DNA of 64,000 bases from Collinsella sp. An307 (GTDB lineage Bacteria > Actinomycetota > Coriobacteriia > Coriobacteriales > Coriobacteriaceae), in the NCBI RefSeq assembly GCF_002161805.1, contig NZ_NFIP01000006.1:62001-126000 (forward strand), in the 5' to 3' direction. Made by a program: the position numbers and the translations under genes. The notes under the pieces were generated by a model, which made no database searches, had not been told where the DNA came from, and saw only the letters and a program-made list of their open reading frames with translations. Positions 1-64,000 of the stretch are shown one piece after another (positions within the stretch are counted from its first letter, which is position 1; each line of letters starts with the position of its first letter).

Positions 1-1140
1 GAGCTGATCGTAGAAGACGGAGGTGTCGGTGTTGGTGCCCTCCTCGGTCTTAAGACCGGTCGCCTTCATGATCGGCTGCATGTAGCTCGAGAACGGGAAG
101 TTCGGCACGCAGGTGTTACCCGAGGACTGGTAGCCCGTGGCCTCGTAGACGCGCGGGTCCTGGATCTGCGAGTAGCAGCGCACGGGGCAGCCGTGGCAGC
201 CGGCCATCTTGACGGTGTACTTCTCCGCCTCGGGGCCGAGGTCCTTGGTGGACTTCATGCAGCGGTAGCCCATGGTGTTGGGCTCGAAGGGCTTGGGCTC
301 GCCGGTCTCGATGGGGCCGCCCTCGGCAGCTGCCCAGTAGAGGCCCTTGCGAGCGGTCCAACGCGAGCCGGAGTCGTAGTACTCGGCCCAGGACTGCTGG
401 GTGCTCGGCACGACGTGGTTGTTGTTGGAGCCGAGGACCTGGGCGATCATGTAGTCGGAGAGGTCGGCGACCATCTGCGGGTCGGCAACGTTCACGGCCT
501 TGGTGCCCTTGACGACAACGGCCTTGCACTTCTTGGAGCCAAGGACCGCGCCGAGGCCCGCGCCCGCGGAGTGGCTACGGGTGTTCATGACGCACGCGTA
601 GGGGAGCAGGTTCTCACCGGCAGGGCCGATGGTGGCAACGCAAGCCTCGAGGCCGTGCTTCTTGCAGAGAGCCTCGGTGGTCTCGCGGGTGCCCTTGCCC
701 CAAACGGCGGAGGCGTCCTCGATCGAGATCTTGTCGTCGTCGATCAGGATGTAGACGGGCTTGTCGGAAGCGCCCTCGATGATCAGGCCGTCATGGCCGG
801 AGTACTTGAGGGTGGCACCGAGCTGGCCGCCGCAGTGAGCGTCGACAACGAGGTAGTCCGTGGTGAACGTGGAGAGCGTCGCCCACGTGGAGCGGCCGCC
901 CAGAGGCACACCCGAACCGGTGAGAGGGCCGACGGCGAGGACAGCCTTGTTCTCGGGCGCGTCCCACGCGGTGCCGGCGGGCACCTCGTCATACATAATC
1001 TTGTTGGCGAAGCCCATGCCGCCGATGTAATCGGCCTGCATGGCCTCGTCGGACTCGACGGAGATGTCTCCCGTCGTGAGGTTGACGCGCGCGATCTGGC
1101 CCGCCCAACCGTAAGAACCATAGGTGGCAGTATCAGCCAT
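1..1140 (-). CDS. ydhV: YdhV-like aldehyde ferredoxin oxidoreductase (partial, C-terminus beyond window)
   Basis: The first 380 residues of a tungsten/molybdenum-pterin oxidoreductase of the AOR family are present; the frame stays open to base 1, so the rest lies outside the window. It starts with MADTATYGSYGW, and an AOR N-terminal beta region follows with a VGGMGF-like motif (YIGGMGF, 38-44) and GPLTGSG at 71-77. The CxxCxxxC cluster ligands are C315, C318 and C322 (CHGCPVRC). Stretches such as NNNHVVPST and SRWTARKGL match what I recall of E. coli YdhV more than the classical archaeal AORs. The start at 1140 has GGAG upstream. The Tat-exported ferredoxin gene ends 16 bp upstream, so the two are probably co-transcribed and form an electron-transfer pair. 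The substrate is unknown; the E. coli homologue's physiological substrate is also unsettled. Confidence 0.93.
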   Translation of the reverse strand, partial: MADTATYGSYGWAGQIARVNLTTGDISVESDEAMQADYIGGMGFANKIMYDEVPAGTAWDAPENKAVLAVGPLTGSGVPLGGRSTWATLSTFTTDYLVVDAHCGGQLGATLKYSGHDGLIIEGASDKPVYILIDDDKISIEDASAVWGKGTRETTEALCKKHGLEACVATIGPAGENLLPYACVMNTRSHSAGAGLGAVLGSKKCKAVVVKGTKAVNVADPQMVADLSDYMIAQVLGSNNNHVVPSTQQSWAEYYDSGSRWTARKGLYWAAAEGGPIETGEPKPFEPNTMGYRCMKSTKDLGPEAEKYTVKMAGCHGCPVRCYSQIQDPRVYEATGYQSSGNTCVPNFPFSSYMQPIMKATGLKTEEGTNTDTSVFYDQL

Positions 1141-1156
1141 TGCGTATCTCCAATCT

Positions 1157-1879
1157 TTAAGCGACCTTGCCGCCGCCGACGAAGTCCTGCTGCTCGCCTA
1201 CGAGCGGGTACGGATTCTCCTGACGGGTCGGGCCAGACGAATGGCTGACATCCTCCCACTCGATGAGCTCGATGGCGCCGTTGGGGCACTGCGCTGCGCA
1301 GCGGCCGCAGGCGACGCACTTGCGGGACTTGCCGGTGACGGTGTTGATCACGGGCATGTCGTACGGGCAGGCGGTCACGCAAGCGCCGCAGCCCACGCAC
1401 TTGTCCTCGTCAACCACGCGAACGCCGTTGTCGTTGGTGGTGATGGCGCCGTGCGGGCAGGCGGTCTGGCAAAGGGCCGTCTTGCACATGTAGCACGCGC
1501 GGATGGTCCACTCCATGGAGTAGAAGATACCGTCGCCCGAGCCGAGCTCCTTGCCGTACTGGTAACCGTCGTGCACGTGAATACGCGCAGCGGCCGGCTG
1601 GCTCACGCCGTCGAGGGCGAGCGTGCAGGCCATCTCGCAGCGCTGGCATCCGGTGCAACGGGCACGGTTCACCTTGAGCACGTGGGACGGCGTGGCGTAG
1701 TAGTCCAGGTCGCCCATGGAGCTCGTCGGCGCGGCGGCCGCCTCCTCCGGGAGCAGGCCGAGCGCCACCATGCTCGCCACGAACGCACCCGAGACCTTCA
1801 CAAACCCGCGACGGGTGAAGAAGGATTCGAGGCGATCCGCGCCCGAGCCCACCAGCTCTGTGGTGGTGTTCTCTTTCAT
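1157..1879 (-). CDS. ydhY: Tat-exported 4Fe-4S ferredoxin, YdhY-like
   Basis: A 240-aa polyferredoxin. The N-terminus carries a twin-arginine signal (FTRRGFVKVSG near residue 21) followed by a hydrophobic stretch ending in EEAAAA, so export by Tat is expected. After it come four cysteine clusters: CTGCQRCEMAC, CYMCKTALCQTAC, CVGCGACVTAC and CVACGRCAAQC. This four-cluster arrangement and the closing IELIEWEDV match the E. coli YdhY/DmsB-like electron-transfer subunits. It is the first gene of a two-gene operon with the AOR gene and probably shuttles electrons to or from it. ATG at 1879 has GGGAGGG at a good distance. No membrane anchor subunit is visible in the window. Confidence 0.92.
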   Translation of the reverse strand: MKENTTTELVGSGADRLESFFTRRGFVKVSGAFVASMVALGLLPEEAAAAPTSSMGDLDYYATPSHVLKVNRARCTGCQRCEMACTLALDGVSQPAAARIHVHDGYQYGKELGSGDGIFYSMEWTIRACYMCKTALCQTACPHGAITTNDNGVRVVDEDKCVGCGACVTACPYDMPVINTVTGKSRKCVACGRCAAQCPNGAIELIEWEDVSHSSGPTRQENPYPLVGEQQDFVGGGKVA

Positions 1880-2051
1880 AGTTCCCTCCCCTACTGGTTA
1901 CGGCGGTTCCCCGCCGTGGTTCGATATGACGTGCGCACCTGGCGACGGTACGCATTTCGCCGCATATCATTGTCACCTTTGTTTGTTCGCAAGCCTCACC
2001 TGCTTCCGGGTAATTTGCGCCTTTTAGTGCATTTTCAGGCACAACAGGCTG

Positions 2052-2068
2052 TCACCTGTTTGAGGTGA
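2052..2068. promoter_or_regulatory. 17-bp palindrome upstream of ydhY (copy 1)
   Basis: TCACCTGTTTGAGGTGA: 6-bp arms (TCACCT/AGGTGA) around a 5-nt centre, about 170 bp upstream of the ferredoxin start. The identical 17-mer occurs in opposite orientation at 3703-3719 beside the LuxR gene. Read towards ydhY and towards luxR, both copies give TCACCTCAAACAGGTGA. Further TCACCT half-sites lie nearer the ferredoxin gene (near 1974 and 2000). A likely operator of the neighbouring LuxR regulator; this is inference. Confidence 0.6.
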
Positions 2069-2094
2069 CCTGTCGCAAAACGGCATATAACTGT

Positions 2095-2161
2095 CACGTT
2101 TGGGGACGGGGTCGTTTTGTGCACGACGATCGCACGTTTGGGGACGGGGTTGTTTCGTGCA
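2095..2161. repeat. Pair of 29-bp direct repeats
   Basis: Two 29-bp copies at 2095-2123 and 2133-2161, 38 bp apart and differing at 2 positions. The core is CACGTTTGGGGACGGGGT, followed by GTTT and GTGCA. They lie between the NifU-like gene and the ferredoxin promoter. GGGGACGGGG motifs of this kind are known to me near REP-associated Y1 tyrosine transposases, but no such gene is present here. Confidence 0.75.
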
Positions 2162-2167
2162 GCCCGG

Positions 2168-2758
2168 CTAAATCTCGCCCGCCTCGCGGAGCTCTTGGTC
2201 CACACGGCTATCGCGCAGCGAGCAGTTCTCAGTAATCATGCACGGGACCGAAAGCCGCGTGCAGGGAAGCACCTCATCCAGCTCCGCGATCGAGAACTTG
2301 CGGACGCGCAGATAATAATCGCCCACCAGGGCGCGCACCGCTTCGAGCGCAAAGACGAGCGTGTAGTTGCGGCTCCCCGGCAGAGGACCGGTGAGCTCCT
2401 CAATGTCCTCGCGGGTGATGGCGAGCGCCTCGTCAACGGTCTTGCCGCGCAAAAGCGTTGCGAGTGCCGTGGCGCACGCGATGGCGGCAAGGCATCCATG
2501 GCTGCGGAAGCCCACCTCGCCAAACGTCCCCGTCTCCGGATCAATCTGGGCAAAGAGCTGCATCTGCACCGTGCCGCGCTTCTCCTTGCCAACGCTGCAG
2601 AAGACGTTGGCCCCATCCGGGATGCCACCGTTGGCAGCATCGGCAATCAGGTCGATGGTCTTCTTGTCGTATTCCGAGATGGGCGCGTCCTTCTCAATCT
2701 GGTACATATCGGGCGTACGCAGAAACGGCGTGTCCTCGGTCAGGCGGTTCTTGGGCAT
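2168..2758 (-). CDS. NifU/IscU-like iron-sulfur cluster assembly scaffold protein
   Basis: A 196-aa protein resembling the NifU N-terminal scaffold fold as found in anaerobes. Visible features are FCSVGKEKRG near residue 53, and the helix SHGCLAAIACATALATLL with two cysteines followed by KTVDEALAITREDIEEL. Two more cysteines lie in the C-terminal part (PCTRLSVPC, ENCSLRD). Scaffolds of this family hold nascent Fe-S clusters. Its position between the Fe-S oxidoreductase operon and the LuxR regulator suggests that it serves that oxidoreductase. The start at 2758 is preceded by AGGAGAAC. Family call is fairly firm; the link to the AOR is inferred from position. Confidence 0.78.
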   Translation of the reverse strand: MPKNRLTEDTPFLRTPDMYQIEKDAPISEYDKKTIDLIADAANGGIPDGANVFCSVGKEKRGTVQMQLFAQIDPETGTFGEVGFRSHGCLAAIACATALATLLRGKTVDEALAITREDIEELTGPLPGSRNYTLVFALEAVRALVGDYYLRVRKFSIAELDEVLPCTRLSVPCMITENCSLRDSRVDQELREAGEI

Positions 2759-2835
2759 GGGTTCTCCTCAATACATCTCGGCGCTATAGGCCCAGGTGGC
2801 ATACGGCATATACGGACTCGCACCGCAAACGCGCA

Positions 2836-3630
2836 TTACGGATTGCGCTGCTGCTCCACCCCGTACCACTCCGCAAGCGAGCGCGCCTGCGCCTCGGACA
2901 GGTAGATATCCGAGTAATAGTAAGTGCGGCCGTTGCTCGCATGGGTCTCGTGGATGTCCTTGAACGAGCCCGCCTCTTGCACCTTAGCAAAGACCTCGCG
3001 CGTGTGCGCGGGTGACCACAGATAGGGCGGATTCATAAGGCTATCGATACCCAAGGGGCGTGGGTAGGTGCTCGACTCGGTGCGCACCACGTCGACAAAC
3101 GTGGCAACATCGTTGTCCTCCGCCGTGTGGTAGAGAGCCTTCGCGAAACTGTGTGAGAGCAGCGCCGCCGAATAGAGGTAGGTCGCCTTCTTGCCCTGCA
3201 GGATGGCGATGTCTACAACCGAGCGCTCGGGAAGCGGGTCGTCTTCGTTCAGCTCGCGGCCCTCAAGCTCAACGTCAAGGGGCTTGGGCGCAGCAAGGCG
3301 GCCCATGACGGGCTTTGCTTCGGCGTGCTCATGGGTATCGAGATAGTCCATGAACTTTTGCTCGAACTCCTTGGCGGTCATCCCCTCAGGCGCGATGGCG
3401 CGCTTGCGCCACCGACCCGTTGTGGTGAGCTTTCCCTCGTAGGAACGCTGACGCACGTCGGTAAGCGCTGCATCGAGAGCGCGAATCCACGCGTTCTTGG
3501 CGTGAATCGCCGCGCGTTCCTCGTCCGTCAGGGCTTCCGCCTCTTGATTGTTCGCCTCAGCCGCAACCTCCACGGCCGCGTCCTCAACAGCGGTCGCCTC
3601 AGCCGGCGCAATATCGTTTCTCTCCTCCAT
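2836..3630 (-). CDS. Conserved hypothetical protein in the AOR locus
   Basis: A 264-aa, acidic, soluble protein that I cannot assign. No signal peptide, membrane segment or cysteine cluster is seen. The first 40 residues are Ala/Glu-rich low complexity. The folded part has two distinctive stretches: TYPRPLGIDSLMNPPYLWS near residue 186 and a Tyr-rich region (RTYYYSDIYLSEAQARSL) near 235. ATG at 3630 has AAGGGG upstream. It runs codirectionally into the NifU-like gene (78 bp gap), and its promoter region is shared with the divergent LuxR gene. By position it could fill the role of YdhW, the uncharacterised protein of the E. coli ydh operon, but I could not verify similarity. Confidence 0.7.
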   Translation of the reverse strand: MEERNDIAPAEATAVEDAAVEVAAEANNQEAEALTDEERAAIHAKNAWIRALDAALTDVRQRSYEGKLTTTGRWRKRAIAPEGMTAKEFEQKFMDYLDTHEHAEAKPVMGRLAAPKPLDVELEGRELNEDDPLPERSVVDIAILQGKKATYLYSAALLSHSFAKALYHTAEDNDVATFVDVVRTESSTYPRPLGIDSLMNPPYLWSPAHTREVFAKVQEAGSFKDIHETHASNGRTYYYSDIYLSEAQARSLAEWYGVEQQRNP

Positions 3631-3702
3631 GGGGCCCCTTCACTCATGGGTTACCTGCGTCGATTCGCATGCATCACAGTTTAGTACAAGGTATACTTCA
3701 TA

Positions 3703-3719
3703 TCACCTCAAACAGGTGA
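3703..3719. promoter_or_regulatory. 17-bp palindrome between divergent genes (copy 2)
   Basis: TCACCTCAAACAGGTGA is the exact reverse complement of the site at 2052-2068. It lies 35 bp before the luxR GTG start and 72 bp before the start of the divergent gene at 3630. An autoregulatory operator for the LuxR protein is the simplest reading (inference). Confidence 0.6.
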
Positions 3720-3754
3720 CCCCAATCAGGGTACCTTCGCAGTAAGGATGAGAC

Positions 3755-5308
3755 GTGGCAGCAGAACCCGTTGACAACGCTTCGAGTGAAGACGCCAAGC
3801 GCGTGCTCCTACCTGCTGTTTTGGGCCTTGCATTTGCCGCCGCCTCGTTTGGCCTCACCGCCCAAGGGGGCGCCCTTGCCGGCGTGTCACCCGCCTTTGA
3901 GGGCACGGCAACGCTTGTCACCTGTGCGATGGCAGCCGCTCTCATGCTGAGCGCCTGGCATCACGGGCGCCTAGCCAAGCGCGCTGTCTTTCTCATCACC
4001 TTTGTCGCCATCCATATAGCCGGCATCGGTGCGCTCGGGCTTGTCTTTCTGGACATCACGCGTCCCGCACAGGCTGCCCTGTGGGCCGTGGCGCTCGAGG
4101 CCGTGAGCGGATGCGGCAGCGCCCTGCTTATGTTCTATTGGCTCCGCAAGCTCCGCGGCACCTCGGCAACCACCGTATCCGCCGTGTCGTTTGCCGCGCT
4201 CGCGCTGGGCACCGCCGTGACATTTGTGGCAGGTATTGCGGGACCTCTCGCCTGCCATGTTGCGGCCTTTGCGCTCTCGTTTGCCCAGTTTGCCACCACT
4301 CGCGCATCACGCCGTTTCGAGGCACCGGGCGGCGCCTTCCCCGCTCACCCCGAGATGTACTTTGGCACGAGCGAGGAGCGCTTCTCGGACCGCGGCTACC
4401 TCGCTGCCGCACTTGCTGGCGTATGCGGCGTTTCCCTTGCGGCCGGTATGGCCAACGCTTTTGCCATCTCGGTCGAGGGATCGGCGGGCCTTGAGTTTGT
4501 TTCCCGCCTCATCACCCTCGTGCTGGTGTGCGCGGCCGCGGCGGCGGTCATGCGCCGCTCGCTCGAGACGCAGGAGCGCTCGTTTGTCGCCAACATTTGG
4601 ATTGCCCTTTGCCTGCTGTTGAGCATCGGCGCGGTCTTCCTGTCGTTCAGCGGGCCAGCCGCCTACATCGGCGGCGCCGTTGATGCCGCTGTCCTGCTTC
4701 TTCTACAGGCACATATCTGGTATCTCTCGGTGGCGTTCTCGAGCTACGGCAAGCTCGACCCCTACATCTACGCCGCAGGCTCCTGGATCGCGCTCCACGC
4801 GTTCCACGTTACGGGCACGGCCCTCGGCCATCTTATTGCCGGCGCCACGCCGCAAAACCCCGCGCCCGCCATCGCCCTCATGGGTCTTTGCGCGGTAGGC
4901 GCCACTCAGATTGTGTTCTCACAGCTGCTCGCCGACCCTGAGCGCACGCCCCTGCCCGGCACCGCCGCTCAGGCAGCCGCGGCCCAGATCCTCCCGCAAA
5001 ACGCGCCGAGCATGCTCGCTCCTGCCTCGACAGAAGCGCCTTCCTTGGGCACGGCGGCAGACGCCGGCGCGCCCTCTGATGTGCACATCGCCACCTCGGT
5101 CATCGCCATGGGGCAGCGTTTTGGCCTCACCGGCCGCGAAATCGAGGTTCTCACCCTCTACGCCCTCGGCCACACGCAAGCGCGCGTGAGCGAGGAGCTC
5201 CACCTCTCGCAAAACACCGTACACACCCACATCAAGCGCATCTACGACAAGTGCGACTTGCACTCGCGCCAGGAGATTCTCGATTACCTGAATGAATACG
5301 GCGGCTAG
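3755..5308 (+). CDS. LuxR-family transcriptional regulator with ~12-helix membrane sensor
   Basis: A 517-aa protein. Hydrophobic helices fill residues ~15-400, an Ala/Pro-rich linker follows (~400-440), and a C-terminal LuxR-type helix-turn-helix ends the chain (GLTGREIEVLTLYALGHTQ ... LHLSQNTVHTHIKRIYDK, ~448-510). Membrane-sensor LuxR proteins are strongly expanded in Coriobacteriia and often sit beside respiratory oxidoreductase genes. The start is GTG at 3755 with AAGGA 6-8 nt upstream; the nearby ATG at 3749 is in another frame and stops at once. It is divergent from the unknown gene at 2836-3630 and shares with the ydhY promoter an identical 17-bp palindrome. It probably regulates the ydhYV locus in response to an unknown ligand. 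Confidence 0.9.
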   Translation: MAAEPVDNASSEDAKRVLLPAVLGLAFAAASFGLTAQGGALAGVSPAFEGTATLVTCAMAAALMLSAWHHGRLAKRAVFLITFVAIHIAGIGALGLVFLDITRPAQAALWAVALEAVSGCGSALLMFYWLRKLRGTSATTVSAVSFAALALGTAVTFVAGIAGPLACHVAAFALSFAQFATTRASRRFEAPGGAFPAHPEMYFGTSEERFSDRGYLAAALAGVCGVSLAAGMANAFAISVEGSAGLEFVSRLITLVLVCAAAAAVMRRSLETQERSFVANIWIALCLLLSIGAVFLSFSGPAAYIGGAVDAAVLLLLQAHIWYLSVAFSSYGKLDPYIYAAGSWIALHAFHVTGTALGHLIAGATPQNPAPAIALMGLCAVGATQIVFSQLLADPERTPLPGTAAQAAAAQILPQNAPSMLAPASTEAPSLGTAADAGAPSDVHIATSVIAMGQRFGLTGREIEVLTLYALGHTQARVSEELHLSQNTVHTHIKRIYDKCDLHSRQEILDYLNEYGG

Positions 5309-5325
5309 GTTCCGTATCAACATGT

Positions 5326-5358
5326 AGGTATGTGCACTATTTTGCACATACCTGTTTT
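5326..5358 (+). terminator. Rho-independent terminator after luxR
   Basis: Perfect 11-bp stem (AGGTATGTGCA / TGCACATACCT) at 5326-5336 and 5343-5353, followed by GTTTTGTT. It lies 18 bp after the luxR stop codon. Confidence 0.8.
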
Positions 5359-5380
5359 GTTATGCGCAGGCGCTCCTCGA

Positions 5381-5427
5381 CAACATTGGCATACGCAAGC
5401 ACGCTCCAACAACATTGGCATACGCAA
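5381..5427. repeat. 18-bp direct repeat pair
   Basis: CAACATTGGCATACGCAA occurs at 5381-5398 and again at 5410-5427, a 29-bp period, in the gap between luxR and purB. No function is evident. Confidence 0.75.
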
Positions 5428-5546
5428 ACGCGCCCCGACGCTCGGCCGGGACGCGTTTCTGCACCAAGAGTTCTTGGCAGCTAATTGATAGGTTCTACCA
5501 GCCGGATACCTTCCACCGGCCGGCAAACCGCAATCAGCTGCAAGCC

Positions 5547-6893
5547 TTACGCGAAATCGAGCTCCTCGAGACGGTCGAAGACGCGGTCGACGCGCGTGAG
5601 GAAGTCCCACGGATCGAAAATCTCGTCCAGCTTCTCGGGCGCGACCGTGCAACGCGGGTCGGCCTCGAGCTTCTCCCGGAACGTGGTGCCGCCGGCGCAC
5701 TGCTGCACCTCGCGCCACGTGGCCATGGCGTTCTCCTGCACGATGGCGTAGGCCTCCTCGCGCGTGATGCCCGTCTCCACGAGGGCGAGCAGCACCTTGG
5801 ACGAGAAGATGAGGCCGCGGGTCTTGTTGAGGTTGGCCTTCATCTGCTCCGGATAGAGGATGAGACCGTCGACCACGCGGGTGAGGCACTGGAACATATG
5901 GTCAAGCGCGATAAAGCTGTCGGCCTGCGCCACGCGCTCGGCGGAGCTGTGCGAGATGTCGCGCTCGTGCCAAAGGGCAACGTTGTCGAAGGCCACCTGC
6001 GCGTTGGCCTTCACCACGCGGGAGAGGCCGCAGACCTTCTCCATGGTGATGGGGTTACGCTTGTGCGGCATGGCGCTCGAACCCTTCTGGCCCTTCTTGA
6101 AGGGCTCCTCGGCCTCAAGGGTATCGGTCTTCTGGAGGTTACGGATCTCGGTCGCAATGCGCTCGCAGGTAGCGGCCGTAGTGGCGAGCACGCCGGCAAG
6201 ATAGGCGTGGTGGTCGCGGCTAATGACCTGCGTGGACAGCGGGTCGTGCACAAGGCCCAGGTGCTCGCAGACGTACTCCTCCACAAACGGGTCGATGGAG
6301 GAGTAGGTGCCCACCGCGCCCGAGATAGCGCCAAAGGCAACGTTGGCGCGGGCGTCGATCAGGCGGTCGAGGTCACGCTTGAGCTCCCACGCCCAGCTGC
6401 CAAACTTCATACCAAAGGTCATGGGCTCGGCGTGAATGCCGTGGGTGCGGCCAGCGCAAAGGGTGTTGCGCTCCTCAAAGGCGCGGCGCTTGCAGATGGC
6501 GCCGAGCTTTTTGACGTCCTCAATGATGATGTCGGTCGCCTGCACGAGCTGGTAGCAAAGCGCCGTATCGCCGAGGTCGGAGCTCGTCATGCCAAAGTGA
6601 ACCCAGCGGCTAGGCTTGGGCTCGCCCTCGGGAACCTCGGCATCGATATATTCACCCATGTTAGTAAGGAAGGCGATAACGTCGTGGTTGGTCACGGCCT
6701 CGATGGCGTCGACCTCGTCCTTGTTGAACTTGGCGTGATCGCGAATCCACGCGGCCTCCTCGCGCGTGATGCCAATCTGGCCGAGCTCGGCCTGCGCCTC
6801 ACAGGCGAGGACCTCGATTTCCTGCCAGATGGCGTACTTGTTCTCGAGAGAGAAGATGTGACCCATCTCGGGACGGGTGTAGCGATCGATCAT
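5547..6893 (-). CDS. purB: Adenylosuccinate lyase
   Basis: A 448-aa enzyme of the fumarase/aspartase superfamily that splits SAICAR and adenylosuccinate in purine synthesis. It begins MIDRYTRPEMGHIFSLENK, the usual bacterial PurB start. It contains GRTHGIHAEPMTFG (catalytic His region, ~residue 140), and the superfamily signature GSSAMPHKRNPI near 262. The frame is open further upstream, but ATG at 6893 has AAAGGAG at the right distance and matches the family N-terminus. It stands alone: luxR converges from the left, and a DUF4013 gene lies upstream on the same strand. Confidence 0.97.
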   Translation of the reverse strand: MIDRYTRPEMGHIFSLENKYAIWQEIEVLACEAQAELGQIGITREEAAWIRDHAKFNKDEVDAIEAVTNHDVIAFLTNMGEYIDAEVPEGEPKPSRWVHFGMTSSDLGDTALCYQLVQATDIIIEDVKKLGAICKRRAFEERNTLCAGRTHGIHAEPMTFGMKFGSWAWELKRDLDRLIDARANVAFGAISGAVGTYSSIDPFVEEYVCEHLGLVHDPLSTQVISRDHHAYLAGVLATTAATCERIATEIRNLQKTDTLEAEEPFKKGQKGSSAMPHKRNPITMEKVCGLSRVVKANAQVAFDNVALWHERDISHSSAERVAQADSFIALDHMFQCLTRVVDGLILYPEQMKANLNKTRGLIFSSKVLLALVETGITREEAYAIVQENAMATWREVQQCAGGTTFREKLEADPRCTVAPEKLDEIFDPWDFLTRVDRVFDRLEELDFA

Positions 6894-7030
6894 GCTGAGC
6901 TCCTTTGCGCGGCAGCCGGCAACCGAGCCGCCGGTGCGGCCCGCTCTTACCCGTCTATTGTACGGCACGGGGCGCGCCTCGCCAGGTGGGCGCGGCGAGG
7001 CGCACAAGCAACGCAAAGGTGGGGTGAGGT

Positions 7031-8059
7031 TTAGCCTGCAACCGGCGAATCGTCATCCCAATAGGAGCCGCCCTCGGTGGGCGCCGCGCCGGCGCGGGCG
7101 TCGTCGCCCTGCGCGCTGCCAGGCGGCACCGGAGCCGTACCCGCACCGCCGCGCGAAGAGAACCCGCCGCGATCTGCCGGGACGCCCTCGGGCAGGGGAT
7201 CTGCCGACACGCCCCAGCGCGCGACCTCAAACCGGCAGAACCACTGGCCCATAGCGTTTATGGCCACCATCTGCATGGCAATGCAGACCACGCCGTAGAA
7301 AAACGCGGCGGCGATCAACAAAAGGACCGCAAAGATAATGGGGCCGGCGCCCCAAGACGAGAGCTGCTCCAGCGGGTAGCCGCCGTGCCCCAGGTGAAAC
7401 GCGATGCCGCCGTGGCGCGCGTAGGAGACAAAGCCGCCAAAAGCGAGCGCACCGCCGAGCGCGGTGGTCGCGAGTGTGTACACGATGCTGAGCGCCCCGC
7501 CCGCAAGCGACACGAGCCACGTCTTGAGAAAACCGCCCGGGTCGCGCGCAATCATCTGAAACAGCCGGTCGACGCGCCACCCTGCAGCAAAGCTGTCGTA
7601 GAGCGTGGCGCGCATCATCGCCGCCATAAGGAACGTACCGAGCACAAGGCCCACGGCAAGCGCGATTACGCCCCAAAGCGAAAGCTCGGTAATGCCGTCG
7701 ACAATGGAAGCGGCAGAAAGGCCCGAGCCCATGGGCAGAAAACGCATGAGCCGGTCGATGCGGCTAAAGCCAAAAACCGCGAGCGCAAACCGTACGATCA
7801 TGCCCATAAGCAGAAAGACCAAAAAGGCCCTACCACCTGTGGTAAGGACCTTGCCGTAGTCTACGTTGCGGCGCTTGGGCGCAGTGTCGATCCCCCACGC
7901 CGTGAAGCGCGCCCACTCGTAGGCGTAACCAAAAACAGCGATCTGTCCCAGGATGGGAATCCAGCCCACAAGCGCGAGCAAACAAAGGGGGATGATCCAA
8001 CCGCGCTCGTGCGTGAGCATCCGCCACGATGTCGAGAAACCAAGTTCCCGTGAAAGCAT
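7031..8059 (-). CDS. DUF4013 domain-containing membrane protein
   Basis: A 342-aa integral membrane protein. It opens with MLSRELGFSTSWRMLTHERGW and a hydrophobic helix ending in GWIPILGQI, the layout of DUF4013 proteins. About six membrane segments occupy residues 20-290. The last ~60 residues are a hydrophilic Gly/Pro/Asp-rich tail predicted to be disordered. I chose ATG 8059 because GGAAGGAG precedes it; the frame extends upstream to 8230 but without a ribosome site. The function of this family is not known. It lies 137 bp upstream of purB on the same strand. Confidence 0.8.
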   Translation of the reverse strand: MLSRELGFSTSWRMLTHERGWIIPLCLLALVGWIPILGQIAVFGYAYEWARFTAWGIDTAPKRRNVDYGKVLTTGGRAFLVFLLMGMIVRFALAVFGFSRIDRLMRFLPMGSGLSAASIVDGITELSLWGVIALAVGLVLGTFLMAAMMRATLYDSFAAGWRVDRLFQMIARDPGGFLKTWLVSLAGGALSIVYTLATTALGGALAFGGFVSYARHGGIAFHLGHGGYPLEQLSSWGAGPIIFAVLLLIAAAFFYGVVCIAMQMVAINAMGQWFCRFEVARWGVSADPLPEGVPADRGGFSSRGGAGTAPVPPGSAQGDDARAGAAPTEGGSYWDDDSPVAG

Positions 8060-8258
8060 CCGAGCTCCTTCCTCCTTCCCGCGCGCGACGTGCAGGCATC
8101 TGCGCGCGGAATCTCCTCTTAAGTGTACCTGTGACGCCCCATGAGCCAGATGCGCAACTCGACCCTTAAGTTGCACTTTGGCGTCGTATAAGTCTTTTTT
8201 AAGCGCTCGCCCAAACCCGGCGGAGCACATCCACCACGTTCTTTACAGAAAATCGCGT

Positions 8259-8286
8259 TTGCATCGCGTGAGGTTTACGGTACAAT
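8259..8286 (+). promoter_or_regulatory. Promoter of the tRNA-Ser pair
   Basis: A -35 hexamer TTGCAT (8259-8264), 16-bp spacer and -10 hexamer TACAAT (8281-8286), 16 bp before the first tRNA base. Confidence 0.7.
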
Positions 8287-8302
8287 TGCCTGTGCTTGCA
8301 AC

Positions 8303-8393
8303 GGAGAGTTGTCCGAGTGGCCGAAGGAGCACGATTGGAAATCGTGTAGGCGGCAAAACCGTCTCCAGGGTTCAAATCCCTGACTCTCCGCCA
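8303..8393 (+). tRNA. tRNA-Ser (anticodon GGA)
   Basis: A class II tRNA with a long variable arm. The acceptor arms GGAGAGT and ACTCTCC pair fully; the anticodon loop is TTGGAAA on stem CACGA/TCGTG (anticodon GGA, reads UCC/UCU). The T-loop is TTCAAAT, and the 3' GCCA is encoded. Confidence 0.97.
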
Positions 8394-8407
8394 GTTGCCT
8401 TTTCTCG

Positions 8408-8430
8408 CGGCGTGCCTTCTGGGCACGCCG
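8408..8430 (+). terminator. Hairpin between the two tRNA-Ser genes
   Basis: Stem CGGCGTGCC / GGCACGCCG (8408-8416 and 8422-8430) followed by TTTC. It may be a weak terminator or a processing signal between the two tRNAs. Confidence 0.5.
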
Positions 8431-8443
8431 TTTCACCCCATGC

Positions 8444-8534
8444 GGAGGGGTGGCAGAGTGGTTGAATGCGGCGGTCTCGAAAACCGTTTGGCCTGTATAA
8501 GGTCACGAGGGTTCGAATCCCTCCTCCTCCGCCA
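8444..8534 (+). tRNA. tRNA-Ser (anticodon CGA)
   Basis: A class II tRNA with acceptor arms GGAGGGG and CTCCTCC, and anticodon loop CTCGAAA on stem GCGGT/ACCGT (anticodon CGA, reads UCG). A long variable arm, T-loop TTCGAAT and encoded GCCA are present. It is arranged in tandem with the GGA serine tRNA. Confidence 0.97.
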
Positions 8535-8547
8535 GCATAGACGCTCA

Positions 8548-8590
8548 CGGGCCTCCATCCGATTGTCGGAACGGGGCTCGTTTCTTTTTT
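8548..8590 (+). terminator. Terminator after the tRNA-Ser pair
   Basis: A long imperfect stem (8548-8562 with 8566-8580, two mismatches) followed by TTTCTTTTTT at 8581-8590. Confidence 0.85.
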
Positions 8591-8720
8591 GCCCCGCGCC
8601 GCCGCCTAGGCGCTTGCCCTCTTCTCCTCACAATTCAGTCCCATCTTTGGCGTACGTTTTGGCACGATTCTCGCTAAGATATACGGGGCCTGTACGCATG
8701 TTGATGTGAAGGAACCGGTC

Positions 8721-9662
8721 GTGTCCCTCGCCACCTACGCCATAGCAGCGGCGCCTGCCGCGCTCGCCATACCCGTCACCAGCGGTGCTGTTGATACGCC
8801 CGTTGCGGTGCCGGTGTGGCTCGAGCTCATCGCTATTGTGGTGGCATCTATCTCCGGCGCGCTTACGGCGCGCGAGAAAAAACTCGACCTCGTTGGTGCG
8901 GTGTGTCTGGCCGTCCTTTGCAGCCTGGGCGGCGGTCTTCTGCGCGACATGACGCTGCAGGTAGGAAACGTCTATATCCTCAACCAGCCGATAGCCATGC
9001 CGGCTGCCATTCTCACGGCTGCCGTGGTGTTTGTTGCGCCGTCGGTTATTGCCAAGCAGGACCGCTTGATTGCCGTACTCGACATCTTTGCGGTCGGGCT
9101 CTACGCCGCAACCGGCGCCGACAAAGCCCTGGTGTACGGCTTTGACCCCATCATCTGCATCACCATGGGATTTTTCACGGGCGTGGGCGGCGGCATGCTG
9201 CGCGATGTCTTTTTGGGGCAGGTCCCCTATATCTTCCAACGCAGTAACCTCTACGCGGTTGCCGCCATCGCGGGTGCGGGCGTCTACGTGCTGTTTGCCG
9301 CTGCGGGCATCTCGCACGTGGTGGGCGTCGTTGCGTGCGTGGGCGTGACCATGGGCCTGCGCTGGCTGTCGCTTCGCTACAACATCTTGAGCCCTACCGA
9401 GCTCGACCTTACGCGCATGGTACCGCGCCGCCATGGTAGGCGCCTTGCCGCTGACGCCGCAGAGGACACGGCGCGCGCCGAGGCGCCTGCCGCCAAGCCC
9501 CGCATCGACCGGCCCGATCGCTCCGCCGCCGAGCTGGCACGACGCCGTCGTCGCACGCTGGCCGATATCGAGAGCCGCCGCGAGCTGGAGCGCCGCGCCA
9601 CCGCGCTTGACCGGCTGAGGCGCAACCGCCGTCGTCGCGAGCAGCGCAAACTCGATCTATAG
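8721..9662 (+). CDS. TRIC / UPF0126-family cation channel-like membrane protein (YicG-like)
   Basis: About 313 aa. Two tandem three-helix repeats each carry the family hallmark: GGGLLRD and GGGMLRD. This is the bacterial TRIC (trimeric intracellular cation channel) fold, formerly UPF0126. After the seventh helix comes a tail of ~85 residues that is strongly Arg-rich and likely coiled (RRRRRTLADIESRREL), which is longer than in standard family members. GTG 8721 is preferred because AAGGAA lies 7 nt upstream; an in-frame GTG at 8706 would add five residues. Transport of K+ or another monovalent cation is the family role; physiology in bacteria is unclear. Confidence 0.85.
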   Translation: MSLATYAIAAAPAALAIPVTSGAVDTPVAVPVWLELIAIVVASISGALTAREKKLDLVGAVCLAVLCSLGGGLLRDMTLQVGNVYILNQPIAMPAAILTAAVVFVAPSVIAKQDRLIAVLDIFAVGLYAATGADKALVYGFDPIICITMGFFTGVGGGMLRDVFLGQVPYIFQRSNLYAVAAIAGAGVYVLFAAAGISHVVGVVACVGVTMGLRWLSLRYNILSPTELDLTRMVPRRHGRRLAADAAEDTARAEAPAAKPRIDRPDRSAAELARRRRRTLADIESRRELERRATALDRLRRNRRRREQRKLDL

Positions 9663-10002
9663 AATGCGGTAAGGTCGCGCTAGACTCTCGCCCGATCTTA
9701 GGCAAGCGTTCCAGGGCGGCTCCGCCGCGTTCCAGCCCTCCGCCGCGGACCATTCTGCTCAAAAATGCAGCTATTCAACAATCTGAATGTGCGCCGAGCA
9801 ATAGAAGCCCTTATCAACCACTCAAAACCGCAGGTTAATTCCCTCACCGCGGCACGCATACTCCGGAAGTGGAGCGCAGATTATTGAATAGTTGAAATTC
9901 TGTCCGCTCAGGACCGCTAGCGGCGAATGCGCCCTACTCCAAACGGGTATGGAATATCGCCAACATAGCTCCTAGCCGGTATTGATATATTTTCGACAGG
10001 AT
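9663..10002. other. Intergenic region with a 127-bp inverted-repeat structure
   Basis: No credible coding frame. It holds one structure: an 18-bp inverted repeat (CAGCTATTCAACAATCTG at 9768-9785, its complement with two mismatches at 9877-9894) enclosing 91 bp. This could be a small non-autonomous element or a structured RNA. The remainder shows nothing recognisable. Confidence 0.5.
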
Positions 10003-10038
10003 AAGAAAAAACTCGGAGCCGTAAGTTGGCTCCGAGTT
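10003..10038 (-). terminator. Terminator of tRNA-fMet
   Basis: Perfect 11-bp stem (AACTCGGAGCC / GGCTCCGAGTT, 10010-10020 and 10028-10038), followed on the minus strand by TTTTTTCTT. It lies just past the CCA end of tRNA-fMet. Confidence 0.88.
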
Positions 10039-10047
10039 GCGAATTCT

Positions 10048-10124
10048 TGGTCGCGGGGGCAGGATTTGAACCTACGACCTCCGGGTTATGAGCCCGGCGA
10101 GCTACCAGACTGCTCCACCCCGCA
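10048..10124 (-). tRNA. Initiator tRNA-Met (anticodon CAT)
   Basis: Read on the minus strand: acceptor TGCGGGG with CCCCGCG, discriminator A and encoded CCA. The anticodon loop CTCATAA sits on stem CCGGG/CCCGG. The three consecutive G-C pairs next to the anticodon loop, and a 1-72 position that is not a Watson-Crick pair (U-G), mark it as the initiator rather than the elongator tRNA. Confidence 0.95.
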
Positions 10125-10258
10125 ATGTCTGGATGCGCCTTTGCGCAAGAGAGTATATTACGCTTCCGCATGCGCGATTGCAAGCCGCCAGCCAAAGGTT
10201 GTGAAGGCTGCTCCACAATAGGGCCGGCGGGCGGCTGCGAACGCGCTGCGCAGGCAGG

Positions 10259-10453
10259 TTAGCGCTCGAGCTTCTCCTCACGGGCGGCAAGGGCCTGCTT
10301 GAGCGCATCGAGGTCGCGCTCGGTGCGCTTGGCGCGGCGCGACAGGACAAACGCGTAGACCGCAAGCGCGAGCCAAATGCCCACGTAGGCAGCGATAACA
10401 AAGGGAGCGGCGGGCAAAACGGTCGAGTAGACCTCGGCAAGAATGGGATCCAT
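10259..10453 (-). CDS. ccmD: CcmD-like small heme exporter protein
   Basis: A 64-aa protein with one membrane helix (FVIAAYVGIWLALAVYAFVL) followed by a basic then charged helix (RRAKRTERDLDALKQAL). This is the typical CcmD layout of a short N-terminus, one helix and a positively charged cytoplasmic tail. It begins 3 bp after the ccmC stop codon and closes the ccm operon. CcmD holds CcmE to the CcmABC complex and helps release heme-loaded CcmE. Confidence 0.8.
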   Translation of the reverse strand: MDPILAEVYSTVLPAAPFVIAAYVGIWLALAVYAFVLSRRAKRTERDLDALKQALAAREEKLER

Positions 10454-10456
10454 GGG

Positions 10457-11446
10457 TTAGACCTCCTGAGAGGACGGGGCGGACTGATCGGAATCGCGGG
10501 TCGCGTCTGCTGCGGGGGCAGCATTTGAACCTACGACCTCCGGGTTATGAGCCCGGCGAACATCGGGTGCGGCGGCAGGGGCAACGTCTGCCGCGGGGGC
10601 GCTGAGCTTGGCGCCGGCGGCGCGCAGGCGCTCGAGGGCCTCGTCGGCGGCGGCGCGCTCACGCCAAGCATCCTGCTCCTCAAGGCGCTCCTTCAGCTCC
10701 TCCACCTCTGCAGCGTCTGAATTGATGCGAAGCGCTATGCGCGTGAGCGCAAACGCCACGAGAAGCATGCCAAAAAGCCCCAGCAAAAACGGGATGAGCA
10801 TCATGGGCGGCAGACCGCTGTCGGTGCGAAAGACCACCGGGTGAATCGAGCTCGGCACCAGGCGCGTGATGAGAAACGAGATGGGCGCGTCCACAAAGGC
10901 CACGATGCCAAACACGGCAGAGAAGCGCGCGCGGCGCTCGGGATCCTCGATTGCATTACGCAGGATAAAGTAGCCGATAACGAGCAGCATGAGGATGAAG
11001 TACGTGGTGAGGCGCGGCTCCCAAACCCACCAGACGCCCCACTCGAACCGGGTCCAAAGGTCGCCCGAGATCATGGTTGCTGCCACGAAGACGAGCGTGA
11101 CCTCCATGGCGGTTTTGGACCACACGTCAAAGCGGCGCTCCCCCGTCATGAGGAAGCGAACGGCCCAGAACGCCGCAAACGCCATGACGGCAAACGACGC
11201 CACGGCAACGGGAACGTGCAGGTAGAAGATCTTTTGGCTAAGCAGCAGCTTGGTCGTAATCTGCTGACCGGCAATGACCACCGGCTCGGAAAGCTCGGCA
11301 CCTTGCACCATGGGCGCCAACGTGAACGTCCACACGACGTCGATGAGCACGAGCAGCACCCCGAGCGCGAGCGCCGCGGGCACAAGCCTCTCGAGCGCGC
11401 CACCCGCGCGGCCGGTCCGGTCGGTTTGAAGCGTGTTGTGCGCCAC
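10457..11446 (-). CDS. ccmC: Cytochrome c biogenesis protein CcmC (heme handling), with unusual C-terminal tail
   Basis: About 329 aa with six membrane helices in residues ~15-235. The tryptophan-rich heme motif WGVWWVWEPRLT is present, as are the flanking conserved histidines (FYLHVPVA and SSIHPVVF). CcmC attaches heme to CcmE outside the membrane. GTG 11446 has AGAGG upstream and is preferred over ATG 11479, which lacks a ribosome site. The protein is ~90 residues longer than usual. The extra tail is a Glu/Arg coiled segment, then Ala/Pro-rich sequence that includes RRAHNPEVVGSN, translated from a copy of the 3' half of tRNA-fMet. Confidence 0.92.
   Translation of the reverse strand: MAHNTLQTDRTGRAGGALERLVPAALALGVLLVLIDVVWTFTLAPMVQGAELSEPVVIAGQQITTKLLLSQKIFYLHVPVAVASFAVMAFAAFWAVRFLMTGERRFDVWSKTAMEVTLVFVAATMISGDLWTRFEWGVWWVWEPRLTTYFILMLLVIGYFILRNAIEDPERRARFSAVFGIVAFVDAPISFLITRLVPSSIHPVVFRTDSGLPPMMLIPFLLGLFGMLLVAFALTRIALRINSDAAEVEELKERLEEQDAWRERAAADEALERLRAAGAKLSAPAADVAPAAAPDVRRAHNPEVVGSNAAPAADATRDSDQSAPSSQEV
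10512..10559 (-). repeat. Partial tRNA-fMet copy inside ccmC
   Basis: 48 bp match the real tRNA-fMet at 10053-10100 with one mismatch (position 10522). The segment covers the anticodon stem-loop, variable region, T-arm and most of the 3' acceptor strand, in the same orientation as the tRNA. It lacks the D-arm and 5' acceptor, so it is not a functional tRNA, and it is read in frame as residues ~296-312 of CcmC. Confidence 0.9.
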
Positions 11447-11484
11447 CTTACCTCTTTCTCTGAAGTTACCGTAATGCAACTAAT

Positions 11485-12270
11485 CTATCCCTCGACGGCG
11501 AACTCGTAAAGGCCCCACGCCGCCGCAATCATGACCACGTCGTAAGCGGCCGCTACGGCAAGCGAGGTCCAGAACGTGCCAAACGTGCCCTCGACCCCCA
11601 TGAACGCGACCGACGTGGCCGAGACGCAGGCATAGAGCAGCGGGAAGATGACGGGGATGAGGAGAATGGCGAGCAGCACGTCGCGTCCGCGCGTGTCGAT
11701 GGTCATGGTGGCGAGGAGCGTGCCCACGCCGGCGACGCCGATGGTACCCACGATGAGCGGGAGCACGATGTAGGGCGTGGTGGCGGCGAGCTCCGCCCCC
11801 GAGAGGAAGAACAAGAAGAAGAGCGGCACCGTGATGCACTCCACCACCGCGAGGAAGATTAGGTTGGCGGTGGCCTTTGCTAGAAAGATCACGGCGCGGT
11901 CCACGGGCGCGAGCAGGATGCCCTCGAGGCAGGAGGACTCCGTCTCGTGCGCAAAGCTGCGGTTGAGGCCGAGGAGACTCGTGAAGACGATGAGCGCCCA
12001 AAGCAGGCCGCCCGCAAACGACACGACCTGCAGGCGGTCGCCCACCTGCGCGAGCGCGGCGCCGTACACCGTGAGCACAAGAAGCGCGTAAACCACCATG
12101 GAGGTGAGCATCTCGCGCGTGCGGATCTCTTGGCGGAGGTCCTTTGCAAGAAGCGCCCGGTACTGCTGCCAGGACGAGGCGCGCCGGCGCGCAGCGGACG
12201 AGCGGGGCGCGGCGGACGTGGGGGGCTCGGCGCAGCGGGCTTTGGGCTGGTTGTTGGGCGTGCGTGCCAT
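11485..12270 (-). CDS. ccmB: Heme exporter membrane subunit CcmB
   Basis: A 261-aa membrane protein with six helices. It contains KDLRQEIRTREML near residue 43 and HETESSCLEGILLAPVDR near 108, both typical of CcmB. CcmB forms the membrane part of the CcmAB ABC complex that powers release of holo-CcmE from CcmC. The first ~35 residues are a Pro/Arg/Ala-rich extension not usual in the family. Its ATG at 12270 is 1 bp from the ccmA stop codon, indicating translational coupling. Confidence 0.93.
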   Translation of the reverse strand: MARTPNNQPKARCAEPPTSAAPRSSAARRRASSWQQYRALLAKDLRQEIRTREMLTSMVVYALLVLTVYGAALAQVGDRLQVVSFAGGLLWALIVFTSLLGLNRSFAHETESSCLEGILLAPVDRAVIFLAKATANLIFLAVVECITVPLFFLFFLSGAELAATTPYIVLPLIVGTIGVAGVGTLLATMTIDTRGRDVLLAILLIPVIFPLLYACVSATSVAFMGVEGTFGTFWTSLAVAAAYDVVMIAAAWGLYEFAVEG

Positions 12271-12271
12271 A

Positions 12272-13109
<838 letters not shown>

Positions 13110-13123
<14 letters not shown>

Positions 13124-15263
13124 CAGCCGCCAGGAGCGGCGTGGCGCGGCGCGGCAGGGCGGCGAGCACAATGCCCGCAATGCAGATGGCTCCTCCCACC
13201 CAGTTGCAGAGGATAAGCGGGTTGACCTTGACCGAGAGCGAGAGGGATCCATCCGCGTTGAGGCCCTGGAAAGCGACGAAGAGGTCCTCCGTGGGGAAGG
13301 TGAGCACGCTCGCATGGAGCGTCTGCTGCTGCGTGGTGGCCGAGACCTCGATGGCCGGGGCGAGCGTGCCGATGGTGGCGGACTCGTCGGCAGCGCCATC
13401 CGACGCGGCGCGGCTGACCGCGAGGTCGACCGTCATGATGCGGTTGTCGTGCGCATCAAAGGTGTCGTCGATGTTCTCGACCGTGAGCGTGTAGCCGCCC
13501 GCGGTCCCCTGCGCGCCCACCTCGGCAGCCACATTTACCGTCCGTTCCTGCACAAACATGCCGGAGCCCACGAGACCCACCAGAGCAATCGCGCAGCCCA
13601 AGTGCGCGAGGTAGCCGCCGGCCTGCGCGGGCGAGCGACGGAACAGGTTCACCGGCGCCGCGAGCGCGCTGTCACCCTTGGCAAGGCGGCCGCGCACGCC
13701 GCGACCCAAAAGATAGGCGGACGAGGCAAACAGGAGCGCCGCCGCTACGAGAGAGACCTCGGCAACGGCAAGGTAGTACAGGCGCGGCCCCTGCTCGGCA
13801 AGCGCTGCCGCCGCGTCGCCGCCCGCCGCGATGATCGCGTCGTAGGCGGGGACGAGCTCGAGCGCAAAGTACGCCTCGAGCGCCACAAGCACCACCACGC
13901 CGATGAAGAGTGGCACGCGGAAGTTCCGCCAGAAGGCAGCGCCCTCGGTACGGCGCCATCCAAGCAGCGGGCACACGGCCATGAGCAGGCCAAAGAGCGC
14001 CGTCGCCGGACGCGCGACCGCGTTGTAGACGCCGGCGGAGACCACCTGACCGCCGAGCGGCAGCCAGCTCGGCAGCGCGCTCGACACCGTAAGATACGCC
14101 ACAAGGCACGCGCCCACGATGCACACCAGGTCGGTGATGTAATAGGAGCCGTTCTTGGAAAGGAGCGACTCGATCTCGTCGTCCTCGGCAAGCGCCGCGT
14201 TGCGATAGAGCAAAAGCAGCAAGAACGACAGCGCCGCAGCTATCATGATGCCGAGGAAGAAATAGGTCGAGACCGGGTCCTCGGCAAACGCATGCACCGA
14301 CTGCACAAGGCCTGAGCGGGTGATGAACGTGCCGAGCACCACAAAGATAAAGGTGATAGTGGCGGCGAAAAGGCTCCAGCGCTTGAAGACGCCGCGGCGA
14401 CGGTAAAGGGTAAAGCTGTGGATCATGGCGATGGCGGTGAGCCAGCTCATGAAGCTCGCGTTCTCGACCGCGTCCCAGGCCCAGAAGCCACCCCAACCGA
14501 GCACAACGTAGGCCCACACGGCGCCAAGCACCATGCCGATGGTGAGGAAGATGAAGCTAAAGACGGCTACGCGGTCGGCGTGCTCGACCCAGCGCGCCGA
14601 GAGGTCACCGGTGATAAGCGCGCCGATTGCATAGGCAAATGGCACGGCGCAGCCGGCGTAGCCGATGAAGGTCGCCGGCGGATGGAGGACCATCGCCCAA
14701 TGGAGCAACAGCGGGTTCATGCCGCTCGACGCCCCCGCCATGAGCGAGCCATCGGCATTGAGGTACTCGGCGGGCGTGGCGATGAAGGCGTTGTTGGCAT
14801 CGGAGAGCGCCATCGCGCAGGTGAAGAGCACGATCACAACCTCGGTCACGCCAAGGGCGGCGCAAGTGAGGGCGTCGGTCTGGCGCATGCGGCGCCAAGC
14901 GGTGGCCGCGGCAAAAAGGGAGATGAGCCAGGTCCAAAAGAGCAGCGAGCCCTGGCGGCCCGCCCACACGCCTGCGACCTGGTAGAGCACGCGCAGCGGG
15001 CTGTCGTCGACGGGGAAGTTCATCGCCACGTAGGAAAGCGTCATGTTCTCGGTAAGGAAACACACGAGAATGAGGCCGATGCAGAGCGTGAGCAGAAGCG
15101 CGTTCGCAAAGACGAGCATGAATCCTGTGTTGGCGAGGGCGCTCGCCCGCTTCTCGCCCGTGGTACCGCCGCGGGTCGCCGCCACGCTCGCCATGAGCGC
15201 CACAAACGCCACCGCGCCAACCGCGAGCGATAGGTTCTGCATGATGTTGCCGATAAGACTCAT
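13110..15263 (-). CDS. ccmF: Heme lyase subunit CcmF
   Basis: A 717-aa polytopic membrane protein of the CcmF/NrfE family. It has about 14 helices and the WWD-type heme motif (WGGFWAWDAVENASFM near residue 253). The periplasm-side C-terminal domain lies after residue ~570. CcmF transfers heme from CcmE to apocytochrome c. ATG 15263 has AGGAGAA upstream. ccmE is the gene before it. No ccmG, ccmH or ccmI gene follows, so the thiol-handling part of the pathway is missing from this operon. Confidence 0.95.
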
Positions 15264-15344
15264 TGGGAAGGTTCTCCTCTACGCGATGTGCGGTACAAAC
15301 GGAAAACGGGGCCGCGTGCGCTGCACCCTGGCCCCGTGCGGTGA

Positions 15345-16034
15345 TTACTCGGTCACGGCCTCGTCGATGGCGGGCTGGTCGCTCGCCGTGAAAGTGCCGT
15401 CGGCGTTGAGCGCGCCCGACACCACAAGCGCCGTTCCGTCGGTCACGGCCTCGTCGATGCCGCCGTCCCAGATGACATTGATGGCTGCGCCCTGGCTCTC
15501 GAGCGTGAAGCGGTAACCCTCGGCGGCGTCGACGGGGAGCACCTCGCCGCGGACGTAGCCGCAGACCTTGGTTGTCTCGCCGGTCATGCTCTCCGCCTGA
15601 TCAAGAAGGCCCTTGACGGTGAGGGACCCCTCGGCGCTCTCGTACTTGGAGGGGCACTTGGTGACGAGCTCGGTCGCCGTGAGCGTGTTGTCCGACTCAA
15701 CCGTGCCTGTGCAAATGGCGACTACGCCGGTGCCAAAGGTGGCAGGCAAGGCGCCGTCGTAGCGAACGGTGAGGGTCTCCTGGCCGGAGGCGGCGGCTGA
15801 GCCCTCCTCGGGCTGGATCTCAAAGAGTGCAGTCGAGCCTTCGCTTGTGAGCGAATCCGCCACAACCGAGCCCGATACCTGCACCTTTTTGCCACGGTAA
15901 TCGCCCGAGACCACGTCGGCGATGGAAAGCGAGCTCGCCGCGCCGCCCGATCCGGCAATGGCCACGATTACAAGCATCGCCACCACGATGATGCCGCCCA
16001 CAACCACCAGGCGGCGTTTTGCTGATCTGTTCAT
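15345..16034 (-). CDS. ccmE: Cytochrome c maturation protein CcmE, CxxxY type, with second OB-like domain
   Basis: A 229-aa protein: N-terminal membrane anchor (residues ~8-30), then an OB-fold heme chaperone domain. The covalent heme site, HxxxY in E. coli, is here C127-P-S-K-Y131, the CxxxY form reported for archaea and some deltaproteobacteria. Beyond it, residues ~138-229 look like a second, degenerate copy of the same fold (compare TLTVRYDG with INVIWDGG and the closing VSGALNADGTFTAS). ATG 16034 is chosen because GGAG lies 5 nt upstream. It is the first gene of the ccmEFABCD operon. Confidence 0.88.
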   Translation of the reverse strand: MNRSAKRRLVVVGGIIVVAMLVIVAIAGSGGAASSLSIADVVSGDYRGKKVQVSGSVVADSLTSEGSTALFEIQPEEGSAAASGQETLTVRYDGALPATFGTGVVAICTGTVESDNTLTATELVTKCPSKYESAEGSLTVKGLLDQAESMTGETTKVCGYVRGEVLPVDAAEGYRFTLESQGAAINVIWDGGIDEAVTDGTALVVSGALNADGTFTASDQPAIDEAVTE

Positions 16035-16143
16035 GCGCACTCCATGCGAATAGTCGTTTTTCAGGTGTTAAGTATACAATGGGCGCGTGCGCGTGCGCGC
16101 GAAGCGGACCGCACGTTGAAATGAACAGGAAATCGGAGACGCC

Positions 16144-16911
16144 ATGCTTCTTGCTATCGACATGGGCAACACCCAGACCGCTCTTGGCCTGTTTGACGGG
16201 GGGGAGCTCGTCCACTCGTGGCGCATGCCCACCGACCGCTCCTTTACGGCCGATGAGCTGCACGTTCGTCTGCACGGTTACTTCCATATGTACGGCATGG
16301 ACCTCGATGTGGTGGACGCCATGGCGTTTGCCGGCGTGGTGCCGCAGCTCAATCGCGCTTGGCGTCGCGTGGCGGAGCGCCTGGGGGCGCGAACGGTCGT
16401 GGTGGGGCCGGACACCGCCTCGGTCACGTGCGTGCGCGCGAAAAATCCCGCTGAAGTGGGTGCCGACCGCATCGCCAACGCTACGGCGGCGGCGAAGTTC
16501 TACGGCTCACCTTCGATTGTGGTCGACTTTGGAACGGCGACAAACATCGACGTAGTTGATGCGGAAGGCTATTACATCGGCGGCGCGATTGCGCCAGGGC
16601 TGCGCATCTCGATGGATGCCCTCACGGCGCGCGCGGCCAAGCTCTCGAGCGTGCCTTTGGAGGCCCCTGCGCACGCCATTGGCGTTGATACGGTGGAGGC
16701 CGTGCAGTCGGGCGCGGTGCTTGGAACTGCGGCTATGGCAGAAGGGCTCGTGGCGCGCATCAAGCGCGAGCTTGGCGCACCGAACGCGACCGTGATTGCA
16801 ACGGGCGGCCTTGCGGTGGTGATTGCCGACTCGACCGATGTGTTCGATGTGGTGGACAGTCAGCTCACTTTGAGGGGCATTTGCGAGATTTACCGGCGCT
16901 TGAACGGGTAG
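16144..16911 (+). CDS. coaX: Type III pantothenate kinase
   Basis: A 255-aa ASKHA-fold kinase catalysing the first step of coenzyme A synthesis. Motifs: DMGNTQTALG at the phosphate-binding N-terminus, PAEVGADRIAN near 100, DFGTATNID near 122 and GGAIAPGL near 141. ATG 16144 has GGAG 6 nt upstream. It is divergent from ccmE; the gap contains the ccm promoter. coaX and birA are often neighbours in other genomes; here they are convergent and separated by a repeat element. Confidence 0.96.
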   Translation: MLLAIDMGNTQTALGLFDGGELVHSWRMPTDRSFTADELHVRLHGYFHMYGMDLDVVDAMAFAGVVPQLNRAWRRVAERLGARTVVVGPDTASVTCVRAKNPAEVGADRIANATAAAKFYGSPSIVVDFGTATNIDVVDAEGYYIGGAIAPGLRISMDALTARAAKLSSVPLEAPAHAIGVDTVEAVQSGAVLGTAAMAEGLVARIKRELGAPNATVIATGGLAVVIADSTDVFDVVDSQLTLRGICEIYRRLNG

Positions 16912-16913
16912 CG

Positions 16914-17120
16914 TGGTCACAGGCCCCCGCAGAATAATAAAAGACCCCCTATGCGTGGCGTCATAGACGCTCCTCATGCTTCACGCCAAGCCAGATTTGG
17001 CAACGAGAAGCGTGAAATCGGCTCGTTCTGGGCACGAAAACACTGAAATGGGCACGCTGGAACCGGCGCGCCCATCTGTTTGCAGAGGGTTGTTTATTAT
17101 TCTGCGGGGGTCTTTGACCA
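16914..17120. repeat. Inverted-repeat element A (207 bp)
   Basis: Flanked by near-perfect terminal inverted repeats. The left end reads TGGTCACAGGCCCCCGCAGA, and the right end, read in reverse, begins TGGTCAAAGACCCCCGCAGA; both continue with ATAATAAA. It fills the gap between convergent coaX and birA. Related copies are at 33564-33748 and 53025-53209. No coding frame lies inside. It could be a MITE-like element, and the long stem may also terminate transcription from both sides. Confidence 0.75.
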
Positions 17121-17150
17121 TCGCCGTGCGTTGAGAGCCCTGCAGAGCGG

Positions 17151-18074
17151 TTACACCTCGCGGAGGCTCACGACTTCAGCCGAGAATGTCTTGGTTTCGC
17201 CGGTGCCGAGCTTCACTTCGGCGCGACCCCACGCGTCGATGCCCGTGAAGTAGCCAACGGCAAGGGTGTTGCCGTTCTGCGCGACCACGCTAACAGGCTT
17301 GCCCAGCATAGGCAGGTTGTCGACATAGGACGAAAGGATAGGAGCTATGGGGCCGGCGGCGCCGAGACCGGCGGCGATGGCGCGCTGCCAACGGGCAACA
17401 CGCGCGAGCACTGCCTCGCGGACCGCCTTAGCGAGGTCTTCGCACGTGGGGAGGGCCCTGCCTTCGGGAAGCGCCTCGGCGAGCGAGATGGGATCGAGAC
17501 GCGGCACGTTGTTGGCGCCCGTCGCCTCCGCCTGCTGCCGGCGCACCGATGCGACTGCGTCGATTGCCGCCTGGACCTCGGGCGATGCCGGAGGAGCGTC
17601 TACCGGAGAGATGATGTTTACACCAATGCCCGCAACGGCAAAGGCGCCCATATCTGAGGAGCGGGCCTCGACGAGGATGCCCACGAGCTTGCGATTGAAC
17701 TGGGAGCTGTGTGGGGTGGGGATCTCTCTCGGGACCGAAACGATGTCGTTGGGCCACTTCACGCCCACGCGCCCCTGGAGTCCCAACCCCTCGAGTGCAT
17801 CGAGCACGCCCAGGCTCGTCACGGCAGGAAGGCCCATAAGCATCTGCATGGGGACCTGCGGGCGCAACACAATGGAGAGGTAGAGGCTGCCATTGGGCGA
17901 GGTCCACGAGTGCCCGCGGCGACCGCGGCCTGCCGTCTGGACCGATGCGCGCACCGCCCAGCCGTGCTCGGCGCCCGCGCGGCCAGCATCAACGGCGATG
18001 TCGTTGGTCGAGGGGACGGTATCGAGAGCAAGCATCGTCGAGCTCGAAAGATCGACGGAAGTCAGGTCGGTCAT
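17151..18074 (-). CDS. birA: Biotin--[acetyl-CoA-carboxylase] ligase
   Basis: A 307-aa monofunctional biotin protein ligase without the N-terminal DNA-binding domain of E. coli BirA. It shows STNDIAVDAG, QTAGRGRRGHSW (biotinyl-AMP binding loop, ~residue 47), KWPNDIV and GILVEAR, and a C-terminal SH3-like part (YFTGIDAWGRAEVKLG). It joins biotin to the carboxylase carrier protein. There is a ~45-residue insert (about 175-220) before the last helix. ATG 18074 has GAGGTG upstream. Confidence 0.92.
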   Translation of the reverse strand: MTDLTSVDLSSSTMLALDTVPSTNDIAVDAGRAGAEHGWAVRASVQTAGRGRRGHSWTSPNGSLYLSIVLRPQVPMQMLMGLPAVTSLGVLDALEGLGLQGRVGVKWPNDIVSVPREIPTPHSSQFNRKLVGILVEARSSDMGAFAVAGIGVNIISPVDAPPASPEVQAAIDAVASVRRQQAEATGANNVPRLDPISLAEALPEGRALPTCEDLAKAVREAVLARVARWQRAIAAGLGAAGPIAPILSSYVDNLPMLGKPVSVVAQNGNTLAVGYFTGIDAWGRAEVKLGTGETKTFSAEVVSLREV

Positions 18075-18287
18075 AGGACACCTCGTTTCGCGCGCAAGGG
18101 CGACGCGCCGGCGGCACGTTCACACGTATGGTTATGAATACCGCTTTGACGCGCGCGGTACTGCCGCCAGCGGGGATTCGTCGGCAAACGGCCCGCAGAA
18201 ATCGGTCTGCGACGGCAACGACGCGCTCTCGTTTCTGGAATGACGGGCCTTCCCGGACGGGCGGCCGAGATCGTCACAAGTTCCGCA

Positions 18288-18314
18288 CGCAAAGAAGGCC
18301 CCGGTGGGGCCTTC
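18288..18314 (-). terminator. Terminator after folKP
   Basis: Perfect 9-bp stem GAAGGCCCC / GGGGCCTTC (18294-18302 and 18306-18314) with a 3-nt loop. Read on the minus strand it is followed by TTTG. It lies 57 bp past the folKP stop. Confidence 0.7.
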
Positions 18315-18370
18315 GGCTTGCGCAGGACTGTTCGAAGCGGCGACCTCGGCCGCTCGTCCGGAAGAGTGAC

Positions 18371-20170
18371 CTACAGCACGCCGAGTTCGCGCACGACGTG
18401 GCCGACGCGCTCCTCGGGGTCCTTCACCTCAATACCCTCGTAGCGGAAGAAGCGGGCCGGGTCGTGCACCAGGTCCTCGAGCGGCACGAGCACAAAGTCG
18501 CGTTCGCCGAGGCGCGGGTGCGGCAGGCGCAGCTTGTCGCCGCCGTGAACCTCGCCCTCCATCCAGAGCAGGTCGCAGTCAATCACGCGCGGACCGTTGG
18601 CGCGTGCGCTCGGGGTGCGGTTGCGGCCGAGGCGGTTCTCGATAGCCATAAGCTCATCAAGCAGCACCAGCGGCGAGAGCTCGGTGCGAATCTCCACCAC
18701 CGCGTTGGCAAAGGGGTCCTGGCGCTTCACATAGGCAGGTTCGCTCTCGTAGATGTGCGAAGAGTTGAACACGCAGGTGAGTGGAATCTCGGAGATGAGG
18801 TCGCGCGCGGCACGGATGTTGTCGAGGCGGCGCCCCATGTTGGAGCCGAGCGCCACAAACGCGCGGCGCGGCTGCGGATGGGCAACCGCCCAGTACCCGC
18901 GCAAGAACTGCGCGCAACCGGCGACGTCGTGCACACGCACGATATTGGCGCCGTTTTCGATTGCGCCGAGGCACATGCCAAAGGTCGCGGCATCGCGCGC
19001 GGCGGGGTCCTCGACGCCCGCCACCGCGCCGACCACACGCTTGCGCGACACCGCGCACATGAGCGGGTAGCCGAGCGTGACCATCTTGGCCGTCTCGCGC
19101 TGGATCACGATATCCTCGTTGGCGGACTTGCCAAAGCCCGCGCCCGGGTCGACGCAGATGCGCTCGCGCGCCACGCCCGCCTGCACGAGCGAGCGCGCCT
19201 GATCAGACAGAAATCCCATGACGCGGCGCATGATGGGCGCCGAGTCCGGCAGCGTGAAGCGGCTCTGGCGCACCCGATCGGCGGCCGAGGTACCGCGGCG
19301 CTCGGCCGCACGCGCCATGATGGCGGCGAGCTCGTCGCTCGTGGGAACGGTATCGCCCGTAGCGGCACGCGTGCGGTCGCGGGGGTCCTCCGCGCCGGGG
19401 ACCTTCTCGGTGGAGACGGCCGTATCTGCAGCAGTAGCCGCTGCAACCGTGCGCACCGCCTCGTCAACGACCTCGTCGGCCGCGGGCGCAGAGCCCGCCG
19501 CAGAGCCGTTGGGCACGTCACCAAAGGGGAGCCGCTGCTGCACGGCGCCGCCCTTCAGGCGCGGCTCGCTAAGCGCCTTGCCACCACGCGGACGGCCCAG
19601 GCGCCCCACGGGCGCGGGCTTGCCCTCCGCCTCGGCGCGGGCGCGCTCGGCTTCGCGCTCCGCCATGTAGGCAGCAGCCGAGGTGTCGAGCGTGACGGCG
19701 GTGTGCGGGGCGCGTTCGGGCTCGGTGAGTTCGCCGGCGTGCATGACCACCACGCCGCAGGTGTTGTTGGCAACAAACTCGACCATCTTGGGGTCGGTGA
19801 ACCCCGTGACATCGTTCACAATGGAGGCGCCCATACGCACGGCAGCCTTGGCGACCTCCACATGGCGCGTGTCGATGGACACGATCGCGCCCTTGGCCAC
19901 GAGCGCGCGGACCACGGGCAGCACGCGGCGCGCCTCCTCGTCGGCGGTTACCGGCGTGAAGCCAGGGCGCGTTGACTCGCCGCCCACGTCGATGATGTCG
20001 GCACCCTCGTCGAGCATCGCGAGCCCGCGAGCAATGGCGGCGTCCTGGTCAAAGTTCTCGCCCCCGTCGCTAAACGAGTCGGGCGTGACGTTCAAGATGC
20101 CCATGATGCGTGGGCGATCGAACGTGAGCGTGTGCTTTCCGCAATGCCAAGTCTTGGTTTCACGAGCCAT
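18371..20170 (-). CDS. folP-folK: Dihydropteroate synthase / HPPK fusion (FolP-FolK) with large internal insert
   Basis: A 599-aa fusion of two folate enzymes in reverse pathway order. Residues ~10-148 are the first half of dihydropteroate synthase (MGILNVTPDSFSDGG, GADIIDVGGESTRPG, SIDT). Residues ~310-430 are the second half (CVDPGAGFGK, CAVSRKR, VRVHDV). Between them is a ~160-residue low-complexity insert rich in Ala, Glu and Arg. Residues ~436-599 are 6-hydroxymethyl-dihydropterin pyrophosphokinase (FVALGSNMGRRLDNI, RNGPRVIDCDLL-like ARANGPRVIDCDLL). The insert falls where the short loop carrying MH (VVMHAGE) normally continues, so the barrel is probably interrupted by a surface excursion. 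The frame is unbroken. Confidence 0.93.
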   Translation of the reverse strand: MARETKTWHCGKHTLTFDRPRIMGILNVTPDSFSDGGENFDQDAAIARGLAMLDEGADIIDVGGESTRPGFTPVTADEEARRVLPVVRALVAKGAIVSIDTRHVEVAKAAVRMGASIVNDVTGFTDPKMVEFVANNTCGVVVMHAGELTEPERAPHTAVTLDTSAAAYMAEREAERARAEAEGKPAPVGRLGRPRGGKALSEPRLKGGAVQQRLPFGDVPNGSAAGSAPAADEVVDEAVRTVAAATAADTAVSTEKVPGAEDPRDRTRAATGDTVPTSDELAAIMARAAERRGTSAADRVRQSRFTLPDSAPIMRRVMGFLSDQARSLVQAGVARERICVDPGAGFGKSANEDIVIQRETAKMVTLGYPLMCAVSRKRVVGAVAGVEDPAARDAATFGMCLGAIENGANIVRVHDVAGCAQFLRGYWAVAHPQPRRAFVALGSNMGRRLDNIRAARDLISEIPLTCVFNSSHIYESEPAYVKRQDPFANAVVEIRTELSPLVLLDELMAIENRLGRNRTPSARANGPRVIDCDLLWMEGEVHGGDKLRLPHPRLGERDFVLVPLEDLVHDPARFFRYEGIEVKDPEERVGHVVRELGVL

Positions 20171-20322
20171 GCGAATCCCTAACTCCTCGTCTCGGGCGGG
20201 TGCGTCAGACGGTTCCAGTCATCCTCCCTATTGTATCCAGTCACCGCGCGAGCGACCTCATATGCCGCGCGTCCTCAGCGAAAAGCTACGGGTAGCGCAG
20301 CGCACGGGCAGCGGGCGCGTGC

Positions 20323-20328
20323 TACAAT
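20323..20328 (+). promoter_or_regulatory. -10 element of the cobalamin operon
   Basis: TACAAT preceded by TGC (extended -10), no clear -35. Transcription would start near 20335, just ahead of the riboswitch. Confidence 0.55.
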
Positions 20329-20334
20329 CGGCGG

Positions 20335-20545
20335 TGCATCTATATATGGCCTGATGGATGGTGCGGAGACGCACGGGCGCGGTATCACCGCCGCCCAGGG
20401 GAACGGGGTGCGATACCCCGGCTGTACCAGCAACCGTGAGTCCTGTGGCCGCGAGTCCGCCTTCGCAGATCGGGCGGGGGCGCGCGGTCGAGGGGACGAG
20501 CCGGATCGCCTCTCCATCAACGGTAAGGCCCTGGAGAGAAAGGTA
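20335..20545 (+). promoter_or_regulatory. Cobalamin riboswitch
   Basis: The conserved core is readable: AGGGGAACGGGGTGCGA, then CCCCGGCTGTACCAGCAACCG and TGAGTCC (20396-20443). This fits the cobalamin-riboswitch pattern GGGAA..GGTG..A..CC..GCTG..CC.GCAAC. Downstream, CTCTCC near 20514 can pair with GGAGAG near 20532, immediately before the ribosome site AAAGG; this looks like the expression platform. It precedes the DUF4430-ECF operon, which is therefore expected to be repressed by B12. Confidence 0.85.
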
Positions 20546-20552
20546 TCCCCTA

Positions 20553-21029
20553 ATGAAAGACATCCGTATGATTGCCAAGCCGGTGCGCGCCCTTGCGGCG
20601 AGCGCGGTGCTGGTCCTCGCGCTGGCCGTGGGCGGCTGCACGCAAACCGTCGCGCCCGCTACGGGCTCCGACGCCGGCAGCGCCGCGGTCCAGGCGGGCT
20701 CTGCTGCCCAGAGTGCCGACGACGCCCAGATCACCGTCCAGGTGACGGTCGACTCCAGTGCGGCCGACGGCAGCGTGAGCTTCGACGGTACGGTCGAGCT
20801 TGCCGAGGACGCCACGGTGCTCGACGCCCTTAAGGCCACGGGTCTCACGCTCGACGTTCAGGACTCCGAGTACGGCGCCTTTGTGAATGCCATTGACGGC
20901 CTGGCTACCGGCGCCTTTGGCGATGCGAGCGGCTGGGGCTACGACATCAACGGCGAGATGGTCATGGACTCCGCCGACGTCGCGACCGTTGCCGACGGCG
21001 ACGTGGTGGCCTGGACCTACTTGGTCTAG
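20553..21029 (+). CDS. DUF4430 (transcobalamin-like) lipoprotein
   Basis: A 158-aa secreted lipoprotein. The signal peptide ends in the lipobox VGGC (cysteine near residue 29), followed by a Ser/Ala-rich spacer. A DUF4430 domain fills the C-terminal half (VLDALKATGLTLDV ... GWGYDINGEM ... VADGDVVAWTYLV). DUF4430 corresponds to the C-terminal domain of intrinsic factor/transcobalamin. With the cobalamin riboswitch upstream and ECF genes downstream (stop TAG overlaps the next GTG start), it probably captures a corrinoid at the cell surface. That role is inferred. ATG 20553 has AAAGG upstream. Confidence 0.85.
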   Translation: MKDIRMIAKPVRALAASAVLVLALAVGGCTQTVAPATGSDAGSAAVQAGSAAQSADDAQITVQVTVDSSAADGSVSFDGTVELAEDATVLDALKATGLTLDVQDSEYGAFVNAIDGLATGAFGDASGWGYDINGEMVMDSADVATVADGDVVAWTYLV

Positions 21030-21901
21030 TGCGCGCCTCGCAGCACAATCCCTTTGCCCTCAGGCATCCGGCGGTGGCGTTCACGTACCTGGTGAGCGCT
21101 GCCGCTTTTGCCATGGCGGCGGCACACCCCGTCTACGCGGCGCTCGCGCTCGCGGGCTCGGCCGCATGCGCGTGCTGCACGCGCGGGTGGCGCGCGGTCG
21201 CGCCGGGCGTGCCCGTGCTCGTCGGCGTGATAGCGGTTGTTGCCCTTGCCAACGCGCTCTTTGTGGCCGAGGGCACCACGCCCCTGTTCTACATGGGCGA
21301 GCGACCCGTCACGCTTGAGGCCCTCGGCTACGGGTTGTGCTCGGGCACCATGCTCGCTGCCGTGTTTCTGTGGTTTTCGAGCTACGCCGCCTGCATGGAC
21401 AGCGCCGCCACCGCATCGGTACTGGGACGTGTGGCGCCCACCATCGCGCTTATGGTCTCGCAGGTGATGCGCCTTGTTCCGCAGTTTGCCGCGCGCGGGC
21501 GCACCATTCTTGCCACGGAGCGCGCCGCGAGCGCCGCGGCGCCGCGCACCGCGCGCGAGCGTGCCGCCGGGAACCTGCGCGCGGCATCGGTCCTCATGGG
21601 CTGGGGGCTCGAGGACAGTCTCACCAGAAGCGACGCCATGCGCGCCCGCGGCTGGGGCTGCGGCGTGCGGCGGACCTCGTACCGGCAAGACCACCTCGGC
21701 CGCGCCGACATTGCGCTGCTGGCGATTGTGGTGGCGCTCGTGGCGGTAAACATCCCGCTCGCGGCCGTGGCGTGCGCCCAGTTCTCGTTCTACCCCACCC
21801 CGCCGCAGCTCCTTGCGTGGTGGGGGTACGTGCCCTACGCAGCCCTTATGCTCGTGGCGCCTGCGCTGTATCTGGGGGAGGTGATCCGGTGGAGAAGCTA
21901 G
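21029..21901 (+). CDS. ecfT: ECF transporter transmembrane subunit EcfT
   Basis: A 290-aa membrane protein with helices at both ends and a cytoplasmic coupling region between. The coupling region contains the Ala-Arg-Gly signature (DAMRARGWG near residue 205), which contacts the ATPases in ECF transporters. GTG 21029 overlaps the stop of the lipoprotein gene by one base; its own stop overlaps the start of the ATPase gene. Translational coupling through the operon is likely. Confidence 0.88.
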   Translation: MRASQHNPFALRHPAVAFTYLVSAAAFAMAAAHPVYAALALAGSAACACCTRGWRAVAPGVPVLVGVIAVVALANALFVAEGTTPLFYMGERPVTLEALGYGLCSGTMLAAVFLWFSSYAACMDSAATASVLGRVAPTIALMVSQVMRLVPQFAARGRTILATERAASAAAPRTARERAAGNLRAASVLMGWGLEDSLTRSDAMRARGWGCGVRRTSYRQDHLGRADIALLAIVVALVAVNIPLAAVACAQFSFYPTPPQLLAWWGYVPYAALMLVAPALYLGEVIRWRS

Positions 21902-24288
21902 ACGAGCAGACCACCCCCGCCGTCCGCATCGTGGACTACACCTTTGCCTATCCAGGCGGCGAGCCCGTTCTCGACCACGTCTCGCTCGAGGTGGCCGAAG
22001 GCGCGTTTTGCGTGGTCGTGGGCCCCACGGGCTGCGGCAAAACCACGCTTCTGCGCGCCCTCAAACCCGAGCTCGCCCGAGCGGGATCGCACGCCGACAC
22101 CATCGAGGTGCTCGGCCACACCCTCGTGCGCGATGGGCGCGTGACCGGCGAGCTCTCACCCGAGCGCTCCGCGCGCAAGATTGGCTTTGTAGCGCAGGAC
22201 CCCGCTGCGCAGATTGTGTGCGACACCGTCTGGCACGAGCTTGCCTTTGGGCTCGAGAACATCGGCACCCCCGCGCCCGAGATGCGCCGGCGCATCGCCG
22301 AGGTCGCCCACTTCTTTGGTATCGAGGCGCTCATGCACGCCGCGTGCGAGGAGCTCTCGGGCGGCCAGCAGCAGCTCGTGAACCTCGCGGCGGTGCTCGC
22401 CCTGCGCCCGCGCCTCATCGTGCTCGACGAGCCCACCGCGCAGCTCGACCCCCACGCGCGCCGCCAGTTCCTCTACCTGCTCGGACGCGTAAGGCGCGAG
22501 CTTGGCATCACGGTCATGCTCTCCACGCACGCGCCCGAGGAGACCGAGACCCTCGCCACGCAAACGCTCACCATGGGCACGCTCTCCCCTCTCGCCCGCC
22601 GTGAGGATGCCGAGCGCCTGCTCGAGCTCCGGCGCCGCACGTGCGAGCACGCCCTTGCAGCCGCCGCGACCGTTGTGACCGCGCACGACCTCCACGTCCG
22701 TTACCGGCGCGAGGACCCGTGGGTGCTCCGCGGTGTCGACCTCGCCGTCCGGCGCGGGACTATCCATCTGATCGTGGGCGGCAACGGCTGCGGCAAGTCA
22801 ACGCTTCTTGCCGCGCTTGCCGGCGTGCGTGCGCCCCAGCGGGGCAGCGTCGACAACGCGCTCGCCGGTCGCCAGGCGCTTCTTCCCCAAGATCCCAAGG
22901 CTCTCTTTGTGTGCGACACCGTTGCCGAGGAGCTGGCCGAGTGGCGCGCCCGCTGCGGCTATGCCGCAGATGAGGAGCGCACCCTCGTAGCGCGCCTCAG
23001 CCTGACCGGGCTCGAGGGTGCCTCTCCGCTCGACCTCTCCGGCGGTCAGCAGCAGAAGCTTGCCCTTGCAAAGCTCCTGCTCACCAAGCCCGAACTCCTC
23101 TTTTTGGACGAGCCTACCAAGGGCCTTGACCCCGCGAGCGCTGCCGAGTGCGCCGAGATGCTGCACGAGCTTGCCGATGCGGGCTGCACCATCGTCGGCG
23201 TGACGCACGACCTCGACTTTGCCTGCGCGGTGGCAGATGAGGTCTCGATGCTCTTTGACGGCGAGATTGCCTGCACCGAGCCCGCTCGGGCGTTTTTTGC
23301 GCACAACCTCATCTACCGTCCGCACGATGCGTCGCGCTTCTTTGGCGCGCTGCTAGAGCGGATGGACGAGGGGCGAGCAGGCGGCTCGGAGCCTACCGGT
23401 GCGGCCGCGGCTACGGGCGCAGGCGCACGCACGAACCCGGGCGCAAGCGCAGGTCCCGACACCTCCAACTGCGCCCGCCGAGCCAGTCGCACCTGCCGTA
23501 CCAGTCGCGCCGACGAGACCACGGCGGCAGCGCCCAACAACGGCCCGCACAAGACTACGCTCCACCGGGCGCGCGGCGTTGTGGAGGCCGTCGCGCTTGC
23601 CGCGGTGCCCGCTATGCTCGCCATCACCACACTTGCGGGGGTCCGCCAGACCGCAATCCTATCGTTTGCCGTGGTCATCGCCGCCCTCGGCATCTTCTTC
23701 GCAAGCTTTGAGGCCAGCGGCGCGCGCCTGCGCGAGCTTATGCCCACCGTCGTGCTCGCCGCGCTCGCCGCGGCCGGACGCATCGTCTTTGCCGCGGTAC
23801 CAAGCATGAAACCGGTGAGCGCCATCGCCATCATCGCCGGCGTCATGCTCGGCAGACGCAGTGGCTTTATGGTGGGCGCGCTCGCCGCACTCGCCTCCAA
23901 CTTCTTCTTTGGTCAGGGTCCGTGGACTCCCTGGCAGATGTACGCCTGGGGCCTTGTGGGCTGGGGCGCCGGCGCCCTCGCGCAAACGGGCGTCTTTGGC
24001 GTGCGCCCGGGCGCTTCCGCCAGCCCGTCCGCACGGCGCCGCGTGGTGGGCACCGCATGTCTTCTTGTCTACGGATTTGTCTCTTCGGTCGCGTACGGAT
24101 GGATCCTCAATGCGTGGACGGTGCTCGGCTTTTTGCACGCGCACACCACGTTTCAGGTGCTTACCGTCTACGCGGCGTCGCTTCCCTTCGACATCGCCCA
24201 CGGTGTGGCGACCGTCGGCTTTTTGCTCGCGCTCTGGACACCGTGGCAGCGCAAGCTCGCACGCGTGCTCAAATCCTACGCGGCGTAG
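21889..24288 (+). CDS. ecfA-ecfA-ecfS: ECF transporter fusion: two ATPase domains plus S-component-like membrane domain
   Basis: A 799-aa single chain. Residues ~10-240: first ABC ATPase (Walker A GPTGCGKTT at 45, LSGGQQQ at 156, LIVLDEPT at 176). Residues ~265-480: second ABC ATPase (Walker A GGNGCGKST at 297, LSGGQQQK at 383, LFLDEPT at 404). A ~75-residue Ala/Thr/Arg-rich linker follows, then about six membrane helices (565-799) containing GVMLGRRSGFMVGALAAL and FGQGPWTPWQM, the look of an ECF S component. GTG 21889 follows GGGGGAGG. ECF transporters normally use separate EcfA, EcfA' and EcfS chains; here three of the four modules are joined. The riboswitch indicates cobalamin or a precursor as substrate. 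Confidence 0.9.
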   Translation: MEKLDEQTTPAVRIVDYTFAYPGGEPVLDHVSLEVAEGAFCVVVGPTGCGKTTLLRALKPELARAGSHADTIEVLGHTLVRDGRVTGELSPERSARKIGFVAQDPAAQIVCDTVWHELAFGLENIGTPAPEMRRRIAEVAHFFGIEALMHAACEELSGGQQQLVNLAAVLALRPRLIVLDEPTAQLDPHARRQFLYLLGRVRRELGITVMLSTHAPEETETLATQTLTMGTLSPLARREDAERLLELRRRTCEHALAAAATVVTAHDLHVRYRREDPWVLRGVDLAVRRGTIHLIVGGNGCGKSTLLAALAGVRAPQRGSVDNALAGRQALLPQDPKALFVCDTVAEELAEWRARCGYAADEERTLVARLSLTGLEGASPLDLSGGQQQKLALAKLLLTKPELLFLDEPTKGLDPASAAECAEMLHELADAGCTIVGVTHDLDFACAVADEVSMLFDGEIACTEPARAFFAHNLIYRPHDASRFFGALLERMDEGRAGGSEPTGAAAATGAGARTNPGASAGPDTSNCARRASRTCRTSRADETTAAAPNNGPHKTTLHRARGVVEAVALAAVPAMLAITTLAGVRQTAILSFAVVIAALGIFFASFEASGARLRELMPTVVLAALAAAGRIVFAAVPSMKPVSAIAIIAGVMLGRRSGFMVGALAALASNFFFGQGPWTPWQMYAWGLVGWGAGALAQTGVFGVRPGASASPSARRRVVGTACLLVYGFVSSVAYGWILNAWTVLGFLHAHTTFQVLTVYAASLPFDIAHGVATVGFLLALWTPWQRKLARVLKSYAA

Positions 24289-24381
24289 GAGCGCACCGGG
24301 GCCGGCGGCGCCCTGGCTCGCCGGCAACGCCGCACCCCGCTGGCAATGCAGCGCCGCGGGCATCAACCGGCCCCTCGCCAC

Positions 24382-25134
24382 CTAAAAGTCAAACGCCTCG
24401 GCAATGTCGCAGCTAATCAGCATATCCGCCAAAGAATCCTGCGGCGTGGGGTCGCGGTTCACAATCACCAGCGTATCGCCGCCAAAGTAGCGGATAAGCC
24501 CCGCCGCAGGGTAGACCACAAGCGACGTTCCGCCCACCACAAGCAAATCGGCCGACGCAATGGCGGCAAGCGCGCCCTCGACTACCCGGTCATCAAGCGC
24601 CTCGCCGTAGAGCACCACGTCCGGCTTGATGGGCCCGCCGCACACGGGGCAAACGGGTATGTGGCGCGGATCCTCGCGCCCGTCCTCGAGCACCCACGCG
24701 GCGTCTTGAACAGCTCCGCAACGTGCGCAGATATTGCGATGCACCGAGCCGTGAAGCTCCCACACCTGTTTGCTTCCCGCCGCCTGATGCAGGCCGTCGA
24801 TGTTTTGCGTCACCACCGCGCTGAGCACGCCCGCGCGCTCGAGCTCGGCCAGCTTGGTATGGCAGCGGTTGGGACGAGCGCCCAGGGCAATCATCTTCTG
24901 CCGATAGAACGCAAAGAACTCGCCGGTATGCGTCTCGTAAAACTCATGGCTGAGCATGGTCTCGGGCGGATAGGCAAACTGCTGGTGGTACAGGCCGTCC
25001 ACGCTTCTAAAGTCGGGAATGCCACTTGCGGTGGACACGCCCGCGCCGCCAAAAAAGACCGCGCGGCGATGCCCGTTAAACAGCTCGCGCAACCGCGTCT
25101 GCGCCTCGGTTGGATCCGTGATGTTTGCCCTCAT
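24382..25134 (-). CDS. cobB: Sir2-family NAD-dependent protein deacylase
   Basis: A 250-aa sirtuin. It shows FFGGAGVSTASGIPDFRS (NAD-binding loop, ~residue 28), TQNIDGLHQAAG and the catalytic His in ELHGSVH. Four zinc cysteines are present as CARC and CPVC, and GTSLVVYPAAGL closes the NAD site. It is a class typical of bacteria with an intact zinc ribbon. ATG 25134 has GAGGAGG 8 nt upstream; the frame extends further upstream without support. Divergent from the exonuclease gene, 77 bp between starts. Confidence 0.94.
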   Translation of the reverse strand: MRANITDPTEAQTRLRELFNGHRRAVFFGGAGVSTASGIPDFRSVDGLYHQQFAYPPETMLSHEFYETHTGEFFAFYRQKMIALGARPNRCHTKLAELERAGVLSAVVTQNIDGLHQAAGSKQVWELHGSVHRNICARCGAVQDAAWVLEDGREDPRHIPVCPVCGGPIKPDVVLYGEALDDRVVEGALAAIASADLLVVGGTSLVVYPAAGLIRYFGGDTLVIVNRDPTPQDSLADMLISCDIAEAFDF

Positions 25135-25211
25135 ATCGTTGCCTCCTCGCCCGAACGTGCCCGCTATCGGATACGATAACGCGCGAGACCCTTCGACTTC
25201 AGGAGTTTCTG

Positions 25212-26054
25212 ATGACCAAAACGTATTCATTCGCTTCGTGGAACGTCAACGGCCTGCGCGCCGTCCTCAAAAAGGAGCCGAGTTTTACTGACATTGCGCG
25301 CGAGCTCGATGCCGATGTCCTCGCCATCCAGGAGACCAAGCTGCAAGAGGGTCAGGTCGCGCTCGACCTGCCGGGATACACGCAGACCTGGAGCTATGCC
25401 GAGCGCAAGGGGTACTCGGGCACGGCGGTCTTTAGCCGCGAGGAGCCGCTCTCGGTGCGGCGCGCCGACGAGCTGCTCGCGCCGGCGGTGCTTGACGCCG
25501 CGGGCATTGCAGAGACGAGCGACGCGGCCGAGCTTCTTGCCGAGGCCGTGCGCGAGGGGCGCGTCTGCGCGCTTGAGTTTGACCGCTTTTGGTTTGTGGA
25601 CGTCTACACCCCCAACGCCAAGGACGGCCTCGCGCGCATCGACGGGCGCATGGTGTGGGACGACGCCTACCGCGCCTTTTTGCGCGCGCTTGAGACCGAG
25701 ACGGGAAAACCCGTTGTCACCTGCGGCGACTTTAACGTGGCGCACGAGGAGATCGACCTCAAGAACCCTAAGTCCAACCGCGGCAACGCCGGCTTTTCCG
25801 ACGAGGAACGCGGCAAGTTTGGAGAGCTTCTGGACGCCGGCTTTACCGATACCTTCCGCTACCTCCACCCCGACGAGGTGGGCGCCTACAGCTGGTGGAG
25901 CTATCGCTTCAACGCTCGCAAGAACAACGCGGGCTGGCGCATCGACTACTTCCTCGTGAGCGACGCGATACGCGAGCAGGTGCGTGCGGCGGGCATCCGC
26001 AACGACATCTTTGGGTCCGATCACTGCCCGGTCACGCTCGAGATCGAACTGTAG
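25212..26054 (+). CDS. xth: Exodeoxyribonuclease III (AP endonuclease family)
   Basis: A 280-aa metal-dependent AP endonuclease of the EEP fold, ExoA/Xth type, acting in base excision repair. Motifs in order: SWNVNGLRA (metal), AIQETKLQ (catalytic Glu), VDVYTPN, CGDFNVAHEEIDL, and the terminal GSDHCPV. A ~25-residue insertion near residue 95 (ELLAPAVLDAAG...) makes it slightly longer than the usual ~255-265 aa. ATG 25212 has AGGAG 7 nt upstream. Confidence 0.95.
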   Translation: MTKTYSFASWNVNGLRAVLKKEPSFTDIARELDADVLAIQETKLQEGQVALDLPGYTQTWSYAERKGYSGTAVFSREEPLSVRRADELLAPAVLDAAGIAETSDAAELLAEAVREGRVCALEFDRFWFVDVYTPNAKDGLARIDGRMVWDDAYRAFLRALETETGKPVVTCGDFNVAHEEIDLKNPKSNRGNAGFSDEERGKFGELLDAGFTDTFRYLHPDEVGAYSWWSYRFNARKNNAGWRIDYFLVSDAIREQVRAAGIRNDIFGSDHCPVTLEIEL

Positions 26055-26291
26055 CACGCAGGCGCGGCGGCTCCGATTGGCGGTGCGGCCCCGATTGGAA
26101 GCACGGCGCCGCCTCCGCGTCCGCCGCTGCCCCGCCCCTGCCGCCGCAGCGCCGCCCTCGGCAACCACTCCAGCCGTGGCCCGTTCGTGGACAACCTGCG
26201 TGCGGGCTCCAACCACGGCTGGCTGCGGTATCATCAGATAAGTTGGCTTTGCGCCGACCCATCTGCACGCGCAGCATTCCGGGGAGCCTAC

Positions 26292-27671
26292 ATGGAAGCA
26301 ACCGTCATCATTCTCGCCGCCGGCGAGGGCACTCGCATGAAGTCCAACCATGCCAAGGTGTCGCATCAGATTCTCGCTAAACCTATGATTCGCTGGGTCG
26401 TCGACGCCGCGCTTGCGGCGGGCGCCGGGCGCGTCATCACCGTTGTGGGCAGCCATGCCGACGAGGTCCGCGCGCTGCTCGCAGGGCTTGACGGCGTCGA
26501 GTGCGTCGAGCAGGCCGAGCGCCTGGGCACCGGTCACGCCGTGCGCGTGGCCCTCGAGGCCACCGGCGTCTGTGAGGGGCCCGTCGTCATTCTGAACGGC
26601 GACCTGCCGCTTATCGAGCCCAAGACCATCCGCAAGTTCGCAGACACGGTCGCTGACGGCACCGCCGCAGCGGCCGTTCTTACCATGACGACGCCCGACC
26701 CATTTGGCTACGGCCGCATCGAGCTTGACGAGGCGGGCCAGGTCCTGCGCATTATCGAGCAGAAGGACTGCACCGACGAGCAGGCAAAGACGCTCTTGGA
26801 GTGCAACGCCGGCTGCTACGCCTTTGACGGCGCGGCGCTCGCCGCCCACATCGGCGAGGTCGGCTGCGACAACGCCCAGGGCGAGTACTACCTGCCCGAC
26901 ATGCTCGAGATCCTGCGCAACCACGGCCTCGGCGTCACGTACTTCCACTGCAACGACTTCCGCGAGGGCCTCGGCGTCAACAGCCGCGCCCAGCTCGCCG
27001 AGCTCACCGCCATCGCGCGCGACCGCATCAACGCGCGCCTCATGGCAGAGGGCGTCACCATGATTGACCCTGCGAGCACCTGGATCGGTCCGGACGCAAC
27101 CGTTGGCCGTGACACCATCATCTACCCCGCCACCATGCTCATGGGTGAAACTGTGATTGGCGAGGAGTGCACCGTCGGCCCCAACACGCGCCTGACCGAC
27201 ACGCGCGTGGGCGACCACTCCGTCATCGACGAGACCGTCGCCGAGAACGTCCAGATCGACAACTTTGTCACCTGTGGCCCGCGCGCCTACCTGCGCCCCG
27301 GCACGCATCTGTGCGACCACAGCAAGGCCGGCACCCACGTAGAAATCAAGAAGTCCACCATCGGCGTGGGCTCCAAGGTCCCGCATCTCTCCTACATCGG
27401 CGACACCACCATGGGCGAGGGCGTAAATGTGGGCGCGGGTTCCATCACCTGCAACTACGACGGTGTGCACAAGAACGCCACCACCATCGGCGACAACACG
27501 TTCATTGGCTCCGACACCATGATGGTGGCGCCCGTGAACATCGGCGCAAACGCGGTGACGGGCGCGTCGAGCTGCATCACCAAGGATGTTCCTGACGGGG
27601 CGCTCGCCATCGAGCGTTCCGAGCAGCGCATCATAGAGGGCTATACCGCACGCAAGCGCGCGCGTCAGTAA
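26292..27671 (+). CDS. glmU: Bifunctional UDP-GlcNAc pyrophosphorylase / GlcN-1-P acetyltransferase
   Basis: A 459-aa protein making UDP-GlcNAc for peptidoglycan. The N-terminal uridyltransferase half has LAAGEGTRMKS at the start and ILNGDLPLI near 110. The C-terminal left-handed beta-helix carries the acetyltransferase (GVGSKVPHLSYIGDTTMGEG, GSITCNYDG). Length and domain order are standard. ATG 26292 has GGGGAG upstream; the longer open frame from 26187 is not supported. prs follows 63 bp downstream, the common glmU-prs arrangement. glmS is also in this window, but far away. Confidence 0.97.
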   Translation: MEATVIILAAGEGTRMKSNHAKVSHQILAKPMIRWVVDAALAAGAGRVITVVGSHADEVRALLAGLDGVECVEQAERLGTGHAVRVALEATGVCEGPVVILNGDLPLIEPKTIRKFADTVADGTAAAAVLTMTTPDPFGYGRIELDEAGQVLRIIEQKDCTDEQAKTLLECNAGCYAFDGAALAAHIGEVGCDNAQGEYYLPDMLEILRNHGLGVTYFHCNDFREGLGVNSRAQLAELTAIARDRINARLMAEGVTMIDPASTWIGPDATVGRDTIIYPATMLMGETVIGEECTVGPNTRLTDTRVGDHSVIDETVAENVQIDNFVTCGPRAYLRPGTHLCDHSKAGTHVEIKKSTIGVGSKVPHLSYIGDTTMGEGVNVGAGSITCNYDGVHKNATTIGDNTFIGSDTMMVAPVNIGANAVTGASSCITKDVPDGALAIERSEQRIIEGYTARKRARQ

Positions 27672-27734
27672 AGCAAACCGGTCAGGGCAATCGAGCGCAA
27701 ACGGGAGCGCGCTCAACCAAACGAAGGGGAGAAC

Positions 27735-28718
27735 ATGCCGACCACAGACTTCAGCCAAACGATGCCGATGTTCAAGACCATGCGCGTCTACTCGGGCACC
27801 GCCAACCGCCCGCTTGCCGAGAAGGTCGCGAAGATCCTGGGCGTCGAGCTCTCTGGCCTTGCGCTCGAGAAGTTCGCCAACGGCGAGATCTACGCTCGCT
27901 TTGACGAGACCGTCCGCGGCGCCGACGTGTTCTTCATCCAGTCCATCTGCGGCGACGTCAACGACGCCCTGATGGAGCTCCTTATTGCGACCGACGCCGC
28001 CAAGCGCGCCTCGGCCCGCACCATCACCGCGTGCATCACGCACTACGGCTACGCCCGCCAGGACCGCAAGGCCGCCCCGCGCGAGCCCATCACCGCCCGC
28101 CTTGTGGCAAACCTCCTCGAGCGCGCCGGCGTTGACCGCGTGATCACTCTCGACCTGCACCAGGGCCAGATCCAGGGCTTCTTCGACATCCCGGTGAACC
28201 ACCTCTCGGCGCTCCCGCTTTTTGGCGAGTACTACAACAACAAGGGCTTTGACACCGACAACCTCGTGGTGGTCTCCCCCGACGTGGGCCGCGCCAAGGC
28301 CGCCAAGAAGCTCTCCGATATGCTCGGCTGCTCGCTCGCCATCGCCCATAAGGGCCGCCCGCGCCACAACGCCGCTGAGGTCATGGGCATCATCGGCGAC
28401 ATCGAAGGTAAGACCTGCATCATCAACGACGACATGATCGACACCGCTGGCACGCTCTGCGCGAGCGTCCGCGAGCTCAAGAAGATGGGCGCCGGCGACA
28501 TCTACGTGTGCGCCACGCACGCCATCTTCTCTGGCCCGGCCGTTGAGCGCCTGAACGACGCGCCGATTGTCGAGTGCCTCGTTACCGACTCGATTCCCGT
28601 CGAGGTGGGCGGCAAGATCAAGACCATCACCGTTGCCGACGAGTTCGCCAACGCCATCGCCGCAGTCTACGGCGAGGAGAGCGTGTCCGACCTCGTGGGT
28701 GGCGACTTCGCCCTGTAG
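27735..28718 (+). CDS. prs: Ribose-phosphate pyrophosphokinase
   Basis: A 327-aa PRPP synthase, class I. It contains YGYARQDRKAAPREPI (ATP-binding flexible loop), the DLHQGQIQGFFDIPV signature with the divalent-metal ligands, VVSPDVGRAKAAK, and the ribose-5-phosphate loop DDMIDTAGTL. ATG 27735 has AAGGGGAG upstream. It sits in the glmU-prs operon and supplies PRPP for nucleotides, His, Trp and NAD. A strong terminator follows. Confidence 0.97.
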   Translation: MPTTDFSQTMPMFKTMRVYSGTANRPLAEKVAKILGVELSGLALEKFANGEIYARFDETVRGADVFFIQSICGDVNDALMELLIATDAAKRASARTITACITHYGYARQDRKAAPREPITARLVANLLERAGVDRVITLDLHQGQIQGFFDIPVNHLSALPLFGEYYNNKGFDTDNLVVVSPDVGRAKAAKKLSDMLGCSLAIAHKGRPRHNAAEVMGIIGDIEGKTCIINDDMIDTAGTLCASVRELKKMGAGDIYVCATHAIFSGPAVERLNDAPIVECLVTDSIPVEVGGKIKTITVADEFANAIAAVYGEESVSDLVGGDFAL

Positions 28719-28757
28719 GGCGCGCCTCCTGCGCGACAACACATAGCGCACCGGACA

Positions 28758-28799
28758 CGGGGCCGCGGCGGCTTGTTGCTCGCCGCGGCCCCGGTTTTT
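28758..28799 (+). terminator. Terminator of glmU-prs
   Basis: A perfect 13-bp GC stem (28758-28770 with 28781-28793), then G and TTTTT. The converging ATPase gene ends 6 bp further on. Confidence 0.93.
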
Positions 28800-28805
28800 G
28801 CGCAA

Positions 28806-30122
28806 TCAATCCCTATAGGTAAACATCCCGACCAAAAACGCAGGTAGATACAGCACTCTATCATCCTTGCGCACATTGGTCTCAGCAAAGACGATGGCGC
28901 GGTCGATGGTAAACCCCGGCGAGGCGAGCGCATGGTCGAGCGATGCGTGCCGCAAGTAGGATGCGCCGCTTTTCACCTCGATGGCCATGAGCTCGCCATC
29001 TGCTCGCTCTGCAAGGAAATCGAGTTCGCCGACTTTTCGAGAGGCATAATATCTCAGCGCAAAACCATGCGCCGCCAACTCCTGTGCCACAAACGCCTCA
29101 TATACGGCACCCATGTTCGCTGTGGGTCGCCCATCAAGCAGCCCTTCGTACACCGCCTTGGGATACGTGCTCGCCAGCATGCCGGCGTCCAGGTAGAACA
29201 GCTTAAATTTGTTGTGCTGCTCGTTCATGAGCAATGGCTTTACGGGGGCAGCAACGTTGTAAACCGCAAGGGAAACGCCTGCATTCGTCAGCCATAGAAA
29301 ATGATCTTGCACCTGGCTGAAACGCTTCACGTTTTCTATGCTGCCGAACTGGAAGCGCCTCGATGCGTTGATGACCTGGCTGGGGATCAGGTCGTAGATG
29401 TCCCGAATAACCAGGCGCAGCCCATCGGGCGCGTGCTTGGTTATATCGTCGCGGTACAGGGCATGCAGATCGAGATGAACGGTGCGAACCTCATCTATGT
29501 TGTTGGTCGACACAAACGCGTTGACTGCGTCGGGCATACCGCCAACCATCAGGTATCTATGGAACAGATCGCTCAATTTATTGTAGAGGTAATCTGGCAA
29601 CCGCTCTTCGTGCAGCGCGCAAGCTACAGCACGCCGCATAACCTGCTCGTCGAGCCCCATGGCCCAGCAAAACTCTTCAAAATCGAGCGGATACATATCG
29701 AGACGTGATGCAAACCCAACGGGCAGCGAGTCGATATTTTGGAGCTTCACCCCCAAGAGCGAACCCGTGAGGATGTACCGGTAATCCCCTTGCTGCACAA
29801 GGTATTTGATAAACGTGACCACGCCAGGGCATTCTTGCACCTCATCGAAGATGACCACGGTCTTACCGGGCACAAGCGACTCGGTTGCCGCAACAGACAT
29901 ACGTAGCAGCAGGTCGTCGGCACTCGTCGCCCCTGCAAACGACTCGCGGGCCGACACGTCCCGCAGCAAGTCGAAAACCACCACATGAGAGAAATGATCA
30001 CGGGCAAAACGCTCCGCCAAATAGCTCTTCCCTACCTGGCGTGCCCCCATAACGAGAAGCGCCTTGTTACGAGGTCCCTTGTACCACGATTGAAAGCGTG
30101 CCTCGGCTTTACGTTTCAACAT
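28806..30122 (-). CDS. AAA ATPase with DUF4143 domain
   Basis: About 438 aa. An N-terminal AAA_14 ATPase (Walker A MGARQVGKSYL, Walker B VVIFDEVQECP, sensor YILTGSLLG) is followed by a DUF4143 domain with a PD-(D/E)XK-like motif at the C-terminus (GELDFLAERADGELMAIEVKSG). Proteins of this family are common, lineage-hopping genes in gut bacteria and have no settled function. Start ATG 30122 (MLKRKAEARF) has GGAGGG 9 nt upstream; upstream ATGs at 30131 and 30152 are less well placed. Base composition is visibly lower in GC than its neighbours, and the upstream gap is A+T-rich, consistent with acquisition. Confidence 0.9.
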   Translation of the reverse strand: MLKRKAEARFQSWYKGPRNKALLVMGARQVGKSYLAERFARDHFSHVVVFDLLRDVSARESFAGATSADDLLLRMSVAATESLVPGKTVVIFDEVQECPGVVTFIKYLVQQGDYRYILTGSLLGVKLQNIDSLPVGFASRLDMYPLDFEEFCWAMGLDEQVMRRAVACALHEERLPDYLYNKLSDLFHRYLMVGGMPDAVNAFVSTNNIDEVRTVHLDLHALYRDDITKHAPDGLRLVIRDIYDLIPSQVINASRRFQFGSIENVKRFSQVQDHFLWLTNAGVSLAVYNVAAPVKPLLMNEQHNKFKLFYLDAGMLASTYPKAVYEGLLDGRPTANMGAVYEAFVAQELAAHGFALRYYASRKVGELDFLAERADGELMAIEVKSGASYLRHASLDHALASPGFTIDRAIVFAETNVRKDDRVLYLPAFLVGMFTYRD

Positions 30123-30283
30123 CTTGACCATCCCTCCGTTCGCTACCTGCAATTCTACATTTTTCAGAAATGTAAATCTCCGTTATAGACACTTTTGCAA
30201 AAAGTTATACCTAATGATTATTCACTTTTACAAGTTTATGCCTCACGAGTGCAATAGCGCGCCCGGCGTTGCGCGGCGCTTGC

Positions 30284-30289
30284 TACAAT
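30284..30289 (+). promoter_or_regulatory. -10 element of pth
   Basis: TACAAT in the context TTGCTACAATAG (extended -10), 37 bp before the pth start. No convincing -35. Confidence 0.5.
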
Positions 30290-30325
30290 AGCTCGCTGAT
30301 AGAACTACGCAACAGAGGAGCAGCA

Positions 30326-30955
30326 ATGGCAGCAGCGCAGCCGGGCAAGATTCGCATGGTCGCAGGCCTGGGCAATCCGGGCGACGAGTACGCCGCGACC
30401 CGTCACAACGCGGGCTTTCGCGCCGTCGATGAGCTCGCGCGCCAGGCGGGCGTGAGCTATTGGAAAAACCAGCTCGGCGCCGAGGTCGCCGTTATCAAGG
30501 TGAACGATGCCGAGGAAGAGGGCGGCAAGCGCGAGGTCGTACTCGTGAAGCCCCAGAGCTTTATGAACACAAGCGGCGGCCCCATCTCCAAGCTCTGCGC
30601 TACCTACAAGGTGCGCCCCGAGGAGGTGCTCGTCATCCACGACGAGCTCGACATCCCCGAGGGCGACGTGCGCGTGAAGGTCGGCGGCGGGCATGCCGGG
30701 CACAACGGCCTGCGCTCCATTATCGACAAGCTGGGCAGCCGCGACTTTAGCCGTATTCGCGTAGGAATCGGCAACCCGCCCGGGCGCATGCCGGTGGCGG
30801 ATTTTGTGCTGAAGCAGTTCCGCCCCAAGGAGCTCGAGGAGTTTGACGAGACCTGCGCCCGCGCGGCAGACGCCGCGGCGCTCGCCCTCGTGCGCGGCGT
30901 TGTGTTTGCGCGCGACCACGTCAACGGGGCGGCCGCGCAAAACGGCAAGCACTAG
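30326..30955 (+). CDS. pth: Peptidyl-tRNA hydrolase
   Basis: A 209-aa Pth-family enzyme that frees tRNA from stalled peptidyl-tRNA. It contains GLGNPGDEYAATRHNAGF (catalytic His), KPQSFMNTSGG, HDELDIPEGDVRVK and GGGHAGHNGLRSI. A short Glu/Lys insert (NDAEEEGGK) is found near residue 62. ATG 30326 has GAGGAG 5 nt upstream. It stands alone, between the ATPase gene and nfnA. Confidence 0.96.
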   Translation: MAAAQPGKIRMVAGLGNPGDEYAATRHNAGFRAVDELARQAGVSYWKNQLGAEVAVIKVNDAEEEGGKREVVLVKPQSFMNTSGGPISKLCATYKVRPEEVLVIHDELDIPEGDVRVKVGGGHAGHNGLRSIIDKLGSRDFSRIRVGIGNPPGRMPVADFVLKQFRPKELEEFDETCARAADAAALALVRGVVFARDHVNGAAAQNGKH

Positions 30956-31118
30956 CACGGCGGACGCCGCGCCCCGTTACGGCAACCCGCGCCTCCGAAT
31001 GCCCTCGCCTCCGCCCCAACGGGGTCCTCAACTAATGAAGCTCTTAAACCTTGCTTAGCCAAGTGTTACCGCTTAGCGCGAGCAGCTGCATGCGCAACGA
31101 GCGGCAAGCGGCGCACGG

Positions 31119-31124
31119 TATAAT
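31119..31124 (+). promoter_or_regulatory. -10 element of nfnAB
   Basis: A consensus TATAAT 28 bp before the nfnA start; no clear -35. Confidence 0.55.
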
Positions 31125-31152
31125 CGGAACATGACTGTCAGAGAGGGGTCCT

Positions 31153-31989
31153 ATGTACCAAATCCTGAAGAAGACGCAGTTCTCGGAGAACGTCTTCGAG
31201 TTCCGCGTTGCCGCGCCGCGCATGGCCAAAAAGGCGCACGCCGGCCAGTTCCTTATGGTGCGCGCCGACGAGACGGGCGAGCGCGTGCCCTTCACCTTTG
31301 CCAACTGGAATCCCAATGAGGGGTGGATCGAGTTCATCTTTATGGTGGTCGGCAAGACCACCCGCGCGCTCGCGCAGATGAACGAGGGCGACTACCTCCG
31401 CGACGTGACGGGCCCGCTGGGCTGCCCGACCGAGATCGAGGGCGACCGCGTCACCGTCATCGGCGGCGGCGTGGGCCTCGCCATTGCCTATCCGGTGGCG
31501 CGCATGCTCTGCGAGCAGGGCAAAAAGGTCTCCGTCATCATGGGCGCCCGCACCGAGAGCCTGCTCATCTTAACCGAGCAGTTCCGCGCACTGCCGCTCG
31601 AGAACCTCTACATCACCACCGACGACGGCTCCGCCGGCGAGCAGGGCGTAGTGACCGCGCCGCTCGGGCGCATCTGCGAGGCCGGCGAGGTCGACAGCGT
31701 CTTTTGCGTCGGCCCCGTGCCGATGATGAAGTTCTCAGCGCTTACCTGCGAGAAGCACAACGTGCCCGTTGTTGCGAGCCTGAACCCCATCATGGTCGAC
31801 GGCACCGGCATGTGCGGCTGCTGCCGCGTCGAGGTGGGCGGCGAGACCAAGTTTGCCTGCGTCGACGGCCCCGACTTTGACGCCACCAAGGTCGACTGGA
31901 ACGACCTCGCCCACCGTCAGGCGAGCTACAAGACGGAAGAGGCCGCGTCCATCGCTCACTTTGAGGAGGCATGCGCATGCCAGAAGTAA
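31153..31989 (+). CDS. nfnA: NfnA-like FAD/NAD-binding subunit (ferredoxin:NADP oxidoreductase small subunit)
   Basis: A 278-aa protein of the dihydroorotate dehydrogenase electron-transfer (PyrK-like) family. The N-terminal FAD domain contains AGQFLMVRAD. The NAD domain has VIGGGVGLAIAYPVAR, and the C-terminal [2Fe-2S] site is DGTGMCGCCRVEV ... FACVDGP. Its stop overlaps the start of the large subunit gene by 13 bp. The pair matches NfnAB, which bifurcates electrons between NADH, NADPH and ferredoxin; sulfide dehydrogenase SudBA has the same architecture and cannot be excluded by reading. Confidence 0.88.
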   Translation: MYQILKKTQFSENVFEFRVAAPRMAKKAHAGQFLMVRADETGERVPFTFANWNPNEGWIEFIFMVVGKTTRALAQMNEGDYLRDVTGPLGCPTEIEGDRVTVIGGGVGLAIAYPVARMLCEQGKKVSVIMGARTESLLILTEQFRALPLENLYITTDDGSAGEQGVVTAPLGRICEAGEVDSVFCVGPVPMMKFSALTCEKHNVPVVASLNPIMVDGTGMCGCCRVEVGGETKFACVDGPDFDATKVDWNDLAHRQASYKTEEAASIAHFEEACACQK

Positions 31990-33413
31990 CTTCCACCGGC
32001 GCGAACGCCGCCGAGCCCAAGAAATACCGCCCCAACCTCAAGGCGCCGCGCACTCCCGCCAACGAGGAACCCGCTGCCGAGCGCGCCTGCGATTTCCGCC
32101 CCGTCGACACCGGCTACACCAAGGCCGACGCCGTCGCCGAGGCCAACCGTTGCCTCGACTGCAAGCGCCCGCTGTGCATGGAGGGGTGCCCCGTTGGCGT
32201 GCACATCCCCGAGTTCATCGCCAAGATCCGCGACGAGAACTGGGCGGGCGCGCTCGAGACCATCAAGCGCGACAACCTCCTCCCCTCGGTCTGCGGCCGC
32301 GTCTGCCCGCAGGAAAATCAGTGCGAGGGCAAGTGCATCCTCGGCAAGAAGGGCGAGCCCGTGGCCATCGGCCAGCTCGAGCGCATGCTCGGCGACATGG
32401 CGGACGAGGTCGGCACCGCGCCTGTCTGCAAGCCCAAAAACGGCCACAAGGTCGCAATCGTGGGCTCCGGCCCCTCCGGCATCGCCTGCGCTGGCGAGCT
32501 CGCGCGCGAGGGCTTTGATGTCACCGTCTTTGAGGCGTTCTTCACCGGCGGCGGCGTGCTTACCTATGGCATCCCCGAGTTCCGCCTGCCCAAGGACATC
32601 GTCAAGCGCGAAATCGACAGCCTGGAGAAGCTCGGTGTGCACTTTGAATACAACGCGGTTGCCGGGCGCCTCTTCACCGCCGACGAGCTCTTTGAGGAGG
32701 AGGGCTTTGACGCGCTCTACCTCGCCGTCGGCGCTGGCCTGCCGCGCTTTTTGAACGTCCCGGGCGAGAACCTCCCCGGCGTGTACTGCGCAAACGAGTA
32801 CCTCACCCGCGTGAACCTCATGAAAGCGTACGAGTTCCCCACCTACGACACGCCGGTGCGCCACGGCAAGAACGTCGTGGTCTTTGGCGGCGGCAACGTT
32901 GCTATGGACGCCGCGCGCACGGCACTGCGCCTTGGTGCCGAGAAGGTCACGCTCGCCTACCGCCGCACCGAGGCTGAGATGCCCGCGCGCAAAGCAGAGA
33001 TCCATCACGCCAAGGAAGAGGGCGTTGAGATCCTCGAGCTGGTGAGCCCCATCGAATTCACCGCAGGCGAGGACGGCTTTGTAAACGGCATCCGCCTGCA
33101 GCAGATGGAGCTCGGCGAGCCGGATGAGTCCGGACGCCGCCGCCCCGTCGTTGTGGAGGGTGTCACGCACGAGATTCCCTGCGATGTTGCCATCACCGCC
33201 ATCGGCACGAAGGCCAACCCCTTTGCAAGCCCGGCATCTGGCGTTGAGGCCAACAAGTGGGGCTATATCGACACCGATGAGGACGGACGCACCTCGAACC
33301 CGCGCGTGTGGGCGGGCGGCGACATCGTCACCGGCGCCGCAACGGTCATCCTCGCGATGGGCGCGGGCAAGAAGGCCGCGCACTCGATTGCAAAGACAAT
33401 CCTGGAGGCATAG
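31977..33413 (+). CDS. nfnB: NfnB-like / glutamate synthase small-chain-like flavoprotein
   Basis: About 478 aa from ATG 31977, chosen because GAGGAGG is 7 nt upstream (ATG 31971 is too close). It has an N-terminal 4Fe-4S region (NRCLDCKRPLCMEGCPV; CGRVCPQENQCEGKC), an FAD site VGSGPSGIACAGELA and an NADPH site VFGGGNVAMDAARTALRLGA. The closing motif is RVWAGGDIVTGAATVILAMGAGKKAA. This is the large subunit partner of nfnA. No glutamate synthase large subunit gene is nearby, which favours the NfnAB reading over GltD. Confidence 0.9.
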   Translation: MPEVTSTGANAAEPKKYRPNLKAPRTPANEEPAAERACDFRPVDTGYTKADAVAEANRCLDCKRPLCMEGCPVGVHIPEFIAKIRDENWAGALETIKRDNLLPSVCGRVCPQENQCEGKCILGKKGEPVAIGQLERMLGDMADEVGTAPVCKPKNGHKVAIVGSGPSGIACAGELAREGFDVTVFEAFFTGGGVLTYGIPEFRLPKDIVKREIDSLEKLGVHFEYNAVAGRLFTADELFEEEGFDALYLAVGAGLPRFLNVPGENLPGVYCANEYLTRVNLMKAYEFPTYDTPVRHGKNVVVFGGGNVAMDAARTALRLGAEKVTLAYRRTEAEMPARKAEIHHAKEEGVEILELVSPIEFTAGEDGFVNGIRLQQMELGEPDESGRRRPVVVEGVTHEIPCDVAITAIGTKANPFASPASGVEANKWGYIDTDEDGRTSNPRVWAGGDIVTGAATVILAMGAGKKAAHSIAKTILEA

Positions 33414-33449
33414 CCCCCGGAGCGGGTACTGCGAACATCCCGCAAAGTA

Positions 33450-33491
33450 GCGGAGGGCCCGAGCTTACGTACGCTCGGGCCCTCCGCTTTT
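33450..33491 (+). terminator. Terminator of nfnAB
   Basis: A perfect 15-bp stem (33450-33464 with 33473-33487) followed by TTTT. Confidence 0.93.
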
Positions 33492-33563
33492 AGGAACCAT
33501 CGTCGCCAGACCTACGCAGATGCAGCGCATTCCGACTCGTCATGACTTAAAAACGCTCTCAGC

Positions 33564-33748
33564 GGTCAAAGACCCCCGCAGAATAATAAACAACCCCCTA
33601 TGAGGCAGCCCGAACAGAGGCCCATGGCGGGCCTCAGCGTCCAAATAGTGCCAAAAATGGCTCTGCTGGGCATCTTTTTGGCTCCTGCGAGCCGGTTTCA
33701 CCCGCATCCGGCAAGTCGAATCATTATTCTGCGGGGGTCTTTGACCAA
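33564..33748. repeat. Inverted-repeat element B (185 bp)
   Basis: The left end starts GGTCAAAGACCCCCGCAGAA and continues TAATAAACAACCCCCTATG. The right end, read in reverse, starts TGGTCAAAGACCCCCGCAGA and continues ATAATGATT. Same family as 16914-17120 and same length as 53025-53209. The interior has no credible gene. Confidence 0.78.
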
Positions 33749-33806
33749 TGAGGGGCCCTCTTGCGAGAGCCCCTCTTCAAAACAAGCTATGTTGCGGTCC
33801 GGCGTG

Positions 33807-34562
33807 CTACTCCACCGTCGCGGGGACGCGCAGCGGACGCGCCGCCTCAGCCTCGGCGGCAGCCTTAGATGCCGCCTCCTCGCAGACGCCGAGCTCGCGA
33901 AGCTTCGCGCGGTACGCGGCGGCAATAACCTCCATGCAACCCTCGCGACCGAGCTTGGCGCGGTTCACCACCAGGTCCTTGCCGCTGTCCATGCGCCACT
34001 TGCCCGCCGAATAGCGCTTGTAGAAGTCCTCACGGAAGCGCTGCATGCGCTTCACAAGACGCGCTCCCTGCTGGCGGTTGAGACCGCGCTTGCCGGCAAC
34101 GATCTTCACGCGCTCGTCAAAGGGCGCGGTCACAAGCACGGCGATGTGGTTGGGGTTATGGCGCAGGATGTAATCGGAAAGGCGCCCCTCGATGATGCAG
34201 CTCTCGGTGGAGCCAAGGTCAAGAATGACCTGCGTCATCTGCTCAAAGAGCTTGTCGGCGAGCGTGCGGGAATCCACGCGATCGGGCAGAAACGCCGTGA
34301 ACTCGGCGGCAAGCTGCTCATCGTACTGGGCAATCTTGTCGACGGACTCACCGGCGCGCTGGCTAGCACGCACGAGCACCTCTTTGTCGTACAGCGGGAT
34401 GCCGAGCTCGGCGGAGAGCATCTTGCCGATCTCGTGCCCCTCGGCGCCAAAGTCGCGCGCAATGGTGATGACAACGGGCTGGCCGGCACGCTCGGCCTCG
34501 CTCGCCGCGGCGCGCGCCTCGAGGACGGCGCGCTGACGGCTGATGAACGGAATGAAGGGCAT
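33807..34562 (-). CDS. Cytidylate-kinase-like family protein
   Basis: A 251-aa P-loop kinase-like protein of the cytidylate-kinase-like family found in Firmicutes and Actinobacteria. Features: VVITIARDFGAEGHEIGKML (replacing the standard P-loop region), GIPLYDKEVL, SCIIEGRLSDYIL and VTAPFDERVKIV, LID-like RDFYKRYS (here REDFYKRYS). A C-terminal Ala/Glu tail follows. It is not the housekeeping Cmk, and its substrate is unknown. It starts 25 bp after the last transporter gene on the same strand with AAAGGAGG upstream, so it belongs to the glutamine-type ABC operon. Confidence 0.88.
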   Translation of the reverse strand: MPFIPFISRQRAVLEARAAASEAERAGQPVVITIARDFGAEGHEIGKMLSAELGIPLYDKEVLVRASQRAGESVDKIAQYDEQLAAEFTAFLPDRVDSRTLADKLFEQMTQVILDLGSTESCIIEGRLSDYILRHNPNHIAVLVTAPFDERVKIVAGKRGLNRQQGARLVKRMQRFREDFYKRYSAGKWRMDSGKDLVVNRAKLGREGCMEVIAAAYRAKLRELGVCEEAASKAAAEAEAARPLRVPATVE

Positions 34563-34586
34563 GGTGCCTCCTTTGCTCGACGCCGG

Positions 34587-35234
34587 CTACGCGGCGACCA
34601 CGCGGCGCTGGTAAGCGCGCACGATCAGCGAGATACCAAAGTTCAAAACGAAGTACAGAGCAAAAACGAATCCGTAGAGCAGCAGGACCTGCGAGAGGTC
34701 GCTTGTGTAGCCCATGACAACCTTTGCCGAGAACATGAATTCCGCGACATTGATACCGGCGAGATACGACGAGTCCTTGATGACCGTCGTGCACTGGCTA
34801 AAGAGCGCCGGGATGATGGTCTTGAACGTCTGCGGCAAGATGATGAGACGCATGCTCGCGAAGAAGCCGAAGCCCTGGCTCTGCGCCGCCTCAAACTGGC
34901 TCTTGGGAATGGAGTTCAAACCGCCGCGGATGATCTCGGCCATAACGGCGGAAGTGAAGATCGTAAACGCCAACACGGAGATAAAGATATCGTTACCCTT
35001 CACCGTGAAGTAGATGAAGAGGATCCACAGCAGGTTAGGCGTGCAGCGGAAGAGCTCGATGTAGGCGGAGACCAGCCATTTGAAGATGCTGAGCTTGCCG
35101 GTGCAATACTGTTTAACAAGCGCGAGCACCGTTCCCAAGATGACCGAGAAGATGATAGCGAGTATCGAAATCTCGATCGTTTTCAGGAAGCCCTGCATGA
35201 TGAAGGAGACGTTTGCGGGAGTAAAGATTTCCAT
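34587..35234 (-). CDS. Polar amino acid ABC transporter permease (second)
   Basis: A 215-aa His/Glu/Gln/Arg-type permease with five helices and the EAA loop (EAAQSQGFGFFASMRLIILPQTFK, ATPase contact). It begins 4 bp after the stop of the first permease. With the partner permease it would form a heterodimeric channel, as in glutamate/glutamine importers. Confidence 0.92.
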   Translation of the reverse strand: MEIFTPANVSFIMQGFLKTIEISILAIIFSVILGTVLALVKQYCTGKLSIFKWLVSAYIELFRCTPNLLWILFIYFTVKGNDIFISVLAFTIFTSAVMAEIIRGGLNSIPKSQFEAAQSQGFGFFASMRLIILPQTFKTIIPALFSQCTTVIKDSSYLAGINVAEFMFSAKVVMGYTSDLSQVLLLYGFVFALYFVLNFGISLIVRAYQRRVVAA

Positions 35235-35237
35235 GCC

Positions 35238-35984
35238 TTACGCCTCCTTTGCAGGCTCAGGGGTGATACCGGGGATAGTTTTGGCGCGCGGACGCTTCTT
35301 GGAGCGCTTCTCGAGCCACTGAACAAGAAGCGCCAGCGGGAAGCAGATGATGAAGTACAACACGCAGGCCATGATGTAGCCCTGCAGGTATCCATACGTG
35401 GATACAAAGTTGTCGGCATTGTACATAAGGTCGCCACCGGCAATAAGCGCGAGCACCGAGGTGTTCTTGACGAGGTTGAGCGCCTGGTTGCAGAGCGGGG
35501 GCAGAATCACTTTAAAGGTCTGCGGCAGGATAATGTAGATGTAGGCCTGCACGCGGGTGAAGCCCTGTGAGAGCGCCGCCTCCATCTGACCGCGCGGCAC
35601 CGCCTCGATGCCGGTACGGATGACCTCGGAGATATACGCCGCATGGTAGAGGCCCACGCCGAGGGCGCCGATGGCAAACGACGAGAGGCGGACCGGACTC
35701 GGAGCGCCGAGAATCGCCTGCAGCACACGCGGACCCGCCATGTAGTAGAAAAACACCTGCACGGGAAGGGGCGTGTTCTGGAAGAACTCAACATACACAC
35801 GGCTAATACCGCGAAGAATCCGCGAACGCGTGGTCGAGAACACGCCAAGGACGGTTCCCAAAACCAACGACAGCGCCAAGCCGGCGATGACCACCTGCAG
35901 CGTGAAGGCAAACCCCTCCCAGAAGCCCTCCATGCTGCTGAGGGTAATCTCCCAGCGCCGCGGATCGAATAGGCCTTCGAGCAT
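35238..35984 (-). CDS. Polar amino acid ABC transporter permease (first)
   Basis: About 248 aa from ATG 35984, which has GAGAGGAG 6 nt upstream (frame open upstream without support). Five helices and the EAA loop (EAALSQGFTRVQAYIYIILPQTFK) place it in the HisM/GlnP family. The basic C-terminal tail (WLEKRSKKRPRAK) faces the cytoplasm. It lies between the binding protein gene and the second permease. Confidence 0.92.
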   Translation of the reverse strand: MLEGLFDPRRWEITLSSMEGFWEGFAFTLQVVIAGLALSLVLGTVLGVFSTTRSRILRGISRVYVEFFQNTPLPVQVFFYYMAGPRVLQAILGAPSPVRLSSFAIGALGVGLYHAAYISEVIRTGIEAVPRGQMEAALSQGFTRVQAYIYIILPQTFKVILPPLCNQALNLVKNTSVLALIAGGDLMYNADNFVSTYGYLQGYIMACVLYFIICFPLALLVQWLEKRSKKRPRAKTIPGITPEPAKEA

Positions 35985-36092
35985 ATCGCTCCTCTCTCGT
36001 GCCAGTACGTGCAAAACGCCCGGGCGGATGGCGCCGCCCGGGCGAGACATCCCTCAGACCAGTCAGAACCGGATCGAGGGATTAAGCTCAAC

Positions 36093-36950
36093 TTAGAGCA
36101 GATTCCAAGTCGTGGCTTCCTCCTCGAGCCAGCCATTGTCGAGCAGCTCGTTTACCTTGTCGTTCACAACCTCGGACAGGTCGGAACCCTTCTTGGTAGC
36201 GATGCCGTACTCCTGCTCGCCAAACTCGACCTCGGGCTCCAGGAGCTCCTTCTGGTCGTTCATGTAGGTGTTCAGCGTAGAGCGGTCCATAGCGAAGGCG
36301 TCGACGTTGCCCGACTCGAGCGCGGAATTGATCGAGGGGTAGTCGGGGTATTCGTTGAAGTTGTCGTTCGTGAGCTCAACGCCCTCCTCGGCAACGGCGG
36401 CGATAACCGCGTCCTTGGTGGTCGAACCCTGCGAAACGCCAACGAGCTTGCCCTCGAGATCGGAGAGCTTCTCCATGCCGGAGTCCTTCATGATCATGAC
36501 GCCCACGTGGTCGACACGGTACGGATCGGAGAAGTCCCAATCCTCCAAGCGCTCATCGGTGATGGTATAGGTGGCGCAGACGATATCGAGCGAGTCGTTG
36601 TCGATAAGCGGGCCGCGCGTCTTGGGGGTCACGGTCGTGAACTCGCAGAGGCCCTGCTCCTTGGCCTCCTCGTAGGAGACGCCAAAGACGGCCGCGGCGA
36701 TCTGGTAGCACAGGTCAATCTCGAGACCCTCGTACTCGCCGGTCTCGGTATTGAGGTAGCCGTAGCCGAGCACGTCGGCCTTCACGCCACAATTAAGCTT
36801 ACCGCGCGCCTTGATGGTCTCGACCTTGGACGATGCGTCGGCGCTGCCAGAGGCTGCCGGATCGGAATTGCAACCAGCGAGTGCACCGGTGCCGAGCACC
36901 GCGGCTGCTGCGCCGAAAACCTGTACGAACTGACGACGAGACAGAGACAT
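36093..36950 (-). CDS. Amino acid ABC transporter substrate-binding lipoprotein, Tat signal
   Basis: A 285-aa binding protein of the SBP_bac_3 family. The signal MSLSRRQFVQ...LAGC combines a twin-arginine motif with a lipobox (C27), so it is probably exported folded by Tat and lipidated. Domain I shows LNCGVKADVLGYG; the hinge region contains GKLVGVSQGSTT and YPDYPSINSALESGNVDAFAMDR. Ligand specificity (Glu, Gln or a related polar amino acid) cannot be read off. ATG 36950 has GGGAGG 8 nt upstream. Confidence 0.92.
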   Translation of the reverse strand: MSLSRRQFVQVFGAAAAVLGTGALAGCNSDPAASGSADASSKVETIKARGKLNCGVKADVLGYGYLNTETGEYEGLEIDLCYQIAAAVFGVSYEEAKEQGLCEFTTVTPKTRGPLIDNDSLDIVCATYTITDERLEDWDFSDPYRVDHVGVMIMKDSGMEKLSDLEGKLVGVSQGSTTKDAVIAAVAEEGVELTNDNFNEYPDYPSINSALESGNVDAFAMDRSTLNTYMNDQKELLEPEVEFGEQEYGIATKKGSDLSEVVNDKVNELLDNGWLEEEATTWNLL

Positions 36951-37049
36951 AAGAGGTACCTCCCTTTGGTACGGGCGACGCGCGCCAAAGGCGCGAACGC
37001 CGGAAGAGCCGCCGAGCGGGGCGCCCGGCGGGCGAGCCAAAACTACGCG

Positions 37050-37781
37050 CTAGTGCAAGATCTTGTTGAGGAAGTCCTTGCAGCGCGGGTTCTGCGGGTT
37101 GGTGAAGAAGTGCTCGGGCGTGCCCTCCTCCAGAATCTGACCGTCGTCCATAAAGATGACGCGGTCGGCGACCTGGCGGGCAAAGTTCATCTCGTGCGTC
37201 ACGCAGATCATGGTGATGTTTTCCTGCGCGAGCTCGATCATGACGTCGAGTACTTCCTGGATCATCTCGGGGTCAAGCGCCGAGGTGGGCTCGTCAAAGA
37301 GGATGATCGGCTGCTTGGTGCACATAGCGCGCGCAATGGCGACGCGCTGCTGCTGCCCGCCGGAGAGGTTCTGCGGGTACTCGCCCGCCTTCTGGGCAAG
37401 GCCAACGCGCTCGAGCGCGGCCATGGCGGCCTTGTTGGCCTCCTCCTTGCTCTTCTTTTGGAGCTTGATGGGGGCCAGCGTGAGGTTGCCAAGCACCGTC
37501 ATGTTGGGGTAGAGGTTGAACTGCTGGAACACCATCGAGGAGTACTTGCGCGTGAGCTCGAGGTGGTTCTTCTTGGTCATGAGGTGACCGTCGATGGTCA
37601 CGGTGCCGGTCGTGGGCTCCTCGAGGAAGTCCACGCAGCGGATGAGCGTCGACTTGCCGGAGCCGGAGGGCCCGATGATGACGACCTTCTCGCCGCGCTT
37701 CACGGTGAGGTCAATGTCCTTCAAGACGTGGAGGTCGCCGAAGTACTTGTTGAGGCCACGAATCTCGATCATCTCGGCCAT
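37050..37781 (-). CDS. glnQ: Amino acid ABC transporter ATP-binding protein (GlnQ-like)
   Basis: A 243-aa ABC ATPase: [15 protein letters not shown] (Walker A), [17 protein letters not shown] (Q-loop, typical of polar amino acid importers), [14 protein letters not shown] (signature), [16 protein letters not shown] (Walker B), VTHEM (switch). First gene of the operon glnQ, binding protein, two permeases, cytidylate-kinase-like gene. ATG 37781 has AAAGGA upstream. Confidence 0.95.
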
Positions 37782-38094
37782 GCGGTGAATCCTTTCTATC
37801 TGGCCGCGGCGCCGGGGCATCCGCGGTTCGCGTGCTCATTGTAGAACAGCGGGGTTGGGGAGCATCCGGAGGGGGTTACCCGCAACAGAGGGGTAACGAG
37901 CTCGGCACACGCCCGTAACCAATGCGCCCCATCTCTGGGGCGCAAAGCGGTTTTCTTATGATACCCGAAATATTTGGCAAGTAAACACTTTAGCGTGATG
38001 GAGTATCACTCCTTCACAAGCGTGTACGGGGCGTTTCTTTGCCCGGACGCAGCATTCTCGCCAGCAAGGGCAATGGCGCCTACGCCAGCGGCTC
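37782..38094 (-). promoter_or_regulatory. Promoter region of the glnQ operon
   Basis: Read on the minus strand: -10 TACAAT at 37843-37838. Upstream of it is a perfect 7-bp inverted repeat GTTACCC / GGGTAAC (37875-37881, 37891-37897), with a further GTAACC near 37915. A stem TGCGCCCC / GGGGCGCA lies at 37923-37930 and 37937-37944. The GTTAC repeats look like regulator half-sites; the GC stem may be the yqeY terminator. No gene is seen in the gap. Confidence 0.5.
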
Positions 38095-38538
38095 TTACGC
38101 CAAGCGGGAGCCGACCTCTTTTGCTGCGGCAGCCTTGTCAAAGTTCCCGCCCGTCGCCTGATTGAGCGCGCCCATGACGCGACCCATGTCCTTCTTGGTG
38201 GTGGCGCCGACCTCGGCAATCGTCTCCTCGATCAGCTGGACCAGAGCCTCGCCCGAGACCTGCGCGGGCAGCAGGCTCTCCAGAATCTCAACCTGCTCGC
38301 GCAGCGTATCGGTGCGCTCCTGGTTGGTGCCGGCCTTCTCGGACATCTCGAGCGTCTCGGAGGTCTGCTTGATAAGGCGACGGATCATGTTGGTCACGTC
38401 CTGCTCGGTGGCGTCGCGGCGCTCGTTCACCTCGACGTTTTTCACCTCGCCCATGACCTGGCGGATGATGGAGAGACGCGTCTTGTCCTTCGCCTTCATG
38501 GCGGCGACCATCGCGTCGTGAAGCTCCTCGTTAGTCAT
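38095..38538 (-). CDS. yqeY: GatB/YqeY domain-containing protein
   Basis: A 147-aa YqeY-family protein. It begins MTNEELHDAMVAAMKAKDKTRLSIIRQV and ends with the MGALNQATGGNFDKAAAAKEV region, both characteristic. The fold is related to the tRNA-binding tail domain of GatB; a role in tRNA-dependent amidation or tRNA binding is supposed but not established. ATG 38538 has AGGAAG 7 nt upstream. It follows the foldase gene on the same strand (32 bp gap). Confidence 0.93.
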   Translation of the reverse strand: MTNEELHDAMVAAMKAKDKTRLSIIRQVMGEVKNVEVNERRDATEQDVTNMIRRLIKQTSETLEMSEKAGTNQERTDTLREQVEILESLLPAQVSGEALVQLIEETIAEVGATTKKDMGRVMGALNQATGGNFDKAAAAKEVGSRLA

Positions 38539-38569
38539 AGCGCACTTCCTATCTAGGTAACTCTCAACA

Positions 38570-39982
38570 CTATTCAGTCGCGGCGGTATCGTCGGCGGCG
38601 TCAGAACCATCGGACGCGGCCGCGTCGTCAGCGGTGCCCTCGGCCGAAGCATCGGCGTCGCTAGCCGTGTCGTCCGCGCTCTCATCCTCGGTGCCGGCAA
38701 GCGCCATGTCCACGTTGTAGGGAACGTCCTCGGGCATGGGGTTGATCTCAATGCCGGCGTCCTCAACATACTGGTCGAGCCACGCGTCGTAGGCATCGCT
38801 CTGGGCGTTGGACGCGATGGTGTCGGAGATGGTGTCGCGCAGATTCTCGGGAATCTGGTCGATGGAGGTGACCTCGCCGTCCACGTGGAAGAGTTCGGTG
38901 CACTGGATGAGGTGGTAGCCGTAGGTCGTCTCCACGATGCCGCTCATTTCGCCGGGGTCAAGCTCGGCCAGCGCGTCGCCGTACTCGGTCACAAAGCTCG
39001 TGAGCTTGTCCCAGCCCACGTCGCCGCCGTCCTTGGCGGAGCCGTCCTCGGAGTTCTCCTTGGCGGCATCGGCAAACGAAATCTCGCCCGCCTCAATCTG
39101 GGCGCGCAGGTCCTCGAGCTTCTGGCGAGCCTCCTCGCGCGTGGCGTCATCGGCCTCGGAGTCAACCTTGATGAGGATGTGGCTCGAGCGGCGCGCGTCA
39201 TTCAGCGAGTCGAGGTTCTCGTTCACGTAGTCGATAATCTCCTGGTCGGAGGGGTCCTCGAGCGGCGCCACCTCGTCGCGGAGCTTCTCGAGCGCAACCG
39301 AGCTCTCAAGCTGCTGGCGGTACGTGTCCTCGGTGTAGCCGTACATCTGGATGATGGAAAGGAGCGTCTCCTCGGAGCCGTACTGGGCAACCTCGTTGTC
39401 CCACGCCTCGTCAATCTCCTCGTCGGAAACCTCGATACCGTACTCGCTCACGGCCTGGGTGAGCAGGTACTGGCGAGCGAGCGAGTTGATGACCTGCTCG
39501 CGCAGGGTCTCGGGCGTGAGGCCCTGGCCCTCGAGGTAGGTCGCCCACGCGGCGTCGGTGTCGTAGCTGCTGCGCGTGGCCATGATCTGCTCGGTAACGG
39601 TGTCCTCGGTAATGTTCACACCAGAGACCTCGGCCGCAACGCCGCCGGTAAGATGGTAGTCCTCGCCGCCGGAGCTAATCTGGTTCAAAACGCCCGAGCA
39701 CGCCATCGCGGTGACCGAAAGCAGCATCGCGGCAACGCCGATGGCAACCAGAACGTACTTGGCGGCCTTGCTCATCTTCTCCTTGCGTGCGTGCTTGCGC
39801 TCGGCCTTGGTGGCGCCGTCCTTTGCGCCGGCAGTGCGACCGCGACCGTCCTTGGCGTCCGCCTCGGCGGCTGCCTTGCCACCGGCAAGCTTGCTCGACG
39901 CGGCGCGCGTGGCACCCTGAGCCTTCTTCTTAGGGTCGGCCTCGGGCGCGGACCCGTCGTTTTTCTTCGTAAAGAGAGCCAT
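38570..39982 (-). CDS. PrsA/SurA-like peptidyl-prolyl cis-trans isomerase, membrane-anchored
   Basis: A 470-aa foldase. Residues 1-~70 are a highly charged, Lys/Ala-rich cytoplasmic leader, and one membrane helix follows (~73-95, KYVLVAIGVAAMLLSV). A SurA N-like chaperone region (~110-250) precedes a parvulin rotamase domain (~265-365; SSHILIKVDSEADD, FADAAKENSEDGSAKDGGDVGW). The last 50 residues are an Asp/Ala-rich acidic tail. It should act outside the membrane on exported proteins. The long cytoplasmic leader replaces the usual lipoprotein signal of PrsA. Confidence 0.88.
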   Translation of the reverse strand: MALFTKKNDGSAPEADPKKKAQGATRAASSKLAGGKAAAEADAKDGRGRTAGAKDGATKAERKHARKEKMSKAAKYVLVAIGVAAMLLSVTAMACSGVLNQISSGGEDYHLTGGVAAEVSGVNITEDTVTEQIMATRSSYDTDAAWATYLEGQGLTPETLREQVINSLARQYLLTQAVSEYGIEVSDEEIDEAWDNEVAQYGSEETLLSIIQMYGYTEDTYRQQLESSVALEKLRDEVAPLEDPSDQEIIDYVNENLDSLNDARRSSHILIKVDSEADDATREEARQKLEDLRAQIEAGEISFADAAKENSEDGSAKDGGDVGWDKLTSFVTEYGDALAELDPGEMSGIVETTYGYHLIQCTELFHVDGEVTSIDQIPENLRDTISDTIASNAQSDAYDAWLDQYVEDAGIEINPMPEDVPYNVDMALAGTEDESADDTASDADASAEGTADDAAASDGSDAADDTAATE

Positions 39983-40280
39983 AAGAAGCGTTCCCTCTCA
40001 CGCGGCGATGCACAACCATCGCACGGGCGGCGCTCGGGCGCGCACCCAAAAGCTGGCAGATAAACGTTCCTATTCTCGCACAAAGCGAGCGCCGGGGCCT
40101 CCCCCGCCGTGCGAAGAGCAGCCAGCCGACACATCGCCTGCCACCGCCGCGCCGCGCAATGCTCCAACGGCGCTCCGTCGCGCCCCTCTTGGTGCAGCCG
40201 ACACATCGTCTGCGCGCAGGGGGTTGTTCTGCTACGATGCCTCCACAGCATTTTTATCCGTGCAGCAAAGGGGAAGCACC

Positions 40281-40739
40281 ATGGCCATCGACCTCAGCCT
40301 CTTCAAACCCAACCTGGTCTTTTTTGGGTGGGAGTGCGCGACGCCTGACGAGGTCTTTGACCACCTCGCCGCCGAGCTCGAGGCGCGCGGACTTGTGGCC
40401 CCCACCTGGCGCGAGGCCGTCGGCGCGCGCGAACGCGTCTTCCCCACCGGCCTCAAGACCATCGGCTGCGGACTTGCGCTTCCCCATGCAGATGCCGAGC
40501 ACACGCTCGCACCCTTTATCGCCATCGCGCGGCCGGCAACGCCCGTGCCGTTTGAGCCCATGGGCGGCATTGGCAGCACGGTTCCGGCGGACATCGTCAT
40601 CGCACTCGGCTTCAATCATGCCGACGACCAGATCGGCGCCCTCCAGCACCTCATGGGTGTTTTTGCAGACGAGGAACGCGCCCACGCCGTACTTGCCGCC
40701 GCAACGCCCGAGGAACTTGTGGCCGAGTTGAGTGCCTAG
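40281..40739 (+). CDS. PTS EIIA component (fructose/galactitol-type EIIA-2 family)
   Basis: A 152-aa PTS_EIIA_2 domain protein. The phosphorylated histidine lies in GCGLALPHAD near residue 70. The helix GALQHLMGVFADEERAHAVL near 118 is typical of this family (GatA/FruA-type). ATG 40281 has AAAGGGGAAG upstream, and a -10-like TGCTACGAT is found near 40230. No EIIB or EIIC gene of the galactitol type is adjacent, so it is either an orphan serving a distant permease or regulatory. Confidence 0.88.
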   Translation: MAIDLSLFKPNLVFFGWECATPDEVFDHLAAELEARGLVAPTWREAVGARERVFPTGLKTIGCGLALPHADAEHTLAPFIAIARPATPVPFEPMGGIGSTVPADIVIALGFNHADDQIGALQHLMGVFADEERAHAVLAAATPEELVAELSA

Positions 40740-40839
40740 CCCGTGGCGTTGGGCACACAGCGCTGGGCACGTGGCGCTGGGGCCGCCGCTCCGAGCCCGC
40801 AGCACTGGTAAACCCCGCGTTGTTAGCGTGTCGTTTCAT

Positions 40840-40895
40840 CAAAACCGTGTTTGCCAGCTCTCCAGCGGCTTGGAGAGCTGGCAAACACGGTTTTG
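40840..40895. terminator. 25-bp perfect inverted repeat, probable bidirectional terminator
   Basis: Arms 40840-40864 and 40871-40895 are perfectly complementary with a 6-nt loop. Each side ends in AAAA/TTTT, so the hairpin could terminate both the converging EIIA gene and the phosphoketolase gene. The stem is much longer than ordinary terminators. Confidence 0.7.
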
Positions 40896-41012
40896 GCGAA
40901 ATAGGGCCCCTGCCGAGGGGCAACTGCGGAGGCGGGAGGTGCTGGCCAGCAAGAACGTTGCCGCCCATAGCGCGCATTTGCAAGCGGAGGGCGAGCGCCC
41001 GTTGCCCGGCCG

Positions 41013-43511
41013 CTACATGAGCTCGAGCGAGGGGTGGTCGATGCCGTGCTCGACGGAGTAGGCCCACAGCTCGTCGCGCTTGGCAGCAAAGTCGCTGCAT
41101 ACCGGCTCAAACCGCGCCGCATCAACGAGGGAAAGGCCTGTCTTGGCGAGCTCGAAGCGGTCCATACCGTTTGCGTAGAGCATGCCGTAGGGCGTGGTCG
41201 TGGCGCCTTGGTTGCGGAAGCCGCGGACGCAGAATCGGCTCGCACCCGGGCGACGCGCGATCAGGCGCAGCACCTGGCCTTCGTACCCGTGGAAACAGAA
41301 GAGCACTGGCACGTCCGTGCCAAAGAGCTCATCAAACTCGTCGGCGCTAAACGCGCCGGCGGCGTCGCCCGGAGCCGCCAGGCGGAGCAGGTCGACCACG
41401 TTCACAAAGCGCACACGCACGCCCGCCTCGCTCATGAGGCGCGCGGCGGCAAGGGCCTCGACCGTCACCACGTCGCCCGCGCTCGCCACCACAAGATCGG
41501 GGCGCTCGCCTGCGGCCGCGCTCGACGCCCAGCCCCACGCGGCGGCGCCGCGCGCGAGCTCGGCGGTTGCCTCCGCGAGCGTGAGGTAGACCGGACTCTC
41601 GTGCTTGCCGGCGATGATGGCGTTTACGCGGTTGGTAGACGCGTAGCAGCGGCGCATCACGGCGAGCATCATGTTGGCGTCGACCGGGTAGTAGAGGCGC
41701 GCGATGTCGAGCGCGCCCGCCTTGTTGATGAGCAGGTCGGCAAAGCCGGGGTCCTGGTGCGTGAAACCGTTGTGATCCTGGCGCCACACGTGGCTGGTGA
41801 GCAGAATGTTCAGGCTCGAGAGCGGGGCGCGCCAGGCGCCGGGGGCCAAACTCTCCTCCAGCCACTTGAGGTGCTGCCCCACCATGGAGCCCGCCACCTG
41901 GGCAAACGCCTCGTAGGTGGCCCAGATGCCATGGCGCCCCGTGAGCACGTAGCCCTCGAGCATGCCCTCGCACTGGTGCTCGGAGAGTACCTCGACCACT
42001 TTGCCGGACGGCACGAGGTCGAGGTCCGCAGGGTCGTCAACGGGATCTGCCACCGAAGCGGCACCGTCGTCGCGGGCGATGGCGCCCGCGTTCCACTGCT
42101 TGCCCGTGACCTCGAGCGAGGCGTCCATGCGGTTGCTGGAGAGCTCGTCGGGGCTGAACAGGCGGAAGTTATCGGGGTTCTCGCGCATGACCTCGCGCGT
42201 GTAGGCGCCGCACATGCCGGCAAGGCCCACTTTGCGCTGGCCGCGCGTACGGTCGGAGATAAGAAGCGCCCAGTCCGCCGGGTCGGGCAGCGCAAGGGCG
42301 CGCCGGCAGGTACCGCCGTCTGCGAGCGAGTTCACGCCCAGGCGCATCGCGCCCGTGGGCATGATGGCGCGCACAGCAGGCACAAAGGCGCCCGCGTCGT
42401 CAAAGAGCTCCTCCGGCCGGTAGGAGCGCAGCCACTGCTCAAGCCACGCGAGCCGCTCGGGATCCGCGCCAATGCGCAGCGGCACCTCGTGGATGGAGGT
42501 CGTGTCCTCAAAAGGTGTGCCGTCCGGGCCGGCGGGCGTGGTCCAACCCTTGGGCGACTGGAAGATGATGAGCGGATAGGCAGGCCCCGCCGCGGGCTCG
42601 GGGCGCTCGCCCGCGCACGCATCTTCAAGCGCGGCCGCCTTAATCGCGCAGATGCGCGCGTACACGTCCTCAAGAAGCTCGGCAAACCGCGTGTGGAACG
42701 AGAGCGGATCCTCGTCATCAAAACCCACGGTAAAGGTCACCGGGTCGTAACCGAGGCCGCGGAAGTACATCGCCCGCTCCTCGGGCGTGGCCGCCGCAAT
42801 GAGCGAGGGCATGGTGATCTTGTAACCGTTGAGGTGGAGGATGGGCAGCACGATGCCGTCGGTAGCCGGGTTCATAATGCGCGACATGCTCCAGGCGGAC
42901 GCGATGGCGCCCTCCTCCGACTCGCCGTCGCCCACGATAGGCACGATCAGCTGATCGGGGTTGTCAAAAGCGGCGCCAAAGGCGTGACTGAGCGTGTAGC
43001 CAAGCTCGCCGCCGGAATGGATGGACCCGGGCAGCGCCGGCGTGCAGTTGGAGGGCATGCCGCCGGGCGCCGCGTAGGCGCGCATAAAGGTGGCGAGGCC
43101 GTCCTCGGTAGGCGTGACCTCGGGATAGCGCTCGGTATAAGAGCCGTCAACAAGCGCGCTCACCGCACCGGCGTTGCCGCCGTGACCGGGGCCCAGCACC
43201 ACAAGCGCGTGCTGGGCGTGCGCCGCAACGAGGCGGTTCACATGCGCGTAGATGAAGTTGAGGCCGGGGATGGTGCCCCAGTGGCCCACCGGGCGCGGCT
43301 TCACGTCGTCAAAGGTGAGCGGCCGGCGCAAAAGCGGGTTGGCGCGCAGGTAAATCTGGCCGAGGGACAGGTAGTTTGCGCAGCGCCAGTAGGCGTCAAG
43401 CGAACGCGCCGTCGCGGGCGTGATGGGGGCGCGCTCGGCACGCCAGGCGCCCTCGGCGCTATGCGGGACGGCGCCGACGGCTCCATCGGCATATGCCCGT
43501 TGAGACGCCAT
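41013..43511 (-). CDS. xfp: Phosphoketolase (xylulose-5-P / fructose-6-P)
   Basis: An 832-aa thiamine-diphosphate enzyme that splits xylulose-5-P or fructose-6-P to acetyl phosphate, the key step of the bifid/heterolactic shunt. It shows SLGQIYLRANPLL, GHWGTIPGLNFIYAH, VLGPGHGG, the ThDP region PGSIHSGGELGYTLSHAFGA with GDGESEEG, and YHAIxYxH-like HQDPGFADLLINK in the C-terminal half. It is slightly longer than the ~790-825 aa usual in bifidobacteria. ATG 43511 has GGGGAGGGAG upstream. Transcribed alone, towards the EIIA gene. Confidence 0.95.
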   Translation of the reverse strand: MASQRAYADGAVGAVPHSAEGAWRAERAPITPATARSLDAYWRCANYLSLGQIYLRANPLLRRPLTFDDVKPRPVGHWGTIPGLNFIYAHVNRLVAAHAQHALVVLGPGHGGNAGAVSALVDGSYTERYPEVTPTEDGLATFMRAYAAPGGMPSNCTPALPGSIHSGGELGYTLSHAFGAAFDNPDQLIVPIVGDGESEEGAIASAWSMSRIMNPATDGIVLPILHLNGYKITMPSLIAAATPEERAMYFRGLGYDPVTFTVGFDDEDPLSFHTRFAELLEDVYARICAIKAAALEDACAGERPEPAAGPAYPLIIFQSPKGWTTPAGPDGTPFEDTTSIHEVPLRIGADPERLAWLEQWLRSYRPEELFDDAGAFVPAVRAIMPTGAMRLGVNSLADGGTCRRALALPDPADWALLISDRTRGQRKVGLAGMCGAYTREVMRENPDNFRLFSPDELSSNRMDASLEVTGKQWNAGAIARDDGAASVADPVDDPADLDLVPSGKVVEVLSEHQCEGMLEGYVLTGRHGIWATYEAFAQVAGSMVGQHLKWLEESLAPGAWRAPLSSLNILLTSHVWRQDHNGFTHQDPGFADLLINKAGALDIARLYYPVDANMMLAVMRRCYASTNRVNAIIAGKHESPVYLTLAEATAELARGAAAWGWASSAAAGERPDLVVASAGDVVTVEALAAARLMSEAGVRVRFVNVVDLLRLAAPGDAAGAFSADEFDELFGTDVPVLFCFHGYEGQVLRLIARRPGASRFCVRGFRNQGATTTPYGMLYANGMDRFELAKTGLSLVDAARFEPVCSDFAAKRDELWAYSVEHGIDHPSLELM

Positions 43512-43717
43512 GGCTCCCTCCCCTGCACGGTCGACCTCAAGCTACGGTTCTATCCATCATAGGTCATCGCCGCGCCGGCACTCCTCGATTCCCGGCAGAC
43601 GGTGGGAAAGCTCCTGCTCACGCAACGGGGGACACAATTACTCCACCGTATGCACGCGCGCCGTACGCGCCCGGTCGGCACGGCCAGCAGGCACCCCGCC
43701 GCCCCGGCCGGCGCGCG

Positions 43718-45628
43718 CTACTCCACCGTCACGCTCTTGGCGAGGTTGCGCGGTTGGTCCACGTCGCAGCCGCGCATAAGCGCGACCTCGCGGGCGAGCA
43801 GCTGGAGCGGCACCGTTGCCGTGATGGCAGAAAACGCGTCGCGCACGGGCGGGATGTAGATGACATGGTCCGCTATCCGCGCAATGTCCTCGTCCCCCTC
43901 GGTCGCCACAACCACGATCTTGGCCCCGCGCGCCTCGCACTCCTTAAGGTTGGAGACGGTCTTGTCGTACACGGGGCTCTTGGTGGCAATGGCAATAACC
44001 GGGAACCCCGGGTCGATAAGGGCGATGGGCCCGTGCTTCATCTCACCGGCGGCGTACGCCTCAGCGTGCAGGTAGCTGATCTCCTTCAGCTTGAGGGCGC
44101 CCTCGTTGGCGATGGCGGCGCCCATGCCGCGCCCCACAAAGAGCGCCGAGTGCGCGTCTTTGCAGGCAAGCGCGGCCTCGTGAATCGCGTCTTTTTGCGT
44201 GTCGAGAATCCACTGGATCTGCTCGGCCGTGTCACCCAGCTCGCGGAAGAGCATGCGCACCTGGCCCACCGTAAGGCGGTACTTTACCTGCGCCAACAGC
44301 AGCGCCAGCAATGTGAGCGACACCACCTGTCCAATGAAACTCTTGGTGGAGGCAACCGCAATCTCTTTGTTGGCCTTAGTGTAGATGACGCCGTCGCTCT
44401 CGCGCGCCACGGGGCTCCCCACCACGTTGGTGATGCCAAAGACCTTGGCGCCCTTGATGCGCGCGTCGCGGATGGCGGCGAGGGTGTCGGCCGTCTCGCC
44501 AGACTGGGACACCGCGACTACCAGCGTAGAGGGGGTGATGATGGGGTTGCGATAGCGGAACTCGCTCGCCGCCTCGACCTCGCAGGGGATGCGCGCCCAC
44601 ATCTCGATAAGGTTTTTGGCGATAAGGCCGGCGTGGTAGCTCGTACCGCATGCAATCACGTACACGCGGTCGATGAGGTTGAGTTCCTCGAGCGAAAGGC
44701 CCAGCTCGTCGATGGTGAGCTCGCCTCCCGTCATGCGGCCCACGAGGGTGTCGCGCACCACGCGCGGCTGCTCGCAGATCTCCTTCAGCATGAAATCGGG
44801 GTAACCGCCCTTTTCCGCCATGTCGATATCCCAGTCGATGTGGGTGACGGCGGGCTCGATGGGTGCGCCCTCGGTGTCGGTGTAGGTGATGCCCTCGGGG
44901 GCGAGGCGCGCAAACTGCCCGTCTTCCAGCACCACCACGTCGCGCGTGGCGTCGATGAGCGCAATCACGTCCGAGGCAACGTAGCTGCCGCGCGCACCGC
45001 GGCCGATGACGATGGGACTGTCCTTGCGGGCGACGGCGATCACACCGGGCTCGTCCGCACACACAACGGCAAGACCGTAGGCGCCGACCACGTGCGTGCA
45101 CGCCTCGCGCACAGCCGCCATAAGGTCGTGGCAGCCCGGGGCAGCGGACGCGCCCGGCGCTGTGCCCGCGGCGGGGTCGGAGGGCGACCCGACCGGCCAA
45201 CCGTAGTAGGCCTCCTCAATAAGGTGCGCAAAGACCTCGGTATCGGTATCGCTGGTAAAGGTGTGGCCGCGTTGGCCGAGCTCCTCGCGCAGCTCGGCAA
45301 AGTTCTCGATAATGCCGTTGTGCACGATGGCGATGCGCCCGTTGCAGCTCGTATGCGGATGCGCGTTTTCCTTACTCGGACGGCCGTGCGTGGCCCAGCG
45401 CGTGTGGCCGATGCCGCAGGTCGCGGCCGCGTCCCTGTTGGCGAGCGCCTCCTCAAGACCAGCGACCTTGCCCACTCGGCGGATCACGTCGATGTGCGCG
45501 GCACCACCCGCAGCATCCTCCAGCGCCACGCCCGCCGAGTCGTACCCGCGGTACTCAAGCCGCTTGAGGCCGTTGATAAGGATATCTTTTGCCAGCTCAT
45601 CACCGGTGTAACCCACGATGCCGCACAT
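43718..45628 (-). CDS. glmS: Glutamine--fructose-6-phosphate aminotransferase (isomerizing)
   Basis: A 636-aa enzyme making glucosamine-6-phosphate. The N-terminal glutaminase begins with catalytic Cys2 (MCGIVGYTG) and contains HTRWATHGRPSKENAHPH. Two SIS domains follow (ACGTSYHAGLIAKN, VSQSGETADT, LFVGRGMG), and the end is KSVTVE as in all GlmS. A ~20-residue Pro/Ala/Gly-rich insert (after EEAYYGW, near residue 145) is lineage specific. No glmS ribozyme is visible in the 5' leader. Divergent from a LacI-type regulator. Confidence 0.96.
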   Translation of the reverse strand: MCGIVGYTGDELAKDILINGLKRLEYRGYDSAGVALEDAAGGAAHIDVIRRVGKVAGLEEALANRDAAATCGIGHTRWATHGRPSKENAHPHTSCNGRIAIVHNGIIENFAELREELGQRGHTFTSDTDTEVFAHLIEEAYYGWPVGSPSDPAAGTAPGASAAPGCHDLMAAVREACTHVVGAYGLAVVCADEPGVIAVARKDSPIVIGRGARGSYVASDVIALIDATRDVVVLEDGQFARLAPEGITYTDTEGAPIEPAVTHIDWDIDMAEKGGYPDFMLKEICEQPRVVRDTLVGRMTGGELTIDELGLSLEELNLIDRVYVIACGTSYHAGLIAKNLIEMWARIPCEVEAASEFRYRNPIITPSTLVVAVSQSGETADTLAAIRDARIKGAKVFGITNVVGSPVARESDGVIYTKANKEIAVASTKSFIGQVVSLTLLALLLAQVKYRLTVGQVRMLFRELGDTAEQIQWILDTQKDAIHEAALACKDAHSALFVGRGMGAAIANEGALKLKEISYLHAEAYAAGEMKHGPIALIDPGFPVIAIATKSPVYDKTVSNLKECEARGAKIVVVATEGDEDIARIADHVIYIPPVRDAFSAITATVPLQLLAREVALMRGCDVDQPRNLAKSVTVE

Positions 45629-45706
45629 AATCGCTCCCTCGCTTGCGCGCAGACGGATATGCGGACCATTCTAGGAGCGACCCCACGCGCGCCGGCGCAC
45701 AACCAG

Positions 45707-45732
45707 ACTGGTAACAATAATAACATACCAGT
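45707..45732. promoter_or_regulatory. Inverted repeat between glmS and lacI-type gene
   Basis: ACTGGTA / TACCAGT (45707-45713, 45726-45732) with a 12-nt A/T-rich spacer, 79 bp upstream of the glmS start. TGGT/ACCA half-sites recall those of amino-sugar regulators, but no such regulator is in the window. Operator status is speculative. Confidence 0.4.
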
Positions 45733-45758
45733 TTGACACACGTGAAACATCGTCCTTG

Positions 45759-45788
45759 TTGCTGAAACGCTTCAATTGTTGCTATGCT
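45759..45788 (+). promoter_or_regulatory. Promoter and LacI-type operator of the lacI-family gene
   Basis: -35 TTGCTG (45759-45764), 18-bp spacer and -10 TATGCT (45783-45788). Inside the spacer lies TGAAACGCTTCA (45763-45774), a palindrome-like site with the central CG typical of LacI/GalR operators. Autoregulation is likely. Confidence 0.55.
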
Positions 45789-45823
45789 GAGGCCAGCTGA
45801 CCGCCCGCACGCAAGGAGAAACC

Positions 45824-46996
45824 ATGGCCAAGGTGAGAATCGTCGACGTCGCCCGCGAAGCCGGAGTCTCACTCGGCACGGTCTCCAACGCGCTCAACCA
45901 CCCCGAGAAGGTGCGGCCCGACACGCGCCGTCTCATCCAGGAGGCGATCGACCGGCTCGGCTACACCCCCAACCAAAGCGCGCGCATGCTCGCGGGCGGG
46001 CGCAACGCAACCATCGGCCTCGTGCTGCCGCGCCTCAACCACGGCCCCAGCCTGCAGATTGCCAACGGCGCGCACACCGAGGCGCGCCGCCACGGCTTTG
46101 ACCTGCTGATTGCCAACGCCGACGGCGACTCCGCGCTCGAGAAACACTACAACCGGTTTTTCATTGGCAGCCAGGTGTCGGGCGTGCTCATCAACCCGGT
46201 TGAGACCTCGCACTGGCACCCCTGCCCCACGCTTCCCGTGCCCGTGGTCTACCTGGGCATCCACAGCGCGGAGCCGGGCCTCTACGTTACGGCCGACCAC
46301 CGCGCGCAGGGGCGCATTGTCGCTGCGCACCTGGTGGCGCAAGGCGCCCGGCGCGTGTGCATCATCGGCCACGCGGACAACCAGTCGATGCAGCTGCGTC
46401 TTGAGGGCGCACTCAACACGTTTGCCGCGACGCCCGATATTGCGGTCGAGGTGATTGACGCGGGCGAGGGCGGTGTCTCGGGCGATGGCTACACGCTGGG
46501 CGCCCAGCTCATGCGGCGCGACGAGGCCAGCCGCCCGGACGCGGTGCTGGGTCTGAGCGACGTGCTTGCCGCCGGCGCCATCGCAGGCGTGATGTCGCTT
46601 GGGCTCAACGTGCCGGACGACGTGATGGTCGCCGGCTGCGGCGGCAACCCGCTCGCCTGGTGCGGTGCGGTGCCGCTCACCACGAGCGCGCCCACCGGCT
46701 ACGAGGTCGGGCGCAAAGGCGTGCAGCTGCTGCTTGAGGCCATCGAGCAACAGCGGGCGGACGAGGAAGCGCGCGCACGGCTCGCGCGCGGCGGTACCGC
46801 GGGTACCTGGGCCGCCCAAAGCGGGCGAGCGGCCGAGCCCCTCGCCCATGAACGCCCCGCAGAGCCCCTCACCCATTGGGAGCTCGTGCGACCGTTTTTG
46901 CTCGCGCGCGAGAGCACGGGCGGGCACGCCACCTCGATTGTGCCGGGCGCGCACACCGTGCCAATCCCCGAGCTCAACCTCGGCGTCTACCTGTAA
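45824..46996 (+). CDS. LacI-family transcriptional regulator
   Basis: A 390-aa regulator. The N-terminal HTH (IVDVAREAGVSLGTVSNALNHPEKV) is followed by the hinge helix (NQSARMLAGGR) and a periplasmic-binding-protein-like domain (~60-310). The C-terminal ~80 residues beyond the usual end are Ala/Arg-rich and then finish with PELNLGVYL, so the effector domain seems to contain a low-complexity insert near residue 305-350. ATG 45824 has AAGGAG upstream. It is divergent from glmS; whether it controls glmS or a sugar locus elsewhere cannot be told. Confidence 0.92.
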   Translation: MAKVRIVDVAREAGVSLGTVSNALNHPEKVRPDTRRLIQEAIDRLGYTPNQSARMLAGGRNATIGLVLPRLNHGPSLQIANGAHTEARRHGFDLLIANADGDSALEKHYNRFFIGSQVSGVLINPVETSHWHPCPTLPVPVVYLGIHSAEPGLYVTADHRAQGRIVAAHLVAQGARRVCIIGHADNQSMQLRLEGALNTFAATPDIAVEVIDAGEGGVSGDGYTLGAQLMRRDEASRPDAVLGLSDVLAAGAIAGVMSLGLNVPDDVMVAGCGGNPLAWCGAVPLTTSAPTGYEVGRKGVQLLLEAIEQQRADEEARARLARGGTAGTWAAQSGRAAEPLAHERPAEPLTHWELVRPFLLARESTGGHATSIVPGAHTVPIPELNLGVYL

Positions 46997-47083
46997 CTTC
47001 GACACCTAGGGCGGGAGCGGCGCCCCGTGAGCGCCAACGGCACACGCCTCGCGCCGCGCAACGCAGCACGCTACCCCACTCGC

Positions 47084-48409
47084 CTAGATGTGACCCTGCT
47101 CCTCGGGATCAAAGTCCACGCCCTCGTCCGCACTCGTCGCATCAAACGACGCATCGAACGCATCGTCCAGATCGGTGCCGAGCGGGTCGATGTCAATCTC
47201 GTGCAGCTCTTCCTCAAGCGACGCCTCGTTGCGCGTCGCACGCAGGCGGTCCGCCTGCGCAACCGACATGACGCGCGTGTTGGAGATGACGCCGTTTAGC
47301 ATCACAAACGGCCGCTTAAAGGCAGAATGAATCGCGCGCACGGCAACGGTAACGAGCCATACGCCGTAGGCGCTCATAAGCACGATGGTGATGCCCTCGG
47401 CGCCGATCGAGACCTCGTCACCAAGCAGCATAAGCGGGCTCGAGGACGACGGAAAGAGCGTCGCCACCCACGTGGGCAGCAGCAAAAACGCCCAAAAGAG
47501 CAAGCCGTAGCGCACCACGTACGACCACCAGCGCGCGCTCGAACCGTCCGGGCGCACCACGCGCAGGCGCACGATCGCGTGACCCACGGTCTGGCCGCGT
47601 GTGACGATGGGAACGAGCATAAAGGTAATGCCGGTTGCCGCCATAAGGAGGCCGATGTGGCCGGGCGCGGTATCGTCCGCCCCGGGGAAGGCAAACCGCA
47701 GCACCGCAAGCACGAGCGCGCAGACCACCATATCGATCACAAACGCCACAAGGCGGCGCGAGAACGAGGTGTGCGCGGCGCCGCGCTCGAGGGCGCGCTC
47801 CTCCACCTCGTCGATACTCGGCAGGAAGTGGCAAAGCGGAATCGCCACAAGAGAGCCCAGCACGGTGCCCGTCGTGTTGGTGATGAGGTCGTCCACATCA
47901 AACAGGCGATACGGATGCGCGTACAGACCAAAAAGGCCCGTCACCTGCGAGATCTCAAAAAAGAGCGAAAGCCCAAAGCCCGCAAGCAGCGCCTGCCACC
48001 ACGGCCGGTCAAACAGGTAGCGCAAGTACACGCCAAACGGCAGCGTGAGCAGCACGTTAAAGAGCGTGGTGTAGACCGTTGGGTTCTTGAGGAAGGCGAG
48101 CCACGACGCCGGCGAGGTGACGTCCAGCCGCACGAGCGCCGGCGCCATGATGTCGAGCGCGTAGAAGGGGTTGAGCTGCGGGTGCGCGGCGTTGGCGTAA
48201 AACGCGGTGCGGTCCGCCGGCAGCGGCAAGATCACCATAAAGTACGCGCAGATGAGGTAGAAGATGAGCGAAAAGACGAGAAACGTCTTCCAGACCGAGA
48301 TGCTGCCAAAACGGCGGTACTGGTAGATGGCGTAAGGCAGCGAGAGGACAGCAGCGATAAGTGGAAAGAGCAGCGCCGCCACCACAACGTTGTTGGCGTA
48401 CGAACTCAC
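47084..48409 (-). CDS. VanZ-RDD fusion membrane protein
   Basis: A 441-aa membrane protein. Residues ~1-200 are a VanZ-like domain (helices with FNVLLTLPFGVYLRYLF, FEISQVTGLF and YRLFDVDDLITNTTGTVLG, the VanZ signature). Residues ~220-370 are an RDD domain (SRRLVAFVIDMVVC, RGQTVGHAIVRLRVVRPDG). The last ~60 residues form an acidic cytoplasmic tail. GTG 48409 has GAGGG upstream and lies 3 bp after the HAD gene stop, so the two are coupled. VanZ proteins relate to glycopeptide tolerance, but such fusions are widespread in Actinobacteria and Firmicutes without a known function. Confidence 0.87.
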   Translation of the reverse strand: MSSYANNVVVAALLFPLIAAVLSLPYAIYQYRRFGSISVWKTFLVFSLIFYLICAYFMVILPLPADRTAFYANAAHPQLNPFYALDIMAPALVRLDVTSPASWLAFLKNPTVYTTLFNVLLTLPFGVYLRYLFDRPWWQALLAGFGLSLFFEISQVTGLFGLYAHPYRLFDVDDLITNTTGTVLGSLVAIPLCHFLPSIDEVEERALERGAAHTSFSRRLVAFVIDMVVCALVLAVLRFAFPGADDTAPGHIGLLMAATGITFMLVPIVTRGQTVGHAIVRLRVVRPDGSSARWWSYVVRYGLLFWAFLLLPTWVATLFPSSSSPLMLLGDEVSIGAEGITIVLMSAYGVWLVTVAVRAIHSAFKRPFVMLNGVISNTRVMSVAQADRLRATRNEASLEEELHEIDIDPLGTDLDDAFDASFDATSADEGVDFDPEEQGHI

Positions 48410-48412
48410 CGG

Positions 48413-49069
48413 TTACGCCCTCGCAATCGCCGCCGGGAGGTCGGCGAGGGTGCTGAGCACCTCGTGCGTCATGGCCTCGATCTCGGGCGTGGGGGCAATA
48501 ATGTCGGGCACAAGGTAGACCTGCATGCCCGCGGCGTGACCTGCGCGGACGCCGTTGGGCGAGTCCTCGATCACGGCCGCGCGCGCCGGTTCGACACCGA
48601 GCTTCTCGGCCGCAAGCAGGAAAATGTCTGGCGCCGGCTTGCCGTTTTCAACCTCGGTACCAGCGGTAATGGCGTCAAAGTAGTCGAGCATACCGGCGCG
48701 CGAGAGGTTGATCTCAATCATCTCGCGGCCCGAGGAGGACGCCACCGCAAGGCGATACCCCTCCGCCTTGAGGGCGCGCAGCGCGTCGAGAGCGCTGGGC
48801 TTGGCCTCAAGCTCCGTCTCGGCAAGCTCGCGGCGCTTTTGCCAGTGCAGGTCAAACACGCGGCGGGCGAGGTCCGCGTCACCAATCGCATCGGTCAGCA
48901 TGGCGAGCACCGCCGGTTCGTTGTGGCCAACAAAGCTCACGGCGAGCTCGCGCGGCACATCGGCACCGAGCTCCGCCGCAGCGAGGTCCCACCCCTTGAA
49001 CCCAAGGCGCTCGGTATCGACGAGCGTACCGTCCATATCAAAAATGATGGCGTCAAAGGCACGTGCCAT
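48413..49069 (-). CDS. HAD-superfamily hydrolase, beta-phosphoglucomutase-like
   Basis: A 218-aa HAD subfamily IA phosphatase. Motif I DMDGTLVDTE (nucleophile and acid Asp), motif II VASSSG, motif III Lys in NGKPAPDIF and motif IV VIEDSPNGVRAG are all intact. The cap is a small helical one, as in beta-phosphoglucomutase and 2-deoxyglucose-6-P phosphatase. Its substrate is a sugar phosphate or related ester; nothing nearby fixes it. ATG 49069 has AAAGGAC 6 nt upstream. Confidence 0.9.
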   Translation of the reverse strand: MARAFDAIIFDMDGTLVDTERLGFKGWDLAAAELGADVPRELAVSFVGHNEPAVLAMLTDAIGDADLARRVFDLHWQKRRELAETELEAKPSALDALRALKAEGYRLAVASSSGREMIEINLSRAGMLDYFDAITAGTEVENGKPAPDIFLLAAEKLGVEPARAAVIEDSPNGVRAGHAAGMQVYLVPDIIAPTPEIEAMTHEVLSTLADLPAAIARA

Positions 49070-49209
49070 GACAAGTCCTTTCTCACAAGCGCGCAGGCGC
49101 AGGCCCGTTTGACTCAACGGCGGGCAACATGGGTATTGTGCCAGAATGGACGCGTGGGCGCGCCCCGCTCAACGCATCTGCGACACACCGCCATCTTCCG
49201 GAGGACCCC

Positions 49210-50235
49210 GTGACCGATACACCTGCCGCCAAACGCGACGCGCACGCCGCCTCTTGCCCCGGCCCAGCCGCGACCTCCTTCGCGCCCGGCTCAAACGAGA
49301 CCGCGCACAAGCTCGAAGCCCTCGAAGCGTTGCTCCGCGACCTTGCACCTGTGGCGCTCGGCTTCTCGGGCGGGGTGGACAGCACGTTTCTCGCTGCGAT
49401 GTGCGCGCGTGCCATCCCCCAAAAGGCCCTGCTCGTGCACCTCAACTCGCCCTTTGTGGGTACCCCCGAGCGCGCCTCGCACGACGAGCTGGCGCACGCC
49501 TTTGGCCTGCCCACCATCTCCCTTGCGTTTGACCCCTTTGCAGACGAGGACATCGTTGCTAACGGGCCCGATCGCTGCTACCTCTGCAAGCGCGCGGGCT
49601 TTACCCGCATTACCGAGGCAGCGCGCGCGTGGGCTGCCGAGCAAGGCTTCGGCCCAAACACCATCTGCGTACTCGATGGCAGCAACGCCGACGACGCGGC
49701 CGCGACCGACCGCCCCGGCATGCGCGCACTCCGCGAGCTTGGCGTGCGCTCTCCTCTTATGGAGACCGGTTGGACCAAGGCCGAGGAGCGCGAGATGCTC
49801 CGCACCTGGGGTTACCGCACCTGGAACCTGCCTGCCGGCGCCTGCCTCGCCACGCGCGTTGTCACCGGCGAGCGCCTGACTCCGCAGAAAGTCGCGGCGG
49901 CGCGCGCTTGCGAGGACTACCTCCACACCCTCGGCTGCACGCAGGTTCGCGCGCGCATCGCAGACGGCGAGCTCCATATCGAGGGCTCACCCGAAGACCT
50001 CGCCCGCATCTGCGCATCCAGCGAGGACGCTTCTGCCACGAGCAGCCAAGCACTAGCGGGCGCACGGTCGACAGACAGAGTGCCAGCGGCCGGGACAGCT
50101 GCCGGCGAGTCGGCGAGCAAACTCCAGCTCAGCCGCAACGTCCTCGCCCAACTCAACGCGCTTGCCAAGACAAACGGCATCGCCCGCATCGCGCCCGAGG
50201 CCCACCCCTACCGTCGCGGCAGTATGAACCGCTAG
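49210..50235 (+). CDS. larE: LarE-family ATP-dependent sulfur transferase
   Basis: A 341-aa PP-loop protein. GFSGGVDSTFLAAM (PP-loop at 51-64), RCYLCKRAGF, VLDGSNADD and a C-terminal Cys in LPAGACLATRV match LarE, which donates its own cysteine sulfur to build the nickel-pincer cofactor of lactate racemase. GTG 49210 is preferred (CGGAGGA upstream); the upstream in-frame ATG 49129 lacks one. The tail has an ~45-residue low-complexity insert (SSEDASATSS...). No larA, larB or larC gene is in the window, so it may serve another sulfur-transfer task. Confidence 0.88.
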   Translation: MTDTPAAKRDAHAASCPGPAATSFAPGSNETAHKLEALEALLRDLAPVALGFSGGVDSTFLAAMCARAIPQKALLVHLNSPFVGTPERASHDELAHAFGLPTISLAFDPFADEDIVANGPDRCYLCKRAGFTRITEAARAWAAEQGFGPNTICVLDGSNADDAAATDRPGMRALRELGVRSPLMETGWTKAEEREMLRTWGYRTWNLPAGACLATRVVTGERLTPQKVAAARACEDYLHTLGCTQVRARIADGELHIEGSPEDLARICASSEDASATSSQALAGARSTDRVPAAGTAAGESASKLQLSRNVLAQLNALAKTNGIARIAPEAHPYRRGSMNR

Positions 50236-50284
50236 CCTCTGCCAAACGCAAGACTCGCTCCGCCTTGCAGCGATAACCAACAGA

Positions 50285-50322
50285 AAGGACGCGCCGGTGC
50301 ATCACATCACCAGCGCGTCCTT
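50285..50322. terminator. Bidirectional terminator between larE and fusA-like gene
   Basis: Stem AAGGACGCGC / GCGCGTCCTT (50285-50294, 50313-50322), with an inner GGTG/CACC pairing, sits between converging genes. T-tracts are short on both sides. Confidence 0.6.
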
Positions 50323-50379
50323 GAACTACCTCTCAGATGACAGAGGGCCCTACCCCCGTATCGCCCTTTGCTGCGCCCG

Positions 50380-52449
50380 TTACTTGTTACCAGCGGCGCG
50401 AGCCTCCTGGTACTCCTTCACCAGACGCTCCTGCACGTCGTGCGGAACCTGCTCGTAACCGGCCGGCTCCATGGTGAAATCACCCGTGCCGCGTGTGAGC
50501 GAACGCAGGCGCGTGGCATAGTCGGTGAGCTCGGCGTAAGGCACGGTTGCCGTGACCACGGTGTCGCCGCGATCATTGGTGTCCATGCCGGTCACGCGGC
50601 CGCGCGAGGCCGAGACATCGCCCATCACGGCACCAGCGTAGCTCTCGGGGATCGTTACGGTGATGTTCTCCATAGGCTCGAGCACCACGGGGCTCGCCTC
50701 GGCGCAGGCCTTCTGCAGGCCAATGCGCGCCGCCGTGCGGAACGCCATCTCATTGGAGTCAACGGGGTGATACGAACCGTCGTAAACCGCCACGCGAATG
50801 CCCGTGAGCGGGAAGCCGGCAATGACGCCGCCCTTCATGGTCTCCTGAACGCCCTTGTCGACCGCGGGGATGAGTGCGCGCGGAATGTGGCCACCCACGA
50901 CCTCGTCTACAAACTCGTAGTCGCGGCCGTCGGTCAGCGGCTCGACGCGCAGGTAGCAATCGCCAAACTGGCCGGCACCGCCGGTCTGCTTCTTGTGACG
51001 ACCCTGAGCGCTTGCCACGCGGCGGATGGTCTCGCGATACGGAATCTTGATGGGCACGCTCTTGGCCACAACCTTGGTGCGCTCCTCCAGACGGTTGAGC
51101 AGCACGCTTACCTGCGCCTCGCCCACCGCAGAGATGATGGTCTGGCCCGTCTCTTCGTTGCGCTCGATCTTCATCGTTGGGTCGGCCTCGCAGGCGCGCT
51201 CGACAAAGGTGTAGAGCTTCTCCTCGTCGCCGCGGTTCTCCGCCTCAATGGCGATGCGGTACTGGCTGTTGGGGAACTGGAACGCAGCGGCCTCGACCTT
51301 GCCGGTGACCGAAAGCGTGTCGCCCGTGTCGGCAGCGATCTTGGTGGTGACAATGATGTCTCCCGCCTCGGCCTTGCCAACCTCGGTCATCTCGCGCCCA
51401 CACATCACGTAGAGGTGCGCCAGGCGCTCACCCTTGCGCGTGCGCGCGTTCACGAGCTCCACGCCCGGGGTGAGGGTGCCGGTAAGGACCTTCAAGAAGG
51501 AGATGCGGCCCTGCTGCGGGTCGTTCAGCGTCTTGAAGACAAAGGCCACCGGGCGCTCGTCATCGGAGCTAATCTTGAGCGTGTCGCCATCAACAAGCGG
51601 CATCTCGCCGTAGTCGGTCGGCGCCGGGAAGTAGGTGACGATGTCGTCCATGACGGAGTGGACACCGAGCTCCTTGGTGCAGGAGCCGACGAAGACCGGC
51701 ACGAAGAGGCGGCTCGCGATGGCCTTGCCGAGCAGTCCCTCGATCTCTTCCTGCGTGAGCGGCTCGCCCTCGAGGTACTTCTCCATGAGGTCGTCGTCCG
51801 CCTCGGCCACGAGCTCGCACAGGGTCTCGCGCGCCTCATCGGCCGCGGCCTTGTACTCGTCGGGAATGTCGAATTCCTCCTGCTTGGTGCCCTCGCAATG
51901 GCGGGCCTTCATGCGGACAATGTCGATAACGCCCTCAAAGTCCTCGCCCGTACCCCACGGCAGCGTAACGGCGCCCAGGCGCATGCCAAAGCGCTCGCGC
52001 AGAGTCGCCATGGTGGCGTCGTAGTCAGCGTTCTCTTTGTCAATGCGGTTGATAAAGACGGCGCGGGCCAGACGCAGGTCCTCGGCCGCATACCAAAGCT
52101 TGACCGTTGTGGGCTGCGGGCCCTCGGCGGCGTCGACCACAAAGAGCGCCGTCTCAGAAACGGCCATGGCCGCATACGCGTCGCCAATGAAATCGGGATA
52201 GCAGGGGGCGTCGAGGACGTTTAAGCGCGCGCCCTTCCAATCGATGGGGGCGATGGAGGTCGAGATGGAAACCCCGCGCTTAACCTCCTCGGAATCATAA
52301 TCGAGCGTGGGCTTGGTGCCCGCGTGGCCGCCCAAGCGGGCGGTTTTGCCTGAAAGGTGCAGCATCGCTTCTGCCAGGGAGGTCTTTCCTACTCCTCCCT
52401 GGCCAACCAAGACGACGTTCCTCACTTTGGCGGTCTCGGGCGCACCCAT
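50380..52449 (-). CDS. Elongation factor G-like protein (EF-G2/FusA2 type)
   Basis: A 689-aa translational GTPase paralogue. The P-loop is GQGGVGKTSLAEAML rather than AHIDAGKTT of canonical EF-G. G3 is altered to DAPCYPDF instead of DTPGHVDF, and G4 is NRIDKENADY (NKxD changed to NRID). Domains II-V follow with GGAGQFGDCYLRVEPL and SYAGAVMGDVSASRGRVTGMD (domain V). These changes match the actinobacterial EF-G-like group, which is not the main translocase and may act in recycling or stress. ATG 52449 has an ideal TAAGGAGG. Confidence 0.92.
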   Translation of the reverse strand: MGAPETAKVRNVVLVGQGGVGKTSLAEAMLHLSGKTARLGGHAGTKPTLDYDSEEVKRGVSISTSIAPIDWKGARLNVLDAPCYPDFIGDAYAAMAVSETALFVVDAAEGPQPTTVKLWYAAEDLRLARAVFINRIDKENADYDATMATLRERFGMRLGAVTLPWGTGEDFEGVIDIVRMKARHCEGTKQEEFDIPDEYKAAADEARETLCELVAEADDDLMEKYLEGEPLTQEEIEGLLGKAIASRLFVPVFVGSCTKELGVHSVMDDIVTYFPAPTDYGEMPLVDGDTLKISSDDERPVAFVFKTLNDPQQGRISFLKVLTGTLTPGVELVNARTRKGERLAHLYVMCGREMTEVGKAEAGDIIVTTKIAADTGDTLSVTGKVEAAAFQFPNSQYRIAIEAENRGDEEKLYTFVERACEADPTMKIERNEETGQTIISAVGEAQVSVLLNRLEERTKVVAKSVPIKIPYRETIRRVASAQGRHKKQTGGAGQFGDCYLRVEPLTDGRDYEFVDEVVGGHIPRALIPAVDKGVQETMKGGVIAGFPLTGIRVAVYDGSYHPVDSNEMAFRTAARIGLQKACAEASPVVLEPMENITVTIPESYAGAVMGDVSASRGRVTGMDTNDRGDTVVTATVPYAELTDYATRLRSLTRGTGDFTMEPAGYEQVPHDVQERLVKEYQEARAAGNK

Positions 52450-52894
52450 GGCAACCTCCTTAGGTTGGGCGCACGGCGCGATTGCCAAAGGTGGGAGCGC
52501 TTCTGGGATGCGGTCCGGTTATCGGGTCCGCGCGCCGTGCGCGCACGAACACATACGTTACCGTTGACCCTACCCCGCACAGGCGCCCCTCATGCCCGCG
52601 TTTCGCCGAGCGCGGCAGGTGCACCCGGTGAGCGGGGCGGCTCACACCCCTCCCGCCTTGCATGGCCTTCATTTGTGGCAAAGAGACGATTATCGCTAGA
52701 ATGCACAACAACAGAGGCGGGGGTAGCCACCGCAAGGTCGACGTAAAGCCCCCGTCCGCCTTCCCAGCCCCTACTCCCATCAACAACTTCATCAGCATAG
52801 AGAACGAGCAATAGACCGATGCTGGCTGCGTCATATTCAATGCAAGTCACACTTCCAGTCTATTCTGCGCTCACATCACCAAGGAAGGCCCGCT

Positions 52895-52923
52895 CTTTGG
52901 GGTCACAATCTGTGACCCCAAAG
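52895..52923. repeat. Perfect 13-bp palindromic hairpin
   Basis: CTTTGGGGTCACA / TGTGACCCCAAAG with a 3-nt loop (ATC). It is not followed by a T-tract in either direction and is not linked to a gene, so operator, terminator or repeat cannot be told apart. Confidence 0.65.
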
Positions 52924-53024
52924 ACATCGCCAGCAAAGCCACAGAGAGAAGCTGGCTGCAAGATCAACTCCAAGCGCCCCAATCTAGTTTAAGCACGCCG
53001 TTGCAATGCCAAAATCAAGAGGAC

Positions 53025-53209
53025 TGGTCATTGAAGCGCTTAGAATAATGATTTACGCGCTGAAAATGAGCCGCTTAGCGCCCGCTCAGCGCTGACAGCG
53101 CCGCTCAGCCAATCTTTTCCTGCGGAAATGCCGGTGACCGTGAGCTCGCGACCGCCAAACATCCCCACTTCTAGGGGGTCGTTTATTATTCTACCGGGGT
53201 CTTTGACCA
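53025..53209. repeat. Inverted-repeat element C (185 bp)
   Basis: The right end, read in reverse, is TGGTCAAAGACCCCGGTAGA then ATAATAAACGACCCCCTAG, matching the ends of elements A and B. The left end is decayed: TGGTCA, 11 diverged bases, then AGAATAATGATT, which matches element B's right end in spacing. Total length equals element B. Confidence 0.7.
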
Positions 53210-53443
53210 CACGGCGTCAACTGACTCACAGACATGTGCGCCCATCAAATCAATCAACACTGCGCATCCAGCACGCAAGAGAATAGGGGCGCTTACGCCA
53301 GAAACTAGCTTCGATACCGCATTCCCTAGACGCTAGGCCCGATATGAGGGGATCAACCAAAGCCCAAGCTAGGTAGGGAGACATTCCGCTGGAAACAGAT
53401 TCGACGCCCAATCTCTATCGCAGGTAAAACCCCAAATTGCATA

Positions 53444-53526
53444 TTTTCCCCGCGAAAAAGACTACCTTGTTGCAACTTTTCCCCGCGAATCTAATGGCCC
53501 TGTTGCAACTTTTTCCCATGAACACG
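53444..53526. repeat. 33-bp tandem repeats
   Basis: Two 33-bp units at 53444-53476 and 53477-53509, each starting TTTTCCCCGCGAA and ending TTGTTGCAAC or CTGTTGCAAC, plus a partial third unit (TTTTTCCCATGAA). A degenerate half-unit precedes them. On the minus strand an open frame of 34 codons (53519-53415) reads through all of them with an 11-residue period (FAGKSCN), but it has no ribosome site. Confidence 0.75.
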
Positions 53527-53729
53527 AGGCACGGCGTGCTTCTTACCCCCAAAGATATCTTGGGGATAAGGTGGGATATCTTTCTGAAGAACTGCCCTAC
53601 CCTTTCGATCGCTAATCAGAGTGTCGCCTACGTCAAATCATAAAACGCACGACCCGCGAATTTCCGCTTCCGGCCAACCAAAGAAAAGAACGAGTTTTTG
53701 AGATGCCAGGATTAAACCTCAAGGAATGG

Positions 53730-53767
53730 CGAGGTGCCTCCCCGGCGTATGCAGGGGAGGCACCTCG
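53730..53767 (-). terminator. Hairpin downstream of the PTS gene
   Basis: Perfect 14-bp stem CGAGGTGCCTCCCC / GGGGAGGCACCTCG (53730-53743, 53754-53767) about 100 bp past the PTS EIICB stop. The T-tract is poor. Probably the operon terminator or an RNA-stabilising stem. Confidence 0.5.
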
Positions 53768-53866
53768 CGATGGCCCGCTAGCCAATTGGGAGGCAAGGGG
53801 AGATGCGGGCCGTACCGACCAGGTCAATCCAAGGCGCGGGATCGACCCAACCGCGTTCAACAAGAG

Positions 53867-55471
53867 CTACTTTGCAGTAGCAGCGACTGCAAGGTCGGCG
53901 GCGCGGACGGCGTCCTTCAGGGCGTGGGCGGCGTTCTCTACCTGCGTGCCGTACACCACCTGAACGTTCTCCTCGTTGATTTTGATGACGCCAAGTGAGC
54001 CTGTCTCTTTAAGCGCGGCTTCGTCGACCACGGCCGTATCCTTAAGCACGAGGCGCAGGCGGCTAATGCAGTTGTCGATATCGACGATGTTGTCGCGGCC
54101 ACCCACGGCCTCCATGATGGCAAGGCCCATCTCGCTCACGTCGACCGAACCCGTCTCATAACTCGCGTCTGTATCGCGACCAGGGGTCTTGAGGTTCTGC
54201 TTGGTGATCACGAACTTGAAGACGTTGTAGTACACGATGGCGTAAACAATACCCACGGCAACGTTGAGATACCAGCGAGTCTCGGGACCACGCAGAATGC
54301 CAAAGAGCGTAAGATCGATGAGGCCGCCACCGGCGTTACCAATGCAGACGCCAAGCAGCGTGTTGATAAGGAACGACAGACCAGCCATGCAGGCGTGGAA
54401 GAGCCAAAGCACCGGCGAGATGAAGATGAACGAGAACTCGATGGGTTCGGTGATGCCTGTCACAAAGCTGGTGAGGCCGGCGGCGAGCAGAATGCCCTTA
54501 ACCTTTGCCTTGTTCTCGGGCAGAGCGCAGCGATACATGGCGTAGCAAGCAGCGGGCAGACCGAAGACCATGAACGGATGCGTGCCCTGCGTGAGGAAGC
54601 GCGTTGCCATACGCATGATGTCCATATTGGGGTCGGTCTGCATGAGAAGCGCGTTGAAGATATTGAGCGCGCCGGAGACCTGCTCCCCATCAACCATTGC
54701 GGTGCCGCCGATGGGCGTGAAGCGGATGAGCTGATTCAGGATGTGATGCAGGCCCGTGGGGATAAGCAGACGCTCGAGGAACCCGTAGATGAAGGTACCA
54801 AACGCACCAGCAGCCTGGATGAGGTCACCGAACGCGTTGATGAGCATGCTGAAGATGGGCCAGACAAAGTACATCACGATGGCGACAAACGGAATGGTCA
54901 CCGTAATCATGATGGGCACAAACCGCGTACCGCTGAAGAAGCTGAACGCCGCCGGTAGCTGTGTGCGGTGGAAGCGGTTGTGGATGAATGCCGTCCACAG
55001 GCCGCAGACGATACCGCCAAAGATGCTCATGCGATAGGTAAAGATGCCAAAGACGGTATCGTAGGCAGCGTTTTGCTGCGTTGCCTCGGTGAGGCTCAGA
55101 CCCGTCTTTTGCAGAGCCTCGATCGACGTGGTCTCCGCCGTAATGCCGTTCAGCCCCAGGAAGAAGTTGATCGTGGTGTGGAACAGCACGAACGCGATGA
55201 CCGAGGCAAAAGTGGCGATTTCCTTGTCCTCGCGCGTCATACCCATGGCAAGCGACATGCAGAACAGCACCGGCAGCAAGCTAAAGAGCGCACTTGCCAG
55301 CGCATTCACGCAGCGCACGAGCGCGTCGATAAACGGCACGCCCGCAAGCGCGTCGCCAAAGATCATCTGATTGGTGAGCAGCGACGCCAGGCCGAGCATC
55401 AGGCCCGCGGCAACGATTATCGACAACGGGGCCATTAATGACTTACCGAGCTTCTGAATAAATGTTCGCAT
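53867..55471 (-). CDS. glvC: PTS alpha-glucoside transporter EIICB
   Basis: A 534-aa PTS permease: EIIC membrane domain (~1-430) with GLERLLIPTGLHHILNQ-like FLERLLIPTGLHHI and the GITEPIEFSF loop, then a cytoplasmic EIIB domain whose phosphorylated cysteine is in DIDNCISRLRL (~residue 465). The family (MalP/GlvC/AglA) brings in maltose and related alpha-glucosides as 6-phosphates. It follows the 6-phospho-glucosidase gene on the same strand, 33 bp apart. No EIIA domain is fused, so phosphate comes from a separate EIIA (glucose type). Confidence 0.92.
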   Translation of the reverse strand: MRTFIQKLGKSLMAPLSIIVAAGLMLGLASLLTNQMIFGDALAGVPFIDALVRCVNALASALFSLLPVLFCMSLAMGMTREDKEIATFASVIAFVLFHTTINFFLGLNGITAETTSIEALQKTGLSLTEATQQNAAYDTVFGIFTYRMSIFGGIVCGLWTAFIHNRFHRTQLPAAFSFFSGTRFVPIMITVTIPFVAIVMYFVWPIFSMLINAFGDLIQAAGAFGTFIYGFLERLLIPTGLHHILNQLIRFTPIGGTAMVDGEQVSGALNIFNALLMQTDPNMDIMRMATRFLTQGTHPFMVFGLPAACYAMYRCALPENKAKVKGILLAAGLTSFVTGITEPIEFSFIFISPVLWLFHACMAGLSFLINTLLGVCIGNAGGGLIDLTLFGILRGPETRWYLNVAVGIVYAIVYYNVFKFVITKQNLKTPGRDTDASYETGSVDVSEMGLAIMEAVGGRDNIVDIDNCISRLRLVLKDTAVVDEAALKETGSLGVIKINEENVQVVYGTQVENAAHALKDAVRAADLAVAATAK

Positions 55472-55504
55472 GAAAACTCCCCCTCTACAGAGTTACCGCG
55501 CGCG

Positions 55505-57219
<1,715 letters not shown>

Positions 57220-58008
57220 ATGGGAAGTTCATTCGACCGCATCGTCAACCAGAGCTATCGCAACCTCACGGATATCGATATCCAGATCCTGCAGCAGATA
57301 TCTGACGAGATGGACCTCGTCCCCAACATGTCCATCGGCGAGCTGGCAGACCGCTGCAACGTTTCCACCGCAACCATCGTGCGCATGACGCGGCACCTGG
57401 GTTTCGACGGATACAGCGACTTCAAGTATTTCCTGCGCCATGAAAGCGAGCGCGGCCGCAAACAGCGAACAAACTCGCTCGCCGTAACCACAGCCGCGCA
57501 GACGGTTGCCGAGGACCTTGCCCAAACCATACGTTTGTTTGAGCGCACCAATCAGCTCGACGAGCTGTACGCGCGCATGGCATCGGCGCGTAAGATTTAC
57601 GCCTTTGGCACTGGTTACGGGCAGCGCCTCATGCTCGAGGACTTTTGCCGCTGCATGCAAATGATCGGCCGCGACGTAGTGATGATTCCCGCAACGGGCG
57701 AGCTCCGGCTTGTAAAGCAGTTTCTGACCCGGGATGACCTACTCATCATCGCCTCGCTCTCGGGTTGCATCGACCGCTACCGAGACGTCTTCCAGACCAT
57801 CAACGTCTGCGGCACACCCATTGTCTCCATCACAAATCTCGGTAACAACGAGCTCGCAAGCTACACCGCCTATAGCCTCTACTTCCAGAACGGCAACATC
57901 TTCGACGACATCAACATGTCCTCAAGTTCGTTTGTCTCTATGCACCTCGTTTTGCACCTGTTGTTTGAGGGGTTCAAAGCGTGGCTGGAGCGCAACGGCG
58001 GCGCGTAA
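57220..58008 (+). CDS. RpiR/MurR-family transcriptional regulator
   Basis: A 262-aa regulator with an N-terminal HTH_6 domain (SIGELADRCNVSTATIVRMTRHLGFDGYSDFKYFL, ~35-70) and a C-terminal SIS sugar-phosphate sensing domain (KIYAFGTGYGQRLMLED, IIASLSGCIDRY). In the usual GlvR family, the regulator lies next to glvA/glvC and answers to sugar phosphates; the divergent placement here fits that. The SIS domain has a less canonical serine motif (LSGCIDR instead of xSGxTxE). ATG 57220 has AGGAGG 10 nt upstream. Confidence 0.92.
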   Translation: MGSSFDRIVNQSYRNLTDIDIQILQQISDEMDLVPNMSIGELADRCNVSTATIVRMTRHLGFDGYSDFKYFLRHESERGRKQRTNSLAVTTAAQTVAEDLAQTIRLFERTNQLDELYARMASARKIYAFGTGYGQRLMLEDFCRCMQMIGRDVVMIPATGELRLVKQFLTRDDLLIIASLSGCIDRYRDVFQTINVCGTPIVSITNLGNNELASYTAYSLYFQNGNIFDDINMSSSSFVSMHLVLHLLFEGFKAWLERNGGA

Positions 58009-58380
58009 TACCTCCCAGGGTAAAACATCACCTAGTTAAGTTTGAACTGAGCATTCTCATAGATAGTCGGGTGACAGCGTTCTACGGGCTTAAGCTACAC
58101 TTTTTTAGCAATTTGAAGAGTCGTTGGGTTTTTCCCACGAGCACGCTGATTGTCCGTCTTCACACATCGAATCTCATACCTTAAGGGACACCATTGTCTG
58201 AACTCGTTCGATATCCATCTTAAATCCGGGACCGTGTCTGCAAGCTCTCAACGAACTACACCAGTAACCGCACTCCCGCGAGCCTCCTATGCAGTCAGTA
58301 TTCTTTTACCATGTAGAACGCGCGAACGCGTGGCTCCTACCCTATCATGGAACTGTATGTTCAACGTATGGGAGGTTGTC
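58009..58380. other. A+T-richer gap upstream of the DUF4012 gene
   Basis: 372 bp without a supported gene. A small stem TTGGG/CCCA around TTTTT lies near 58122. A frame open from 58150 runs in phase into the DUF4012 gene but lacks a ribosome site. Nothing else is recognisable. Confidence 0.5.
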
Positions 58381-60537
58381 ATGCCCTACGATTCCGATCA
58401 ATCGCGTGCGGGGAACCATTTTTCCGCAGACGGACAGACCAGAAACGTCGCATCTCCCCGCTCGAGCGCGGGGCCCAGCGAGACCGCTGAGTTCACGAGT
58501 GCATATTTCCAGTCGTCTAACCACCCGGGCGCTTCGTCACAACCGCGTGAATCCAACACTGCCACGCCGTCGGCATCGCGCGCAACGAGCCCTTCGGACA
58601 CGTTTGTGCACGCTGTGGAAAGCGGGCGCTCAGTGGATATGGGCGCGACCACTGACCCTGGTTACGCACAAAGCAACTACAGCAGCCCCCAAGGTGGTGC
58701 CCTGCCTTACGGGCCGGCTCGGGGCGGTGGCAGCGACCCTCGCAACAGTTATCATTACCAGCGCAAGAAGCGCGGTAAGATTATTGCCGGTGTAATTGCC
58801 GCCATCGTGGTACTCGTTGTGATTGTGGGGGGCATCTGCGGGTTCACCATGTTCCGCGACTATAAGAACATCACTGCCAAAGTCCCCACCCTCATGGAGC
58901 AGGCAAGCGGTCTCAAAGACTCCGTAATGGCAGGCGACGGTGAAACGGTGCGCACTACAGCCGCAACTATCGCTTCTGAGGTCAGCGGCATGAACGACAC
59001 TTTAAGCGGACTTCCTTGGCAGATAGCGTCGCTCGTGCCCGTTGTGGGGCAGGACGTTCAGTCCGCGCGCACGTTGGTCTCCGAGGCAGATCGCCTCTGC
59101 CAATACGCCCTCATCCCCGCCTGTGACAGCTTGGCAGATGTGAAACTCAGCAATCTTATGACTGACGGTGCTGTTAACGTTGACCTTCTGCAGTCACTCG
59201 TATCCACACTGCAAAACATATCGCCCGTCATCCAGCAGAGCGCTGAGACCATTGAGGCGCTTCCTGAGGCACGTATCGGTAAGGTGAGCGAGCTCGTCAC
59301 CAAGGTGCAGGACGGTGTGCGTACGGCAAACTCTGCCGTTACCGCACTGAACGAAGTTGCCCCCTACCTGCCCCAGATGCTTGGTGCAGACGGTAATGTC
59401 CGTCATTACCTTATCGTCGCACAGAACAACGTAGAATTGCGTTCCACAGGCGGATTCCCTGGCTCCGCTGGTGTTATGACCGTGGTCGATGGCCGCATCG
59501 AACTCGGTGACTTCACCGGCATCGGCACCTCGGCAGACAAGGGTCTTGAGTGGTACGACCAAGTCGGCTTTGGCGTTACCGATGAGGAAATCGCCATCTT
59601 TGGCGATCGCGTGGGCAAGATTCCCGCCGATACTCCCTATATCTTCGACTTCCCGCGAGCGTACTCTCTCTTTTCCGCCATGTACACCGACCAGAAGGGC
59701 GGCACCATCGATGGCGTTATCGCTATCGATCCGGTCTTCCTTCAGTACCTACTCAAGCTTACCGGCGGTATTACCATCAACGGCGTAGAGGTGAATGGTG
59801 ATAATGCCGCACGTTTGCTCATGCACGATGCATACGCGATGTTTGACACCGATACGCAGGATACCTTCTTCTCAGCCGTCGCTTCTGCCGCCTTTAGCAA
59901 CATCATGGGCAACCTCGGCAACCTCGATTTGCCAGCGTTTGTAGACGTGGTCACCCGCGGTATCGAAGAGGGGCGTCTCCAGATGTGGATGGTCAACGAG
60001 GACGAGGAAAACATCATCAAGCAGACCGGTGCTGGTGGCGAGGTTAAGACCGATCCTACCGCGCCACAGCTCGGTGTATACGCCGGCGATGACACCGCCT
60101 CTAAGATTAGCTGGTATCTCTCCACTAACACCACCATGGATGCCGGTACCAAAAATGCCGACGGCTCAACCACCTACCATGCGACTTCAACCTTCACTAA
60201 CAACCTTTCGCTTGCTGAGGCAGAGGCGCAACCCACGTACGTTACCGGCTACAGCCCGCTCAAGCGTAACGTGTCAGATATGTTCATTCATATCTACCTT
60301 GTTGCTCCCTCCGGTGGCACCATCTCCAACGTGAGTTCCACGGGCGGAGACTTTAGTACTCAGAATTGGAGTGCCCTGAGCTGGAACGGCTTTGGTGTCT
60401 ACACGGCAAGTCCGCTAATCAACGGCCAGGAAACGGTGACGGTCACCTACGATGTGACCACCTCGCCGGAGGCTACCGAGCCCATGGTCATCGACACGAC
60501 CGCAACGGCTCAGGCTGTCGCTGGCTGGCAACAATAA
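58381..60537 (+). CDS. DUF4012 domain-containing surface protein
   Basis: A 718-aa protein. Residues 1-~130 are a Ser/Pro/Gly-rich, probably disordered cytoplasmic region ending in basic QRKKRGK. One membrane helix follows (~134-157), then a large outside domain with DUF4012 features (HYLIVAQNNVELRSTGGFPGS near 340; GTIDGVIAIDPVFLQYLLKLTG near 445). DUF4012 is common in Gram-positive surface or polysaccharide loci and relates loosely to LytR-CpsA-Psr-type context, but its activity is unknown. ATG 58381 has GGGAGG 6-7 nt upstream. Codon use is less GC-rich than in the flanking genes. Confidence 0.88.
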   Translation: MPYDSDQSRAGNHFSADGQTRNVASPRSSAGPSETAEFTSAYFQSSNHPGASSQPRESNTATPSASRATSPSDTFVHAVESGRSVDMGATTDPGYAQSNYSSPQGGALPYGPARGGGSDPRNSYHYQRKKRGKIIAGVIAAIVVLVVIVGGICGFTMFRDYKNITAKVPTLMEQASGLKDSVMAGDGETVRTTAATIASEVSGMNDTLSGLPWQIASLVPVVGQDVQSARTLVSEADRLCQYALIPACDSLADVKLSNLMTDGAVNVDLLQSLVSTLQNISPVIQQSAETIEALPEARIGKVSELVTKVQDGVRTANSAVTALNEVAPYLPQMLGADGNVRHYLIVAQNNVELRSTGGFPGSAGVMTVVDGRIELGDFTGIGTSADKGLEWYDQVGFGVTDEEIAIFGDRVGKIPADTPYIFDFPRAYSLFSAMYTDQKGGTIDGVIAIDPVFLQYLLKLTGGITINGVEVNGDNAARLLMHDAYAMFDTDTQDTFFSAVASAAFSNIMGNLGNLDLPAFVDVVTRGIEEGRLQMWMVNEDEENIIKQTGAGGEVKTDPTAPQLGVYAGDDTASKISWYLSTNTTMDAGTKNADGSTTYHATSTFTNNLSLAEAEAQPTYVTGYSPLKRNVSDMFIHIYLVAPSGGTISNVSSTGGDFSTQNWSALSWNGFGVYTASPLINGQETVTVTYDVTTSPEATEPMVIDTTATAQAVAGWQQ

Positions 60538-60577
60538 AACAGTCGACAAGTACAGCCACTGAAACAGTGGAGGTTTA

Positions 60578-60611
60578 GGAGGCCTCGTCGTATTAATGCG
60601 ACGAGGCCTCC
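60578..60611. terminator. Bidirectional hairpin between converging genes
   Basis: Perfect 13-bp stem GGAGGCCTCGTCG / CGACGAGGCCTCC (60578-60590, 60599-60611) between the DUF4012 gene and the glycosyltransferase gene; no clear T-tract. Confidence 0.6.
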
Positions 60612-60667
60612 GCTGTAGAACGCTACGCAGCGTTTCACAACGCCCCCATTAAGATCAAACTCTATCG

Positions 60668-61387
60668 CTATAGTGCGGCATCTATCGTCTTATTGATGCG
60701 CGTGAAATCACGTAGTGCATGGTAGCCAATCCCAGCGATTCGCCTGAGATTGATGGAATTGACTCCACCTTGACGCGGCTTGAAGGTGACCGGCAGATAT
60801 GTCACCCTCTGATGTCGTTTGGCATATACTGCCGCGAGTACGACGTTGGTTAGATTAAAACCATCGGGTACAAACGCTAGGTTTTCACGCAATGTGGGGG
60901 CGCTCATAAGACGATAGGGCGTATTCGCATCGGTCACCGTCACATGAAAAAGCAGCTTTACCACAACTTTAAGGGTCTTGGTGACGATTACACGCGAAAA
61001 ACCGTCCTGACGGCCACGACGCCAACCGATTACCATATCAAAGTCTTCTCTACGATCCCAGAACGCCCAGAACTCCTTAGGGTTCGTCTGACCATCGGAA
61101 TCGGTCTGAAACACGTAGTCGGCACCTTGATCAAGAGCGTAACGGTAAGCTTCAATCAATGTCGCACCGTGTCCTGAGTTTTCTTTGGTCATGGGAATAA
61201 AGAGGGGGTGTGTCCGAGCAAATTCCTGCATCTGAACATACGTGTCGTCTTTACTGCCATCATCAAACACTACAAGACGACTCTCACCGCCGAGACGCGC
61301 AACTATGGGATACCACTGTTCCAGCGTGCAATGGATATTTGTGCCCTCATTGTAGGCGGGCATGACGATATACAGGGTGTCGGACAT
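60668..61387 (-). CDS. Family 2 glycosyltransferase
   Basis: A 239-aa GT-A fold enzyme, dolichol-phosphate-mannose-synthase-like but without a C-terminal membrane domain. It begins LYIVMPAYNEGTNI, has VVFDDGSKDDT (nucleotide-sugar), and QTDSDGQTNPKEFWAFW (DxD region). VTDANTPYRLM near 160 resembles the acceptor-side motif of undecaprenyl-phosphate glycosyltransferases. It lies 8 bp downstream of the multi-helix membrane gene and likely supplies its lipid-linked sugar. Lower GC than the chromosome average here. Confidence 0.9.
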   Translation of the reverse strand: MSDTLYIVMPAYNEGTNIHCTLEQWYPIVARLGGESRLVVFDDGSKDDTYVQMQEFARTHPLFIPMTKENSGHGATLIEAYRYALDQGADYVFQTDSDGQTNPKEFWAFWDRREDFDMVIGWRRGRQDGFSRVIVTKTLKVVVKLLFHVTVTDANTPYRLMSAPTLRENLAFVPDGFNLTNVVLAAVYAKRHQRVTYLPVTFKPRQGGVNSINLRRIAGIGYHALRDFTRINKTIDAAL

Positions 61388-61395
61388 GAATCTAG

Positions 61396-63204
61396 CTACC
61401 CCCGGCTATGCGTGCGGCACAACCCTCGGTGAAGCAGTGCCGTATCGATCCTCTTGGTTATATATGCTATACCAACCGCGGCATACGGCACGAGCATGAC
61501 ATAGCCAGGCATGGTATATTGCGCTTTTGCCTCCCACACTACATAAAACAGAGCGAGCCCCGCGACATAAAGCATGGGAGCGAGGCGATCGATAGTAAAG
61601 GCTATGCCTTCATCGGCGCGATTGAGCGCACGCCAACCGCGCAACACCGCCACGAGCGCCGAGATAAGCACGAGCGACTGCCAACCATCCAAAAAGAAAA
61701 CAATCGCTTGATGAACGGGGCCATAGTAAATAGATTTAAGCAACGGACTCATAGCGCGCTCCGACATAACGAGGTCAGAAGGAGATGTGCTCCAATTACT
61801 TGCTAGCAACGACTCAGACGTGGGGTCACACCACTCCGAGCAATACTTTGTCGCAAAAAAAACAAGTGCATCAAGAGGTTGCTCGACCATCCGAGAAATC
61901 TCCTCCGCAATGAGCTGACGAGCCACCTCATCATAACGTGCCGGATCGTAGGTCGTCTCATCGCCTTCATCCAGCGACCAGAGAAATCCCGTGTACCAAC
62001 CATTTGAGTCGTGGTTGAAACCCATCGCAATATACGCTGAAGATGGCATAGCGCGCGACGTATCGATCCCCGTGCGCAGTTCTGCATATCCGTTAATCGT
62101 CGATACGCCAGCAACGCAACACACCATAAGTGCCACCAACGCACCGAGGGAAACGAATGAGCGAGCGAGGCAGCGCCAGTTCCTCAAACCGTAGCCGATC
62201 CAAACAACCACCATCGCCACAAGCACAAGTAGCATGCTTGACTTAAAGAGGTACGAGGCGGCGGCGCATAGTGCAGATCCCGCTATATAGCGAATGACGT
62301 ACATTCGTGATTGCATTGTAAACGCCTGCCGCACGCATGATGCGGGCGCCATCTTGCCATTCCGACCTTCATCTTCTCTCAACCTTATCAGCGCTTTCGC
62401 CTGGAATAGCATTGCCCAAGCAGCAAACGCAAGAGAAATCATATTGGGGTAGGCAAACGTGCTGTAAAACACAAGCGGGAAAAAGCCGAACAGGAGGAAC
62501 GCCGCAATATTTGCTACACGTCGACTCGTAAAGAGAGCACTTGTCAACATGACTATCGCATAGCCAAGCAGCCCAGCAGCGAGTGCATTGATGCATTCCA
62601 TCACAACATACCTATGGCCTACGGTCACCTCCACGGCATGCACAAGTAAAATGTATGCTAGCTGATGGGGAAAGCGTTCCACATAACGCCCCGGCTCGTA
62701 AAATCGCGATCCCACTACTCCAAATTCGCTCGCTGCGTCAAAGATGGCCGATGAATCCCACTCCGGCCACACATCGGCTAAAGCAGCCCAGGCAACACCG
62801 AACATCGTGAGATAAACTGCAAGAGCAAACGCTATTTTACGTACGGGGATGCGCTTCAATATTCCTTGTCTGTCGAGCATGTATAGAACCGCAAATTGCA
62901 ACAATATGACGGCAATTACGAGAGGTGTCGTAGTGAACGACAACATAAACGTTCCCGAATAATCCGGATAGGTGCTGGTGCATACCAGCGTAGCTATGCT
63001 AGTTACGCAAAGGAAGAGCATGCAGCACGCAAGCAGGATCTTCTCTGTGGCCCAGCACACGTCCACCCGCTTTATCTTGCTGTTAGTCGAGGCATTACCT
63101 TTACTGCAAGACAAATCAACTGCTCCGTCCGTTCGCTCCTGCATAGACCTCACCAATATCAGAGGACGACGCTCCAACGCCGCATTTCTTGCAATCTGAC
63201 TCAT
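61396..63204 (-). CDS. Polytopic membrane protein, GT-C glycosyltransferase-like
   Basis: A 602-aa protein with about 11-12 membrane helices. After the first helices the outside loop contains PEWDS near residue 150 and GRYVERFPHQLAYILL near 175, the arrangement of GT-C transferases that use lipid-linked sugars. A large outside domain lies near 385-475 (DTSRAMPSSAYIAMGFNHDSNGWY). The start is uncertain: ATG 63204 has no ribosome site, and ATG 63144 has only GTGAGG close by. With the adjoining family 2 enzyme it forms a two-gene cell-surface glycosylation unit. Lower GC and mixed codon use suggest acquisition. Confidence 0.78.
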   Translation of the reverse strand: MSQIARNAALERRPLILVRSMQERTDGAVDLSCSKGNASTNSKIKRVDVCWATEKILLACCMLFLCVTSIATLVCTSTYPDYSGTFMLSFTTTPLVIAVILLQFAVLYMLDRQGILKRIPVRKIAFALAVYLTMFGVAWAALADVWPEWDSSAIFDAASEFGVVGSRFYEPGRYVERFPHQLAYILLVHAVEVTVGHRYVVMECINALAAGLLGYAIVMLTSALFTSRRVANIAAFLLFGFFPLVFYSTFAYPNMISLAFAAWAMLFQAKALIRLREDEGRNGKMAPASCVRQAFTMQSRMYVIRYIAGSALCAAASYLFKSSMLLVLVAMVVVWIGYGLRNWRCLARSFVSLGALVALMVCCVAGVSTINGYAELRTGIDTSRAMPSSAYIAMGFNHDSNGWYTGFLWSLDEGDETTYDPARYDEVARQLIAEEISRMVEQPLDALVFFATKYCSEWCDPTSESLLASNWSTSPSDLVMSERAMSPLLKSIYYGPVHQAIVFFLDGWQSLVLISALVAVLRGWRALNRADEGIAFTIDRLAPMLYVAGLALFYVVWEAKAQYTMPGYVMLVPYAAVGIAYITKRIDTALLHRGLCRTHSRG

Positions 63205-63413
63205 ATTCTAGCGCCGGGACACCAACCTCAATGTGCTCCGCGCGTCGTTGATAAAAAGCTCGTGGAAGAGCACATGTAAGAGGATGAATTGGGTATCATA
63301 GCGTATCGATTCACGCGTGTCAGCAGCTGCATCATCGGCAACTGCATACACACGGTCTCATCCGGGGCTCCCCGGCTATGCCATATAACCAAACGGTACA
63401 TAGGAGGTGCCAT

Positions 63414-63929
63414 ATGATTCGCGTTGATATCGAGACCATCATCATGGCCTCTGGTCCGGTGCCGTCGCTTATCGTGCTCAGGGAGCGCTCCGGCAACGCC
63501 GGCGCGGGCGCGCCGCTGCGCTCGCTTTCCATTCAGACCGGCTCGTTTGAAGCCGCGTCCATCAGCTGCGGCATCGACAGCAGCCAGGGCGGGCGCCCCA
63601 TTACGCACGACCTCTTTATCGATACGCTCGGCAAGCTCGACGCCAAGATTGAACGCGTTGAGGTCAACCACGTTGATGCGCCTGTTTTCTTCGCGCGGCT
63701 CGTGCTTGCTGCGCCCGATGCCGAGGGCAAGACCCGCGAGGTTGCCATCGACGCCCGCCCGAGCGACGCGCTCGCCCTTGCCGTGCGCGCGAACGCCCCC
63801 ATCTACGTTGAGGACGACGTTATGAATCGCGCGGGCACCGTTTCGCTCCGCACGGACACCGAGACCGGCGAGGACGAGCTCAAGCAATTCGACCAGTTTG
63901 TGCAGACGCTCTCGCCCGACGACTTCTAG
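63414..63929 (+). CDS. Bifunctional nuclease family protein (DUF151)
   Basis: A 171-aa protein of the BFN/DUF151 family. VLRERSGNAGAGAPLRSLSIQTG near residue 21, THDLFIDTLGKLDAKIERVEVNHVDAPVFFARL near 64 and IDARPSDALALAVRANAPIYVEDDVM near 104 are the family blocks. Members were described as having RNase and DNase activity in plants, and an archaeal/bacterial structure is known; the bacterial role is open. ATG 63414 has TAGGAGG 6 nt upstream. The remaining ~70 bp to the window end show nothing. Confidence 0.9.
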   Translation: MIRVDIETIIMASGPVPSLIVLRERSGNAGAGAPLRSLSIQTGSFEAASISCGIDSSQGGRPITHDLFIDTLGKLDAKIERVEVNHVDAPVFFARLVLAAPDAEGKTREVAIDARPSDALALAVRANAPIYVEDDVMNRAGTVSLRTDTETGEDELKQFDQFVQTLSPDDF

Positions 63930-64000
63930 GGCGCCCGCCACTTTCGCAGGCGCTCGGTTGGTCAAATCACCTTACAAGAGGGCAGTTTTCCTTACTTAAC

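Follow-up and report, generated by a model that had tools for sequence, protein, structure and literature searches.

A 17-bp palindrome in the promoter gaps of a Collinsella ydh locus is very probably bound by a membrane-embedded LuxR regulator that would control a metal-enzyme operon

Which protein reads the 17-bp palindrome that recurs in two promoter gaps of a ydh locus of Collinsella sp. An307, and which genes does it serve? The locus lies at the start of the window, that is, the whole stretch of 64,000 nucleotides analysed here. Its genes are transcribed from the minus strand in the order ydhW, a NifU/IscU-like gene, ydhY, ydhV and a cytochrome c gene, and a gene for a LuxR-type regulator with 12 transmembrane helices (12-TM) is divergent from ydhW. 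Homologues of YdhV, YdhY and YdhW are encoded together, as in a YdhYVWXUT-type class V WOR locus, the YdhW and YdhY matches lying under the NCBIfam cut-offs. The named close relatives of the locus are Collinsella and Enorma contigs. Its features are the following.

1..1140, minus strand: 5' part of ydhV, aldehyde ferredoxin oxidoreductase family (AFOR_N, AFOR_C), continuing past the window edge
L008 6885-9140: the whole of ydhV, followed by the cytochrome c gene at L008 6183-6863 (Cytochrom_c3_2)
1157..1879, minus strand: ydhY, 4Fe-4S ferredoxin-like subunit (NF007382, E 2.3e-51, under the curated cut-off; many Fer4 models)
1969..1974, minus strand: predicted -10 box of ydhY, GACAAT (conserved spacing; putative promoter role)
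1996..2012, minus strand: putative proximal operator of ydhY-ydhV, degenerate TACCCGgaagcAGGTGA (17.8 bits; about -42 from the predicted start)
2052..2068, minus strand: putative distal operator of ydhY-ydhV (exact match, 24.1 bits; about -98 from the predicted start)
2168..2758, minus strand: NifU/IscU-like Fe-S scaffold protein (PF01592, E 1.1e-15)
2836..3630, minus strand: ydhW homologue (NF007411, E 1.4e-33, under the curated cut-off)
3678..3697, no strand assigned: conserved 20-bp block with two outward-facing -10-like hexamers (pattern match; putative promoter role)
3683-3678, minus strand: TAAACT, -10-like, toward ydhW, within the 20-bp block
3692-3697, plus strand: TATACT, -10-like, toward luxR, within the 20-bp block
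3703..3719, no strand assigned: putative operator in the divergent luxR/ydhW gap (exact match, 24.1 bits)
3717..3733, no strand assigned: weak candidate site TGACCCCAATCAGGGTA on the luxR side (13.4 bits; conservation examined among near-identical loci)
3755..5308, plus strand: 12-TM LuxR-type regulator, MFS-like sensor domain plus NarL/GerE-type HTH (GerE, PF00196)

In three related loci, the NifU-like and YdhW matches were found in one open frame (L165 4522-6372, L167 4645-6372 and L168 5323-6990), possibly a NifU-YdhW fusion in some Eggerthellaceae.

The palindrome, TCACCTGTTTGAGGTGA, has the arms TCACCT and AGGTGA flanking 5 bp. A search of the window retrieved it exactly at 2052-2068 (plus strand) and inverted at 3703-3719 (minus strand), as claimed in an earlier note on this DNA, which was also correct in that both copies are oriented the same way relative to ydhY and luxR. 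Since the sequence is near-palindromic and its 5-bp centre varies between species, this orientation carries little meaning. Nor is the mere repetition of a 17-mer remarkable: about 0.7 identical pairs are expected in 64 kb at 63% GC from base composition alone, which makes the repeat weak evidence. What is remarkable in the 17-mer is its palindromy, its position in two promoter gaps and its conservation. Two further sites are absent from the earlier note, namely a third, weaker copy at 1996-2012 (TCACCTGCTTCCGGGTA, 17.8 bits) and a weak fourth site at 3717-3733 (13.4 bits), which abuts the one at 3703-3719. Both copies that the note placed in promoter gaps are exact, but the putative operator set has at least three members, and the divergent ydhW in the second gap had been overlooked. 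Because of its place in this divergent gap, the site at 3703-3719 can serve ydhW as well as luxR.

With up to three mismatches allowed, the window contains one further match (47893-47909, three mismatches), where 0.06 were expected by shuffling. The search of the rest of the genome that the earlier note had proposed covered 2,215,898 bases on 17 contigs and returned two exact copies, none with one or two mismatches and five with three. The 17-mer is not frequent at random intergenic sites, either in this genome or in the 65 family genomes searched. Elsewhere in the genome of the window, two weaker matches were scored: C1:22205, with 17.0 bits, coincides with the beginning of an AraC-family frame, and C3:76142 has 16.6 bits.

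The pattern TCACCT-N5-AGGTGA was retrieved at 18 sites in 11 of the 65 family genomes, 14 of them in gaps of the ydh locus and four elsewhere; as a control, the reversed pattern matched in one of the 65 genomes. The four matches off the ydh locus (genomes G008, G035, G056 and G062) were rejected as extra regulon members, about eight being expected by chance in about 143 Mb. They lie between apparently convergent genes, upstream of a hydrogenase gene, inside a reading frame and within a run of unrecognised genes, the gene roles having been judged by eye except for the hydrogenase. The match near the hydrogenase gene is TCACCTtgaagAGGTGA (L084 6761-6777); it precedes the gene for the small subunit of a NiFe hydrogenase by about 220 bp, and the family genome concerned carries a ydh locus as well.

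As an inverted repeat around a 5-bp loop that follows the nifU stop at a distance of about 100 bp, the palindrome might also be taken for an RNA element, either a leader hairpin or a terminator after nifU. Yet there is no T run at the site, no terminator was called there and no Rfam match was retrieved for it, and the sites are found upstream of conserved -10-like boxes. In the set of 40 family sites, pairing is constant at positions 1, 4 and 5 of the arms but is seen at positions 2 and 3 in only 14 and 18 sites, respectively. The arms thus vary without pairing, each half-site on its own, which points to a DNA site for a protein dimer and not to an RNA hairpin. On account of these unpaired changes and of the missing terminator call and Rfam match, the hairpin or terminator was rejected as highly implausible. 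Between the nifU-like stop and the distal operator there is also a tandem repeat of TTTGGGGACGGGG, at 2099-2111 and 2137-2149, with two copies in the window.

Within the family set of 65 genomes, YdhW is present in 30, and every one of the corresponding 30 ydh loci (29 besides the one described here) was examined. Comparing the locus with these 29 and with 34 from other families brings out a conserved operator, T(CA/AC)CCT-N5-AGG(TG/GT)A. Among the family loci, half-sites switch between TCACCT and TACCCT; CC and GG are constant, in contrast to the drifting 5 bp at the centre. LuxR adjoins ydhW in 26 of the 30 loci and is absent from four. A site of at least 16.9 bits was detected in all 26 loci with LuxR and in none of the four without it (best scores 3.3-3.7 bits), a contrast that is not independent, as the 26 LuxR-bearing loci were the training set of the matrix. 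In three of the four LuxR-less genomes, no match to LuxR was retrieved anywhere, and the fourth has a weak HTH match only. These four loci, from one genus and with YdhW 48-49% identical, look like one lineage, in which LuxR may have been lost just once.

In the luxR/ydhW gap, 22 of the 26 family loci with LuxR contain a site of at least 14 bits. The gap has no recognisable site, whether absent or decayed, in the remaining loci (L072, L074, L075 and L076), where the 20-bp block is present; control of ydhW would therefore not be universal. In the ydhY gap, among 22 family loci with both LuxR and ydhY, 19 contain both sites, two the distal site only and one the proximal site only. A further conserved GCAGGTA, possibly an extra half-site, is found 7-8 bp before the distal operator upstream of ydhY in L065, L067, L069, L074 and L075.

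An independent test was made in other families, where 34 ydh loci of Eggerthellaceae and others were scored with the matrix derived from the 40 sites of the family. Twenty of these non-family loci were taken from 102 genomes with YdhW (28 of them of the same family), and 14 came from 32 named loci, the other 18 being omitted (13 family loci and four contigs already included, and one truncated). In the scanned zone of 450 bp upstream of the locus genes, 27 of the 33 LuxR-bearing loci score at least 14 bits, the threshold used, several of the outgroup loci being close relatives of one another. In 680 trials with shuffled sequence of 2,600 bp, the 99th percentile was 11.9 bits and the maximum 15.8. 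The remaining six of the 33 do not reach 14 bits within this zone (L105, L113, L151, L161, L167 and L168). Just beyond that zone, sites of 15.1 and 16.5 bits were found in L105 and L151, respectively, and L113 is a second, rearranged copy with a better LuxR match elsewhere in its genome. The best score in L095, the sole outgroup locus without LuxR and of a lineage separate from the four family loci, is 2.0 bits. The outgroup consensus is T(A/C)CCCTC-TTT-GAGGG(T/G)A. As judged by the matrix, sites of one kind have been retained next to these genes in two bacterial families.

It is conceivable that the palindrome is the site of another regulator, such as a global anaerobic or metal regulator, and that LuxR keeps it company through a shared gene set. 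Partridge et al. in 2008 reportedly placed the E. coli ydhYVWXUT operon under FNR, NarL and NarP, so several factors may act at a ydh locus. However, a global regulator should have other sites, and the best match to the searched pattern elsewhere in the genome scores 17.0 bits against 24.1 at the locus; moreover, enzyme loci without LuxR are without the site. We consider such a regulator very unlikely. The co-occurrence of site and LuxR across two families, their joint absence and half-sites of NarL/GerE type, suited to the HTH, favour the proposal of the earlier note, an operator of LuxR, over the other explanations. Very probably, then, this membrane-embedded regulator docks at the palindrome, from which it would control the metal-enzyme operon. 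For the whole reading, in which the palindrome would be the operator of the adjacent 12-TM LuxR and LuxR would activate the ydhW and ydhY operons, we estimate a probability of about 0.87.

In a Pfam scan, the regulator has a C-terminal LuxR-type HTH (GerE, PF00196, residues 458-511, E 5.6e-13), and the only other match is a weak Sigma70_r4_2. Quorum-sensing LuxR binds an inverted repeat, the 20-bp lux box, through a GerE-type HTH. Unlike that system, the one described here has a 17-bp site and an MFS-like membrane domain, and no autoinducer-binding domain was detected in the Pfam scan. In a structure model built from 36 aligned relatives (mean pLDDT 86.5, pTM 0.77), 12 long membrane helices precede residue 392 and the HTH spans 442-515; alignment hydropathy likewise gives 12 stretches, among them a short, adjacent pair. 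As two six-helix bundles, the modelled membrane part can be superposed on MFS transporters of solved structure (Z 25-28, 9-10% identity), including VAChT 8zmr (Z 27.5, rmsd 4.0, 347 residues aligned), SotB 6kki (Z 26.6, rmsd 3.7, 331 residues aligned) and OxlT (Z 26.2, rmsd 4.0, 345 residues aligned). No Pfam MFS match was retrieved in LuxR at 0.001, so the MFS likeness is one of fold only. On the strength of the model, 12-TM LuxR regulators may be transporter-derived sensors.

The nearest solved relatives of the HTH are GerE and the DNA-binding domains of response regulators, including NarL. Like the sites, the HTH is nearly invariant in the family. In the outgroup, it differs at recognition-helix positions 487, 489 and 491, alongside the shift of the half-site from TCACCT to TACCCT; the two changes may be taken as a parallel only. 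Among the other GerE proteins of the same genome, one of the four loci examined matched the HTH profile.

Conserved -10-like boxes accompany the sites in both gaps. Downstream of the ydhW-side site, 15 loci have the 20-bp block AGTATACCTTGTACTA(A/C)ACT at 14-15 bp from the centre of the site, and two have it at 26-27 bp; by pattern, it was detected in 21 of the 30 family loci and in none of the four LuxR-less loci. The positions of its hexamers, TATACT toward luxR and TA(A/C)ACT toward ydhW, imply that the site would be close to -40 of ydhW and would cover the predicted start region of luxR. In the ydhY gap, a centre-to-centre distance of 54-57 bp separates the two sites in 19 of the 22 family loci with LuxR and ydhY. 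The centre of the proximal site lies 30-31 bp before an nACAAT box (once GAAAAT) in 18 loci, a spacing that would place this site near -42 of ydhY. A consensus promoter scan called no promoter at the ydh gaps, and we infer the promoter assignments of the -10-like boxes. The spacing of the sites to these boxes fits activation from about -40 at both ydhW and ydhY.

The overlap between the site and the predicted luxR start region downstream of TATACT, itself judged from positions, would also suit a LuxR that binds but mainly represses itself and ydhW until a ligand releases it. We regard repression of this kind as unlikely, given that sites centred at about -40 to -42 of ydhW and ydhY are well placed for activation, and that three relatives, DadR, HcdR and CadR, are activators, the level of DadR rising with inducer, in the available part of PMC9734109. 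Of the targets, ydhY-ydhV, named in the earlier note, and the divergent ydhW-nifU operon are better supported than luxR itself, the predicted start of which the site would overlap.

If LuxR is an activator, its MFS-like membrane domain would sense a ligand, upon which the membrane-held HTH pair would bind the sites. As a dimer of NarL/GerE type, the HTH would read inverted 7-bp half-sites (TCACCTN or TACCCTN) placed 3 bp apart, at two sites upstream of ydhY-ydhV-cytochrome (about -98 and -42) and at one in the luxR/ydhW gap (about -40 for ydhW-nifU). Once bound, it would switch on both operons, that of ydhW and that of ydhY, through contact with RNA polymerase at their -35 regions. With the site in the luxR/ydhW gap occupied, luxR, whose predicted start this site overlaps, would be dampened or tuned. 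In this scheme we infer the binding of LuxR, the activation, the ligand and the effect on luxR.

The regulator resembles the 10-12-TM LuxR family, as far as the available part of its description goes (Dong et al. 2022, PMC9734109): it has 12 membrane helices and a C-terminal LuxR HTH, it adjoins a redox metalloenzyme operon (here with AFOR_N/AFOR_C, of Mo-enzyme type), and it is found in Collinsella relatives and Eggerthellaceae. DadR, HcdR and CadR are described there as substrate-dependent activators of the same architecture, with a mechanism that is called unclear. The available part of that paper gives no palindrome, inverted repeat or DNA-binding motif for the three, and MFS is unmentioned in its main text. 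The present regulator differs from them in its target, the ydhV/ydhY (class V WOR) locus, which is not named in that part, and in that an operator is now proposed. Membrane LuxR regulators are also mentioned in PMC11585353 and PMC12771579, in the parts available without a DNA site. A literature search with open-access coverage, and few subscription papers or bioRxiv preprints, found no DNA site for any 10-12-TM LuxR; as far as the open-access literature shows, the putative operator, deduced purely from sequence, would be the first proposed for this family.

YdhV/YdhY is a class V tungsten/molybdenum oxidoreductase, and its carriers include Coriobacteria, Collinsella among them, according to the available part of PMC13328260. 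This part assigns class V WOR no physiological role, and LuxR is unmentioned in the main text; the present account differs from it in defining a likely regulator and operator. In gut Coriobacteriia, dozens of membrane LuxRs switch on drug- and diet-converting enzymes, and a defined operator offers a testable binding target. The operator pair with the ydhY promoter would make a short reporter to screen for the substrate of YdhV.

A comparable operator is that of NarL, engineered in a 7-2-7 form as TACCCCTAAAGGGGTA (PMC4549865, in the part available). As there, inverted heptamers of the form TACCC.../...GGGTA would be read by a GerE/NarL-type HTH dimer, and TACCC-like heptamer ends are found in the outgroup consensus. 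However, the gap is 3 bp and not 2, so the operator, with 17 bp (7-3-7) instead of 16, is not a 7-2-7 site. It also differs in that the half-site may be TCACCT and that its proposed reader is a one-component protein of the membrane, whereas NarL is a response regulator that acts when phosphorylated. The locus could become a worked case of a membrane sensor and the NarL response regulator reading nearly the same DNA for the same enzyme.

Similar sites were sought upstream of other 12-TM LuxRs. For 44 regulators of G124, a count of upstream palindromes irrespective of sequence gave no clear excess at any spacing. Upstream of 53 paralogues, T.AC-N9-GT.A was found 11 times (1.8 expected) and TCAC-N9-GTGA seven times (0.5 expected), both patterns having been chosen after a partial view of the G124 data. 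In 70 paralogues from two other genera, TCAC-N9-GTGA occurs four times against 0.3 expected (P 0.0003, uncorrected). For the same 70, a broader pattern fixed beforehand occurs five times against 2.7 expected (P 0.14), and general 17-bp dyads, 94 against 88.6 expected, are in no clear excess. These counts are only a suggestion of a general operator code, for a minority of paralogues. A bolder and rather doubtful proposal is that an MFS-fold transceptor, while held in the membrane, reads DNA directly by forming a NarL-like dimer on 7-3-7 operators, each of the dozens of 12-TM LuxRs of gut Coriobacteriia having its own variant of one 17-bp design, with outer TCAC...GTGA or TACC...GGTA and inner bases for identity. 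If true, regulons, and hence enzyme substrates, could be read off sequence. Upstream of a second 12-TM LuxR that adjoins the ydh locus in L102, the sequence TCACCTgttccACGTGA is found at 10518-10534, a hint that paralogues use similar 17-bp sites.

Follow-up and report, generated by a model that had tools for sequence, protein, structure and literature searches.

A tRNA-fMet segment in frame within the ccmC tail of Collinsella and its possible renewal from the neighbouring tRNA gene

How does an inner piece of an initiator tRNA gene come to lie in frame in the protein-coding gene beside it, and why does it stay recognizable there? The question is raised by a 64 kb window of Collinsella sp. An307 (the whole stretch of DNA analysed, 64,000 nucleotides). 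The sequence-only reading had described a 48 bp copy of tRNA-fMet with 47 identical positions, 459 bp away in the same orientation and in frame within the C-terminus of CcmC. We recovered this direct repeat in every particular and confirmed that it is real (Table 1). Its exact part, 37 nt that occupy positions 10064-10100 in the tRNA gene, is the longest exact direct repeat of the window, and a 67-nt query against the whole genome found two places only at E <= 0.001, the tRNA-fMet gene and the ccmC block. ARAGORN calls the donor as tRNA-Met(CAT), and we take it to be the initiator because its anticodon stem is closed by three G-C pairs, the hallmark of that tRNA. Its first acceptor pair, T-G, departs from Watson-Crick pairing, and ARAGORN shows it in two other loci as well (L046, L051).

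Table 1. Features of the ccmC–tRNA-fMet region (window coordinates)
Feature	Position	Strand	Basis
Single-copy tRNA-fMet gene (anticodon CAT), presumed donor	10048..10124	-	ARAGORN; sole full genome match at E <= 0.001
Donor segment, tRNA bases 25-72	10053..10100	-	Direct repeat
Small ORF (64 aa) at the ccmD position, after ccmC and before tRNA-fMet	10259..10453	-	Pfam CcmD E 0.017, below cut-off
ccmC (cytochrome c assembly membrane protein), extended low-complexity C-terminal tail	10457..11479	-	Pfam PF01578
tRNA-derived block in ccmC, in frame (RRAHNPEVVGSN)	10512..10559	-	47/48 vs tRNA; 10523-10559 exact (tRNA 25-61)

Throughout, tRNA bases are numbered linearly over the 77-nt gene, with the anticodon at 35-37, so that linear base 39 corresponds to standard position 38. 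The final 11 nt of the 48-nt copy, from the lone mismatch onward, may be native ccmC tail rather than tRNA sequence, because a similar GCCCCCGC motif (GCCCCCGCGGCAGACG) is found in ccmC itself, some 80 nt upstream of GCCCCCGCAGCAGACG, the end of the copy; the tRNA-derived part may thus be just bases 25-61. Stray tRNA fragments were also sought elsewhere in the genome with a loose variable-loop/T-arm pattern, which gave 50 matches at three or fewer mismatches against 18 in a reversed control. Nine of them had at most one mismatch; eight of these lay within tRNA genes and the ninth was the ccmC block. No long stray copies of the window's two tRNA-Ser genes were seen.

The recipient gene encodes 340 residues (start codon provisional) with a clear Cytochrom_C_asm domain (Pfam E 9e-23). 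It stands at the end of a ccmE-ccmF-ccmA-ccmB-ccmC array, followed by the small ORF, a weak ccmD candidate by position, and then by tRNA-fMet. The listed open frames of ccmA (12272-13399) and ccmF (13110-15263) overlap by 290 nt, and the true ccmA start is probably further downstream. Residues 298-340 of CcmC have predicted pLDDT values below 50 and no secondary structure in a model built from a 14-sequence alignment (mean pLDDT 64.6), so that the tail appears disordered in the model. The tRNA segment can be read through in just one of its three frames, and ccmC uses that one; any surviving in-frame copy must therefore use the same frame.

We compared the ccmC C-terminus and the tRNA-fMet locus among relatives, as the sequence-only reading had proposed. 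The genus sample comprised nine genomes at species level, the source genome (G000) included, and ccmC was matched in seven of them; it was not found in G002 and G007 (89 and 81% complete). In five of the seven, the ccmC tail contains a tRNA-fMet block in frame, covering tRNA bases 25-72 in G000, 35-63 in G005 and G006, and 32-63 in G001 and G003. The ccmC tail of G004 has no clear block; an in-frame resemblance there (GACGTTGGTTCACAT), compared with 1000 codon shuffles, has p 0.06, the lowest value among 15 block-free tails. In G008, where ccmC is split across contigs with the gap between them unread, the block is absent from the last 31 codons before the stop. Beyond the genus, the ccmC tails of 14 genomes from other genera of the family gave no match better than chance (p 0.11 to 1.0, 1000 codon shuffles). 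In 12 of the 14, ccmC is still followed by tRNA-fMet at a distance of 0.3-1.2 kb; the distance is about 1.7 kb in G030, and in G027 the tRNA gene is elsewhere. The block is present in four other species of the genus and absent from the tails examined elsewhere: it predates G000, yet it is not a part of all ccmC orthologues, the case that the earlier reading had named as refuting it.

A tree of four Ccm proteins (1399 columns, 12 genomes), in which all nine inner branches are well supported, resolves the genus as ((G008,(G001,G003)),(G004,(G000,(G005,G006)))), and block presence on this tree needs at least two label changes. The distance from the block end to the stop is exactly 21 codons in G000, G005 and G006 and 17 in G001 and G003, which suggests a single original site within each branch.

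The block is conserved far beyond its surroundings. In the eight distant pairs of genomes, the 27 nt common to all five are identical at 25 or 26 positions, and the flanks (60 nt upstream and everything downstream to the stop) agree at 44-60% of the sites in an uncertain alignment that has as many as 84 gap columns. The concatenated ccm genes of these pairs have dS values of 0.68-1.10. The close pairs G005/G006 (dS 0.11) and G001/G003 (dS 0.48) share 27 and 25 of the 27 positions. Block and flank differ with Fisher p values of 7e-4 to 1e-7 in the distant pairs and 0.11, not significant, in the two close ones, all to be read as post hoc tests on non-independent pairs. The third-base pattern given the amino acids is also improbable by chance (P 5e-5 to 2e-4 in five distant pairs and 4e-3 in G001/G003, with G006 left out and rare-codon counts small). 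The rare codons GTA, GGT, TCA and AAT are retained in the block, and at comparable sites elsewhere in the distant pairs GTA was kept at 0 of 5-9 and TCA at 0 of 2-3. A conserved RNA element at the block is unlikely; the folds predicted for the block region of the five species share no pairing by eye.

One base complicates this picture. The tRNA-fMet gene sequence is identical in all five block-bearing genomes, and linear base 39 of the block is C instead of A in G005, G006, G001 and G003. C39 is absent from every tRNA-fMet gene read in the analysis. A copy in G131 (G131:C1:1032071), 10.6 kb from a tRNA-fMet-like match, has C39 together with another mismatch and is a possible source type for the C39 of the ccmC blocks. 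Seven matching stretches in viral contigs all have A39, and two of them (L072, L075) are partial 3' copies that resemble attachment sites. A search of 395 genomes of the order gave no CATACCCC match outside the genus among the matches listed.

The explanation that we favour, tentatively, is that the ccmC block is a local copy from the adjacent single-copy tRNA-fMet gene and owes its lasting likeness to the tRNA mainly to renewed copying. Within the genus, an inner segment of the tRNA gene would have been copied into the dispensable, disordered tail of ccmC, where it could be tolerated because its sole open frame was the frame used. The suggestion of the earlier reading that a local recombination gave CcmC a tRNA-derived tail fits what was observed. 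Renewal from the tRNA gene some 430-460 bp away, whether through template switching or ectopic conversion, would have happened at least once, most recently in G000. Traffic would run one way because the tRNA cannot drift, and because it would be lost to any deletion between the repeats or to conversion in the reverse direction. We infer this mechanism, with its direction and recurrence, from several features of the block. As expected of ectopic conversion, the recipient stays donor-like while its flanks diverge. Although G000 is nested with G005 and G006, its copy is the longest and the closest to the tRNA, which would be the pattern expected of renewal and which renewed copying would account for. 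The presence of another inner fragment, distinct from the ccmC block, near tRNA-fMet in G027 and G086 also counts in its favour. Against simple conversion, the C39 common to four species would be erased by a full conversion; since C39 is absent from the tRNA-fMet genes read, these species point to either partial copying tracts or selection on an inherited block. The identical run remaining in them is at most 24 nt, which is short for RecA-type conversion.

The best of the competing explanations starts from the use of tRNA-fMet by integrative elements, and the expectation that this tRNA is a target of integration holds for the family. Of 65 family genomes searched, 61 gave a locus with a full tRNA-fMet gene and at least 1 kb upstream, and at least 14 of these 61 have, besides the full gene, a partial copy that extends to base 74 or beyond; the count is a lower bound, as pattern matches with up to three mismatches were followed and a few three-mismatch ones left out. 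Such copies start at base 26-40 and run to base 77, with one exception (9-77), and they look like the product of integration at tRNA-fMet. Integrase genes were checked in G004 and G086 only. In G004 such a copy lies 27 kb from tRNA-fMet, next to a tyrosine integrase (Phage_integrase, E 1e-20); the integrated element at this tRNA is 27 kb long (L131, L053, C15 ~106,450-133,500). Three genomes have at least two 3' copies each (G068, L115 and L116; G069, L117; G063, L110), 14-33 kb from the tRNA in the first two and on another contig in the third, suggesting tandem elements. In G085 a second, near-full copy of bases 9-77 lies 1.9 kb from the complete gene (L122 1500-1568).

Copies ending before base 74 are found in eight of the 61 genomes, namely the five ccmC blocks and G025, G027 and G086. 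The degenerate copy in G025 (L142 1779-1850) runs on beyond the 3' end of the tRNA, as in an attachment copy that has decayed, and illustrates how such copies can decay. G027 has an empty site, an inverted 25-58 fragment about 120 bp upstream of tRNA-fMet (L113 4480-4513). In G086 the matching site holds an insert of 20,728 bp with tRNA-core copies at its bounds (L124 4181-4233, L125 1509-1530), and an ORF beside one end of the insert weakly matches Phage_integrase (E 4.6e-5, below cut-off). Once the G086 flanks are joined, they can be aligned to the G027 site; the core is conserved there, and the flanks on either side of it are gappy. Because the insert is bounded by core copies and matched by the empty site, this inner fragment probably served once as an attachment site. 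Its limits (25/26 to 58/59) lie close to those of the exact part in G000 (25-61).

From these observations one could argue that the ccmC block is itself a minimal attB, kept at the DNA level as a spare or decoy landing site for tRNA-fMet integrases. The hotspot itself, the G086 insert in an inner tRNA fragment with its empty counterpart, the nearly equal limits of that fragment and the G000 exact part, and the presence of C39 in one attachment-type copy in G069 (L117) and in the G131 copy all speak for it. However, no element lies in any ccmC gene examined, the block has changed internally in G001 and G003 (bases 49 and 48), and we know of no host benefit, which counts against it. On balance we regard such a role as unlikely.

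Improbable, in our judgement, is that pieces of tRNA-fMet entered ccmC independently in two or three lineages, too recently for decay. The two or more label changes on the tree speak for such events, as does the absence of the block from G004 and from the visible part of the G008 tail, and the lone open frame would impose the same frame every time. Against this, C39 in both branches and the equal stop spacing in G000, G005 and G006 point to common descent.

Selection at the protein level, on a tRNA-derived peptide (H-N/T-P-E-V-V-G-S-N) that gained a function in CcmC, is improbable. Nine in-frame codons with few amino-acid changes (N/T, V/G) persist across five species in a tail that is otherwise poorly alignable, which speaks for such selection, but it leaves the retained rare codons unexplained. 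G004 and other genera do without the block, and the tail is unstructured in the model.

The sequence-only reading had also offered a scar of mobile-element integration and excision at tRNA-fMet, which we consider very unlikely. Elements do use this tRNA in the family, G004 included, and the G000 match stops only two bases short of the discriminator. However, the ccmC copy is located 5' of the tRNA, at a spacing of 459 bp with no integrase in between, which speaks against a scar, and the blocks of the four relatives stop at base 63, whereas attachment-type copies elsewhere reach the CCA end. Islander (PMC4383910) defines tDNA islands by filters on configuration, length, integrase and internal fragments: a 3' fragment lies downstream of the tRNA in the same orientation, with 2-200 kb and an integrase gene between the copies, and a 3' deletion site is exempt from the internal-fragment filter. 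Set against these filters as described there, the ccmC block shares the orientation, being a direct repeat, but it is upstream, in ccmC, and the 459 bp between the copies hold the ccmC end and the small ORF, so that the filters on configuration, length and integrase would reject it. The internal-fragment filter would reject the blocks of the four relatives, which end at base 63 of 77; the G000 block, ending at base 72 near the exempted deletion site, is borderline. Weakest of all, an assembly error as the source of the G000 repeat, which a short repeat beside a tRNA and the break of the draft relative G008 within its ccmC tail might suggest, is extremely unlikely because four more genomes carry similar, yet non-identical, blocks.

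Several known systems resemble the ccmC block in part. Gene conversion and template switching occur between nearby short repeats, and the two near-identical direct repeats 459 bp apart, one of them under strong constraint, are of this kind; here, however, an essential tRNA gene would be copied into a protein-coding tail, and the shared C39 is unexplained. Rickettsia palindromic elements are found in frame in genes, and CcmC likewise tolerates non-protein sequence in frame; unlike those elements, the block is not dispersed, and each of the five genomes has it once, next to the tRNA gene it comes from. With the attachment copies of tDNA islands, as in the Islander account (PMC4383910), it has in common that it is a partial tRNA copy near its tRNA and that elements use tRNA-fMet in relatives; it differs in its place on the 5' side, inside a protein gene, with no element or integrase between. 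The Thermococcales pTN3 integrase is reported to mimic homologous recombination on segments as short as 104 bp (PMC5495485). A tyrosine integrase could thus in principle exchange homologous stretches, but that minimum exceeds the length of the ccmC repeat. A literature search that covered few subscription papers found nothing on tRNA-fMet pieces in ccmC.

What the block means for these bacteria depends on which process maintains it. It is a doubtful proposition that relatives of Collinsella keep minimal tRNA-fMet attachment cores near the tRNA as host-borne spare landing sites, the ccmC copy included. One genus would have such a core in frame in its ccmC tail, and another would have one upstream of the tRNA in inverted orientation; in ccmC, the copy would be a selected attachment site hidden inside coding sequence, and the block would be linked to how integrative elements find safe sites. 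If renewed copying from the tRNA is instead the correct explanation, a tRNA gene keeps writing its own sequence into a neighbouring protein while synonymous sites change heavily. The block would then be a rare, dateable case of RNA-gene sequence turned protein sequence, through one-way traffic driven by an essential donor.
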